This document shows positions 1 to 64,000 of a stretch of DNA of 64,000 bases, piece after piece. Both the position numbers and the translations under genes were made by a program. Where the stretch lies: positions 26,002,001 to 26,066,000 of the forward strand of contig CM049406.2 in assembly GCA_026929865.2 (NCBI GenBank), read 5' to 3'. The notes below the pieces were generated by a model. It had not been told where the DNA came from. It saw only the letters and a program-made list of their open reading frames with translations, and ran no database searches. Within the stretch, counting starts at the first letter, position 1, and each line of letters starts with the position of its first letter. The stretch is from Hyperoplus lanceolatus. Lineage: Eukaryota > Chordata > Actinopteri > Uranoscopiformes > Ammodytidae.

Positions 1-172
1 TTGGTTTTTAACCTTTGCATGTGACGCAACGCTGGATGACTTGTAAGTCAAGGCATATGTACACATTGTGTTGCTCAAAATGAGTTTGAATGTAATGTTG
101 TTCTGAATCCCTTTCTCATAGCAACAGCTTATTGTTCAGTTTTGTTGGAAAGTGCTATTGTCATACGTAAGC

Positions 173-176
<4 letters not shown>

Positions 177-226
<50 letters not shown>
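177..226. repeat. (TA)n microsatellite
   Basis: About 50 bp of near-perfect TA dinucleotides. The flanking 540 bp could be the 3' UTR of a plus-strand gene outside the window, because an AATAAA lies at about 532, but no coding sequence is visible. Confidence 0.9.
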
Positions 227-227
<1 letters not shown>

Positions 228-606
228 ATATATCCATCCTATTTTTTAATCTAGTAGAATTTGTAAATGATTTATTTATAACATATGTGTTCATACAGAG
301 TCATAACTGAACCACTCGATACATAATTTGTGTTGCCTTCTGTCATTTGAAACGGTATGTAAAACATGCACACTACAGCGGATGTACTGGGCTTATGTGT
401 AATAGAGCAGCCACATGGCTACTCATGCCTAACATGAAGTACTGTATGAGAAATGTGTTGGTTTGATCCATGCTTTTCTCAAACATCTGTTTCAATGTAT
501 CCAAAAGCCGTATTTGTATTTTATACATGTAAAATAAAAATGAAAGTTAATTGAAAAAACTGTTTTCTGTTTTCTAAGGTCTGCCACTTTAGAAATTCAA
601 ATGTGG

Positions 607-907
<301 letters not shown>

Positions 908-2104
908 AAATGTGGTGCACTATATAGCCCAGCCAGTAGAGGTCGGTAAAGAGTGTAATTTCCTAAAGTTTTTCAGTGACAGAAGCCTCATGCTTCAGCC
1001 TGTGTAAGCAGGTAAAAGGTAAAAGATATGGTATCTAAATAGTTTTAAAAGAACATCATAGTTGTACAGTAATTGGTGAGTGAAAGTGTTTGTATTCCAC
1101 CCTGCTGCAGAGTCCTCATCACATTGTGGAAACCTTTATTCACTTTTAACACAAGTATAAATACTCAGGTATAAAAATACTCAGCTTGAGAAAAAACTAT
1201 TCCGCTCGTGAAAAAACTAAGTGAAAATAAAAAAGATGGGCATGTATAGGCACGTTTTTTAACTTTAAGGTGCCACGAGCAACATTTAAATATATTGGAA
1301 ACAGTCTCATTTTTTCTTCTGACGATCATAAATTGCATTAAACAGCAAAAGAGAACATCAGTGCAAAGAATGCTATCTTTATATACTGTAGGTTTTCTTG
1401 ATGCCTTTGTCATGGGTACGCTCCCAGGAACAGCTGGCGCATTAAACACTACAGCTTTTGTCCAAAGGGGGTGCAAGAATTAACCAAAAAATTAAAGTTC
1501 CTCAGAGCACCTTTTAATATATAATAGTTTATTATAATATATTCTGTCATAAGCATTGATATATAACAGTTTAACTGATAAATAGTCATCATTTATGTGA
1601 AGTTGCAATGTCAGAAGTTCCTGAAAAATAATGCAGCTTGCAGAGTCCTAATGTAATATTTCCCTATAAAATGCATTGGAATAGAAGTATGACATAGCAT
1701 AAAGAAAATGCACCTGCAGCGAATGTACTGCCAGTCAAAATAATGATCACAGCACCTTGTTACGTAACCCATAAAACCCAGGGAAGCTAACCAAACAAGA
1801 TGAATCAGGATGTGTCTGGGACATGCCAAGCCTTACCTGACTCATGTAATTTCAAGTAAAAACTAGACGTCAGCCATTGATATTTTAAATGATGAAATAA
1901 AGCTAGGGTGTGTCACCTCCACCACAAATACGGCAAATCATCCTTCATTCAACACACTTTTTTTTCATTGAAAAATGGAAAAAATACTTGTTACACTTGC
2001 TTCCCCTTATTATCTCTGGATTACGTCATAACCCTCTCCGCTTCACCTCTATCCAGTGAAGACTTGTCTATCGATGAATGAAAGAAAAATAACTCCAGTC
2101 AGGT
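908..2104. other. Intergenic, no gene seen
   Basis: AT-rich unique-looking sequence. The short ORFs have no family resemblance and no supporting splice structure. I see no clear repeat or RNA gene here. Confidence 0.6.
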
Positions 2105-3219
2105 CTTCGTGACATGAACGATTTATTACCAACGCAACACATACAATACAAAAACAGGTAGATATTGTAGATATTAAGTGTAATGTTATCAAAATGGTTT
2201 CCTTCACATTCTACTTAGTAGTGCTGCAGTGCGGAACAGACAAGAACCAGCTCAAGTTAATGTGGGCTAAGGTTCTGTGTGGAGTGGGCTTCTGATATTC
2301 ACAGCTATGAGTCAGTTAGTCAGTCAGTTATAGGCCACTATAGAGCTAATAGGATGGAGACATACACACAAGAACATACAACATTACATTTTGGTTTTGA
2401 ACGCAGAATAGAATAGTAGTAACTTGATGGATTGCAAAATAAAGGACGGACTATGATTCAGCATTTCATCTGATGATTCAAGCTTCAAACCATATGCTTG
2501 TTAAATTTTAAGTACTGGGAAAACCTGCACTGGTAAGAATAAATTTTTGTTATCCTTCTAAAATAATTAAATTCTCTTCCGTCAAAGACAAATCTAGGCA
2601 AATCATAATCTGCTCAGTTGCAATTTCAACATCATTCACTTAAAAAAAAAACAAGAAAAAGCTATCATTACCCTTTCTTCATGTAAGCCATGTGAGGTTC
2701 ATTTTGTCTGACAGGACTTTTTATTCACATACTTTTCATCTTACGACTAGTTCTATGAATAACACAAACACACATACAGTATTTACATGATCACCATTGG
2801 ATCACGGTCCAGGCTTTCTGCACTTTCACATATTCACCACAGTGTCTAGAAATGCATTACTAGTAGTGTTAAAATTAGTTTTATAACTTCAGTATACAAA
2901 GGGCTGTGAATTTACACATGTCATTGGCTGTGCACGCTTTAGCGTTAGGGTTAACATCCTTCACATCAGTTTGGCATCATCACAATACAGGCAGATGTGT
3001 GAATTCACATAAATACAAAGTTGAAAAAAATAATACTGATGGGGCTACAATGCCTTATTGTCTGTTCATAGATTGTAGAAATACCAAACATTTATATGTT
3101 GCTGTAATACAAAAGAAAACAAGGTAAAGCACCATTAGCTCTCACATTATATTTTTTTATAAGGTAAAAAAGGGTTGTAAGAGAAGCAGGAAGTGATGTC
3201 ACTGGCTCGCCCCCACCTC
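2105..3219 (-). other. tgm1: Probable tgm1 3' UTR
   Basis: The stop codon is at 3220-3222. Downstream on the minus strand there is no ORF of note and no repeat I recognise. AATAAA-type poly(A) signals on the minus strand lie at about 2718-2723 and 2122-2127. Either would give a 3' UTR of about 0.5 to 1.1 kb. The extent is inferred; RNA reads would settle it. Confidence 0.45.
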
Positions 3220-3487
3220 TCACTGGTCGAGAACAACAATGTCCGCCACCCCGTGCACCTGGGTGAGCTGTTTGCAGTCCAGGGAGGCCACCAGCTTCCT
3301 GGGCCCAGGCTGGGAGGGGATGAAGTGCTCCGTCAGTGTCACGGTGGAGAGGCCTCCGACATCGCTGGCAGGAGGGGAAAGAGGAGTGGAGTGTTAGTCA
3401 GGAGAGAGAAAACATGGAACTGTCTGTGTCTGTGTCTGTGTTTGTGTCTGTGTTTGTGTCTGTGTCTGTGTGTCTGTGTCTGTGTCT

Positions 3488-3579
<92 letters not shown>

Positions 3580-6500
3580 CTTACCCCACAATCACTTCAT
3601 GGCCCTTCTGCAGCCCCAGGCCCTCCACTCTGAACACCACTCCTATCAGTGTGCGTGGCAGGGGGTTGGTGAAGGTGATCTTTGCTGCCATCTCCTTACC
3701 GACCACGGCTTCTCCCAAAGGCTGCCAGGAGGTCGTTCAAAATGAGTCACGAGGAGCAAACGAAAGACTTTCTTACAATAATTTTGCATGTGTGTGTGTG
3801 TGTGTGTGTATGATAATTACAAAAAAAGATAACTAGAAAATATGACAAACATGTCATTGGTAATGAGTCTATTCTTTTTGATAAATATAACTATATCAGA
3901 AATTAATCTAGAGACTAGGGATGAAGATAAAAGTTATATAAATGAAAGTACAAATTGGGGAGAAATTAAGTAAATTCTTCATTCTTCTCACTCTTTTTTC
4001 GACCATGTAAACTAAGTGTTGGACAGTTTATTTTTGCCTTGTGCTTGCTGTCAATGTAAACCTACCTCGATGTTGAGGTCAGGCGTGCGGAGCCTGAAGC
4101 TGGTCTGGTTGGCTAATACTTGTTGGGTCTCAGTGACTCTTCCGGACACGGTCAGCATCAGAGCAGCCTGGTCCACCAGCTCGTTCTGGTACTGTGGGTA
4201 CGGCAGCAGCCAATCAATGGTCTTCTCTGTGTGGAGAGGTACACGGAAAGGATGGAGCTCAGTATTTTCAGCATTTTGTACCACGCAAGCTTTACTTTCT
4301 TTTGCCATATCACCTTATTAGCTTAACAGACTGGAAACAGGGAAACAAAATGCCTCCGTCCAAAAGTAACTATTGAATTAGACCCATTTCATTGCTATTG
4401 CAAAAATGGTTTCCTCCACTGTGAATGGCTATAGCACAGTAGTTTTAGTCTTATCCTACTAGTATTGACTTCTCTCACACTTTTATTTGCTTAATAGAAA
4501 AAGCTCCCCTGGCTGTTCCAGTGAATAACATTGCATTGAGACACATTGTCTTCCCTTACAAATCTATCATCAAGAAATAAAAACCTGTTCTTAATTCAAT
4601 ATTCTCAGATGTTTTGCTGCCGCTTGAAGTGGTGTTTTGAATCAAATCTCTGGTCTAGCTATAGCTACTAAATACTACACTACCAGTGATCACTAGCTAG
4701 CTGGTCATTTCTTTCTTTAGCTTTCCTGTGTGATTCTGGACTGAGGGAAAGTCGCGTGCTCTGTGTGTGTTCGTCAATATAAGCAACCTCTTTCACAAAC
4801 ATGGGGCCATTTAATTCATTGTTAAAAAAATGTAATAAAACAAAAAACAAAAAAACCTGTTGACTATAGCTGCTTTTAAGAATGTCATTTCAAGCCAACC
4901 TTCATTGGGCAGGAGCTCCACCTCAATGCGTTCCTTCTTGATGGTGCCCTTCAGCACACCGGTGTAGTACATGACGGCCACCTGGCTGTGCAGAGTGGTG
5001 CGACGGGGCTCCGAGCTCTGGTTCTTCACCAGGATACTGAGCTTGGCGTCAGCCCCCATCCTGGGCCCCTCGCCGTCCATCTTCACCTCCATGAGCACGT
5101 CCTCCGCCATGGCCATGGAGTAGGCCTCTGGCTTGCTGCCATAACGACTGGCGGTCTCCACGGCGATGCGTTCTTCTTCAGTACCTGATAAAGAGGTGGG
5201 AGAGGGAGAAGTGTGAGTGCGCCTCGTTCTGTTTGATGCATGGGCTCGGGATGTATTGACAGAGTACGGAACCCGGTCCAAACAAAGCAAAGATAGAGCC
5301 ACATTTCTTTTTAAATTGCGAAAGGTTGAAGGGGTCATATGACGATAATCTACCTACAGCAAAATGAGCTACGCGGCTAGAAATGATTAAATCATCGCAT
5401 TTCACAATCATTCCAGACAGTGCATAAATAATTCTGTTGGTATCTTGAACATCAATCTGAGGTAGAAATGCAACTGATTGAAAACAAATCTACCGTACCT
5501 TCTTGGTGTTTGTACAGGTGCGTGATGTCGGCCCGCTCCTCAGAGCCCACTGCCTTGGTGCTGATGCAGTGGCCCACTGCTTTCTTCTCACTGTGGACCT
5601 GGCTGAAAGTATTGTCCGGGTTCCTCTGCCAGTATATTTTATCACTGTTGACCTGATAGAAAAGTACAGAGAAACCTGTTCAGTTGAAGCATCAGAGTAC
5701 ATAAGAATGTACTATAGCTTTCCTAAAGATGACTAAGTTAAAAGGTGGAGTCAGTGATTCTGGAGAACGCTTGTTGACAGAAATCACTTTGTCAAAATCT
5801 GTGAATTTCTCCTCAAGATCTACAACCTGTCTGTAATGTGTTTGTGCTGAAAACAAATCTGGTGTTAATACTCAGCCTATACTCTGCATACTCATTGTGT
5901 AAACAAAGGCCCCCACCGTATAGCTACCCAAGAAAGTAGTCCCTATTTTTGCAAATAGTTATTCCAACTCCAGGTAACAACTTTTTAAATCCTGCTGTAT
6001 ACCAAATGAGGATATCTCTGTTCAAGTACACTTTTGTATTTTTTTTTTTGGCACTCACCTCAGCAAAGACAAATGGCGTGTCGTGTTTGAGGAAGACCTG
6101 TCCAGAGCGGATGGCATTTACGGAGGCTGGGCCACAGCGGAAGGTTCCCTGGCTGGTTTCCTGTGGAGTGGAGTCCACCGCCTGCCAGCCTCCATGACCG
6201 GGGGGGAGGTCTGGTCTGGCCATCCAGCAGTCATTCCATACATGGAAGTTCCTGCATGCAATTAAAAGCTATGTCAATTTGAGGTCCAATTTGAGGTGCC
6301 AAGGAATAGTTTGACATTTGAAGGAAATAAGCTTCTTCTTCTTTTTTTGCCAAGAATGACATAGTTTATCTTAGCATAAATATGTTATGGATATAGGGGG
6401 AAACAGCAAGCTTGGCTCTTTCAATGCTTTTGTAATAAGTGAACTTTAGATGTGTTGATGACTGGATTTTGTTTTTGGATTTTGATTTAGCTTCATTTAA

Positions 6501-6964
6501 CAGTGGTATCAATCTTCTCAACCAACTCCCAGCCACACAATTTAAGGAAAAAAAATATTGAAGTATTCCTTAATAACACATTATATATATTTTTTGGAAG
6601 GATCTTACTTACAAATGTGGGTTTCTGAGGTTTTATGAGCATGTTTGCAAGTCAGGCAAAAGTGGTATCAACGTCTCGCAGAGCAAGCATGGATAAAATG
6701 CTGTTCAAGAATTGGCAAGATAATCAAGAATTGATGCAGTATGGATCCTAAACCTGCATTTATTGATACAAGCACAACTAGCCAGAAGGAAGAAATCACG
6801 TCACCCATCAGTCTATGGGTATCTTAGGACATGGTATTATCAGAGAGCAGATAGATAACAGTTAGGCCTCTGCAATCCCAGAGTCATTTGCAAATAATTG
6901 AAAGCACATAACGTCCCTGGGTGGTTTCATGTTAGAAGGAACTGCCTTCTAAGCAGATCTTTAA

Positions 6965-7021
<57 letters not shown>

Positions 7022-10000
7022 GTTACATTCCAAAGGTATGGATTTAGTAGTAGGGAATGTTCGGTAACACTTTATAATAACTATCCGTTGTAACTCGTTA
7101 ATAGATCATTAGTAAACTCTTAATTAATGATTATTAATGATTTGTTAATTGTTTGTTAGCAGTTTGTTAAGGATTTATAACAATGGTAGATAGTTAATAG
7201 CTTAATAATTGAATCAGTTCATCTGGGAGGTAATCCGAGATTAACTGATCACTTCACGTTCAAGTCCATGGCATGCACAGTGTGTATTGAGTTTATTTAA
7301 AAATATTTGAAAATGGGGCTGCCCTCAGTTGCCCATGCACTGTGTATAGTCTATAGCCTATTTCAGCCTCGTCCCAGATGAACTGATTCAATTATTAAGC
7401 TATTAACTATCTACCATTGTTATAAATCCTTAACAAACTGCTAACAAACAATTAACAAATCATTAATAATCATTAATTAAGAGTTTACTAATGATCTATT
7501 AACGAGTTACAACGGATAGTTATTATAAAGTGTTACTGAATGTTCCTACTGTAGCATGTTCAAGTTTCACATCTTACCATACAGAGTCACCGTTGAGGTA
7601 GTCTATTGGCTCCATCTCCTCATCTAAATAGATATCAGTGGTGAGGGATGTATCGGTGTCGTGAGCCGACTGGAAGTTGGTCACACTGCGGGTGGGTATG
7701 CCCAGACACCGCAGCACTGCAAGCAAAGACAGACAGACAAGAGATGGATTCATTAAAACGGAATTTACGAGGTCATACATTGATTGAATTACGGTCCCAG
7801 ATGCAGATACTTGAGCATAATGACTCGAGACATTTCCGACTAAGATGCAATTTGCATGGTTGCCTGGGACTTTATTATCCTGGCTGTAAATGAAAGCAAC
7901 ACATGTGGCCCTATTGGGGACAAAAGTAGGAGGTATGACGGGAATGCCAATGTGAGGTATTTCGGGTGTATATGGGGTATATATATATGAGCTACGGCAT
8001 GCTATTAGAGGCAACGCCTTGTTCTAAGGTCATCTATAGCTATCATGTGAGGGACCCTGCTGCATGCGCGTATAATGAATGAAGTATTGTATTACAGAGC
8101 TAATGAAAAGGGGCTGATGGACTTGCAGCCATGATGACCTGGCCGATAGTAGTGAAAATCAATCTATGATAGTTGGGTGTCTTAATAAACTTTGACAAAA
8201 ATCTGAATAGAATATTATAAAAACTTAGTTAAAAAAATAGTTTTTTACTGTCTAGACCGTTTGACATGACTGTGTGGGTGTGCTCGTATCAAACTGTCTC
8301 CATGGCAATAGTCATTGTTTTTATAGAATGTTTAGGGCAAAGAACTGCCGTGATAGGCTCAAAACACATATTATGTAATAAGAACCAGAGCCCGCCTCTT
8401 CTAAACCTAATTTCTGTAAATTTTATCAAACCTAAACAACAGGATTTTGAAGATGTTGGCTTTACAGGGGGTTTTAACTGCACTGATTTGGTAAAACATC
8501 ACGTTTTCTGAACCTGATTGTTTTTATTGATGCATTTTAAAAGTTGTATTTTTTATCATAACAGAGCTGTATGTATGCCTGTTGACTTTTTCTCACCTGA
8601 TGTAGTGACTGCAGAGAAGACCCAGCACTGTCCATATCGCACAGAAGTCCCATCTGTGGAGTGGTATTTCCTCAGGATCTCCACGCTGCTGCTCCACGCA
8701 GAAGGGGACACGGCATCGGAATACTCCCCAGACCAGTTCCCCACCAGAACCCCAGAGTCATCCTGAGTGTTTATCTGAAAACACACAATGGTAAAACACA
8801 GTCATTTACAAGTGATACCAAAAGAAAAACGTTGAAAGGTGGAGTCAGCGATTGTGGAGAATCCCCTTTTTGTCAAAATCTGTGAATATCTCCTCACAAT
8901 CTGATATACCTATGCACTGCAAAAAGTGTTCGAAACATCATTTTACGACATTGGGAAACATAATTTATTAGGAAAACAACTGACATGTTTACTGAATGGA
9001 TGAAACACTTGAACCTGGACTCAGGATATTCGTATTTCTAAACTCCCTGGCTAATTCCAATTGACATAGTGTAATGTTTGTATAAAGGTAAACTCACCAT
9101 GGCAGATAAGACTCTGACCACATTGACAGGATCCCCTCGGCCAGACGGGGGCATGTCACTCTTGTCCAGGACAAACAGGCAAGCCTCCAGGATTCCATCA
9201 TGGAACTATATCATCAGCAAAGAAACAAAATTCATTCAAATCGGGGCATGAACTATTTTAAACTACTACTAATAATACATAAACAAAAACACTGGGCCTA
9301 TGTATTGTATAGCATTCAACATTTGTTTATTGATTTTATGGCATAAAGCAGACGTTTGGTGCGGTTATTTCAGCACAACTGGAGGTAAAGTAGGCAATAG
9401 AAGCTGGTGTGAGACTAATAATGCTGCTGAAACTTGAAGGCACAAGATAACAAACTTATAAAAGACATGCTTTTCCAGCGGTCTAGCACCGACATCCAGA
9501 TTACTGCAGAAACATGTTTGCTGAAGAGATCTTTGTTTCAATGTGACTGAAGAAAAATAGGGATTTAGTCAATCTTTGGTCAGCCATTGTCTCATTTGTT
9601 TTCAGCCAGGTAGGATAATAAAGATAAGATCTTATATTTTTTCTTATTGTCAACAAATCTGGAGAAAAGACTTAAATCCAGCGATGAGCTAGTATTGCCT
9701 GTGTAGCTATAAAGCCTAATCTAATATCTTCTTCTTCCATGCCACACAATAGAGTTCCATTGTTGTCCCAAGAACTATTTACAACATATCGTAAATGTTG
9801 CCCTGGCACTGCCGTTTTGTTTGGCATCTCTGCATACACAGCTCTGCTACAGGAAATACTCTAGAGTGCACCAATTGTACAGCATATTAATCCGCTGCTG
9901 AAAATAGTCTCCAACAAATAAACTGTTTACATCCAGTTTTTCAGTTTTTTTTCGTTCAGCACTTTTGAGTCACATCTTGTCTTGATTCATACCTGCCCGT

Positions 10001-11020
10001 AGTTCCAAGTGCGGGAACCTATTTGTTTCTCTGTGCCGTAGTACAGCCTCCCAGTGTCGTTCAGAACGTACTCCTTCCTCTCCTCTTCGTTATCCAGGAA
10101 AACAGTGTCCACTGAAAAATACAGGAGAAAAATACAATGTCAACGTACTAAAATCTCTTGTTTAATACTGACAATATAGCACTGACGGTGAACCTTTCCA
10201 TCTACATTGTAAACACTTAAAGCTATAGTGCGTAATTTTTTTTATATAAATGAATGCCGGTTGAATTCAAGCCATCACCAAACGAGTTGACACAACGTTG
10301 ATTAAGCTCCATCAGCTCCACAAAACTCTCTCTGTGTATGGCATCGTTTACAAACTGGTGTCGCCCCTCGGAACTGCATGGTGCAAGCAAAATCCCAAGA
10401 AGCACAGACAGTGTTGTTGTAATTACTCAGAATTTCTCATGGGGGCAACCGAAGTTACGCACTAGCTTTAAGTCTTCCACATTTTTATATGATAACATGT
10501 ATCCCTAAAACATAACATGGAAAACCCTTTTCTGCATAACTTTAGGAAGTATCTTAATGTTTAGACCTATATTTTGGCTTCCTCCTGACTCAGAACCCAC
10601 ACTTTTTCTCAGCTCCTCTCTTCAGTGACTAATCCACTTTAGTATGTGATTTCCCCAAGGCCAGGAAATAGTTAAGAAACACAATGAGTCCATGAACCTT
10701 GCACAGGGGCCCACCACGTTCATTCATGGGAAACCGTCTGCTTTTGAGTGACATCAGCAGCGACACAGACTTGGGCGTGCACCCCCCTGACATGACCTTC
10801 GTAAATCGGTCTCTTTGTTTTCCCATTTTTCTTTCACCCTCTTGCCGTTGCCACCAGTGGTTGTTGAAAAGCAAAAGTATACGAGTGTTCAAGATGGGCA
10901 TGAGAAAAAGCGAGTGGAAGGAAGAGGCCTAACAAATTCATGAGGGAGGAATGAGAGAAAGAGGGGAAGTTATGCTTGGGACGGAGTGAGAGTAAGAGTG
11001 GGGAGGGGTGCATCTGGTAG

Positions 11021-11064
<44 letters not shown>

Positions 11065-14000
11065 CCTTGTACTTTTATCTATGTGAGGACACCCAGTGAC
11101 CTAATGCATTCCATAGCCCCTCACCCTAAACTAAACCATGATAACTAAATGCCTTACCCCAAACCCTCACACTAACCCTAACATAAGCAAAATTCTAAAT
11201 CTTACTGGGACCTTAAGACATAGTTTCAACCCTCAAACAGGCCTTTAGAGAAGCAGGAAAAATGTCCACACTTTCCAAAAATGTCCTCACTCCGATGGTT
11301 ATATGCCATGGTCCCCGAAAAGACGTCTATACAAGTATATACACACACACACACATACACACACACAGGAGGATATGAAGGAGGAGGAGGCCAGAATACA
11401 GAGCAACGGGGCGATGGATTGAGGACGGGGTCAGCATGGGAGAGGCATATAAAGGCAGGAAACACACATGGAAGCAGTCAAAGGACAGGTTGTCACCAGC
11501 TGCAGGATTACTCTGAGCTCAGTCCCATGGCGTTTTTTCATACAGTAATAGTGGGATTTGGACTTTTATGAGCGTGAGGAAGAGATTGGTTTTGGGAAGA
11601 AGAGCACAGAGGAGATTGGGCTCTGTGCCAAAAACAGCAACCCTATAATCAAAGACAGCTGTCAGTTTTTTTTTTTTTTTTATCAAATCCAGGTCCACAT
11701 ATTTTTTGTCGAAAATGCATGTGGGGACGTTTTACAGTGCTCAGCAAACTGAAGTATGCAGAATAAACAATGGACCTAATTTCCTGACATTATATTATGT
11801 AACTGCATAAGAGAATGTAACTAAATGCATTAAAAATATAGACTGATAAATCCCACAAAGGCCTTGAATAAGTTTATGAGCAAACCTTTTTCAACCATTT
11901 CTGAAGGGAAAAAAACAAGATTGAGCTATTATCTGTGACCATTTGAAAAAAAAGCACATCAAAAGTGTTTGATTTAGGCATCAGCAAAGCTGTAACATCA
12001 TATATCTGTATGCACAAACGTTTCATAAATTAGGCCAATGGAGTTGTATTTCATCTTACACAATGTTTTGGTTCACAGGCATGGTTTAACGTGGTGCATA
12101 GGTGGCATAAGCCAGTGTGGCAGGCAGCAGCCTTGATTCATAGCCAGTTACATAACTCCCATACTTACCCACAGGGTCACACTGTAGCTATTTGATGGAC
12201 AGCAACACGCTCTGAGTTAGAGTTGGACTTTCTCACCAATGTGAAACAGTATATCAGGATTCCTCACAGAGATTAAACCAGTCAGAGGAAACGACATCTG
12301 CTTTTGCGCCTGTATTTGCCAGTATAACAAAATAAGGGGGGGAAAAACACTTATATGTTCTGCGTATACACTTTGACTGCTTATAATGCAGTATCAAACA
12401 GCTCTCCTGCAAGCAAAATGTCGAAGGTTTTCCACCTCAAATACAATAATTGGCCAGATCATTCCAGGCATGTTATATAACTCTTTTTTTTTCTTTCTCC
12501 TTCATGTTTCCCTTCTTATCACCTAGGACACCGCTTCTTTCCTTCCTCTCCTGCCAAATTCCTGCCCTTGGATCTATGCAAAGGAAACCCTGTGCCCCCA
12601 TTCCTCTGGCCACGCCCCTACTGTCAATCTTACCTGCACACCAAGGGTTGAAGAGCATGACGATGTGTTTGCTGGAGTTGTAAGTGGTCTTCTCGCCCTT
12701 TGAAGACTGTGTTGTCACGTTGAGCCCGTACAGGCCTATCACAGCAGTGGCTGGAGAGTTGACGGACAGCTTGATCTTGTTGCCAGTCTGCTCTACCATC
12801 TTGGCCTCCCAGCGTTTCTCCTGGAGGTCATCCACCAGTGGAATGATGACGTGGGTGCCTTTGGCCACGGTGGGCAGGGAACCTACAACACAACACGGGT
12901 TATACGTTTGAGTTATGGTGTACCTACAATGCTCCAATAAAGATGAAATAATAATGTAATACTTTCATACAATTCTCATGAAGTGATGTATGTGCAGATC
13001 ATGGTATACTCTCAGGTGCAAATGTCTACCTCATTAAAGGAACAGTTTAACATTTTGTGAAATATGCGTATTGACTTTTTTCTTTGAGATTTAGGTAAAA
13101 GTTAGGTAAAATAGGATGTAAAGTATTTTAGAAAACCCTACCAGCACCTCTGAAACTCACTAATTGATAAGATGTATCTAGTTTCTTTAATCCGTTTGCT
13201 TTGAGTCTTTGTGCTACGCTAAGCTTATGGACTGGCCGTAGCTTCACTTGTAATTTTGGATGGATGCATAAGCGGCATTGATATTTTCATCTAACTCTGC
13301 TGGAAACGTGCAATGTGCATGTATATTACAGTAACTCCTACATTTTGTTTGTGTCAAAGGTAAAATGTATCTATTTACGTGAGGGGAGGACTTCATTGCA
13401 ACATGAAGTGGGAAACTTGATGGTTCACGCCATAGGACTAGTTTGTCTGCTCCCACAATGGATGACACAACCATAAAACAACTTTAGACCACATGCTGTA
13501 GGCCTAATGCACATGTGTCAAACTCAAGGCCCGCGGGCCCACGACACGTTTTGATCTGGCCCGCGGAACAATTCTTTTTAAAAAAAATTTAAAAAATCAT
13601 ATATTATTTTTTATTTCATGGAGCCTGTGCCATATCCGCACGTCGCATACGCTCCCAACTGTTAGGAAACTTACGTGGCTTACAGCTAGGAATGTCTGCT
13701 GAAAGTTCCACAGCTCAGGATTTAAAGCCATGAATTGATGAACTTGCATCTAAGAAGAGCTGTCAGTTTTCTGAGGGCTGTAAATGGGCCAATATATGTG
13801 GCTAAATAACATGCTAATATTGATGATTGATTGTGTCAAGTGTCTAAGGATTAACGCCAAAATGATCTGGTTTCTAACTTTTGCTTTAAGTTACAATATA
13901 GCCAATATAGCTTGGCATTTCATTACCAATGTAAAGTATCATAAATAGCTAACACTGGTGCTGCGTCATGATTCCTAAAAAAACAAAACATATGATATGT

Positions 14001-14342
14001 TTTGAATGTGCAGAAAGTTTTGAAAAATCCAGGAGAATAAATATTGTGGCTCAATCCAGAATGCCTGAGAGCCTTACTGCATTATAGTCCTTTAGAATTG
14101 TTTCACCAGGAACCTGAATGTTGTCTTTTCCTTTACAAAAATTTAGACATTTCCACCATAAATTGATGCCGAAAAGGCACAGATTGGTGGACAAAAATCC
14201 ACCAGAATGCAGGAAATTAAGTTTTTGACATTCAAAAATTTCAGGAGGAGCACCCCGAAACCATGCCCAGCCTGGTCACCAGGCTGGGCATGGTTTTTGT
14301 CCAAGTACACACAATTTCACAGCTGCAAAACCTCCTGAGCTG

Positions 14343-14408
<66 letters not shown>

Positions 14409-17400
14409 GTCATGTCTGAGTGTTATCCACTTACAATCAGCGTAAATGTTCCCTTTTATGTGACTTGGTGTTTTGCTAAGGACACACACCATGAAAAGCA
14501 AAAAAGACAAAAAAACTGATTGCAAACTAAATCTAACCCAGCCACTGAATGAAGACTAACTGGATGCTTTCCATGTCAGCTATTTCCCTAGAAGCACCCT
14601 GCTGTGATTTAGCTGCCACCTGCTGAAGCAAATATTGAGTTTATCAAGAAACCATTGTTCTCCATCCGACCGCAATCCAGGACTTCCTCCCTCATTGCGT
14701 GTGTAAAAAGGAAATCAATCGAAAACACTTTCTTTAGAGGTGGAACAACCTCAACCTCATTGAAAATGTCACTCGGAATCTTTATTCGGCTTCCTAAAGT
14801 TGAACAAAATAATAGTTTACCAAAGCTACCAATGACACAAAGCCCTGCTTTTAGTGCAAGCATTAAAACACTTTTCACAGCAAGTGCGACTGTGAAAGCA
14901 AAGGTAATGGGTGCCTGTCGAATGCTAATGGCTCAGATTGCTATGCCTTTTGATTATTTCTTTCTCCAACACCTATTTTCCCGCGTATTTAGCTGGTGAG
15001 CAAATCGCTTGTCTGGGTTGACTTCCATTTGTTATTTCCCAAGTGCGTAGTGGATCGCTGTAGTATTAGGCCTGTGTGTGAATACCAGAGAGAGGTGTCT
15101 GGTGTCCTGAGGTCTGGAAGCTGTTAACACTGTCAGGTTCTGGGTGGAATCCAAAAAACGTAGGGCCGGTTGTGTAGCTATGGTTTTAACTGCCGCTCCA
15201 TTTAAATGTGCCAGCTATGTGTGGCATTTCTTGACCACATTTCCCACGCTTTGAGTCAGTCGCTTCTTCCTCTGCGTTTCAAACGGGCTTGCAATAATGA
15301 CTGGTTCAAGGGGGCTACTCTCTTACGAGGGCAGTGGGTCCCCACCTTTGTTTGGATGACATAGCCCCTACAACCTTGTCAAATGAACTCCCGGACCCCT
15401 TCATTGAGACCACCCACCATGTTCAAGATAGTTATTTCGACGATATATCAGAGACACGTAGCTATTTCAATATATTTATCTATAATGCTAATTTTAACCC
15501 ATATGTCCAAACCATTAAGAACTTACTTTAAGCCAACACCTGTTACTGCGTTACTTTGAGCTAACTATTTCAAATGTACCCATCAAGCTTAGCCATTTCA
15601 ACTATTCATCTATAAGCCTAATTTTGGCTATCTGTCCCAACTATTTATAAATTACTGTCAGCTATTTATTTCAACTGTTTAGCAGTCCCGTGGGGCTATT
15701 TGACAATGTATCTGCTATACTTTCAGTTATCTATCGGCTCACTTGTTAATGTGTTACCTTTAAATAACTATTTCAACTTTTAGCCATGTTTACCGTTCAT
15801 CAATTACTTTAACTAACATCTGCTCGTGCAAAAAATGAAGTCTGAAATATTTGTATCTTGGTTGGGATTGGGTCTCTGTTATGAACTTTGGGTTTGATTT
15901 TGAAAGAAGTTGGCACACACACACACACACACACACACACACCATTTCAAAACCTGTTTCTCGTGATTTGTCCAACTTTATGAAAGTGTTGTGGTAAATT
16001 GCTGGACTATTTATTTAAGAGTTGAACAGGCACAGCACTGGCTGTCTTCTGAGAGTGCCTGTAATGTGTTTCTTTGAGCAACTCAATGCATGTTGCTGCA
16101 TTGGGCAATTTGATGCAACCCAACATGACATGTTTTTGAAATCTTTTTGAACCCCTGTTCTTTTGAATCTTTTTGAACCCCATGCAATCGTGGCACTTCT
16201 ACCTCTGCTGACGGCCATGATGATTCCTTTATCATGTAACACCATCCATCCATCCATCCATCCATCCATTCATTCCATACCTATTCTCAGGTCCAGATGC
16301 AGCTTGTCAGAGTCACAACAGTAAGGCCTGTTGAGCTCCAGCTCTAGATGGAAGTTCTGTCCTCTGCGGATGATCATCTCATCCCCATGGTACAGGTCGG
16401 TGTGGTGCTCTTGTCTGTTCTGACCCGTCTTGGAGCTCAACAGGTCCACAGATAGCACAGACAGCTTCAGTTCTAGAGAGAGGAAGGTCAAACATTAATG
16501 ACGTCTGTGTGTCTGCTATTGATTTGATTATTATTTTTTTTATTAATCTATTTTTTTTTACTATCTTATACTTTTTTTATTGATGTGATATTTTCTCCAG
16601 GGGTCTTAATAATGTGTGCAACATTCAAAAATAGTTGGGAGACTCGGAGTACAATTCCCCTGTGTTCCAAATCACATACTAATACTACCGTGCTATTTAG
16701 TATGGAGGGCAAAGATTCTGGATGTCCCAATTCTGCTTAATGCTTATAAATACCCGGATGCCCAACTATATCCAGTCGAGATTTTTAGTGTGGAAATCAG
16801 CATGCCTATTTGGGTGATTCTGACCCACAATCCAGTGTGCACTGGAAGTGAGGTCACATCGACGCCGCCGCCAAGATGAAAACAACCAGCGATGCAACAG
16901 ATATATGAGCAAGAGTTAAGTTCAAAGCGCAATGTTATGATGCCATATATAAGTAAAAGTATGTGCCAATTGTAGCATGCTGCATTCTTATTAGAAACTG
17001 TCTATGATCAGCTGTAGTATGTAACATAGAAAAAATAAAGAGTATGTGATTTGGAACACAGCCTAGGGTCCATGATGAAAAAGTAGTGAAGAGAGGTGGA
17101 TGTCTTTGCCCAAGTCATGAAAGTGTTGTGGTAAATTGCTGGACTATTTATTCAAGAGTTGAACAGGTACAGCTCTGGCTGTCTTTCTGAGAGTGCCTGT
17201 AAAATGTTTCTTTGAGCAACTTACAGTTTTTTTTCGATTGCTAACCCACAGTGGGCACAACTGTAGCTCAATGTGCAAAACTCTAACTACAGTCTGCACA
17301 ACCAACAGTCACTGGAGCTGAACAGTTCACTTCACCTGCAAAATAGGCTCAGTGAAGCAAACACTATGAATTGTCCTCACTGAGATAACACACACTGTCA

Positions 17401-18872
17401 CTCAGAATATGCTCTGAGTACAAAGACTAGCATCAAACCCCAATACATAAATTACAAACTTTTAATCTTTACAGTTTGAATAATTTGAGTTATTTCACAC
17501 AAATTACGTAATATTTTCTTTGATGAAAGGGTGACATTCTTTCACATGAAATTGTTTATTTTATAACATACCAGTTTTTTTAGGAAAACAAAAAGAAATT
17601 AAAATCAGAAGTTTGCTTCAATAGATACACATTTTGTATATTTTATTGAAAACATATAGTAGTAAATGTAGTATTTATCTGTGTAAATATTCTATAATTG
17701 TAATACAGAAATCTATCCTGTAATGTTGTCATTTACTGTTGCTGGAAAATTCGTATTACAGATGCAACTTTAGATTTTTGCAGATTGGGTTGCACTCTCA
17801 ACCCTGCTTCTCTCAATGAGAGACCATGATTCACAACAGGGTCCATCAGTCTAGCCCTTACTGTATTTCATCAGACATTACAGCTCTATGTCTTCCTCCA
17901 CACATCCACACTCACTGCCACTCTTCTCCCTCCAACAACCTGTCTTCGTTGGTCCATTTCCAAAAAAAATATATATTTTTGAGTTTTCCCTTTATACTGT
18001 ATATGTTCACTAACAAGTTTAAAACAAGACATCTTACAGTAGTGTTTCAGTTGAAATTACAATCTGCAGTGTTTGAAAAGCAATAGGCATTCATTCTGTT
18101 TTGAATGTGTGGTTTACAGTTGTGGCAGTAGTGTGTTAGTGTTTGAAAAAAAGGGCTGGAAATCCACAGTTCTGTGCAGGCTGTGGTTAAGCCATGAGAT
18201 AAGTGTGTAGAGTTTTGAAAATTGTGTTTAAGCAATGAAAAACGAGCTAGAGTTTGGCCCGAATGAACCGCTGCTCTGCATACTGTTGTTAGAGTTTTGC
18301 ACTTGTCGCTCCAGTTGTGCCCACTGTGGTTTAGCAATCGAAAAAAACTGTAATGCATTTTGCTGCATTGGGCAGGAACTCTGGAGATTTAGGAACTCAA
18401 GAACAAAATGCGAAATTTAAAAGGGGTTCAGTATGATTGAAACGAACCCGGAAGGACATTTAAACTGCATCACTGCCTTACACTTCTGCATACTTGACAA
18501 GTTGTTTTGTAAAACCCTTTCACCTTATAATTTCATACCAAACTTCACTAAAAACGTCAGTGACCTTATACCTTCCATTTCCTTATGTTCTCCATTCTCT
18601 CCAGGCTTGGGCTTGGTGTGCTCCGGGCCCGTGCAGGGCTCACAGGGCGGGGGTTTGTCCACCGCCACCTTGTCTGTGACATCGTAGGAGGTGGTGGTCT
18701 GGCGCTTACAGCAGCAGGGACACATCTTCCTGAACCAGCGCCGGCAGCCTCCCTCCTCCCCCTGTCTCTTCTCCTGTCTCTCTATGGTCAGCTCCACTCT
18801 GGTGGGGGGGGCCGCACCGGGGAACCGCCCCACCTCCGCAGGGCACCTCACTGTCGACCGTTCGCCTGGCAT
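3220..18872 (-). CDS. tgm1: Transglutaminase K (TGM1-type protein-glutamine gamma-glutamyltransferase), complete, 13 coding exons
   Basis: It is predicted to make calcium-dependent glutamine-lysine isopeptide cross-links between proteins at the membrane of epithelial cells. Exons, in transcript order: 18872-18572, 16472-16281, 12882-12634, 10111-9993, 9205-9098, 8774-8597, 7716-7578, 6251-6059, 5652-5499, 5184-4900, 4226-4066, 3721-3585, 3364-3220. All junctions are GT-AG and keep frame; the sum is 2361 bp, or 786 aa plus stop. Order of parts: Cys-rich N-terminal tail (1-100), N-terminal beta-sandwich (about 100-250), catalytic core (about 250-550) with Cys373 in YGQCWVF, His432 in NFHVW and Asp455 in AVDSTPQE, then two C-terminal beta-barrels (about 580-786). 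Human TGM1 uses Cys377/His436/Asp459 (recalled), the same spacing shifted by four. The Cys cluster and the nop9 neighbour favour TGM1 over F13A or TGM2. The start ATG at 18872 directly follows a splice-acceptor-like sequence; an in-frame ATG at 18887 is the alternative. Confidence 0.95.
3421..3577. repeat. (TG)n/(TGTCTG)n microsatellite filling the last tgm1 intron
   Basis: About 157 bp of TG and TGTCTG repeats make up most of the 220-bp intron between the last two tgm1 coding exons. On the sense strand the intron begins GTAAGAACACACAC, so the CA tract starts within a few bases of the donor. Confidence 0.95.
5737..5925. mobile_element. MITE copy (GGTGGAGTCAG family) in a tgm1 intron
   Basis: It starts AAAGGTGGAGTCAGTGATTC and continues with the family body (GTCAAAATCTGTGAATTTCTCC, then GCTGAAAACAAATCTGGTG). 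Related copies lie at 8833, 20105, 33030, 49360 and 56640. The right half is diverged. Confidence 0.7.
6059..6251 (-). CDS. tgm1: tgm1 exon with the catalytic histidine and aspartate
   Basis: Residues 430-493 carry NFHVWNDCW (His432) and [11 protein letters not shown] (Asp455), which complete the Cys-His-Asp triad begun in the exon at 8597-8774. The next segment, [15 protein letters not shown], is the usual transglutaminase sequence after the triad. The exon before it (7578-7716) carries [14 protein letters not shown] and SAHDTDTS, which are also family hallmarks. Confidence 0.93.
6966..7017. repeat. (TA)n(CA)n microsatellite
   Basis: Compound TA then CA dinucleotide tract in a tgm1 intron. 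Confidence 0.9.
7063..7537. mobile_element. Foldback (long inverted repeat) DNA element, 475 bp, 8-bp TSD
   Basis: Two arms of about 160 bp, starting GGTAACACTTTATAATAAC and ending with its near complement, enclose a loop of about 140 bp. The direct repeat GAATGTTC flanks it exactly at 7055-7062 and 7538-7545. It encodes no protein. The 8-bp duplication fits a hAT-type non-autonomous element. It sits 40 bp from the splice donor of the tgm1 exon at 7578. Confidence 0.85.
8597..8774 (-). CDS. tgm1: tgm1 exon with the catalytic cysteine
   Basis: The exon encodes residues 324-382 and includes [13 protein letters not shown], the transglutaminase active-site signature with the nucleophile Cys373. 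The upstream segment, [14 protein letters not shown], is the typical family sequence before the active site. Splice sites are TTTTCAG on the 5' side and GTGAG on the 3' side. No key residue is missing, so the enzyme is expected to be active. Confidence 0.93.
8833..8937. mobile_element. MITE fragment (GGTGGAGTCAG family) in a tgm1 intron
   Basis: This is the left half only of the family: AAAGGTGGAGTCAGCGATTG, then GTGAATATCTCCTCACAATC. It lies about 60 bp upstream, in transcript orientation, of the exon that carries the catalytic Cys. Confidence 0.7.
10221..10467. mobile_element. TTAA-flanked MITE, 247 bp
   Basis: The ends are AGCTATAGTGCGTAA and TTACGCACTAGCT (an imperfect TIR), with TTAA on both sides (10217-10220 and 10468-10471). 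TTAA duplication is typical of piggyBac and Kolobok transposons. There is no coding capacity. It lies in tgm1 intron 3. Confidence 0.8.
11021..11365. repeat. Dispersed repeat flanked by (CA)n tracts
   Basis: A block of about 275 bp (ATGTGAGGACACCC, CCTCACCCTAAACTAAACC, ATGTCCTCACTCCGATGG) lies between (AC)n at 11021-11063 and (AC)n at about 11340. I recognise this CA-linked unit as a common fish dispersed repeat. Its CCCTAA-like motifs are part of the repeat, not telomere. Confidence 0.6.
13513..13580. mobile_element. hAT/Charlie-like end fragment
   Basis: GTGTCAAACTCAAGGCCCGC followed by GGGCC and TGGCCCGCGG is the characteristic left end of fish hAT elements whose TIR reads GTGTCAAACTC. 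I see no matching right end, so it is probably truncated. Confidence 0.55.
14258..14296. repeat. Perfect 39-bp palindrome
   Basis: Two perfectly complementary 19-nt arms (AAACCATGCCCAGCCTGGT and its complement) are separated by one base (14277). A short foldback like this could form a very stable hairpin in the tgm1 pre-mRNA (intron 2). Confidence 0.95.
14345..14405. repeat. (CA)n microsatellite
   Basis: About 60 bp of pure CA dinucleotides in tgm1 intron 2. Confidence 0.95.
15330..15800. repeat. Decayed internal repeats beside a transposon-like end
   Basis: The segment opens with a sequence resembling a transposon end (GCAGTGGGTCCCCACCTTTG). It then holds several degenerate copies of a unit like AACTATTTCAACTATTCATC/TATAAGCCTAA, in tgm1 intron 2. 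The family is not recognised. Confidence 0.35.
15979..16110 (+). repeat. Local duplication, copy 1
   Basis: About 130 bp (ATGAAAGTGTTGTGGTAAAT to TGCTGCATTGGGCA) match the split copy at 17117-17221 plus 18353-18373 with few differences. The two copies flank the tgm1 exon at 16281-16472. Confidence 0.85.
16241..16275. repeat. (CATC)n microsatellite
   Basis: A short CATC tetranucleotide run that ends about 6 bp from the tgm1 splice donor region at 16280. Confidence 0.9.
16660..17061. mobile_element. MITE with 21-bp perfect TIRs, 402 bp
   Basis: The left end (CTGTGTTCCAAATCACATAC and one more base) and the right end (17041-17061) are exact complements. The body has no ORF of note. Related ends occur at about 51.8-52.5 kb. 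No clear target duplication is visible. It lies in tgm1 intron 1. Confidence 0.8.
17224..18350. mobile_element. TA-inserted DNA transposon (Tc1/mariner-like, non-autonomous), 1127 bp
   Basis: The ends CAGTTTTTTTTCGATTGC and GCAATCGAAAAAAACTG are imperfect inverted repeats extending about 70 bp inward (ACCCACAGTGGGCACAACTG). TA flanks both sides (17222-17223, 18351-18352). No intact transposase is seen. It interrupts the second copy of a local duplication (15979-16110), whose first copy lacks it. Confidence 0.85.
18572..18872 (-). CDS. tgm1: tgm1 first coding exon: membrane-anchor tail
   Basis: This exon encodes residues 1-100. The tail holds a cysteine cluster, MCPCCCKR, at residues 50-57 (Cys51, 53, 54, 55) next to basic residues. 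In mammalian TGM1 an equivalent N-terminal Cys cluster is S-acylated and holds the enzyme at the plasma membrane, so the same role is inferred here. The exon ends at GAAATGGAAG, and its single leftover base joins exon 2 in frame to read EMEELKLS. The sequence upstream on the minus strand, TGTGTTTTCCCAG just before AATG, looks like a 3' splice site. That suggests a separate non-coding exon upstream, as in mammalian TGM1. Confidence 0.9.
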
Positions 18873-19330
18873 TCTGGGAAAACACATAAGGGGATTGTTA
18901 TTTTTAATTTTTTTTTAAATACTTTATGTTTTGTTTTTTCTCTTTAAAGAACACTAACACCCAAACTGCAAAAGCGAACACACAAACAAAAGACAACACA
19001 AAATGAAAAACTAACATGGCAAACTCTACTTAAAAGGTTTCTAAGACGTTGTTTAAATTAAAGGCAAATGTTAAGCAGAAAAAATGAAAAGTCAAAAAGG
19101 TGTCATGAAGGTCACTTCAGCGCTGCTATATGGTCGAGGAAAGGCCGCCATATTTGTTTACATGTTCTGTTATTTAAATTTTAAGGAATTAATTTGCAGA
19201 TACCAATCATGGTATTATAAGCATTACTTTATGTTAAACAGAGTATGTGTCACAACTTCAGCCAGTATTTAGTTTGTTTTCATATGTCTGTTTTCCTGGT
19301 TTCCTTTCTAACTTTCATGTCATTTCAGAC
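18873..19330. other. tgm1 upstream sequence, nothing recognised
   Basis: AT-rich sequence upstream of the first tgm1 coding exon on the minus strand. It contains the acceptor-like sequence described with that exon and no other gene or repeat that I can name. Confidence 0.5.
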
Positions 19331-19338
19331 CCGGCCAC

Positions 19339-19672
19339 TAGTGATGTTAGGTCCGACACGTAAGCCCCGAAGCCTGTGTCGCGCAAAGGAGGCGTGTCCA
19401 GATGAAGCCTGTCTCGAGGCCTGTATCGTTTGTCACAGTACCACGTGACTAAAGACAAACGAAGCCCTGTTTTCTGAAATCATGCGACTGCCTCACTTTA
19501 TATACTATCTATGCTCGCTACGTGAAATAAGAGAGCCACTACCGTAACATACCAGCAGATGTCAGTATTCCTAAATGAGCTGTTAAATGGGGCTTTGTTG
19601 ATCAGGCTTTTTGGTGAAGCATTTGGCCAGAAAGATTCGACACATTCACGGGGCCTCATCTCAACATCACTA
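19339..19672. mobile_element. Short hAT-like element, 334 bp
   Basis: The ends TAGTGATGTT...AACATCACTA are inverted repeats. The flanking octamers CCGGCCAC and CCAGCCAT match at 6 of 8 positions, as expected for a decayed 8-bp target duplication. There is no coding sequence. Confidence 0.6.
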
Positions 19673-19679
19673 CCAGCCA

Positions 19680-20068
19680 TTCCCTCCTGCTCTGCACTCC
19701 CTGTTAATTACATTCACCTGGTCTGCCCCACATACACCTGCTCCTCATCAGTTAATCAGCCCCAGTATATATCTCAGTTCAGTTCCCTCAGTCAGTTGCC
19801 AGATTGTCAGATGTACTAGTGTCTTACCTAGCGCTCCAGCATTCAGATATCATCCTGTCTTCCGATCCTGCCTGCCTGTTCATGTTTCAACCTGTCTTTT
19901 GGACTTTGCTTTGGATTACCCTTTTAACTGCCCCAACTGGACTTGTTCGCCACGCTTTCTTTCTACCTGGTTTGTCATCCACTTTTCATTAAATCTGTTT
20001 TTTGAATCTGAACTGTTTCCTGAGTCTTGCTATTGGGTTCTTGTCTGTCATTATCCTGAAACCTGACA
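19680..20068 (+). mobile_element. LTR-like fragment
   Basis: The sequence resembles the 3' part of a fish LTR: a CT-rich body, an ATTAAA poly(A)-like signal (19987), GAATCTGAACTGTTTCCTGA and a terminal CTGACA. The 5' TG end and a target duplication are not found. Confidence 0.4.
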
Positions 20069-20104
20069 GGATGACTGAATTGAGGCAGATTTTTTTCAAA
20101 AAAT

Positions 20105-20397
20105 TAAAGGTGGATTTATCGATTCTGGAGAATGCTTGTCGTCAAACTCAGTGAATATCTGCTCACCATCCGTACTGTGTGTGTGTGTGCGCTGAAACAA
20201 AGCTGGTGTTATTACATAGGCTAGGCTCTGGACACTGGTATGTAGTCAAAGGGTTTGTAAGTTGTGTAATGACAGCATATTCTTTATCAACGCACACATA
20301 CACACAATAGGAACATGTGGTAGAAATCGATCATGAGGAGATATTCCCTGATTTTGACAACACTGATTCTCCAGAATCATCGACTCCACCTTTTACA
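20105..20397. mobile_element. Palindromic MITE, most complete copy (GGTGGAGTCAG family)
   Basis: Both ends are present: AAAGGTGGATTTATCGATTC at the left, and GAATCATCGACTCCACCTTT at the right as an inverted repeat. An inner inverted pair, GTGAATATCTGCTCACC and GAGGAGATATTCCCTGA, continues the symmetry. No protein is encoded. Confidence 0.8.
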
Positions 20398-20646
20398 GTA
20401 TGTATAGTATATGTCAAAATGATCGACCGCAAAGTCTGAATTAAGGCACATCCTCGTGGGACCCCTTAGATTGATTTTGAGATGGTCGTTGTTGAACCAC
20501 TGCACCATAAAGCTATCAATGCAAATGGGTTAAAGTTTGATTTGAACCGAATTGTGAAATATTCGCCTCTGAACAAACCCCAGACCTTGTTGTGAACACA
20601 CTTCTTTGGAACTACAGACTTCTTAGGAAATACTTCAGAAAGTTCT

Positions 20647-20999
20647 TGTTACGGTGACAACAGGCAGGCAAGCAGGACCCAAATGCAAGACGTTTCAAAT
20701 AAAGGTAATTTATTGTCCAAAAAAACACAAACTCCGAAAAAGGCAAAATGGCAAGGCACATGGAAGACTGGGACGGACTCACCAACAGGTACAATGCAAA
20801 GACAGAACAATGACACACAGGGAGTTAAATACACAATACAGGGTAGACAACGAGGGACGGGTGTAACACATTAGGGGAGGGAGCAGTAATCACACAGGAG
20901 AGAAACTTGACAGAACATGGGGAGGAACAAGACAGACATACCAAAATAAAACAGGAAACATGGGGAACCACAAAAAAAAGACGAAGACAGACCATGACA
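20647..20999 (-). mobile_element. Solo LTR, 353 bp
   Basis: On the minus strand it runs TGTCATGG...ACCGTAACA (5'-TG...CA-3') with an AATAAA near its 3' part (ACAATAAATTACC). It is flanked by an exact 5-bp target duplication, GTTCT, at 20642-20646 and 21000-21004. No internal retrotransposon genes are adjacent, so recombination between two LTRs is the likely origin. The superfamily is not resolvable. Confidence 0.85.
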
Positions 21000-22679
21000 G
21001 TTCTCCATATGGGACCTGTTGGCTGCTTTCTGGTTTGTCCAAATAGTAATAGCACAACACTAACTACAGTAAAATTTCTGAAAACAGATGTTGCTTGTTA
21101 CAGTAATTTCAGAAGAAAACAAAATGGAATGTGAACACCACCCAATAAATCCCCAGACATTGTACGATAAGCAGAAAGAAATGCTAATGGTCCGCATGTC
21201 GCAACAGTCCTATGAGATTGTTTTACTCATAGCAATCTGATTTTTAAAAAACACTCCTCCTGTTGTTCCTCTCCCTTTCATCTTTCCATCACAAACAAAA
21301 AGGTCGACGCACTTTTTCATTTGGAATTTTCCCACAATTACCACGTTCCAGAAATGCACTCTCCCTGGGACCGTTTGGGCTTTGCCTAAATAGTTCTTTT
21401 GTATTTGGCCTTTAGTCCTTGAAGCAGCTGGATTCAATCGGCCTCACCACAGCTGTTGCGGAACAATGTAGGCTACTTTGTACTGTGTGTGTGTGTGTGT
21501 GTGTACAAATGCTCTACGGATGGATGCAGTGCAGTAGATCATACAAACATTTATCACACTGCCATATCCCCACCCTCATACAGTGCACCTATAATCGCAA
21601 TGGAATTAGATCATTCATCACACCGGGGAAAAGCCCGCCCATTTTCGGCCCATCCTAATTTTTTTATAAAACCATGTTACACACTGAATTCCAACATAAG
21701 GATAGCGAAAAAACAAAAAAATGGACTGAGAGGCAGAAGGAGGAAGACTTTTACCCTATCATCCCCTTCTCTCTCCGCCCGATCTGCAACTAAATTGTGT
21801 CTCTTGATTAAACTATGTGTGTGGCGCCCCTCCCTGCAGAGAAATAAATCTACATACCAAAGCATTTAAAAAGCATCATCAGAGTTTTTTTTTATAGCTC
21901 TTGTAAAACACCTATGAACTGTATTGAGCTGCAGGGTGATGCAGAGTCAGGGTGACATCAGTGTTATTAAAGCTCCCATAGTATACACTTTTCTGTACTA
22001 TTATACACCATATTATATGGTCTTAGTGGTCCCTAATACGTTTTTCTTTAATTGTTTGCTGAAAAAAACTTTCAGATAATTTATTGTACTATGCTGATGT
22101 TCAACTAATCTCACAATGGCCTATTTTTTTAAAAAGAGCTGCAGCTCCCCTCGTAAATATACAATCTTTGAGCTCCCCTGTTGTTCAAACTAATTGTAAA
22201 ATTAGACTTATGTAGTAGGGGCATAACTATATGCACTTACATGATAGTGGTAGTAGTAGGCCTACCACCAAAGTGGGGACTGAGGCTAAGGCTATATGTT
22301 CCATGCAACAAAACACCATCATGGGCTATAAAGTCCTGTGTGTTTTAACAAAAAGCATTTAATTTTTTTATTCGCTTTTCAAAATAAAACTTAAGGTTGA
22401 GATTGGATGGTTGATGTAAGTTGCATCCATAGGAAAATGACTAGACCTATTTACAGGCGATCAGCAGTGAGAGTCTCTGCAAAGTGTTGCTAACTATTCA
22501 CTTGATTTCACGGTCGACTGTTTGCACGGCGTATCAGACAGGCAGAGCACACTGGGTTTGGGGGGAAAAAAAGAAAGATAGTGAAGTTATGCGGTACGGA
22601 TCCAAGGTCAGACAACCAACAGCTGAGGGAGAGGTGTTAAGGAGGGGCGGCTCACGCTCTCAGCCCCTCAAAATCCATG

Positions 22680-22943
22680 GGTGTAAGTAAAGAATGTGTG
22701 GGTGTAAGTATAGAATGAGTGTGTGTGTGTGGTGTGGAATGTGTATGTATGTGATGTGTGTATCTGTCTGTGTTTTTGTGTGCATGTGTGTGTATTTGTG
22801 TGTGTGTACATGCGTGTGTGTTTGCGTGTGTGTGAGTGTATACATGTGTGTTTATTTGTGTGTGTTTGTCTGCATGTGTATGTGTATCCATCTGTATGTG
22901 CGTGCGTGCATGTGTGAGTGTGTGTGTGAGTGCGTGTGTGTGA

Positions 22944-22974
<31 letters not shown>

Positions 22975-22987
22975 AGTGTGTGTGTGA

Positions 22988-23067
<80 letters not shown>
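22680..23067. repeat. Long imperfect (TG)n tract, about 390 bp
   Basis: Imperfect TG with TATG, TGCG, TGAG and TCTG variants, becoming pure TG at the right. ORFs across it (Cys/Val and Thr/His runs) are artefacts of the repeat. Confidence 0.95.
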
Positions 23068-23999
23068 ATCATGCATGTTCACTTCTGATTTTTCACCTCC
23101 CCGACTCCCTGAGTTCATGTGACGGTCAGATGACATTCCCCTCCTCCCTTCAACAGTTTCCAGATCCTCCAAATATTTGGCAATAACATCCCTAATCATT
23201 GTGACTGACACAATGGATGGAGTCAGCTGTGTGCGCTGCAACGTGATCTCCACCCAAAAACACTAAAGTCACGCTCCCTGACCCATTCAGTGCCGCAGCC
23301 TGCGCTCCATCTCTCATTTTAGAAAGGAGGAACAAACATGTATATTGAAATGAAAAGAGAGTCAACACGATTTGGCTAGAGGGCAAGGAGTTCAAGATCA
23401 TTCTGAAGCACACTCTCTGCTCACTCACAGACAATGGGTCAAGAGTTCAATTATAAATTGCTGAATAAAATTACAGATGGTTATTTTCGAAAGTGTAACC
23501 GAAGAAAAGCTTTTTGTAGCTGTTGTTGTGATTGGTGTCTCTTCCCAGGCCTTTAAAAAAGACAATTTATCTCACCGCTGCACCTTGGTTGTCCTAAAAT
23601 TGCCAGATTAGATTCATGAAAAGCCATTATTCCAAAAGACAATTTGTTGGCAGCCTTACCTCACACTTTAATGTAAAACTTAAATGGGGTTTGTAACACA
23701 GGCATCAGCCGAGTTTGAAAACGGGTGTAACTTCCTCTCCTCTTTCCACCCCATGCATCACTTCTTTCATTATGCTGCTGCGACCCCTCCCTGCAAAAGC
23801 TCTGCACCTCTCTTTCTCTCTCTCTACCTCTATCTCTCTCTCTCTTAAGCCAGCAGTGTGTGTTGGCATGCCGACAGGGGCTGGTATGCCCACTGGAGCC
23901 CGAGATAAGCGCTTTCAAATTCAAGTCACTGTATTTTCCCAAATGGCAACAATTGGCTGGGGCTTGTTTGTGTGCTTGGTATTGGTCCCATGTTTAATT

Positions 24000-24236
24000 A
24001 GGCTATATTGTACTTTCACCCATTTCATTTTAATTGCTGCCACTCTTCACCACTGTGTACATGTTTCAATTGTTTTTTCTTCACTTGTTGTTGTATATTT
24101 GATGTATTTGGATTGAATATTGTTTATGTATTGTTGTTTTTCCTTTGAATTTGTTCGAACTCGACGTCTTTGTAAATGAAGGTCACCCCTCAAAAGTTAA
24201 ATGAAATTAAATGAAATTAATACACAATTCATTACA
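24000..24236 (+). mobile_element. LINE 3' end, copy A
   Basis: It shares a 3' UTR with 25629-25898 (ATATTGTACTTTCACCCATT, GCTGCCACTCTTCACCAC, GTCACCCCTCAA) and ends in AAATGAAATTAAATG short-unit repeats. It is 5' truncated and carries no coding sequence. Confidence 0.7.
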
Positions 24237-24708
24237 CATTCTTAAGGGAATCTGAAGGAATAAAAAAATAAATAAAAAAAATACCTCAACTAAATAACTG
24301 TCTATGTACTTCACTGAACACTGACAGAGAGTATATAACAGCAAAGCAACTTCTGGGAGTTTGGAAGGATCAGAAACTTTCTGGAAACCAATCAGGGGAA
24401 CTGCTTAATTGGATTTGTGTTGCAACCAAAAGTTTACTAAGTTCAGAGCCAAATAAATTTCACCCTTAACGGATTCAGAAAATAATACCAGGTTTTATAT
24501 TGTGATAATGGCTGTTTTGATAGATGTGAGATATAGCATAAACCCCTCCCTGTAGAGAGCCGCATTCACCCTTAGCTAATTATAAGAGCGATTTTCCCCA
24601 GTCTGAAAGGAGAAACCGTTATGTCATGCGCGCGCCGCTTCAAGTTGTACGCTAAACTAAACATTTCCTTTATAAGACAGTGTAGGTATAAGAGAGTCAA
24701 AATCTTAC

Positions 24709-24850
24709 TTTTGCTGTGTGGATTCTTCTCTGGGTCAGCGGCCAATCCTTCTGGGTTAATTATCCCTAGCTCTTCGTGAAAACTTTTTGGAAAGTTGTCT
24801 CGTTCTTCACTCGCTCCGTTCTCGGATCAGAATACTTAATGCCTGTCCTA
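24709..24850 (-). other. Candidate non-coding first exon / promoter region of tgm1
   Basis: On the minus strand a strong splice-donor-like sequence, CAAAAGTAAGAT, ends a candidate exon at 24709. The first coding exon of tgm1 begins right after an acceptor-like sequence at about 18873, so a 5' UTR intron of about 5.8 kb is possible. Mammalian TGM1 also has a non-coding first exon. A TATA-like ATATACAGG lies upstream near 24970 on the minus strand. The upper boundary is a guess. Confidence 0.25.
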
Positions 24851-25042
24851 GAATGCATTGCATGGAACTTTAAGCATGTCATACACACCCACTCTCAAAC
24901 ACGCATACACACCATACACACACATACACGCCCCTCTTCGGAGCAGAACGGCACACCCCGCCCCACCCTGTATATGGACCAAAGTGTCCCACCACTACAA
25001 CACGGGGACGATCCAAGACCTGGTGCGCGCGATTTGGACTCA

Positions 25043-25056
25043 GGAGCGCGCACACA

Positions 25057-25098
<42 letters not shown>
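25043..25098. repeat. (CA)n microsatellite
   Basis: CA dinucleotide tract in sequence upstream of the candidate tgm1 first exon. Confidence 0.95.
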
Positions 25099-25099
<1 letters not shown>

Positions 25100-25402
25100 G
25101 AGGGAGAGTTATCATAAAGTTTGTCACACAGCGTTCTACTTTTCCATTGCAGGAAGGGAGTGGGATCAGAGACACAGTGGAGGGCTGGAAAGAAAAGTGT
25201 TTTAATGTTTGAAGTCTATGATGATTCATGTGTAGTCACCCAACCAAACTAAGTAAATCAGAGGTTGTGACTCCAGGCATTTATAATGATTTGGTTCAAG
25301 TAATGTTTATGTTACGCCATAAAGCCAACGATAATAAAATATCAACCACATTCTCTGAAAAGGAGGGGGGGGATAATATAATAGCTGTTCCCCAGAAAGT
25401 GC

Positions 25403-25521
<119 letters not shown>

Positions 25522-25628
25522 AAGCTAAAACATAGTGTGCATGCCAGCTAAAAAGTAGTGTGTCTGTGATTTGAAAGTGGTAGCCTATATGTAATAAATA
25601 ATATAAACTCTACCTGTAACTGTTTTAA

Positions 25629-25898
25629 TTAGGCTATATTGTACTTTCACCCATTTAATTTCATTTTAATTGCTGCCACTCTTCACCACTATGTAAATGT
25701 TTCAATTGTTTTTTTGCTTTTTGTTTTTTTCTTCTCTTCACCTGTTGTTGTGTATTTGATGTATTTGCATTGAATATTGTGTATGCATTGTTGTTTTTCC
25801 TTGGAATTTGTTTGAACTCGACACCATTGAAAATGAGGGTCACCCCTCAATTGGTCTCTCGAGGATAAATAAAAGTTAAATAAATAAATAAATAAAAA
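25629..25898 (+). mobile_element. LINE 3' end, copy B
   Basis: Same family and orientation as 24000-24236, with a tail of (AAAT)n after GAGGATAAATAAAAG. A T-rich expansion (about 25708-25740) separates it from copy A. 5' truncated. Confidence 0.7.
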
Positions 25899-26862
25899 AT
25901 GTGCATGCTTTTTATGTGTATGTGCAAGACAATTTGCTGTGTGTGTGTTCATGCATTCCTAGAATAGGGCCTAAACAGCACCGTCCTTATATACAGTACA
26001 GTATGTATCTGCATAGTGTATATCTAAAAAGATGGATACATTGTGCTACAGGTGTTGTAACCAAAAACCACACTTCGAAGTAGATGTGGAGGGTTCATCG
26101 TTGAACCCCCTCGATTGGAAATCCCCTTTCTGTTTCAAACTGAGAAAACCTTTTTGCAAGATATTGAACTTCCTCTGCATAGTTTCAGTTCTCCTCTGTT
26201 AGTCACCGTACATAAAAAAAAAAACCCTCATGAGTACACACTGATTCTGACCTCTCATCCAATAAAAGTCCACACACAAATGTAAACCATCTGAAACATT
26301 ATAATCACAGGAAAATATTCATAAATGTAGGAGCTGGCCAGAGCATGTACTTGTCATTGTGTATGGTGGATTTCAGTAAAGAAAGCACCTTTTCAGTTAA
26401 AGAACAATAGCGTGAAGTCTCTTTAAATGTCTTTGTCATAGAGTCCAGGTATTCTAAAGTGCCAGCTACTCACGAGAGCAGACATACAGGGTGTGGATGA
26501 CTATAGCACTGGTATCTTTCACGGCTTGGCAGAAGTTCCCATGAAGTCATTGCTGATCACTGGAGATGATGAAAACAGTGATGCATAGCTAAACCTGTCT
26601 TTCTGTCGGTCAGGGAGTAATAGTTACATCACCGCAGCAACAACGTGACACACTAAGTTACAGTTTATTTGTCTGAGTCAACACCATTGTTATGGAGCGT
26701 ATCAATGTTACCAGGGCTAAATGGGATACTATGGGGGGGGGACCGAAGTCATTAGAATGTATCCTGTTGGTACGTCAAATACATGTAGGAAAGAAATCAC
26801 AGCTATTCATCCAAATAGCTCTCCATATATATTGCTTACATGTACTGTGTTAGTATTAACCG

Positions 26863-28700
26863 TTGAAGGAATTGAAAAAACCACTTACGCACATCTGTAA
26901 CTTATCATTTCAAACTGGTAAATTCCCCAAAAAAATTAAAATTGCAAAAGTCTTACCGCTGTACAAAACTGGAGACAAACACCACTTCACAAACTACAGA
27001 CCTGTTTCACTGCTTCCTCAATTTTCAAAAATTTTAGAAAAACTCTTTGCTATCAGATTTAACAATTTCATCAATAAACACAATTTACTAACTGACAGCC
27101 AATACGGCTTTAGACCCAACCGATCCACTTCATTAGCAGTCATTGAGCTAATTATATATTAGCTCAATGAATTAGATATCAAATTCCCTGGACCAAAAGA
27201 ATTATGCAGCCGGTGTTTTTATTGATCTCAAAAAAGCATTTGATACCATAAATCAGGACAGAATAATCAATTATTTAGAACGGTATGGTATCAGGGGGGT
27301 TGTATTAAACTGGCTGAGGAGCTATTTACAGAACAGGCAACAGTTTGTGAAGATGGGTGTACATAAAACTGTTCACACAATCTATCATAGATTATTTTAT
27401 TTATTTATTTATTTATTTTATTTTATTTATTTTTTATTTTTTTTTATTTATTTATTTTTAACATTATTTGAATAATTGTTTTTACTCACTTGTTCTGTCG
27501 GTTGCATGTTTTTTTTTTTTTTTTTTTCCATTTATATTGTCTGTTTTTATTTATGAGTACATGCGTATGTTTGTTTTATGTGATTGGTGTCGACCAATCA
27601 AGGGACAAAGGATGCAAATTAGCACTTGCTACAATCCTGTATATTTACATGTAAATGTCTATTAATATGCAATGTCCCTTTTAAATAAATAAACTTATAT
27701 GTCATCTTGTTTGGACATTGCCTGTGGGGTCCCCCAGGGGTCAGTATTAGGGCCAATTCTTTTTATTCTCTACATTAATGATATATGCAAAACATCAAAG
27801 ATTTTACAATTCGTGTTATTTGCAGATGACACTAATATTGTTGTTTGGAAATTGTAATTTAAATAATGACGTAAATGTTATGATTGACGGTGTTAATATT
27901 GAAAGAGTGTATGTAAATAAATTCCTCGGTGTGACAATAGACCATAAGCTCAGCTGGAAACCTCACATAAAACATGTTAAATCTAAGCTGTCACGAAGCA
28001 TCTTAGTCCTGTGTAAAGCAAAGCATTTATTGGATCAAAAATCATTGACTTTAAAATGTCATTGCATCTCAATTGGGGGTGTGAAACTGTGGAATGGGAT
28101 GAGCATGGAGCTAAAGCAATGTCCAAACATGATCCAGTTTAAAAAAAGGTTCAAAGCAATGATTTTCAAAAGGTACAGGGATGAGGGTGTGAAGTAAGAA
28201 GGAAATTATAATTATATGGATATATATACTGATTGTATAGATATGTATGTAGATATGGATATATTGATTGTTTATAATTATAAATATAGATATATGCATT
28301 GTATAAATATATAAAATATGAAAAGAATTATAAGTATATTAAGTTGTATGTATGTATGTATGTATAGTTCATAAATGGCAAATATAGTATCGCCAATTGT
28401 ACAGAAGAATATATGGATTAAGAGAAGCGAATATAATAAATATTTTTATTTTTTTAATTTAATAAATATTTTTTTTATTTTTTATTTTTTTACTATGGAA
28501 AAGGGGTAGGATTAGATAAGTGTATACTTCTTCCTGCTCCTTTTCAGGCATATCTCAGAAATACAGATAATTTGTTTTCTTTTATTTATTTATTTATTTA
28601 TTTTTTGTGAAAACATAATTTTTGTTTATTGTATTTCCATGCTTTTCATTTTGTTTTGTATCACTGATATGTCTGAAATAAATTGAATCAAATCAAATAA
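26863..28700 (+). pseudogene. Degenerate L2/CR1-like LINE reverse transcriptase
   Basis: This is a broken non-LTR retrotransposon. RT pieces appear in order: NYRPVSLLPQFSKILEK and SQYGFRPNRSTSLAVIEL (26863-27160), AGVFIDLKKAFDTI (motif A, about 27210), [14 protein letters not shown] (motif B, about 27720) and FADDT (motif C, about 27820). The C-terminal part is KFLGVTIDHKLSWKPHIKH and a last ORF to 28197. Stops, frameshifts and a deletion after FADDT inactivate it. It is 5' truncated, with no endonuclease domain, and its 3' end has ATCAAATCAAAT short-unit repeats as in L2. An AT-rich insertion (about 27390-27693) splits the RT domain. Confidence 0.85.
27390..27693 (+). mobile_element. AT-rich insertion inside the LINE reverse transcriptase
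   Basis: RT coding sequence stops near 27390 and resumes at about 27695 with [13 protein letters not shown]. Between them are a T-rich run and a 3' UTR-like segment ending TTTTAAATAAATAAAC. This suggests a second poly(A)-tailed retroelement tail inserted into the LINE. Confidence 0.5.
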
Positions 28701-28925
28701 AAACCATACAACCGTCCAGTACATTTAATTGAATAAGTAAAATACCTCATGTTGGCGCTGGATAAAAAGTCAGGAGTCCCCCAAATTCACTGGGACTTCA
28801 TCCTATGGGGACCATCAACACCTGTTCAATATTGCACCACAAACCAACCAACACTTTTTGCTATTGCCATTGCGACTGACAATGCCATTCATGGAATTAC
28901 TTCTAATGTGGCTAGAAACCCCTAT

Positions 28926-29442
28926 TGTAACGGCTGGATCAGGAGGACACAGGCGCAGAGACAGTAACAGTTTTAAGAAGATTTATTTGGGAAGTAACCA
29001 GCAGGGGGTTAGGACCGTGATCCGGGGGGGGAGCTGAGCTGGCTGTCATGGGGCTTCAGGGAGAGAGCAACGGGGCAAGTCCAGGGAGCGGAGTGCGAGC
29101 AGGCAGGCAGAGGGGTCCGGGAGGAAGTGCTGGCGGGCGAGGGCTGGAGCTGGTGGCTGGAGTCAGGCCTGGAGAGCTGTGGCAGAAAAGACAGGAGTTA
29201 GCCAGGAAAAAATGCAAAAAGTGGAGCTGCAAACAGGTTAGCTTAGAGAGAGGACTGTGTGGAAACAGAATCTACAATCTGGCAGTGTCTGGCAGGTAGG
29301 GCCGGGTATATGAAGAGCAGTTGATTGATGATTGATGGCAGCTGTGAATGCTGGTGATTGACTCCAGCACACCTGACGCACATAGACAAGGGTAAAAGGG
29401 AAAAACAACACAAGGGCTAGAGGCCCAAGCAGGATCATAACA
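28926..29442 (-). mobile_element. Solo LTR, 517 bp
   Basis: On the minus strand it runs TGTTATGATCCTGC...CAGCCGTTACA, has AATAAA (CCCAAATAAATCTTC) before the 3' end, and is flanked by an exact CCTAT duplication (28921-28925, 29443-29447). It is a different family from the LTR at 20647, but the 3' architecture is similar. No internal genes are present. Confidence 0.85.
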
Positions 29443-30404
29443 CCTATAATATACAAATATGTTCAAAATAGCAGTATAATGGACTGTCTTTGTACATACT
29501 GTAAGTGCTAAGGCATGTTTTTAAAGTGCTGGTTGGAGCAGTCTGCCAAAACCAGATTTTTTTTTTTGCGGGGGGGGGGGCAAACAGTCTGAGTCAGGGT
29601 TGGGGAGAATACCTAAGATAAGATACAGTAAATGGGGACAATAAGGAAAATGCAAGAGAAAACACACAGTGGGCGATATAGCAACAACAAGGACACCACT
29701 GAAAGTAATCAAAACAAAGCAGAGACATAACCTTATTGAATACATACAGAATCTAATATAAAGGATTTTGCTTATAATGCATGAAAAACAGATTTGGTAC
29801 ACATAATTCTAATAGCATGTGGAAGGGAGGTTGACAGAAGGTCTGGCATTATGATTGAATGGGCAGAATATACAAGGGGTTGGGAAGCTCACCTGGGCCT
29901 TTCTGCATGCACTGTCACACCTTAAAGAGAGCAGCTGAGGCCATCCTTTGTTTGGTGCTTGATTTCATTCTGCATGATTCTGCATGATTGAGGAGGGATC
30001 AGACTATAGCATGGAGTAATTGCTTAGGCACATCCGCCAATTTAAAATACTCAATTTAAAGGTATTTTTTAATGCGTCTCCAAATGCCTCTTAATCTTTA
30101 AATAGACACCTTTAAATGCACCGGATACTTTTACAGTTGTTCTGACTTACTCCGGCGTGTGTCTGTTCAGTCTTATAGAAACACACCTTTATATGCTGTT
30201 TTTATAGCTTTAATACTTATTGCTCTGTTTGCCATTAAGTGGCTGTTGGAATTGCACTGGCCTGGAGAAACTCTATTCCATTCTTAACTGCACAGGCTTG
30301 CTGTGTGGCTAGAATGACTTTAAAGTTCTTGAAATTAATTGAAGAAACAAGATTTTAGTCACCTGCGTTTCTCAGGGCATTTTGTTCCAAATTTTTAAAC
30401 AAAC

Positions 30405-30900
30405 ATTTCCGTAACACTTTACGATAAAGGACAAGGTACATTAATTAACTGTTAGTTAATGCTTGGTTAATGCTATTAACGGTTAGTTAACTTAAGCCCC
30501 TAACTCACTGGGCTGCGACTGTTGGCTGCAAATTGCGAAACTGCCTTCGCGAGGGAGGTTTCCAAACCATCTCTATAAACGGAAGAGGGGGGTTCTAAAT
30601 CCCCCCCCCCCCCTCCACGCCCCCCGAACATCAGGCGACATGTCTGCGAACTCCCGGCGAATTTTGGTCCAAATTACGGCGGAAGCTCGTGCAACATTTG
30701 CAAACGTGTCATAAGTACCAACTCTGTGTGATTGCAAGTGACAATTGTAGCCAATTTGCATATTGTCTCGCAATTTCGTGTCTCCAACATTTCCCTAACT
30801 AGTCTCAGCCCAGATAGGGCCTTTAATGCTCATTAGGCATTACTATGTTTAGTTATTAACGGTAAGTTGATGCTCGGTATAGCATTCACTATGCAAAGGT
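30405..30900. repeat. Fragment of a GTAACACTTTA-type element with an embedded repeat
   Basis: It starts CCGTAACACTTTACGATAAA, like the foldback ends at 7063, then has TTAGTTAATGC repeats. A second segment (about 30500-30800) interrupts them, and the GTTATTAACGGTAAG repeats resume near 30860. No right terminus is identified. Confidence 0.4.
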
Positions 30901-31685
30901 TTTTTATGTATTGTGTATGGCATGTTGGCTCTGAGGAGCTTAACTGGAACTTAATGTAATTCGTTACACCTATTACTTTTCCCTGCTTTGGGAAGTCCAG
31001 ATGTATGCGATAAAAAAGGCTACATTTTGAACCTAATGAAAAAGTAATAGGGTAACCATGAGGAATTGATTAAGACATTTGCTACAGTACTAGGCCTACT
31101 TGTAAAAAAACTCTTGTGTTTTTTACACAAGAAATGTATAGCCTTTAGCCATGCATCACATTTTCTTTTGTCACGAATAACGACTAGCCTCATTTAGCAG
31201 CCTCATTTATTGTTGATCCGGCTGGGCCTGACATGGCTGTGATAAATAACACAGACAGTGTTTTGCGGCAGTGGGCGTGAGAGGGAAACATAAGAGGTGA
31301 CTGGGGTTGACTGAGTTTCTGAGCTTAACAGATGGGCCTGGGTGCTGGCTCGCACTCTGTTATACGTGGGAAACCACACAGTGGGCCAAAGGAAACTTCC
31401 TGACTTTGGGGGAGACACACTAGGTTCGGAGAGAGAAAAAAGGGACCCTTTGTGTTAAGGCTATATACGTTTTTCACTGAGAGAAACATGTGAACGATAC
31501 AATATAAAGGAATCGATGGCTGTAAGAAAAAAGATATCGGAGAACCAATCTTTCTGCAAACATAAAATACAGTAGGGCTGCCCCCTGTGTCGAGGAGTGC
31601 CAGTGAAAATAGTTGTGGTATGTGCTGTATTGACACACCTCTGTTAAATGATAACCAAGTTCCGCTGACCCCTTTCTGTTACAGG

Positions 31686-31732
31686 GCGCACACACACACA
31701 CACACACGCACACACACACACACACACACACA
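31686..31732. repeat. (CA)n microsatellite
   Basis: CA tract with one CG interruption. Confidence 0.95.
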
Positions 31733-32481
31733 AACTCACTGAATACTGAATGATCAGTTTAACACGAAAGTAGCCAAATAAAGAAGAATACAGTGAATGA
31801 AAACGTCTCAAACTAAAAGTTCATCTTGTTCCCAAATTATGAATGTATTATGATTATGATATTGGACAGTGTCGGTATCGACTGATATCCAAAACCCAGA
31901 TATCAGGGTCGGATCATACTGAAAAATAGTGGATCGGTGCATCTCTACAGATGAGCTCTTACTATTCATTCAACAATGGATTTGCAGTCCATCCTATCAT
32001 ATGTGCAGCTGTAACATTTTCAAGTATCTGCTGGTTTCATAGCCTTTTACATTAAAAGGCAGAAACAGCCTGAATAATAGTGTTAAAATCTGCTCTAAGA
32101 TGAAACAAAGAGACATGAGTTCCTTCTGCAACCAGCAAATACTAAGGAAAGCAGAATGTATTTTGGCCTCCCCAGGTCATGTCCTTGGTAAGACAAATCG
32201 TTAGGTCAAATCATTCATTCCCTCTGCGCTCAAATTTTAAATTCCCCATAGGTTTTTTATTCTATTTATATTTTTATTGACATGCCTGGTTGTCTTGGCA
32301 TGTTTTTGTGCATTTCACTTGTATAGTATAAACCCTATTTATAATGTATTTATTTAAAGATTTCTCACATCTCAGCTCCTTGGTATATCTGTTTGTTTGT
32401 CTTTCTTGTGTGACATGTGTTCTGTGTACAAGACAACCTGCTGCTCATAACTGATAGCCCCTAGTAGGATGTATAACATTG

Positions 32482-32637
32482 TTTGAATTGAATTGAATTG
32501 AATTGAATTGTATTGAATTGAATTGAATTGAATTGAATTGAATTGAATTGAATTGAATTGAATTGAATTGAATTGAATTGAATTGAATTGAATTGAATTG
32601 AATTGAATTGAATTGAATTGAATTGAATTGAATTGAA
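32482..32637. repeat. (TTGAA)n pentanucleotide array, about 31 units
   Basis: Almost perfect tandem TTGAA with a single GTATTG interruption near 32511. The minus-strand ORF (repeating FNSIQ) is a by-product of the 5-bp unit. No function is implied. Confidence 0.97.
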
Positions 32638-33029
32638 TCGCAACAGCAATCGCCTCAACCTTTCCAACCTGAGGGGTAGATGCCTCCAACTTCAATCATG
32701 TAGCCAGGATACCAGACCTCAGACTTTGGCAATTATGACATTTTCTTTACATTGATAACAAGACTAGTATCCTGCATGCGTTGTCAGAAATGTCAGAAAG
32801 ATGTTGCATATGTTCATCCCAGGTATGGCTGAAGATAACCACGTCATCATAGTCTACTGCGACTCTCAAAACCTTGTCCGTCAGTCTTTGAAAGGTCACA
32901 GGTGCTCCGTGCAAACACAAATGGCATAATTTTAATCCTGAACAGGCCACTTGGAACTTTGAATGTTGTTAAGTATTTAGATCAATCGGTTAAGGGCACT
33001 CAATGCCCTTTTGACAAAAAGTGATGTTG

Positions 33030-33068
33030 ACAGCAAGTGTTCTCCAGCATCGCTGACTCCACCTTTAG
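33030..33068. mobile_element. MITE end fragment (GGTGGAGTCAG family)
   Basis: Only the right terminus is present: GTTCTCCAGCATCGCTGACT followed by CCACCTTTAG. Confidence 0.6.
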
Positions 33069-33267
33069 TTCACAGTTTAGAGTGGTTCCAATCTTCTCGT
33101 CTAACTCTATAAGCTGTAACCGTTCATTTACTGTAACACCGGATTTGCAGTCCATCATATGCGTACAGATTGACACATCAGAGGTCAACGCATTGGCTAT
33201 ACTGTTTCCGTTTACTGCTCCATGAACCTCTCACCCTTCTTGCCCAATAAAGTGATAACATCTAGAC

Positions 33268-34820
33268 CAGGGGTGTCAAACTCATTTTGGTTCGAGGGCC
33301 ACATACAGCCTCTCTGATCTCAAGTGGACTGGACCAGTAAAATAATGGCAAAATAACGTACATATGTCAACTCCAAATGTCTAGCTTTGTTTTTCAGTAA
33401 TATGCTTTATCACTCAGCCTACATATGTAACCTACATTATCACGGATCACAAGGGATCTCTGTACCCCCCAGGAAATATCTTAGTAAAGGTTGCTGCTGG
33501 CCATGGGAATAGGAGGTGCGGCGAGCAAAAATATTGGGGGTATTTTGCTCAAAGATTAGCCTGGCATTCCCAGACCTGCCACTAGGCGCTGGCAAATTAA
33601 ATGTGCTGCGCGTGTTGGTCTGGACACGCTCCGTTGAAGCTTTATCAAGAAAGCCAGAGATCTGGCGGGTGGTTTCAATTGGTTCTATCTAATATGGGCG
33701 CACCAGAGCCCTTTATATGGTACTCTGGGGCGGACGTAACCGGGTGACGACAGTGACGTGCATGCGACGTCGAAGCCGTGATAGTAAACATCAAAGATGG
33801 CTGCGGATATGTTGCGTGAATTTGAGACTGCTTTGGCCTCGACCCTTAACGATTTGGAAGACGGCACTCAAATCTTTCATTAGCAAGTAAGTGGAATGTT
33901 CTATTTTGTCGACCGACAACGGCAAACGTTTAATTTAACAGTTTAACAGCTGTTCGCTAAACGAAAGGGGCTTACATCGCTCTGATTGGTTGTAGTGCTA
34001 TCCAACTGCGTGCAGTGGCATTTGAAATGCACGAGTAGGAGCCGCCCCTTGAGTTGGAAATTACTATTGATCGTGGCCAGACCCTCTATCGTTCAAGATA
34101 TCTGGGTCTGGATTTCCAGGCTACTCAAAGATGCCAATATGCACTAATGAAATAAACAACTGTTTATTTGAATACACAAATACAACAGGCACTGACCTTA
34201 CAGTTGTCCAATTTTGTTTACTATATGTACAGGGAAACTTTTTGTGCAAACATGCAGACAGTACAAAATAAAATTAAATAAAAGTGCAACTTCTACTGTT
34301 TTGATTTATTTTTAAATACAGAGGTTATTGGTTGTTTTGAAATTTGTTTTCCCAATTTAAAACATAAAAATAAAGCAGCATGGAAAATTAGGAAATAAAT
34401 CTTGTAGGCCTACACTAGCATGCTCCTGCTCGTTTCGCGCGTGCAGAGCCGCGGACACATCGCGCTTGCTAGTACATTAATTGTTCAGCACTAAAAATAA
34501 AAATTGTTTTATTTATTTTTTATTTTTTTGGTTTTTACTTTGCCATAAAGCACTGGAGAAAATATTAATAGCGGTGAAGCAAGATTGCCATTTACCATTT
34601 CCCACGTTGCTAAAATGTGCTTTTTTTATTTTGGCTGCCCCCTAGCGGCTGGAGTGAGCATTTTGGTTATTTCTTTAAAAATTAATATCTCCTCACAGGA
34701 GTGGGCTAGAGACTTACTTTTTTTTTAAATGCTCATAAATGTGTGCTCTACAAGTCGCGGGTCGGAATAAATCATCTCGTGGGCCGCATTCGGCCCGCGG
34801 GCCGTATGTTTGACACAACT
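33268..34820. mobile_element. hAT/Charlie-like element interrupted by another transposon
   Basis: The left end CAGGGGTGTCAAACTCATTT then GGTTCGAGGGCCACATA, and the right end GGCCGCATTCGGCCCGCGGG then CCGTATGTTTGACACA, form the recognised GTGTCAAAC-type terminal pair. No transposase ORF survives. The right tip is decayed and no exact 8-bp duplication is found. A separate 567-bp element sits inside at 33557-34123. Confidence 0.7.
33557..34123 (+). mobile_element. TAGCCTGG-type element with 9-bp TSD, 567 bp
   Basis: Its ends are TAGCCTGG and CCAGGCTA, with CCAGACC/GGTCTGG just inside. CTCAAAGAT flanks it exactly on both sides (33548-33556, 34124-34132). Near the middle (33796) an ATG opens MAADMLREFETALASTLNDL, then stops after 28 codons next to a donor-like CAAGTAAGT. 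This looks like the first coding exon of a larger element whose interior is lost. A related element with its own 9-bp duplication is at 36667. Confidence 0.8.
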
Positions 34821-34963
34821 CCCAAAGCAAAGGCCCAACAGACAACTTTTATGGGTTATGAATTAAAACACACTTATTGCTAAAGAGATTATCCCTGTTA
34901 ACACTCTGATCATTGTGATTCAAGATCTGTGGGTGATTTACAATGGTGATGAAATGTGTCTGC

Positions 34964-34968
<5 letters not shown>

Positions 34969-35047
<79 letters not shown>

Positions 35048-35083
35048 CGTGCGTGCGTGTGTGTGTGTGTCTGTGTGTGTGAC
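34969..35083. repeat. (TG)n microsatellite
   Basis: About 115 bp of TG with a GTGC variant block near 35043-35060. Confidence 0.95.
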
Positions 35084-36139
35084 TCCTGCATTCTTAATCG
35101 ATTGCAGTGTTCAATGGCCACAGTTTGCCATGGGGGGAGAAGGGGGGCTGATTCACGCGCTGCAGTTGCTCAGGGATGAGCCCAAACAAAACCAAGACAC
35201 AGGAGCACACTGCTGTAAAAGAACAAGTGACCTATCTGTTTCCCTGCCTCTCTGCTCTGTATACCTCCTGTCCTCGCTATTAAAAAAAGAGAGTCTTGTG
35301 TGTTTCTCCTAAAAAGCAGAGCTGTTTTTGAAATGCATTACAATGTTTACTAAGAGCAGAAGCAGAATTGTTCATTTATTATACCATTTTCACGTTCATT
35401 TCATGTCCCACTGTGTATTCTATTCCAATTTGTATGCTCCCCTTCAGATAAATTGTATGCTATGGACAAAGCATTTTTAATTATGTTTCTAATATTGTTT
35501 TTGCAGCTCCATTTGAGCAATCCATGTTCACATGTCCCACAGTACCAAGAGTGTGCAGCCACACTTGCAGCTCTCTGAGGGGAATGTCATTAGTTTTAAG
35601 TATTCAGTCGTAAAAAGTAAATTACTATTTGAAATGTCGATTCAATGATGGCGAGAGATAAATCATCCTTAGGGAAGGGGGGCATGAATACCAAATTCAC
35701 TGGTAATCCATCTAAAAGTTTTGGAGATATTTCAGGTCAGAACAAAGTGGTGGAACATCTTGTAACCAGTGTGGATCTGATACATCACTTTTACCATCTT
35801 CCATCTCCATCATTACCTCTTGAGTGGACATTCAAAAAGCCCTACTAACCTCCTACTCATACTAATGTTGACGTCAATTTGAGTATGTTGTGGCTGTGTA
35901 TGTGAGTTTAGGTGAGAAATGCCCGGATGAGTACTTACTTCCGGGAAGATTTTGTGTATGGATCGATAGGTTACTTTTCCTATTCAACCGCCCCACAATG
36001 CATTGTGTCTTTTTCAAACGACACAGAAGTTTTTTCTTTCAAGTCCTTGATTGCTTCTGCATACTTCAGTGTAAACGTTCCGACAAACCTCGCATACACA
36101 ATCGTTCATTAAGTAGAGAGTATGTAGTACATGTTGAGT

Positions 36140-36180
36140 ATGTAGGAGGGAGGACTTTAGTAGGCCGTTTCGAACACAGC
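36140..36180. mobile_element. MITE terminus (GTTTCGAACACAGCC)
   Basis: GGCCGTTTCGAACACAGCC is a transposon-like right end related to the GTTCCAAATCACATACT group. The left end, perhaps near 35890, is unclear. Confidence 0.4.
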
Positions 36181-36666
36181 CATTGTGTGTTTACTCACAC
36201 TTTGTACATTCACCAAATAATATAAAATTCCACTTTCTTCTGACCTCACTGTTTACCTGTGGAAAGCATTATGTCATCTTGTATTTCCTTTCTCATCAGA
36301 AATGTCTGCATTCCAACTTCTTACGTTACAGGTCTCAAACATACTGTTGATTGCATCCGGGGGCATGTCACTTTTCAATTTGTATTGTTTGTTTGTATTT
36401 CTTAAAAATGATTTTCAAATGCTTTGGTATGGGGTAAAAAACTGTAACATAAACTGTAAATAACACAAAGTATGTGCCAACAACCTCCAAGCATGAAGGG
36501 GGAATACAGCCTGCATTCTATTATATGACAGTACAGGAAATAAATGACAGAAGGGAAATGAAAGAGTGCTGGGATTGATTCAGTCCAAACTGCTCTTGTG
36601 CTTGTTGGAACATCCGGTATTTGTCAACTATGAAATGAACATTTTTTTCACTCTGAGGGTATACTA

Positions 36667-37040
36667 TAGCCTGGCTCCGCCCGCCCGCCTACTTCCAGCC
36701 AAATTTTATTTTCCCTTCAGTAGTCAGTCTGGGTGTACAGCCCATTTCCCAGTTTTGCCGGAGATTCGACAGCCGGTCCAATCAGCGAACAGAGCGAGTG
36801 GCTGAGAACGATGACTTCGAAGTCGCGCTCCACTTTCAGTTGCCAGAAGCCGGCTCATGACACACGTGACGACCAAACGTTATGCGATTGGTTGGTTAAT
36901 CCAGAGTGGCACTGGGCAGATCCAATAGTTTTAAACTTTAACAGACACCCGCCTCCATGAGTGAACGTTTGCCAATTACAGCACTGCCAGACCTTCTGTA
37001 CAAATGAAATGAAGTACGATGGTCTGGTAGCACCAGGCTA
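36667..37040. mobile_element. TAGCCTGG-type element with 9-bp TSD, 374 bp
   Basis: It has the same ends as 33557-34123 (TAGCCTGG...CCAGGCTA, with GGTCTGG near the right end) and an exact 9-bp duplication, GGTATACTA (36658-36666, 37041-37049). The interior is shorter and lacks the ATG segment. Shared internal motifs include GATTGGTTG and CGAAGTCG/CGTCGAAG. Confidence 0.8.
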
Positions 37041-37718
37041 GGTATACTAGCACAGCAGAATCAAATTCTATAACCTCTCTCCGTTTTACTATAACTTATA
37101 ACCAATTAAAGAATGGCCTTATATGTTTCTACTGAATAAACAGCTGGCACCCACCAAGGTCCTTCTGTTTTGGACTTGTTTGAGGTCTTTCACACTTCAA
37201 ACGCTCAGATGCAGCCACCATTCACTGGTGTTACAGTGGGGTTGCATGTCTTTTTTTCGACTGATTCACATAGGCTACCTTGGGCTCCAGTCCTCACCTC
37301 ATTAGGAACCACCCACAGTGAGGTTTTGGGTGGTCAATCAATCCTTCTATACTAGCAGAGGGACCATGCTGCCCTCTGGTGGCTACAACCAAATCTATCC
37401 ATCTATATAGCTCTCTCATAGGGCATAATTAGCCTATGCAAGTAGTTCACGTCAGGTCACACTTCATTCAAAATAAATTCAATATTTAGATAAAATAAAC
37501 ATTTGGTCACGAAAACATAACCTAAAATGGAGAAGGCATGGGAAAAATAAGTGTAAATGTATACTCTTTGATTTCTTCGAATTATATGTTTAATAAATCC
37601 CCCTCCCCGTTCTTTAAAAAAAGATATTGTTTGAAATATATTGTATTGTTTTATGACAAGTTAGTTGTTGTTATTTTAATTTTATTCATAAAGTATGCTG
37701 CTTTTAATAATTAGTTAA

Positions 37719-37916
37719 AGGGGCACTGTGTAACATTTTAAGTAATGTTCCAACCATGTTGGTTGGAATGTCATCAGGTGCATTGTTTAGAATTTAGAAT
37801 TGTTCTTGTCCTTGAAGGCCACTGTAGCTTCTCTTATTATTCTAAAGGGTTGGGGTTACCCAGGGAGTGTTGCATTCTAGAACTTTCTTGATGATGTCAT
37901 ATTACACAGTGCCCCT
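37719..37916. mobile_element. TTAA-type MITE A, 198 bp
   Basis: Ends AGGGGCACTGTGTAA...TTACACAGTGCCCCT, with TTAA on both sides (37715-37718, 37917-37920). Its interior is the inverted counterpart of the left half of the neighbouring element B. Confidence 0.85.
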
Positions 37917-37920
37917 TTAA

Positions 37921-38289
37921 AGGTGCAGTGTGTAATATGACATCATCAAGAAAGTTCTACAAAGTTCTAGAATGCAACACTCCCTGGGTAACCCCAACCC
38001 TTTCGAATAATAACAGAAGCTACAGTGGCCTTCAAGGACAAGAACAATTTTAAACAATGCACCTGATGACATTCCAACTATGACACTTCCAACATGGCGG
38101 CACTAGGCCTTGGTCCAAAATATGCAGAAATATGGACATATATGAGACCCTTTCTAAGGGAAAAAATAATAATTAAAAAAAAATGTTAAAAAGCTATTAT
38201 GCACTAAACTAAATGTACTTATGGGTATTATAATTACTTTCTACAAAATCTGCTAGGAAATAAAACCCAAAATTCTACACACTACAGGT
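37921..38289. mobile_element. TTAA-type MITE B, 369 bp
   Basis: Ends AGGTGCAGTGTGTAATAT...ATTCTACACACTACAGGT, between TTAA at 37917-37920 (shared with element A) and TTAA at 38290-38293. Same family as A, opposite orientation. Confidence 0.8.
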
Positions 38290-38297
38290 TTAAAATG

Positions 38298-40082
38298 CAG
38301 AGGTGGAAAGAGTACAAAAATATTCTACTCAAGTAAAAGTATGATTACTTGGATGAAATTTTACTTAAGTAAAAGTAAAAGTACTGGTCTAAAAATCTGC
38401 TGAAGTAAAAGTGAAAAAGTAGCTGATTTAAAATGTACTTAAAGTACAAGTTACTAGTTACTTTTTGACAGCGGGAGGGGGCAGGGGTCTCTTCTGTGTA
38501 GGGCATTCTTTATATAGACAAGGGGATATAAATCTCAAACTAGTTTTGTTTAATTAATGCAACACTTTTACAAATTAAAGTGCACAAATTAAACAAATCA
38601 TGTCACCACACATGTATGGATGTACACTGTGTCATTATACTTTAGATAAGCAAATATGGAGCAAATGTTAATGAGGGAATGGGAATGTAACCGGTCTACA
38701 GACCTAAACAGACTGCAGCTGCAGTTCTAATAATGTAATTGTGTATAATTGATCTAAACCATGGACATTGCAAGGTTAGGCTGCTCGATTTTGACAAAAA
38801 TCATAATCATGATTATTTTGATTGACATTGTGTAATCACAATTATTAGACAATTATTCATTGATTTAAGAACTGCAACATGCACTTATTTAACATTTGAA
38901 ACCATGACTTTTGACTTTAAACATATCCTAATTGAACTGAAAACAAGGAAAATGCAAATAGCCTAAGTAAAACATCCATCCATCCATCCATCCATCCATC
39001 TTCTACCGCTTGTCCCGTTAGGGGTCGCGGGGGGGCTGGAGCCAATCCCAGCTGCATTGGGCGAGGGCAGGGTACACCCTGGACAGTTCGCCAGTCCATC
39101 GCAGGGCCTAAGTAAAACATATTTTTTATAATTAAATAAAATAAGTGTCAAAATCAAAATAAACCGTTGCAAATGTTGTTGATAGGGCACATCTTTTGCT
39201 AGCAGGAATGTGAGGGCATATTCTATTTATATCTCATGGAGCTGGCTGGATAAGCAAGTTGCATTGTAGGCTACAGTGTTCTTAATTGATGACTGTTGTG
39301 GTGGCAAGAGTCAAGGAGCTTTAAACTTCCTGTGTTTTTTATTCCTTTATTGCTTGGTCATAGTCCACTTGGATTCGACTTAAAGTGAGTAAACTAATTA
39401 GTCGTGATGTTTTGAGGTGCAGCTGGGTCGGATATGCCTTTTTTCTCTCTCTCTCTCACGGTCGCGCATGTCATTGACTCGCGTGTCCGCGCATAACATA
39501 TTTTGCACATTGTTTTAGTCTATTACTTTGACCTTTCTTCTCAACCAAAGGTTGACTTTCTGCCGTCTTCTGGAAGTTTTTCAAAGCTCCCGGCAACACG
39601 CACGGTCTCCATCCTACTCTGCACTGTTAAGCTGAAAGCTAGGTGAGGGAGGGGCCGATCGCACGGCTGGATGAAAGGTTTGCTGCATTTAAAAGCCTTC
39701 ACGTCTTCACGTGCGGTACAATGACAGTTTAACTAGGGTTATTTTGTTTTAATGATAGAGGGAAGCAATGTTTGTTGTTATCATTTAGTCGCAATGATCC
39801 TGTCGATCATTCTCTGTGTTAGTTTCCGGTATTGTGCCGTAAAAATAAAAGCCCCCCGCGATTTTTCTTTTCTTTTCTCTCCTTTAGGCTATCAATTTTA
39901 TTACTCAGTAACGCAGGTGATATAAAATGTAGCGAAGTACAATACTTCAAAATAAACATAGGCTACTCAAAGTAAAAGTAAAAGTATAGGTTTTAAAAAT
40001 CACTTATAAAATTACAAGTACACGAAAAAACTACTCAATTACAGGAACGCGAGTAAATGTAATTCTCTACTTTACACCCCTG
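38298..40082. mobile_element. hAT element (non-autonomous), 1785 bp, exact 8-bp TSD
   Basis: Ends CAGAGGTGGAAAGAGTAC...CTCTACTTTACACCCCTG, with subterminal AGTAAAAGTA repeats. TTAAAATG flanks it at 38290-38297 and 40083-40090. No transposase ORF is present. It contains a retroposed tail at 38976-39105 and ends only about 50-130 bp before the nop9 promoter candidate. Confidence 0.9.
38976..39105 (-). mobile_element. LINE 3'-tail insertion (Rex3/RTE-like) with (GGAT)n end
   Basis: On the minus strand it starts GGCCCTGCGATGGACTGGCG, continues CAGGGTGTACCCTGCC and AGCTGGGATTGGCTCCAGC, and ends in (GATG)n. An exact 15-bp duplication, GCCTAAGTAAAACAT, flanks it (38961-38975, 39106-39120). The Rex3/RTE assignment rests on the recalled (GATG)n tail of that family. 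Confidence 0.8.
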
Positions 40083-40129
40083 TTAAAATGTAAAGCGATA
40101 TAAAAAAAAGCCTGGTTTGCATCAAACAA

Positions 40130-40216
40130 ATCAGAAGGCCCCGCCCAATACGTGGTCCTACGTCATCACCACGCGTCGATAACACACCGCCTCCGTCAGC
40201 ACCAGACGTCTCACAC
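40130..40216 (+). promoter_or_regulatory. nop9: Probable nop9 promoter and 5' UTR exon 1
   Basis: The start-codon exon opens with a clear acceptor (TTTCCTATTTCAG at 40953-40965), so an upstream non-coding exon is required. A good donor, CACACGTGAGTT, ends at 40216/40217. Just upstream is a locally CpG-rich stretch with a GC-box-like CCCCGCCC (40140), a CRE/ATF-like TACGTCATC (near 40160) and an E-box CACGTG that overlaps the donor. This fits a TATA-less housekeeping promoter. The transcription start is inferred, not seen. Confidence 0.5.
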
Positions 40217-40965
40217 GTGAGTTAAACTACAATTTGTTATCTACCATTCATTCTGTAACATACATACATATTTGCACGGATAAAGCAAAGTGTCTCATTT
40301 AAATAAAAACTTGTCAAAAATGTCCCTTTGTTTGGAAAACAACGAGTCAGTTTGTGTTGCTGTGCTCGTATTTGCAATCAGCATGGACGAGTCCCCTTAA
40401 AGGAATATATCAATACAACGTCTCACCGCTTATTGGCAACTACGTTGACCTTGTAGAAAAACATTTATGAAATGATCTGAAGCAATAGTAGCCAGAGGTG
40501 AATTCGGCATACGTTGCTGTCACCTAGCAGCTAAGTAGCTCATGTTTACATTGCATTTCCCCCACATGCCCCTTAGTCTCCAAAATGATCGAAAACACAA
40601 CAATTGGTACTGCAAGTAGGCTACTCATTGTTTGTCTTACTGTCTACCAAAATAAAGGCCTACTGATTTCAGGAAGTGCTTCCTCCTTTTAACTACATGT
40701 ATAAAAGTTTAAATGATTGTTATTTAGATTAGATTGTTGTGTCTTGTTTTATGTTATTTGGTTATAAAGTAAAAATACAGGCAGCATTATTCACTATCAC
40801 TATTTTACTTTATATTATTGTAAAATACTTAATATTTGCCACAAATTCCAAAAAAATCTCACATTAATATGAAGTACAGTGTAGACAACTGTTGATTAAG
40901 ACCTGTGGTGTGGTTTGGTGATTCAGAATGAATGTGGACTTTAATCATCTCTTTTCCTATTTCAG

Positions 40966-41047
40966 GCCAAAGACCAAACGGAGCATATTGTCTATCGACT
41001 TACGGACACACTTCTTCTCGTAACCTGCACGCTGTGGGGTCTGAGCT
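40966..41047 (+). other. nop9: nop9 5' UTR part of the start-codon exon
   Basis: The exon begins after TATTTCAG and runs 82 bp to the ATG at 41048. The ATG opens a frame that joins exactly to the Puf-repeat exons. A second in-frame Met at residue 55 (MSVGYFRR) would remove the basic tail and is less likely. Confidence 0.6.
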
Positions 41048-42917
41048 ATGCTGGCCAAACCAGAGGAAAGGAAGGCAGAGAGAGGGGAGGTGAAGAAGAG
41101 GAGGCACGGAGGAGAAGATGGAGCAGAAGGAGGAGGAGAGAGGAAGAGGAGGGGAGGGAATGACGGAGGAGAAGGAGGCCAAAGGAAGCGTCCGGAACGT
41201 CTGGATGCCATGAGCGTGGGCTACTTCCGCCGAGTCGGGGAGACACTCAGTGAAGGCTTTGAAGAAAATGAGGAGAGAGGTGAGGAGGAGTATTATTTTA
41301 CTGGAGATGTCATGTGATCAGGCAGAGTGCACTGGCATTCAGTTCAAGTTGGAAATATGCAGAATTAAGGGGACATTACACAACTCTGGTACACCATCAT
41401 AGTACAGTAGAACAAGAATCTTTGCTGATTCTAATTCAAGTTCTTTGGATAATACAAGCTATCAGAAAATGTCACGTTGAGTTTTGAGGGAAACTGTGAC
41501 GGAGAGTGTTCTTCTGACATATAACCGGTAGGGATACAAATATTTGAATAAAATTATTGGAAGATAATTGATAATTAAAAACAATGGGTTTGTTGTGGTG
41601 AAATATCAGTGTCTACTTTCAACTGTAGCCCCTTTGTTTTAGTTTCTCGCCTAACACTACATTTTACAATATAACATAAAACCAATCAGTTTGACGTAAC
41701 CTTGGCCCAATACACATTTGTACTCAACAGCACTTGAACACATCACAATGTTACTCTCATAAATAAAGGTAGGGTTAAATTTACCAGTTTATTATAGTGC
41801 ACATGTTAAATTTTAATTTTTCTTTCTTGTCATATTTTCTCTTACAGAGATGTTTGTGGAGAATGTCCTGACAGAAGTGAGAGGCAAAGCGGCCTTGGTA
41901 GCCACGGACATGACGGGCAGCATCACTCTACAGAAGCTGCTCTCTCAGGCCAGTCTGGACCAGGCAGCGGCGGTGATGGAGGAAGTGGGGGGAGAGTCAG
42001 GGGAGGGCTTTAAGACGGTTTCTTGTGACCGCTGTGGTGGACACGTAGTGGAGAGCGCAGTCAGACAGATGTCCAAGTGGACCGGTAAGACCCTTGTGTT
42101 TCGCATCTCAATTATTCAATCAATAACCCTTTTATTCAACGAGATAACAACTTGTTTTGAGTTTAAAATCTATTTTCTAAGAATGACTTGGCAAAGAAAG
42201 CAGAACTATAATAAATGTATAAGTAAGTCAACACAACCTACACAGTCACATACAATTTTCACAAGATCAGGGACAAGAATACAAAAGTTAAAAGTGACTG
42301 ACTACACAGCTAAAAGGAAAAAAATAAATCAACCTGGACAGATAAAATGAATAAAACTGGAAGTTTTCACAAAGATATACCTTTACAAACAATTGAAATG
42401 ACAGTGAGAGAACTATCTTCTCTGTCCTTTAACATTCAACAAAGCTTTAAATTCCAACGCACTAACATCTGTAGAACATTCTGAGAGTGCAAGCCATAAT
42501 GACTTCTGCTTGTAGTCATGTAAACTCATGAATAAGGGACCCGCCCAAGGAGAGACTTATAAATTAAAACCCAACCAATATGTAATTCTGCGAGCAAGAG
42601 AAAGATTTTAGCAGTGGCATTGAGGGTACTTCTGAGTGGCCATCTGCTCATCACCGTATGAAACAAATGTCTGAGTATCAACAGCTGTGCGCGTCTCTCT
42701 CTCTATTTAGATACACCGCAGAAGGCGCCGTCTGACACCACAGAAGAAGAGGAGGAGACGTGTGGGCTGCTGGAGGCCCAGGTGTTGTATCTGAGCCAGG
42801 CGGTGAGGGAGAACACAGCCCAGTTCATCACACACGCTCACGGATCTCACGTGGTGCGCACACTCCTACACGTGCTGGCAGGGTGCATCGGACCGCCACG
42901 CACTGAGGCCAGACCAG

Positions 42918-42991
<74 letters not shown>

Positions 42992-45900
42992 GGGGGAAAG
43001 ACAGGTTTTATCCTCTTGTCTCTCCAATTATCATTCTTTATGTTACAATGATTTGGTACGTAAGTATCGTCTAAATTGTTATCTTTTCAGGGCATGTAAA
43101 GAGGAAGTATGAAGTATAATGCCATATAGCTGTGGACTACAACTCAATGCCTGTTTTTCCTTGTCTATACTTGTTTGTTTTGGCACCATTAAAGGTACAC
43201 AATTTGTCTTGTTTTTTCAACATTAATATGTGTCTAGATACTCTAAACGCCTGAAAAAAAAACAACCCCTCTCTCTTTTTCTCCACCCTTCTGAGAAGCT
43301 GTGTTCAAAAACCCCAGTCAGATCTTTCTCCCCTTATGATGTCAGAGGGGGAGAATCCACGCCCCCTCATTGCCAACCTAACTCTGCACCACCCCCACCT
43401 GTGATTAGCACACCCCCTAGGTGCCCCTGAATCTAACTGGCAGTTAGATCCAGGGCCAATTAGAGCAGACTGGGCTTTTTGGAAGGCAGGGCTTAAAGAT
43501 TCAGGCTCTTTTAATGGGGCGTTTCAGACAGAGGCTGAGCAGAGGAGATTCAACAATGGCCCTGTGAGAAATATAAAGGGTTTTTTGGACACTAAAACTG
43601 TTTTTTTTGTAGAAACCCAAATTACAATTCTATACCTGAAAATTGCTTAATTAGCAATTCCTGTTCCTAATATACAAATGGATGTCCAGACAACTACTAC
43701 TGTTTTGCTTTGATACTGAAGAAAAATTCATGTTGGAGATGCTGATATCCCAAGAAAATCTCTGTTGCACTGAATCTAAGAATATGTGTGTCATGTGTAT
43801 CGTGTCTGTGTGTGACTTGGACTCCAATAAAGAGTAGGATTTGTGAGGCAAACTATGGCCATCAGTTTCACAGCCACTGCTGCAGCTGTGTTGTTGAATG
43901 TCTGTTACCCTGTGTCGACCTTTACAAGACAGAGAGAGAGCATTCTCTGAGTTGAAAATGGTTATTATTATTTTGTCAACAAGAAAACGCGTTGCATCTG
44001 TTGTCTCTTGTCTGTCAGCACCTCCACAGACAGACGCTTGCTGCTTGAAGCTTGTGTTCATTTCTTTCCATTGTCTTCTTTTTATTCTTGCTTTTTTTCT
44101 TTCTTTCTAGGGGCAAAAGATCGCAACGTAGCCCCTCAGCTGACAGACTTTGAGATCCCCTCTTCGTTTTGGTACGAGCTGAAAAGCCTGACGGACGCCT
44201 TGATGGACAGCGTGAATCGTGAGTCATCTTTTCCTCTAAACACACGGGCACTTTTGTGTCTTCGCCATTTTCTGCTGCCAGAGCAAAGACGGCTTGTAAT
44301 ATGGTCAGCCCTCATCACACAGGGAACGTTCTAGCACACGCCTGTATTCATAACATTTAATAAATCGATCATTCCTTTGGTTAGTATACCTCTTTCTGTA
44401 CGGCTGTAGTTAGGAAGAAAACAATTAAAAAAGAAAAGCATGTCCCATCCAGCCGCGGCGCTACTAATGGGCCCGGGTGGGCCCAGGCCCACCCATTTTA
44501 GGCTGGGCCCACCCATCCTAGCTGTTCATCCAATCAGCGGCTTCTACCCCACGTGTGGCGCCTGCCGCCAGGCTGAGTCCCGGACTCCCGCCTCAGAGCC
44601 GCCTCTGACCAATCATGAGTTAGCAACGGTAACTAAGAGGGAGACGCCGGACAAGCAGAGCGATTTGGCAAGCTTTACGATGCTTTATGACAAAATCTAT
44701 GACAATGGCCAAGCAAAGCAGTTTATTTTCTTTTAAATTTACTAAGAAACACTCCGAGGAGCAAGAGGAGGAAACTCCTGCCTCTTCAAATGAGTTACCA
44801 TCCAGTTGGGCAGCTCTCCCCCCATCACCTCCCGTAGTCACCCCCTCTCACCGGCAGCAAGGCAAGTAGCCTAACAGTCTAACTTAACGTTAATGCAATC
44901 TGATCTCACAGACATCAGTGGGATTTCTGATATCAGGTTGCATTAACGTTAGTGTCTGGCTGTCTGTATGTACATTTTCTGGAGGGAAAAATAATATTGG
45001 CAGTAAGTTAACTTATGATAGCGCTTTATGTGTTATAGGAGACAGGGTTCAGCAGCATAGAACAGCTTAAAAGAAAGGCCAACAAGACAAACGAGAAAAA
45101 AGAAACACTCATAGAGGTGCTGGACGCATGCCCCCGTGATATCTTCCCCAACATGAATAGTCTCCTGCGGGCCGTCCTCACATTGCCCATGACGACCTGC
45201 TCTGTGGAAAGACTCTTTTCTGCTGTCAATAGAATAAAAACAGGCACCAGATCGACGATGTTGACAGACAGATTAAATGCGTTATCCCTGCTTTCATTTG
45301 AGAGGGAATTAACTGATTCACTGCAACACGAAGAAATTCTTGCTGTGTTCAGCACGAAACCCCGCCGTCTCCTATTGTAACAAGCCCACAAGCAAACTTG
45401 AATTGAGTTCATGTGTGATCAGCTATCGGACTGTTATCTTGTTGTTTCTATGGTTAGATGTTATTAATTTGATTACTCTGGAGAAATAAGCTACAGCAAA
45501 ATTCATTTGGGACCGTTTCCCTGCTGTTTTTGAGTTTTTTCCATGTTATTTCATATGTGTTTCTGATCTGAATAAGAATAGAATGAATTAAGAATAAATG
45601 GAGAGAGAAACAGACCCTCACCCTCCAAAGATATAATTCCGTTACAGTCTTTTTGTGCATTGAACGTTCAAGAGAGATATGAAGTTAGGCTTATTGCCAA
45701 GTCTTTGTCCGCTTCAGCACTGAGCTGAGGACAGCGACGGAAGAGCCACATAGGTATTAGTCGCTGTCCTCAGCGCCGCAGAAAAGTGCTGAAACGGAGA
45801 TGACGATGATGACGCTGTGTTTTTTTTTTTTTTTTTTGTCTTATTTTAACTGGCCCATCCAGTTTTCTGAAGGCCCACCCATAATCAAAATCCTGGCGCC

Positions 45901-48900
45901 GCTACTGGTCCCATCAACTTTTGAAAGGTATTCATTCAAACGGTCTGGCAGACATCCCCAATACAACAAACATTGCCTGACATTTCTAATCAGAAAAAGA
46001 CATGTTGAATGCGGAGGAGGAGGTTCAGGAGAGTTAAAGGGGAAGTGCTCAAGGACAGGTTCTTTTTAATAGAACGCCGTCTAGATTGTGTTTTGAATGT
46101 ATTTGATGAATCAAAGCTTGCAGGTTTTAATGGCAAAATGAAATCAAGTCAATAAATAACCTTGGGGCGAGTGCATGCGGTGCTGAGAAAGCTAAGTGGC
46201 TTTTACCAGCGCTCTCCTGCACAGGGGCAAGAGCAAATGTGATCACATTTCTGAAATGCACCCAAACAGAACCTTGTCTGGTGTCTAGTCAACACAAGTC
46301 TCTGGAAAACGAGAGAGAGAGAGAGAGAGAGTGAGAGAGCCCACATAACGTGCCTGAGATACAGCTCTTCCAATCTGTCTTGGATGTGATGGAGGCTGGC
46401 ACAGCAGGAGCCAATGAAATATAACAAGCCACAGCACTGCACACACCATGAAGTCAAATCTGTTCAATTAAAGGCCAGGACACACCGGTCCGACTACCCG
46501 AAAATGGAGTCTGCCGTTTCAGGCAGCTATTTCAGGAATATAAATATAGATATAGATATAGATATAAATACGTATTTATATCTCTGTACCATAAAGAGCA
46601 CCATTTTTTTAGCAGAGAGTGTCGAGCATGGTGTCGAGCCGTCAAGAAGGGTTGATGCATGTGAGTACTCGCTGAACGAAACAAACAAACACATCCGGGT
46701 GTCACTGATTCGCTGGCCCTCCACCAATCAAATTGCTCTGACTGAAAGACTGCCCGACGCTGATTGAACATGTTCAAACGGCTAAAAAGAAGCCTGACGA
46801 CGGCCGACGTCACCAAACACACCAAACAGATTCGTGTCCCCGCCCCCTCCAGACTCTCCGACGGCGATTATCGGGCCGGTGGGTCCTGGCCTTTACAGAC
46901 TAAATGCACTGTGAGTGTGTGCTGTTAAAAGGGCTGGAAAGAGTATTCTGCTTCTGGTTCCATCAACACCCCATACATATACTGTATGTGCTTGAGCGCA
47001 GTATGTGTCCTATGTCCAGAAGGATATACATGTAGGTGTATTTGATCACAGATCAATTAAATGCACATTCTGATGATCCCATAGCAACATTTCATTTAAA
47101 AACCGCCCTCATCCAGCCAAGGCTCCACCCTACCAAAGCAATAGAGCTGAGTCAAATTAAAGTCAACGTTTAAATGATATATTAGGAAGGAAATATTGCC
47201 AGACCCATAATGGATTTTTGAGGTCAATACTGAAAATGACTTATGATACAGATCCCCCAGGTTTGTTTCTCTATTTTACAGCATCAGAGACAAGAAACGT
47301 ACTGAGGTAGACATATTGCACTTGAGAATTCAACTTTTTAGAGTTTCTAAATGGCCTCAAACCTAGTTTGACATTTCTTGTGCTGAAATTTCCTGTTACT
47401 TATCGACCAATACGTACACAGACATCAATATGCTAATATCAGCTGTCGGATTGATTCGCTCAGCTCTGTAAAGAAATGCATTTAATGGGTATTCGACACC
47501 AGTGTTTCGGTTAGAAAATGTAAATTTAAAACTTTTTGTTTTTTCTTTGGCCTCAGGGCACCTTTTAAATTGCCTGAAAACTGTAGGATTCATTTTTCAC
47601 TCTCGTCATTTCTCTTTCCCTCGTCTAGTGAGTGTGGCCGACTCTGCTGCCAGCGCAGTGTTCCAGATCATGTTGACTGTGTGTCACAGGAAACGGCCCA
47701 TACTCTGCAAGCAGCTCCTCAAACGCATCGTGGACTACCTGACCAGTCGCAGCGCCGCGCCAGGAGTTAGGTCAGAACAACCACTCTGAAAGTGATTACA
47801 TCATGTTTTGATAAAAAAAAGTAAACTCTTTATTAATTAACACAAGAACTAGTGTCAAATGCTATAGTTACAATGTTTTAGCTTTTTCTTTTACAATAGA
47901 ACAATGATGACACATACACACAAAACACTAACAACTAACGTGAAGGTGGATTGCCTAAACATCTGGCAGTATTAAGGCTTACATCACCTATTTTTTTTAA
48001 TGATCTTGAAGATTTGTAATGGAAGGTGAGCTACCCATCCATTATTTTGTGACTTGGTAGATTGATATTCAGGTAATTTCTTTTCTCGACTATGGAAGAG
48101 ATCAATGATGATGTGAGCAGCTATTAGTCTAGGTTTTGAGCGTGAGTGTTGATTGTTGCGTGATGTATTTTGTCGACTTTTCTGTTGCGTTGTATGAATG
48201 TTCTGTATGTAAGTATATGTTTTTATTCTACCTTTTTGATTTGTGAACTAAAGAAGACCCCAGGAAGGGTAGCTACTGTCTAAGACACACTAATGGGGAT
48301 CTTTAATAAACTAAAACTAAGCCTCTAGGAATGAGTCGCTTACACCAACAAAATGTTATGTAACCGCCGCCTCCTGTGTTTGCGTTTCTCCCAAGCCCCA
48401 ACCTCAGCGATGTTTACCAGCATCTAATAAGGAAGTGACCACAACTGTAGTAACCCGGCATTGCCACTAGGGGCTGGATGCAGAAGACAGCCATTTCTCA
48501 TTGACTCCAATGTTAAACATGCCGTTTTCTAAGCATTATTAAAACTATTTCAGGCCTGGATTAAAAAAACATTCTAGTCTGTATGTTTAGGTCATATCTC
48601 CATGACAACACTGAGGGGGGTGAATTTTTTGGGACCACGCTAGTTTTTATACTTTTGGAAGTTAAAATGTATTGGCGGGATCTCTTGAGTGACAGCTCTC
48701 CGCCCGTTGTCCCTCACTTTGCCTCAGAGGTATACGTCAGCTACCTCCCTCCCCCCGACGTGAGGCGGAGTAAAAATCTCACAAAATGGCGACGCGCACA
48801 AACCAGGATTATTGGATGCCGTGTGAATAACTGAGGTCAGCCCGGATGCTACATCCATATTATTTACTATCTATGGTGTCCCCTTGCAGTCCACTGCTGG

Positions 48901-51900
48901 TCTTCCTCAAGGACCAGGCCTGCAGTCGCCTCATCGAGACCGTCATACAGCTTTCCCACAAGCCCCTGCTCCGAGACCTCTACAAGAACCACTTCAGGGG
49001 TCAGCTGGTGGACCTGGCCCTACACAACATCGCCAACTTCCCCGTACAGAGGCTGACCGCAGCCGTGGCCAAATTCAAGATGGTTGGTCGTCATATCTAT
49101 ACGTCATGTGTTTGAGAGATAGAGGATTTTTGAAAAATGTATGGATGACTCTGATTTAACTGTCTTTCCTCCGCAGTTCCCGAAGTTGTTTGACGAGCTG
49201 ATCCAGGGCATGGAGGCCATCTTGGCGGCGGGTCACATGGGCGTGATCGTCCAGCTGGCAGAGAGCTGCGCAGAGAGCGGAGAGAAGCAGACAGACATGA
49301 TGCAGAGTCTCATGCAGGTGAGCATCGTCAGAGAAATGTTGTTATTGAGATGTTACGGTCCTCAGAACGGATTCTGGAGAATGCTTAAATCAAGTCTAAA
49401 TCACTTTTTGTTAAAAACAGTGGCCACCTTAGCTAGCAACATGCCCATTTACAGCGTCTAGGCTGTGTATTAACACTGGATTTTTTTTTTCCAGCGCACA
49501 CACAGTATGGACAGGTAGCAGATCGTGAGGAGATATTCACTGATTTTGAAAAAGTGATTTAGCTGACTCCACATTTTTAATCAATAAAACAATACCCTTG
49601 TTTCTATTCATGTGTCTTATTTATAGCTGAAATCAAAGGTGTTTAACACCAATAAACCTACCTGATTGTCGATATGTTGCCCCTCCCCCCCCTCCAGGCG
49701 TTCCACTGCGCCGAGCCCGGCTCTCGACAGGTCAGCTGCCTCCCTCTCTTCATGTCCCTGCTCACCTACGAGGTGTACTACCACACAGACACAGCAGAGG
49801 GCGCCACACAGACAGAGGTGAGCAAACCCAGAGATGTACAGTAGTGGCCAAAAGTTTTGAGAATGACACAAATATTAAATTTTCACAGGGTCTGCTGCTT
49901 CAGGGTTTTTAGGTGTTTTTGTCAGATGTGTCTATGGTATACTGAAATATAATTACAAACATTTCATAAGTATCAAAAGCTTTAATGACAATTACACTGA
50001 GTTCATGCAACAAGTCAATATTTGCAGTGTTGACCCTTCTTTTTCAAGACCTCTGCAATTCTCCCTGGCATGCGGTCAATCAACTTCTGGACCAAATCCT
50101 GATTGATGGCAGTCCATTCTTGCATAATCAATGCTTTGAGTTTGTCAGAATTTGTGGGTTGTTGTTTGTCCACCCGCCTCTTGAGGATTGACCACAAGTT
50201 CTCAATGGGATTAAGATCTGGGGAGTTTCCTGGCCATGGACCCAAAATCTTTATGGTCTGTTCCCCGAGCCATTTAGTTATTACTTTTGCTTTATGGAAA
50301 GGTGCTCCATCATGCTGGAAAAGGCATTGTTCATCACCAAACTTCTCTTGGATGGTTGGGAGAAGTTGCTCTCGGAGGACGTTCTGGTACCATTCTTTAT
50401 TCATGGCTGTGTTTTGAGGCAAGATTGTGAAGAGAGCCCACTCCCTTGACTGAGAAGAAACCCCACACATGAATGGTCTCAGGATGCTTTACTGTTGGCA
50501 CGAGACAGGACTGATGGTAGCACTCACCTCGTCTTCTCCAAACAAGCTTTTTTCCAGATGCCCCAAACAATCGGAAAGGGGATTCATCAGAGAAAATGAC
50601 TTAACCCCAGTCCTCAGCAGTCCAATCTCTGTACCTTTTGCAGAATATCAGTCTGTCCCGATGTTTTTTTCTGGAGAGAAGTGGCTTCTTTGCTGCCCTT
50701 CTTGACACCAGGCCTTCCTCCAAAAGTCTTCGCCTCACTGTGCGTGCAGATGCACTCTCACCTGCCTGCTGCCATTCCTGAACAAGCTCTGCACTGGTGG
50801 TGGCCTGATCCGGCAGCTGAATCAACTTTAGGAGACGGTCCTGGCGCTTGCTGGACTTTCATAGGCGCCCTGGAGCCTGTTTGGCAACAATTGAACCTTT
50901 CTCCTTGAAGTTCTTGATTAAATTAATTTCCAAGGCAAAGAGGGACTTTGCAATTAATTGCAGTTGAGCTGATCACTCCTCATTACATTCTGGAGTATAT
51001 GCAAATTGCCATTATAAAAACTGAAGCAGCAGACTTTGTGAAAATTAATATTTGTGACATTCTCAAAACTTTTGGCCACGACTGTATACAGCCAAATCAC
51101 TTGTCGGGCTTTTAACTGTCGTCTTGACATTTCAGTTTAGCACAAAAGCTGACGACAGTTAAAAGTCTACACTCCTTTGCTGAATAAATGTTGCAGGTGC
51201 CATGCTAGACCCTCTCTCTCTCTGATATTCCAGGTGCCGCTGACCTCCATCTGTTACCATGGCTCCCGGCTGGTGCAGGCTCTGTCCCGGTTCAAAGAGC
51301 GTAGCCTTCTCCTGAGCAGCCTGCGCACCCTGCCCCCCTCTGACCTGCTGACTTTGGCTTCTGACCCCGCAGGCAGCCATGTTCTGCAGCACCTCATCAC
51401 CACATCCAGCGACAAGGGCAGAGGCAAGATCCTGCACAGACTGGAGGTACAGATACAGGGCCATTCCAATACCCTTTACACCCCTAAATTAGGACTGAAT
51501 GCCGATTGCACACAGCAGACAAAAGCCGGATGTTAGCGGGTTTAAAAATGTGTTTTGGCCGATGTGATAGGGATTTAAGACTATTGTGGAATAGACAGTT
51601 AGTCATGTCACAAGATGATCATTTTTACTGTTAGCTGTAAGTATTTCTGTTTGCTGTTTAAAATCCTACTACTGACTGTCAACACACCCCATGACAAAAA
51701 AACAACAATGACTTTATTCTTCTAATAAACATTGTATGTACAGTATATCCAAAGGCTTGTAGTATATCTTATTCCTCTGTTCCATAGAGTTCAGTGAGCC
51801 ACCACAAAGACACAACGGTTGCGTTCCGAATCGCATACTCTTTCTTTTTTCTATTCTACATACTACATCCCACGATAAAAATAATCTAATTAGGATGCAG

Positions 51901-53571
51901 TAGGCATACTATTGGGACATACTTTACTCTCTTATTTCATCATAACATTGAGCCTTGATCTTGCCTCTTGCTTTTATATCCGTCGCATCCCCGTTTGTTT
52001 TCATATGGAGGCTTCGTCGATGTTACGTCACTTCACGTGCGCACTGGATTGTGGGTCAGAATCGCCCAAATAGGATGCACTTTTCAACACTAACAATCTT
52101 GGCCGCATGAAGTAGGACATCCGGGTACTTCTAACCATCCTAAATCTGGCCATAAGAATCGGGACATCCAAATCTTTTTTCTACATACTATATAGTAGAA
52201 AGATGCGATTCGGAACGCAACCAACCTGTTCCAAATCACATACTCTTTCTTTTTACTACACTACATACTAAAGTACAGAAGAGTTAAAGGGCCACAGGAG
52301 ATGAGATCAGATGAGGAAGTTTATTTTTTTTTTCATTATGTTGAGAAATGTCAAGAATAAAGACGAATAGTCCAAAATGCTATTGGACTTAGTGGGGCAT
52401 TTATGTATTTTCAGCATACTACAATTGTATTGGGACATGCAAAACTTGTTTTGGCATACTAAATAGTAGGGAAGTATGGGAATTGGAACGCAGGGACAGT
52501 CTGCAGCGTATGACGAGTTGATCCGTAACACACTAGCCTGCAGCTGTAAAGAGTCACACCCCAGCTGCTCCAAATAGTCCTCAACAATAACCCCACTTAC
52601 TGTTTCCTAAAAACTAATCTGACAAGCCACTGACTCACATGGGCCACTGTCCCACACTGGGGCAGTTGGAAAGCATCAAGAGACAAGCCGGGACATTATT
52701 GGTTTTGGCGTTTGAATGAGATTTATTACCAGTAATAAAACATATAGAACAGCAGCCAGTTTCCATCACAATGTATTAAGCCATGCTGTTGCTTCTTTTG
52801 GAGGGATTAAATGTGACAGTTAACTGCTGCGGTCTATTTTCACCAGACAAACTGCTGCTCCACTTGAAATGCTGCCGCTGCTTCTCGTAACTCGTAAAGT
52901 AGAATAAAAGGGAAGCACTAAAGGGACATTGGGAGCTTTCTTTCTTATTTATAATCTGATTTATAAAAACTCATATAAATAAAACATTTTTTTATTTTGT
53001 ATATAGATCATTTCTGAACAGTGTGGTGTGGCCTCGTTTCATATGTTTAGATAAGGATGATTAATAGATGTCTTATATCAGTGTTCCTATGTCTGTTTTA
53101 GAGGCAAACACATTGGCAAACTAAAACAATGAACACTTCAAGAAGTAAACAATCCAAACCCGTACATATATCCAAAAAAACGGATACTTTATTTATCAAG
53201 TATATCAAAAGTATCTCAAAAGATTTGTACTGTAAGTCACTTTCAAGAAAGTTATCGTATTAAAGTTTATTTCAAATCTCTTCTCATATATATTATATGT
53301 TGGACTATTGACATCTGTCAACAAGAAACTGTACCTAAACTATATACATAAAGTAGTTTCAAAATGTACATTTCCCAGAGCTGTTCGGTTCTTGTTAATT
53401 AGATATACAAGAGTAGGGCCCTTAGCTCAGTTGGTAGGGCGTCGTCCCCCAAGCCCAGCAGCAGACCCGGGTTCGATTCCCGCCCCCGCGGTCGTTCTCT
53501 GCATGTCACTCCCCTCTGCCCCATTTCACCTCTGTCTCTCTGCGCTATCAATAAAGCATAAAAAAAATATC

Positions 53572-53602
<31 letters not shown>

Positions 53603-54105
53603 ACAAGTCTTCCATGTTGGATAGTGTGGAAGTAGTTGAATAGTGGAACTATATCATGAGCCTCACTGTCTTTACCATGTGCTCCTCCCAGGGCCAGTAT
53701 GTCCAGATCGCCTGCTCCAGGTTTGGTAGTCGGGTTCTGGAGGCTGTGTGGAACAGCGCCTCGGTCAGTCACAGGCAAGGCATCGCACAGGAACTAGGTA
53801 ATTACAAATCATAGCTCAATTCCTCACTTAAAAGGGTGACTGGATATTCATTTTCTCGGTTTTAATTTGTTTTTTACAAATGTCTTGTACCGGTAGTTCT
53901 TCACATCCCTATCATTGACTGACTTCCTCTCCCTTCTCTCCCTTCTCCAGTGCTGAGTGAAAGCCAGCTGAGGTCAAATCAGTTTGCTCGCCATGTCTGG
54001 ACCAAATTTGCCCTCTCTCACTTCGCCAACAGGAAATCTCACTGGCAGGAAATACAGACCGGCGAGTCCAAGAAGAGGAAACTCTTCAGTGACATTCTTG
54101 AATAA
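41048..54105 (+). CDS. nop9: Nucleolar protein 9 (Pumilio-repeat RNA-binding ribosome biogenesis factor), complete, 11 coding exons
   Basis: NOP9 family proteins bind pre-rRNA in the nucleolus and act in 18S rRNA maturation of the small ribosomal subunit. Coding exons: 41048-41279, 41848-42084, 42711-42917, 44111-44218, 47629-47770, 48890-49082, 49177-49317, 49698-49817, 51234-51446, 53692-53797, 53951-54105. The sum is 1854 bp, giving 617 aa in one frame; human NOP9 is 636 aa (recalled). Residues 1-55 form a highly basic Lys/Arg/Glu/Gly tail, a likely nucleolar signal. Puf-type helices follow: TDMTGSITLQKLL, DRCGGHVVESAV, HAHGSHVVRTLL, DQACSRLIETVI, GHMGVIVQLAES, DPAGSHVLQHLI, SRFGSRVLEAVW and SNQFARHVWTKF. 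The C-terminus ESKKRKLFSDILE is basic, then acidic. The gene is convergent with nothing in the window and lies head-to-head with tgm1 across about 21 kb. Confidence 0.95.
42918..42990. repeat. (CA)n at a nop9 splice donor
   Basis: nop9 intron 3 begins GTACACACAC, so the donor is the first unit of a CA tract of about 70 bp. Confidence 0.95.
43193..43637. mobile_element. Probable TTAA-type element in nop9 intron 3
   Basis: The left end TTAA/AGGTACACAATTTG and right end AATTCTATACCT are imperfect inverted repeats. The right flank is GAAA instead of TTAA. The body is C-rich, without an ORF. Confidence 0.45.
44450..45907 (+). mobile_element. hAT transposon, internally deleted, exact 8-bp TSD
   Basis: Ends CAGCCGCGGCGC...GCGCCGCTACTG. 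GTCCCATC flanks it exactly at 44442-44449 and 45908-45915. Two transposase pieces survive in element orientation: an N-terminal MAKQSSLFSFKFTKKHSEEQ (about 44705) and a C-terminal hAT dimerisation domain at about 45041-45380, with SVERLFSAVNRIKTGTRSTM and LNALSLLSFERE. A 3' splice site (TTATAG before GAGACAGG) precedes the second piece. The catalytic middle is missing, so it is not autonomous. It lies in nop9 intron 4 in the same orientation as the gene. Confidence 0.9.
45041..45380 (+). pseudogene. hAT transposase C-terminal dimerisation domain (ZMYM/TTF-type hAT family)
   Basis: The exon opens after TTATAG and reads ETGFSSIEQLKRKANKTNEK, then a DIFPNMNSLLRAVLTLPMTT block and SVERLFSAVNR, the usual hAT C-terminal signature, ending KPRRLLL-stop. 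The frame is open throughout. The preceding DDE core is absent. Confidence 0.85.
46470..46894. mobile_element. MITE in nop9 intron 4
   Basis: Inverted ends AAGGCCAGGACACACCGG and CCGGTGGGTCCTGGCCTT, with TTA on each side (TA or TTAA are also possible readings). The interior has CCGACGTC-type palindromic motifs and a short GATATA array. A PIF/Harbinger origin is possible. Confidence 0.6.
48110..48325 (+). mobile_element. LINE 3' UTR fragment in nop9 intron 5
   Basis: The end AAGACCCCAGGAAGGGTAGC ... CTAATGGGGATCTTTAATAAACTAAA is a typical fish LINE 3' end with AATAAA and a short tail. 5' truncated; same orientation as nop9. Confidence 0.7.
48430..48876. mobile_element. DNA-element fragment abutting a nop9 splice acceptor
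   Basis: The body (CCACTAGGGGCTGGATGCAG, CATTGACTCCAATGTTAAAC, GGTGAATTTTTTGGGACC, GAGTGACAGCTCTCCGCCCG) and the end (ATCCATATTATTTACTATCTATGG) resemble an abundant fish DNA element that I recall ending in ATATGGATG-type sequence. It stops about 13 bp before the acceptor at 48889. Confidence 0.6.
49360..49580. mobile_element. MITE copy (GGTGGAGTCAG family) in a nop9 intron
   Basis: Left GGATTCTGGAGAATGCTTAA; right GTGAGGAGATATTCACTGAT then GCTGACTCCACATTTTTA. It is a diverged palindromic copy inside intron 7. Confidence 0.65.
49839..51084 (-). mobile_element. Tc1-like transposon, full length, dead transposase
   Basis: TIRs CAGTAGTGGCCAAAAGTTTT...AAAACTTTTGGCCACGACTG with TA on both sides (49837-49838, 51085-51086). 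The 1246-bp length is normal for Tc1. The minus-strand transposase remains recognisable: N-terminal HTH with SARTVRRRLLEEGLVSRRAA (50601-50825), the first catalytic Asp region VIFSDESPFRLFG, the second Asp in FQHDGAPFHKAKV and the Glu in SPDLNPIENLW (50015-50470). A TAA stop after DWTAEDWG and another in the N-terminal third inactivate it. It lies antisense in nop9 intron 8. Confidence 0.95.
50015..50470 (-). pseudogene. Tc1 transposase, C-terminal catalytic part
   Basis: A 151-aa open segment carries the second catalytic Asp and, 34 residues class-wise, the Glu of a DD34E transposase, and ends GRIAEVLKKKGQHCKY. It belongs to the element at 49839-51084 and is cut off from its N-terminal part by in-frame stops. 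Confidence 0.9.
51817..52212. mobile_element. MITE (GGTTGCGTTCCGAATCGCATACT ends) in nop9 intron 9
   Basis: Ends GGTTGCGTTCCGAATCGCAT and ATGCGATTCGGAACGCAACC are inverted, with AAC on both sides. It is related to the element at 16660. A second, diverged copy follows directly (about 52216-52495, CTGTTCCAAATCACATACTC to GGAACGCAGGGAC). Confidence 0.7.
53418..53602 (+). repeat. tRNA-derived SINE in nop9 intron 10
   Basis: This is a second, better-preserved copy of the SINE at 607. It has box A (TTAGCTCAGTTGGTAGGGCG), box B (GGGTTCGATTCCC), the same body and an A-rich/(TA)n tail. It lies about 90 bp upstream of nop9 coding exon 10 (53692-53797) in the same orientation. The target duplication is imperfect (ATATACAAG / ATATAACAAG). 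Confidence 0.85.
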
Positions 54106-54180
54106 ATAAATACATATATTTTATAACTGTGTTGTTTTTGCTACACAAAACTGATAAAAAAATAAATAATGAAGAAATTA
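54101..54180 (+). terminator. nop9: nop9 stop codon overlapping poly(A) signals
   Basis: The final codons read GAA TAA inside GAATAAATAAATA, so the stop codon itself lies in an AATAAA hexamer at 54101-54106. Further AATAAA copies follow at 54105 and about 54160. The 3' UTR is probably under 100 bp unless a distal site is used. Confidence 0.55.
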
Positions 54181-56630
54181 CTACATTTTTTGTGCTTATT
54201 TCCCTTAGAATGGCAACATAAGCCTACCCTTATTTGTATCATTTGATGTCAATAGGCAACATGGCCACTATGGGGTGCTAGCATAACGTTTATTCTCTGT
54301 CACTTCTTTGCTCAATGGTTCAAGTCTTCTAATGCAAAGAGCATTACTAGCTGAAATGTGAGGACACACAAAGTCACTTGGACAACTGTTTGAAACGCTG
54401 ACCCAGATACACAAAGCTCACACTGCATCTGTTGTATTAAGCTAGCCTTTTTCTGCTCTTGGTATTTGGGTGGATGACATATAAGCCCCAAAAAAAGGTT
54501 AAAAATAAATATTCAAATATTTGACCTGAGAATGATTGAGTTTAGTTGTACTGATTCTTAAATTTCTCAAAATGTATGTGGTCTTTTAGATTTTTAATCG
54601 AAAGATATATTTATTAACCAATTTGTTTGAGTCTGTGCTTAAAATTGTCAAATGGTGTGACAAGTTTTTGAATTTAAATTATAATGGGATAAACTTTTCT
54701 TAAGTATAATGGTTTTATCACAATTCTTCATCTTATCTTTTTTGAGATTCAGCATTTCCTTGTACAAAAACATTACATTTTACATTATTTTTCTTAATCA
54801 TCGCCCAATGTAAGACATGTCATAATTCTATATATTTTAGGTTAATTCCAATATATCCTGTAATAAATCTAACAAAACTGATTGTCAGTATAGCTTATAG
54901 TATTTTCCATGTGTTCCAGTGAGATGTTATAATGAGTCACTGAATAAATCAATTATAAATCCTTTTTATCTTCACACCAAATGATATAGTCCCATCATTG
55001 CATGAACCACACCGCATTTCAATAGATTTTCTATTAATAATTTGATATTTGAGGTAGGTATTGGAGTTGAGTGAGCATCCAGTACTCAGAAGAACAACAG
55101 TAGTAATGTACAAGTAGTCACCTTTTTTCATGTGATTATGGACCAAAGTTTAGAAGTTTAAAAAAATATACATTTAAATGAGTTGTAAGCTATAACGCAC
55201 AAGAATAAAGTGTTGACTGTGTGACAGGAAAGCCTGTCACTATATGATTTAGCATCACACTATATGATTTAGCGTCACACACCATATGAAGTTTCATGCA
55301 TTTTCAGACCATTTTTTGCCATGTCATTTTATGATAGCACGCTAACGGCATACAAACTGTAATCTGACAACATAGATGTAAATGTAGTAATGACAAAAAA
55401 GGTATTTATCTTTGTCATTTATATGTAAAAAGCGTCATACTAGAGACACTGAGAATTGGTACAGAATTGGGATTGCAGAAAAGATTTGATTTATGCAAAA
55501 AATGCCTCGGGACCCTTCCTTGGTCCTTCTGAGATGTTTTCTGTACTTCCTGATCAAACAGGGAACTATCCAGCCAAAGATGTCCAAGAAATTACTCATT
55601 TAAATATCACAATTTGGTGTCACACCATAAGACATTGATTTATCAGACAAAATCTATTCATTCATAGCTAATTCAAAATATTATACCTAGACTTTGAAAA
55701 GAACTAACTCCCAAATAGACATCTGTAAGATCATTCTGTACTTTTTTGAGAAGATTTGTATTTGTTTTTCTTAGTTTTATTCAAGTTTAAAATGTGTGAA
55801 ATGTGGTTGGGACAGTCACACCATATGAGCTTCTTCTAGTTTGGTTGAAAACTGTGAAAATGTGAGTGATGTATAACATTAATGTTCAGTGTGTCTACGT
55901 AAAGCAACATGGTCTGAACCGCATGAGAAGATGAGATGTTTGACGCTTGGGCACAAAAAAAAGTCACGTCACGTCATCCACCCATTTGCTGAATAATCAT
56001 GACAAATTACAAAGCTATTACAGCATTCATGTATGCATACAATAAATATGTAAAAGGGATTTCATTACATTTCATATTAGGAAGGAAACCTTCGGTGTAA
56101 AATAGGTCTGCAGATGATCAATCTAACTAAAGCATAATGGAACGCTCCACTGTTCCCTTGGTTGTCGCGATTCCTAATGATTAGAAAACGGAAACAAACA
56201 AATTCCGGCTGTTAGAAATGTTTTGTTTGCCTCTCAGCAGTGAGCTGCTTTAGTGGCAGGCCCGGCGGAGCCACATAGTCACAGCAGACCAAATTGATTC
56301 CATATTGATCTGAAGGAGGAAGGCCTTTATCTTGGCAGATGCTTCTCACTAGAGAGGAGGCACAAGGGCCAAGAAGCCAATCTGCTAGCCAGCACGAAGC
56401 ATCGGTGTGGGTACAGCAACAAAGACCAAACCAAACCCTTTATATAAGAGATGAAGTGATAAATGGAGGTTTAATCCTGCACACACTGGACGGACAGTTT
56501 CCCTATCAGGGGAAGATAGCCGTATAGAAAACATGTATAACTCCAGTGCACGTGTTTAAATACACCCTTTTTAACCCATTTAAAAAGGGGGGGGGGGTCA
56601 TATTCAAAGCCAGTATCTTAAATATGGGGT
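54180..56630. other. Intergenic downstream of nop9, no gene seen
   Basis: AT-rich sequence. It holds one local tandem duplication (TCACACTATATGATTTAGC, twice, about 55237-55285) and a poly(G) run near 56587. No exon, RNA gene or recognised transposon is visible. Confidence 0.6.
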
Positions 56631-56639
56631 AAGCTATTC

Positions 56640-56692
56640 AGGATAATGTTTGTCAAATCAGTGAATATCTCCTCACAATCTGCTACCTCTCC

Positions 56693-56739
<47 letters not shown>

Positions 56740-57000
56740 CTGCAAAAAAATCAATTGTTAAGACAGCCTAGGCTCTGTAAACTGGTATGTAAACGAAGGG
56801 AATGTAAACTAAGTGGGCCTCCTTTGCTTACATTTGTTTACAGAGCCTAGGCTGTGTGTATAAACAGTAACACCAGATTTTTTTCAGTGCCCACATAGTA
56901 AGGACAGGTAGCAGATTGTGAGGAGATATTCACTGATTTGTCAGAAAGGGAATTTTTTCTACAAATATTCTCCAGAATCGTTGAAGACAGTCAAAGTGTA
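56640..57000. mobile_element. Palindromic MITE with internal (TG)n (GGTGGAGTCAG family)
   Basis: Left GTGAATATCTCCTCACAATC, an internal (TG)n at 56697-56737, an inner inverted pair (ACAGCCTAGGCTCTGTAAAC / GTTTACAGAGCCTAGGCTGT), and right GTGAGGAGATATTCACTGAT. The outer termini are decayed. Confidence 0.75.
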
Positions 57001-60000
57001 GGCGTGAGGTGGGAAGATATGTTGCTGTATTATATTGTACATGTTTTTCCTGCCGCAGAAAACCTCCAATGAGTTAACACAGACTTACTAACGAGAAAGA
57101 CTCAAGTCAGATTGTTACATCATTCTGTCTCTGCATTGCATTGGGTTTCATCATAAAGGTGTTCCTATTGTTGTGGCCATATAGTGGACAGTGACATGCC
57201 TGCTAGACAGACCCGGGGGAACAACTGGGAAACAGCATCTGTCATTGAAGAACATTTTTAAAGGATTAGTTTTCCAACTTTTTCCCTAAGATGCCCAAGT
57301 GTTAAGTGATATGCCACAACTTCAGTAGAGTGTAGGCTAAATAGAATTGTGTTTGCAGCGATCAAAGCAAGTATATTTTTTTAACGTTTATAATGCACTT
57401 ATGTGTAAGCATCACTATAGTTGCTAATGTGGAGCTTTATAACAACTATTTACTGCTGGGTAGTTACTAATACATAAGTCATCATTTATAAGTGTATTTA
57501 TATGTTGTGTTAATCTATCTGGTACAGTACAAGTAACTCAGACCTGCACTTCAGTACATTCCACCACTGTTTAAATCACATGCTTAATTGATTCATGATT
57601 CATGATGCAATGCATGAATCAACAATGTATTATATATTCCTATAGCAGATTTCATGTGATTGGTTGTTAAATGGATTACCAATTAATCATTGTTAACTCA
57701 TAGTAACCTCACATTTATTATTATTCCACCAAATTATTTGGGATCCAGTTACATAGAAATGGATCATTCAGACCGATGCCGCACCTGTTCTCAGAGAAAA
57801 ATAAAGCTTTTATTTTTTTAATCAAACTGATCATTCAATAGCAGACATCTACATTTCCTCTGGTGTGACACAGCTGGCAGCTTCAGGATGTTTTTAATTT
57901 GGTGGAATATAAATGAATGTCTGAAGACAGCAGCCGTTAAGCTTTAACGGATGAGATGAACTCTCAGCGATTTCTTAGTAATGAGCAGGTAGGCACATAT
58001 GGTATTTCTGAATGCATTTAATCATCATGATTGATACATTGGGTATGCACTACTTAAGTACCAGATATGTCACCTTCTAAAGGATTTGAAATTGCTATTC
58101 TGAACAGTTCTGATACTTTAGCCTCACCATAGCATGCCAAACCTGGGTCATCATTATTGCTTGGTAGCAGGGCTCGACCCTTTGTCAGTCTGTTCTCAAA
58201 CCCAGCTGCGGCCATATACAGCCTCTATGACCGCAACTTACTGCAAACTACTTGCCTCAAAACTTTGTTGTTTCAGAACTCAGTACTTTAGCTTGTAACT
58301 TAATATCTGTGGTATGTGGAAAGTTGAGTCCATCATCGCTGTTCATACTTGTATTTTTCTGATCCCAAGGCTTTTCCTCCGTATGCACCAGAACAAACTT
58401 TACATGTAGCTTTAGCTTTGTACAGATTAAAAAAAATTAGCTATAGCATGTTAATCATTCAGCTTTGGAGGTGATGCTAGGCAGATTTAACTACTTTTGT
58501 ACTGAGGCCAGGCTAGCTGTTTGCTCCATTTTCAGTATTTATGCTTAACTAAGCTAATTCTCCCAGAAAGCCATCAAGAATATTCCCCAAAAATGGGAAA
58601 CTATTCCTTTATAGACTGTGGCATTGAGTGTTTGCAAGGTGCAGAAATGTCTTTGCCGCTGCTTGGACTTTAAGACACTAGTTTTTACTTGATGCATTGA
58701 ACAGCATCCAACTCATTCCCCATAACATCCATGATGCAAGCTTATGTCGAGATCAATCCTAACCTCCTTTTCGGCATCTACTTACTTTGCCATGTTTTTC
58801 ATTACATTTGGTTAGCTCCGACCTTTTTACCTGTGATTATTCCACATTACTGGGATCGGAGGATAGCACTGCATGGGGGCAGCCTGCCCGTAATAGGGTT
58901 GATTGGTTCCTTGTCCTTCAACCCACTGCTATAATTTGTCTTGGACTGATATTTCACCGTGGGGTTCTCGCTTCGGCGTAACCAATTTTAAATAGAGGAT
59001 ACTCCATGCTGACATTCAATCTGAGACTGGTCTGGCTCATCCCTGCTACCTTTCTCATTGAGGCCGTTGATAATCAGCTTTGTGCACCCCTGAGACACAG
59101 CAGTGGTGACCTTTGGAGCAAAAAAAGAAAAAAGAAAAATCTCATGGATTCCTTTCAGGGACTTTAAGTCTTTAATGCCACTCAATGTCAGGCACCACAC
59201 CATTGCATGCCAGGCCAATCACTGTAGCCTGCCCATAACCCTGCATGGTCTACCCCCCAAAATGAACTAAACACAGACCAATGCCAGTGATACCTCCCAG
59301 CTAAAACGCCTACACCCCACACTTCAGGCAAATTACGCATCTCGTTAGTAATGCACAGATGCTCACTGAAAACTGTCTTCCTTTAGTGCAAAGTGCAGGG
59401 TAACTTCTGTAAGGCTTTCACAGACACACCATAGGTTTGTTTTCCTCTTTTTCTTCGTTTGTGCTCCCTTTGTCTTCCCTGCTCTCTTGTATTGTTTAGC
59501 CCCGGAAAACAACACAGTAAATAGCCCCACATAATGAGTCATCGCAGGCAAGACAGAGAGAGAGAGAGGGAGGGAGAATTTATGTCACGATTTTCGAGAC
59601 TGATAGGGTGTCACAAAAATAAAGTAAATTGAAGCATAGTGTCCTCATCTCCCGGTCGATTTCCTGTGGGCTTCTGTGCAGCTGTCAAACGCACGCTATT
59701 ATCTGACAGTTATCCGACCTGTTTGGGTGTGATAGCATCTTTTATTTGTCACATCCCGTTCGGCAGAGAAACATATTGTATAAAATCCAGCCTGTCCCTG
59801 TTGGTACAGTTCACCTTATCTGTGTGCTTATCTGTCTCTTATTTTAGAAAAAAAAGGACAGAGCCAATAGCAAAACTCCATCTTTCACGAAAATCTACGT
59901 AAATGTAGGACATTTGGAGATGCCAAAGGACTCTAGGACTCATCGTCTCCTTGACAACAGTCTCCAAGCAACCATTACTCCTCAAAGCATTTTTCTCCAA

Positions 60001-62205
60001 CCCTTCTTCTCTCTCTCTTTCTTTCCCTCTCTCCTCTCAACCCCTCTCAAGAGTTCTCCCATGTAGCCACTCCAGCTAGTTACTGCACCAGCATCAGCCG
60101 CTGAAAAGCCCTGCTACATCTGATGGGATCTCATGTGATGAGCTGCAGGGAACTAGTGTTCTTGCTTTTTTTGCCTGAGGCCCTTCTGTACTGATAATCC
60201 TACCATTATTTTCTGGGAGGCCAGTAAACTTTAATTCCCCTTGGCAGTAAACTATAATTCCCCTTGGCTGCATTGTTGTTTTAAAGGAAGTCGAGGGCTG
60301 GTGTACTTCCTTGAGGCATCAAATCTACTGGGTCATTGACTGTGATGCCAGTGCTAAAATAGCATGTTGACTAACAGCACACAACTGTATCCAAAAGGAC
60401 TTGTGTTCAGATGTGAATCTTATTAATAATAAATTAAGAGTGACTGATGTAGCATGTATTATTTTTGGAAAGATTTCAGGTATACGTAACCAGCCACTGC
60501 ATAGGCCTAGTCATTTTAAGCTGTAGATACCCCCCCCCCCCCCCCCATGAGTCCCCCTCCTCAACGTCATTTAGAGTGGGGGAAGGTGATTTTCTAAAAG
60601 ATACAAACAATGTTTTGTTTTTGGCCCAGACTTCATGGACACAAACTGCAATTTTACCAAACGAGTATGAGATTAAATGAGGGGGAAATCTCACCTATAA
60701 ACTGTGAGACTGCTGAATTTTATTTGAGTTTGTCTTTTTCAGACATAAGGCGCTATATGGTCTACTGCTATTTTGACAGTTAAGTTCAGTAAGCATCAGC
60801 TCTGTTCTCTTGCCTGTCCACTTTTCATGCCATATTGCTCTCTCAATCTTCATGACTTTTTCATAGGCTTGCCGCATCAGAGCACTCGTGGTTCATCGAG
60901 CAAATGCACATTTTGACTTGCTATAGAAGAAAAAGCACAAAGGGGGCTGGGCTGGACTGGGCTTAGGTCATGGAGGATGCCTCAACTCCAGAAATTATTT
61001 CAATGGAGTGCTGGCAATTAAATACGCTATACGTTGAGCGAGCCATGTTAGACAATTCCAAATGTCTGCCTTAAATAAAGGCCTATTCAACTAAGCAGCG
61101 ATTTCCGAACATTACACACTTTTACCATAGTAGGCACTAGAGCATAGCCAGGGGTGTGAAGATTGTGGACCATCTAAATTAATCTGAACATTTTAATTAA
61201 ATTACGATTTGATTAATACAATATTTATCCACATATCAAATACATGTTGTTAGCAGAAGTTGAAATTGTTAAGCTAACTGTGAAAAAACAAGTGATACAA
61301 TGAGAGTTCAATTAATTAGCTAAAGTTAGGCTAATGAATATACTCAGTTAGCAAATGTATAAAATTGGATTTAAAGTATGGCCACAAAGCAATGAAAAAC
61401 ACGGTCGAAATAGTTAGCCTAAGATAACAGATAAACAGTTGATACATGTTTAAAATACTTAGCCAAGAGCAAATAAATGCTGTAATAGCCTACTTTACGT
61501 AAAAATAAAAATAATGTTCATAGCCTATTTTGAATATCATTCATATAAATGAAATTGTATCACAAAAATATTGATTATAACCGCTTTAGAGTAAGCTAAC
61601 CAATTGATGACGGCTGCTGCGCGATGCCACATTGGCTCTCCTGCCTGATGCTGCGTCGCGCAGCATTATTACTTTATCTAATTTTCATGGCATTCCCAGC
61701 ATAGAATGCACTGTCATTGGTTCAAATACACAAGAGGTGGGTTTTGTTGATTTTTTTAAGACCACGTGACCACCCAAAAGTTGTGTGGTTTGCCGAAAAT
61801 CACGTCAATCAAAAAAATAAAAAATAAAAAAATAAAACAAAATAATAAAAAAAAATACGCCGGCTATGTCGGCGACAGAACAGTTAGTGGCGTTTGGTGC
61901 GCAGAATCAAGGTCTACTATAGACTACTGACGAAAATCACAAAACACATTGCATCTATTTATTAACAATATTTAATAATTTTCTAATTCATCTCTTTTTG
62001 ACGATTTTTAGAAATATTTGTTGGTTTGTAAGCGCTAAGGGAGCATGTTTAAATAAAACCTGTGAACCTTAACTTTTAAATGTATTTTATTTCATGTTTC
62101 TATGTGCTACACAGGCTTAGATATTAAGGTTTTGGTAGACTTGACAATTCGTACTATTTTTTCAGAAAACCCTCAGGCATTAAGGACATGCATCCTAGAT
62201 TGCCA
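57001..62205. other. Intergenic, no gene seen
   Basis: No coding exon or RNA gene is recognised on either strand. Minor features: a 22-bp tandem duplication (AGTAAACTTTAATTCCCCTT type, 60221-60266), a poly(C) run of about 18 at 60530, and an A-rich tract at 61808-61855. Small ORFs here lack family features. Confidence 0.6.
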
Positions 62206-62213
62206 TAGTCATC

Positions 62214-62810
62214 AGGGCCGGCCCGAGGCATAAGCGAACTAAGCGGCCGCTTAGGGCCCCCGACTGCCTGGGGGCTCCCTAAAAAAAAAAATTTTTTTTT
62301 TTTTTTTTTTTTTAGTTTGTGTGTTTGATATTAACATCATATTATGCAAATGTAAGTTATCATACAAAAAGGAATAAAATGTTTTTGTCTAGATAATTAA
62401 TAGTCTAAAAATGTAATCAGTTCATCTGGGAGGAAATCCGAAATTATCTGATCATGTCACGTTCACATCCATGCACAGTGTGTATTGAGTTTATTTAAAA
62501 ACAATTGGAAATGGGGCTGCCCTCAGTTGCCCATGCACTGTGTATAGCAGTGCCGACCCAAGCCTTCAGGGGGCCCTAAGCGAAATATGATTAGGGGGCC
62601 CCTCTCCAATGTTAGCGCAGCTGAAACTATAGATCTTTGTTAAATATCATTCACACACCCAGTGTTTTCCGCTAGTGCCTCCACTGTGCAGCTGTGTGAA
62701 AATATTAGACAGCCGAGATTCAGACCGTCCTAGGGGGTCCGGGGGTATGCCCCCGGGAGATTTTTTTAACCTTTTTAAAGTGAAATGCATGAATCTGGTG
62801 CACTTTGAGA
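62214..62810. mobile_element. Composite hAT-like fragments
   Basis: CAGGGCCGGCCCGAGGCATA (62214) and, in the same direction, CAGTGCCGACCCAAGCCTTC (62550) are two ends of the hAT group whose termini contain CTTAGGGCCCCC/GGGGGCCCTAAG. Between them, 62417-62549 repeats the loop of the foldback element at 7.2 kb. Further right is a GGGGGTCCGGGGGTATGCCC repeat fragment. Confidence 0.5.
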
Positions 62811-64000
62811 GGAAAATTAAGAGGCTAAATCTGAGAAATTTTGTGTGAACAAATAATTTGGAGACACTGGGTCAGATAAATTAGAAGCGATTGAAGAAGG
62901 ACACATGGATTTTCCATAAAAATATTAATATAAAAACATTATGCAGAGTCCTCTGGGTTGGGCTTGGAGCTCTTTTTCTTTTACGGGACATATTTCTCTG
63001 TAATATAGTGAATGCATTTAAATGCAGTGAGAGGAACGAAGCAGAAGAACTCTGTTGTCCAGTTATCTTTTTTTCCACAGACGAGGCTGAAATAGACTAT
63101 AGACTAGTCATCAATGGGCTAATGGACACATGGATACATTTTATCTTAAAATCGATTCAAATGAACTCCCTTTGTTCTTTACATTTGTTTCCTTGAAAGA
63201 AAGTGCCTGTGTCCTGTACATCTTTTGAGGGCAGGGCATATATATTTTGCGCTGACTTGGTTCATATTCCTTCCTGAAGATGCCTATTTTCAACCTAAGA
63301 TTTAGTTACAGCCGCAGTGTGTTGACACTGCATTTTTAGAGATGCCTATTCCTAAAAGGAACAACTGTTCTGAGAGGGTGTCTCCACAAACTGTCTCTAG
63401 AGGACCCCGTGAGTCATCTGCCGACCTGGCCTGGCTTCCCTCAACCACGGCTGTAGTGACACATTCACTTCACAACAACGGCGTTCGAAAAGAAAGGACA
63501 GGACACTCATTCAAGATGTCAAACCAAAAAAACATGGATTTATTCTCAGTGGGAAAGATGAAATTGCCTAGTAGACTGTGACAAAACCCAGTGATCATGT
63601 TTCAGTGACGCCGCTACACTTATATATCAGATCCAGAAGAAAGAACGTTCTCTTCTGGGTAAGCCTGTGTGGCAAGCCCCCACAGAATTTCAAAGTCTCA
63701 AAACAACACATAATAATGCCAGTGGGTACAAAGAGATAAATGGAGACATCAAACAGCCACAGGTAGATTAGGTTTTCTCTTGGTTTGTCCTCCTGTGCTT
63801 TCGAGAACCAGTGCTCAGTGACTCAGCGTCTATTGAAGAAAAGTTCAGTTCGGTCAAGGCCTGCTATAACGTCTTATTCCTTCCAGCCATTTTGACCTTT
63901 CTTCTTTCGCTCCACAGCCTACAGTAAAGGGGTTTCTGATGTGCTGATCGCTCATGATGCATCCAGCGAAAAATATGGCTTGGGCACTCATGTTTTCTTT
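62811..64000. other. Intergenic end of window, nothing certain
   Basis: No recognised exon. An acceptor-like TTCGCTCCACAG at about 63918 and a minus-strand AATAAA near 63540 could belong to a flanking gene outside the window, but no protein similarity supports this. Confidence 0.4.

Follow-up and report, generated by a model that had tools for sequence, protein, structure and literature searches.

Two groups of MITEs with 9-bp target duplications in the fish Hyperoplus lanceolatus point to helicase-encoding AcademH transposons

We describe two short non-autonomous DNA transposons (MITEs), e1 and e2, in a window of 64,000 nucleotides on contig CM049406.2 of Hyperoplus lanceolatus, which point to a known kind of transposon, AcademH, rather than to a new kind. 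AcademH, a branch of the Academ superfamily whose members encode a helicase (Kojima 2020), occurs in both animals and fungi (PMC10045372, PMC10799480, both as partial texts), and its target site duplications (TSDs) measure 9 or 10 bp in the accessible part of PMC10045372. The combination of a helicase, of which the e1 group retains a motif I remnant, with a 9-bp duplication fits AcademH. We put at roughly two in three the probability that the helicase-encoding parent with 9-bp TSDs was, most simply, an AcademH element, with e1 and e2 as its MITEs and a presumed transposase. We infer membership in AcademH in this indirect manner because the elements are known here from MITEs and fossils, rather than from a full-length copy or a transposase.

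The features, numbered from the first letter of the window, are as follows:

33548..33556, no strand: left 9-bp target duplication of e1, CTCAAAGAT, by direct reading
33557..34123, + strand (the direction of the helicase remnant): e1, a 567-bp MITE, recognised from perfect TIRs and TSD and from its relatives
33557..33623, + strand: left end code of e1, TAGCCTGG-N5-CCAGACC-N40-GGTCTGG (0 in 100 window shuffles), with the TIR at 33557-33564, the inverted site at 33570-33576 and the direct site at 33617-33623
33797..33880, + strand: 28-codon open frame MAADMLREFETALASTLNDLEDGTQIFH, then TAG, overlapping the helicase start region
33822..33935, + strand: decayed RecQ-type helicase stretch, LRLLWPRPLTIWKTALKSFISK, a stop, VECSILSTDNGKRLI, by homology to the motif I region of the relatives
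34077..34123, - strand: right end of e1, strict code as at the left end, with the TIR at 34116-34123
34124..34132, no strand: right 9-bp target duplication of e1, CTCAAAGAT, by direct reading
36658..36666, no strand: left 9-bp target duplication of e2, GGTATACTA, by direct reading
36667..37040, + strand: e2, a 374-bp MITE, recognised from perfect TIRs and TSD and from its copies
36667..36674, + strand: left TIR of e2, TAGCCTGG, lacking the strict inner code
36987..37040, - strand: right end code of e2, TAGCCTGG-N5-CCAGACC-N27-GGTCTGG, with the TIR at 37033-37040
37041..37049, no strand: right 9-bp target duplication of e2, GGTATACTA, by direct reading

An earlier note on this DNA had reported two elements here with common ends and perfect 9-bp repeats, and its coordinates, ends and duplications all proved exact. 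Both elements have perfect TAGCCTGG/CCAGGCTA ends, with termini that read TA..TA as in the other elements measured; the TIR of e1 is perfect over 8 bp only and reaches 85% over 20 bp. Scanning the window for identical inverted ends flanked by direct repeats that match exactly over 8 bp or more, at a spacing of 100-3000 bp, returned e1 and e2 as the sole results at end lengths of at least 6, at least 7 and at least 8. For ends of at least 8, 40 shuffles gave a mean of 0.1 results (maximum 1); for ends of at least 6 the shuffles reached a mean of 1.25 and a maximum of 4, and hence the bare count at that length is not evidence. What lies beyond chance is the one 8-base end word common to both results, together with the 9-bp length of both repeats. 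This word, TAGCCTGG, occurs five times in the window (shuffle mean 1.41, with five reached in one of 100 shuffles), and for the lone occurrence at 58508 the window scan found no partner end. An Rfam search of the window returned no match, and neither e1 nor e2 contains a long coding frame.

The stricter end code, TAGCCTGG-CCAGACC-GGTCTGG, is present at three of the four ends of e1 and e2 and appeared in none of 100 window shuffles. It has 6663 matches in the 806.7-Mb host assembly, while its reversed control has none. Outside this genome, a 17-base end pattern matched three viral contigs, and the strict code matched one bacterial contig and no viral one. These four were rejected as relatives and taken as chance matches, with a second TAGCCTGG end found in none of the four stretches.

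The TSD length was measured on 30 loci, all from one contig, which yielded 21 distinct elements with a perfect far end. In this one-contig sample the 9-bp duplication is exact in 12 of the 21 elements and has at most one mismatch in 17. None shows an exact duplication at 4-8 or 10-14 bp, and tolerance of one mismatch produces a single element at 4 bp and another at 5 bp. The 9-bp length proposed in the earlier note thus extends to the genome copies examined. The note was also right in separating the elements from Tc1, PIF and piggyBac types and from hAT, for which a preponderance of 8-bp duplications was sought and 0/21 exact cases were found at 8 bp, as against 12/21 at 9 bp. Because of these 9-bp TSDs in the copies, we regard e1 and e2 as MITEs that are neither hAT nor KDZ.

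An origin from Merlin, P or hAT elements is very improbable. P elements duplicate 8 bp. The hAT superfamily usually does likewise, with subgroups at 5, 6 and 7 bp in the available portion of PMC12730594, whereas here no element is exact anywhere from 4 to 8 bp. Merlin, with TSDs of 8 or 9 bp, comes closer in length; its ends are 5'-GG (PMC8101967, partial text), whereas those of our elements are TA..TA. The KDZ group (Zisupton, Dileera and Kyakuja), which the earlier note had thought to fit, deserves next to no weight. Zisupton is a DNA transposon, as are e1 and e2, and is known from fish, judging by the title of a paper cited in PMC4455052, but the TSDs are 8 bp in Zisupton and Dileera and 7 bp in Kyakuja according to the partial text of PMC12730594, and not the 9 bp seen in the elements examined. 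That length agrees both with AcademH (9 or 10 bp) and with MuDR and its Mutator-like relatives, the MULEs (about 9 bp).

The genome copies fall into two groups. Most of the measured elements span 348-623 bp, with two at 830 and 1224 bp, and like e1 and e2 they have the hallmarks of MITEs, being short and high-copy, with TIRs and TSDs and no transposase. Five e2 copies on one contig (C1) are each 374 bp long and 96.8-98.1% identical to e2; with a mean pairwise divergence of 2.3% among e2 and these five, the e2 type looks young. The interiors of e1 and e2 are unrelated, and the ends alone are common to them. Under the Repbase rule, which considers equal TSD length and 11 terminal bases with one mismatch (PMC4455052), e1 and e2 disagree at two of the 11 bases of their left ends; an e2 relative, L032 (TAGCCTGGCAC), has a single mismatch to e1 (TAGCCTGGCAT). 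The term "family" in the earlier note was right in denoting repeated elements with common ends, but too loose for two elements that are alike in their ends only and whose copies form two groups. Regions of about 10 kb beside 13 seemingly unpaired ends contained an ordinary element of 538-830 bp in seven cases; in the other six the far end for the anchor was absent (five) or weak (one). Searching all 13 regions with a simple GxGKS pattern revealed no helicase; frames were listed for six of them. An exon-1 pattern (687 matches at up to one mismatch) was likewise discarded as a guide to long copies, both exact matches being ordinary MITEs.

The evidence for a helicase comes from four old relatives of e1, about 70-73% identical to it, which hold helicase motif I (VFAVLPTGYGKS) at an equal place relative to the left region. 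The pattern AVLPTG[FY]GK has three matches in the assembly and none in its reversed control; one further place was located with a plain 42-mer, whose control again gave none. All four places fall inside e1-like elements. Three of the four were scanned as fragments against TIGR00614 (recQ_fam), giving E-values of 2.6e-5 (L052), 3.5e-6 (L053) and 1.9e-6 (L054) at scores of 23-27 bits, far below the model cut-off of 219.8, as expected for fragments. The Pfam DEAD model (cut-off 26) gave 0.0079 for L052 (16.4 bits, below the cut-off), 5.6e-6 for L053 (26.6) and 8.8e-6 for L054 (26.0). A PDB search with the L052 fragment returned 34 sequences at E up to 1, the best at 0.023 and thus none reaching 0.001; 32 of them are helicases, nearly all named as RecQ-family. 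Of the two relatives examined for a duplication, L053 combines motif I with a perfect 9-bp TSD, AAAGAAATA, exact at 9 only; no 9-bp duplication was found at the decayed ends of L052. The decayed stretch in e1 is 50% identical to L054 over 44 positions, with stops read as X (E 2e-9 in one comparison). The helicase is seen no further than the motif I region, a motif II pattern used without a positive control having found no match, and e2, tied to e1 by its ends only, shows no helicase trace.

Aligning e1 with 10 copies shows the overlapping 28-codon frame to be open in 10 of the 11 rows. Its pN/pS of 0.60, from 12 silent and 29 changing differences in the 11 rows, is not decisive as to selection, and by itself it had no match in PDB, Pfam or NCBIfam. 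The GTAAGT that follows it was considered as a splice donor and dropped, the helicase stretch of the fossil copies continuing straight through.

The piece of helicase could also be a captured host gene. MULEs are known to capture genes, the products being termed Pack-MULEs. It is conceivable, if unlikely, that our elements are MuDR/Mutator-like MITEs with 9-bp TSDs, the helicase stretch being a fragment of a host RecQ gene. TSDs of 4-10 bp in IS256 and MuDR (PMC10045372) and the report of MULE-MuDR from zebrafish, medaka and stickleback (PMC4746887), both taken from partial texts, accord with this, as teleost elements with TSDs around 9 bp. Conversely, the helicase stretch lies at a constant place in relatives of 70-73% identity, as expected of the start of an element's own gene; the perfect TIR of 8 bp is short beside the long TIRs of most plant MULEs (PMC3310237, in part); and among the features examined nothing speaks positively for MuDR. 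A derivation from KolobokH, that is, Kolobok with a RecQ helicase, is scarcely credible. Kolobok duplicates TTAA, contradicted by the 9 bp of varied sequence found here. KolobokH resembles the e1 group in encoding a RecQ helicase, but the accessible text of PMC9587614 places it in fungi only.

A somewhat fainter prospect than the MULEs is that the helicase-encoding lineage stands outside Academ, as a superfamily in its own right characterised by TA..TA ends and 9-bp TSDs. We noticed no description of the end code in the literature searched, which consisted largely of partial texts; however, a helicase and 9-10-bp TSDs are already joined in AcademH (PMC10045372, in part), and parsimony prefers it. 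Were this doubtful alternative true, the transposase of a vertebrate non-Academ helicase lineage would read three alternating sites at both ends (forward TAGCCTGG, inverted CCAGACC, forward GGTCTGG) and produce a 9-base stagger, and the lineage would be the source of one of the genome's larger MITE populations, its full-length copies having become rare or extinct.

We therefore prefer AcademH, to which the e1 group is likened by its helicase remnant and TSD length, and e2 by its TSD length. The earlier note was correct in describing repeated 9-bp, non-hAT elements; KDZ leaves its list of superfamilies. Old e1 relatives carry a RecQ-type helicase start, and AcademH was missing from that list. 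Academ itself is reported from zebrafish, medaka and stickleback, and not from tetraodon, in the available part of PMC4746887. On the AcademH reading, e1 and e2 would be two MITE families mobilised in trans by a cut-and-paste transposase, probably of Academ type and presumably serving both. It would recognise short clustered end sites, TAGCCTGG followed by the inverted CCAGACC and then GGTCTGG, and make staggered cuts 9 bases apart in the target. e1 would be an internal-deletion derivative of a larger, autonomous element with its own RecQ-type helicase gene, whose start would lie some 240 bp inside the left end; the old relatives would have kept motif I of this helicase and e1 a decayed copy.

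In a vertebrate genome, these observations offer a way into short orphan families marked by 9-bp duplications, as the e1 group can be linked to a parent with a helicase and need not stay unclassified. AcademH is low-copy in fungi (PMC10799480, partial text), whereas its probable derivatives here account for thousands of end-code matches. Should a transposase confirm the assignment, it would become possible to test the contribution of the helicase to transposition and to TSD length.

Each of two short elements in the window is bounded by inverted ends that match perfectly over 8 bp (TAGCCTGG/CCAGGCTA) and is flanked by an exact 9-bp direct repeat:

33557-34123: e1, 567 bp
36667-37040: e2, 374 bp

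The earlier note's description of two elements with common ends and 9-bp repeats is exact for both. Extended to 20 bp, the inverted ends of e1 show 85% identity, and the interiors of the two elements are unrelated. A scan of the window for identical inverted ends flanked by exact direct repeats no shorter than 8 bp, run at end lengths of 6, 7 and 8 bp, returned only e1 and e2 each time. Across 40 shuffles, ends of at least 8 bp gave a mean of 0.1 matches (maximum 1) and ends of at least 6 bp a mean of 1.25 (maximum 4); because of the latter, the bare count at that length is uninformative, and the weight lies in both matches having the same end word and the same repeat length. A fifth TAGCCTGG in the window (58508-58515, minus strand) stands without a partner or duplication. 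The window further contains fragments of other transposons and of host genes.

Other features of the window
4814-5353, minus strand; 12476-12964, minus strand; 51153-51533, plus strand: host-gene pieces, namely transglutaminase C- and N-terminal domains and a NOP9-like PUF repeat domain
26860-27472, plus strand: two reverse transcriptase pieces (RVT_1), the first slightly below the cut-off (1.6e-6) and the second slightly above it (4.2e-7)
41817-42347: weak PUF match
45039-45377, plus strand: C-terminal piece of a hAT transposase (Pfam Dimer_Tnp_hAT, 2.6e-9)
50018-50488, minus strand: Tc1/mariner-type DDE_3 transposase fragment, 157 codons (2.2e-12)

Apart from the left end of e2, which lacks the strict form, the ends of e1 and e2 are built of TAGCCTGG, 4-5 bases, an inverted CCAGACC, 21-40 bases and GGTCTGG, an end code with three matches in the window versus none in 100 shuffles. 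The outer AGCCTGG is similar to the inner GGTCTGG, and each end therefore looks like a cluster of alternating putative binding sites. Across the 806.7-Mb host assembly, judged by its size and content to be that of a teleost, where the window lies on contig C12, the end code has 6663 matches (3313 + 3350) and its reversed control none.

Target-site duplications (TSDs) were assessed in the first 30 listed matches, a non-random sample entirely from contig C1, from which six loci with no perfect far terminal inverted repeat within reach were dropped (L007, L011, L020, L028, L030 and L034), the remaining 24 representing 21 distinct elements. With lengths from 4 to 14 bp tested one by one, the 9-bp duplication was exact in 12/21 elements and had at most one mismatch in 17/21; exact duplications at 4-8 or 10-14 bp were found in none, and those with at most one mismatch in a single element each at 4 and 5 bp. 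The predominance of 8-bp duplications that would have told against the earlier note was not observed (0/21 exact), and these counts uphold the 9-bp length claimed there. The KDZ-type affiliation then suggested is disfavored, KDZ TSDs being 8, 8 and 7 bp. hAT elements usually have 8-bp TSDs, with subgroups at 5-7 bp, and Merlin combines 8-9-bp TSDs with GG ends; the copies examined display neither pattern.

These copies fall into an e1 group, with about 73-93% identity to e1 over aligned parts and lengths mostly of 538-623 bp, and an e2 group. The latter comprises a form of 374 bp, represented by e2 and five copies that diverge pairwise by 2.3% on average, and forms of 555-619 bp, about 240 bp longer; this extra stretch shows repeated TTCCGAGTTCC-like motifs in L006, L012, L015, L018 and L031.

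Near the middle of the e1 copies is a 28-codon frame, open in 10 of the 11 rows aligned (L007, though among the 11 e1-like copies, was left out of this alignment). Suspecting that it begins a RecQ-like helicase gene of a kind found in fish genomes, we searched the assembly with a degenerate AVLPTG[FY]GK pattern, which had three matches (reversed control, none); a plain 42-mer typed from these copies recovered two of these loci and added a fourth. All four lie within e1-like elements, to which e1 aligns at 77% over 157 bp (L051), 73% over 414 bp (L052), 71% over 397 bp (L053; 179 bits, where 30 single-base shuffles reached no more than 26.5), and 70% over 260 bp plus 76% over 104 bp (L054, whose frame reads LPRDLTIWTYEQKATLKSLISKEDVFAVLPTGYGKSLIYQ). 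The L052, L053 and L054 fragments matched NCBIfam recQ_fam (2.6e-5, 3.5e-6 and 1.9e-6) with 23-27 bits, against a whole-protein cut-off of 219.8. Pfam DEAD, with a cut-off of 26 bits, matched L053 (5.6e-6, 26.6 bits) and L054 (8.8e-6, 26.0 bits), and L052 below it (0.0079, 16.4 bits). With E values up to 1 allowed (best 0.023), the L052 fragment matched 34 PDB sequences, of which 32 are helicases, nearly all named RecQ-family, and two another protein. In e1 itself the decayed helicase stretch (33822-33935) matches L054 at 50% identity over 44 positions, with stops as X (E 2e-9, single comparison). A pattern devised for motif II, which lacked a positive control, had no match in the assembly, and no later helicase motif was seen in the elements examined.

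The older relative L053, its boundary placed by eye at TTCCCTGG with two mismatches to TAGCCTGG, spans 523 bp, terminates in CCAGGCTA and has AAAGAAATA on each side, a duplication that, among the lengths 4-14 bp, is exact only at 9 bp; L052 shows none at its decayed ends. The right-end region begins soon after motif I in e1, L051, L052 and L053, and after other insertions in L054. We read all five as probable internal-deletion derivatives of something longer. By eye, some e1-like elements show apparent later insertions: L046 and L051 hold tRNA-like SINE sequence, and L054 holds a repeat with GCGCACCGGATTATAAGGCGCAC and, behind a long run of T, a further stretch. Tc1-like transposase frames, likewise read by eye, occupy about 1089-2200 of the L038 reverse complement, roughly 0.9 kb in from an e1-like left end.

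These observations would be equally compatible with a MULE that had captured part of a host RecQ gene. KolobokH likewise has a RecQ helicase, but is reported only from fungi; Kolobok duplicates TTAA. AcademH, the helicase-encoding Academ lineage (Kojima 2020, as cited in PMC10045372), combines a helicase with TSDs of 9 or 10 bp, versus 3-4 bp in AcademX (PMC10045372), and Academ is recorded from zebrafish, medaka and stickleback (PMC4746887). Since the e1 group has both a 9-bp TSD and a helicase start, we infer that it belongs to AcademH, and the e2 group would follow through its common ends. Counting against this placement, neither a long copy nor a transposase was found among the elements examined, nor, for e2, any helicase trace. 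Repbase groups non-autonomous elements in the same superfamily when they agree in TSD length and, allowing one mismatch, in their 11 terminal bases (PMC4455052). At the left end, e1 and e2 differ at 2/11 bases; the e2 relative L032 (TAGCCTGGCAC) differs from e1 (TAGCCTGGCAT) at one.

Under the AcademH placement, a longer element would encode a DDD/E transposase, with the helicase as part of the same element; acting in trans, the transposase would bind the end code at the MITE ends, excise the MITEs and reinsert them with a 9-base stagger. Neither this end code nor any fish AcademH MITE is described in the passages covered from open-licence PMC papers. Repbase includes unclassified zebrafish DNA families named for their 9-bp TSDs, and the e1/e2 group may be among these.
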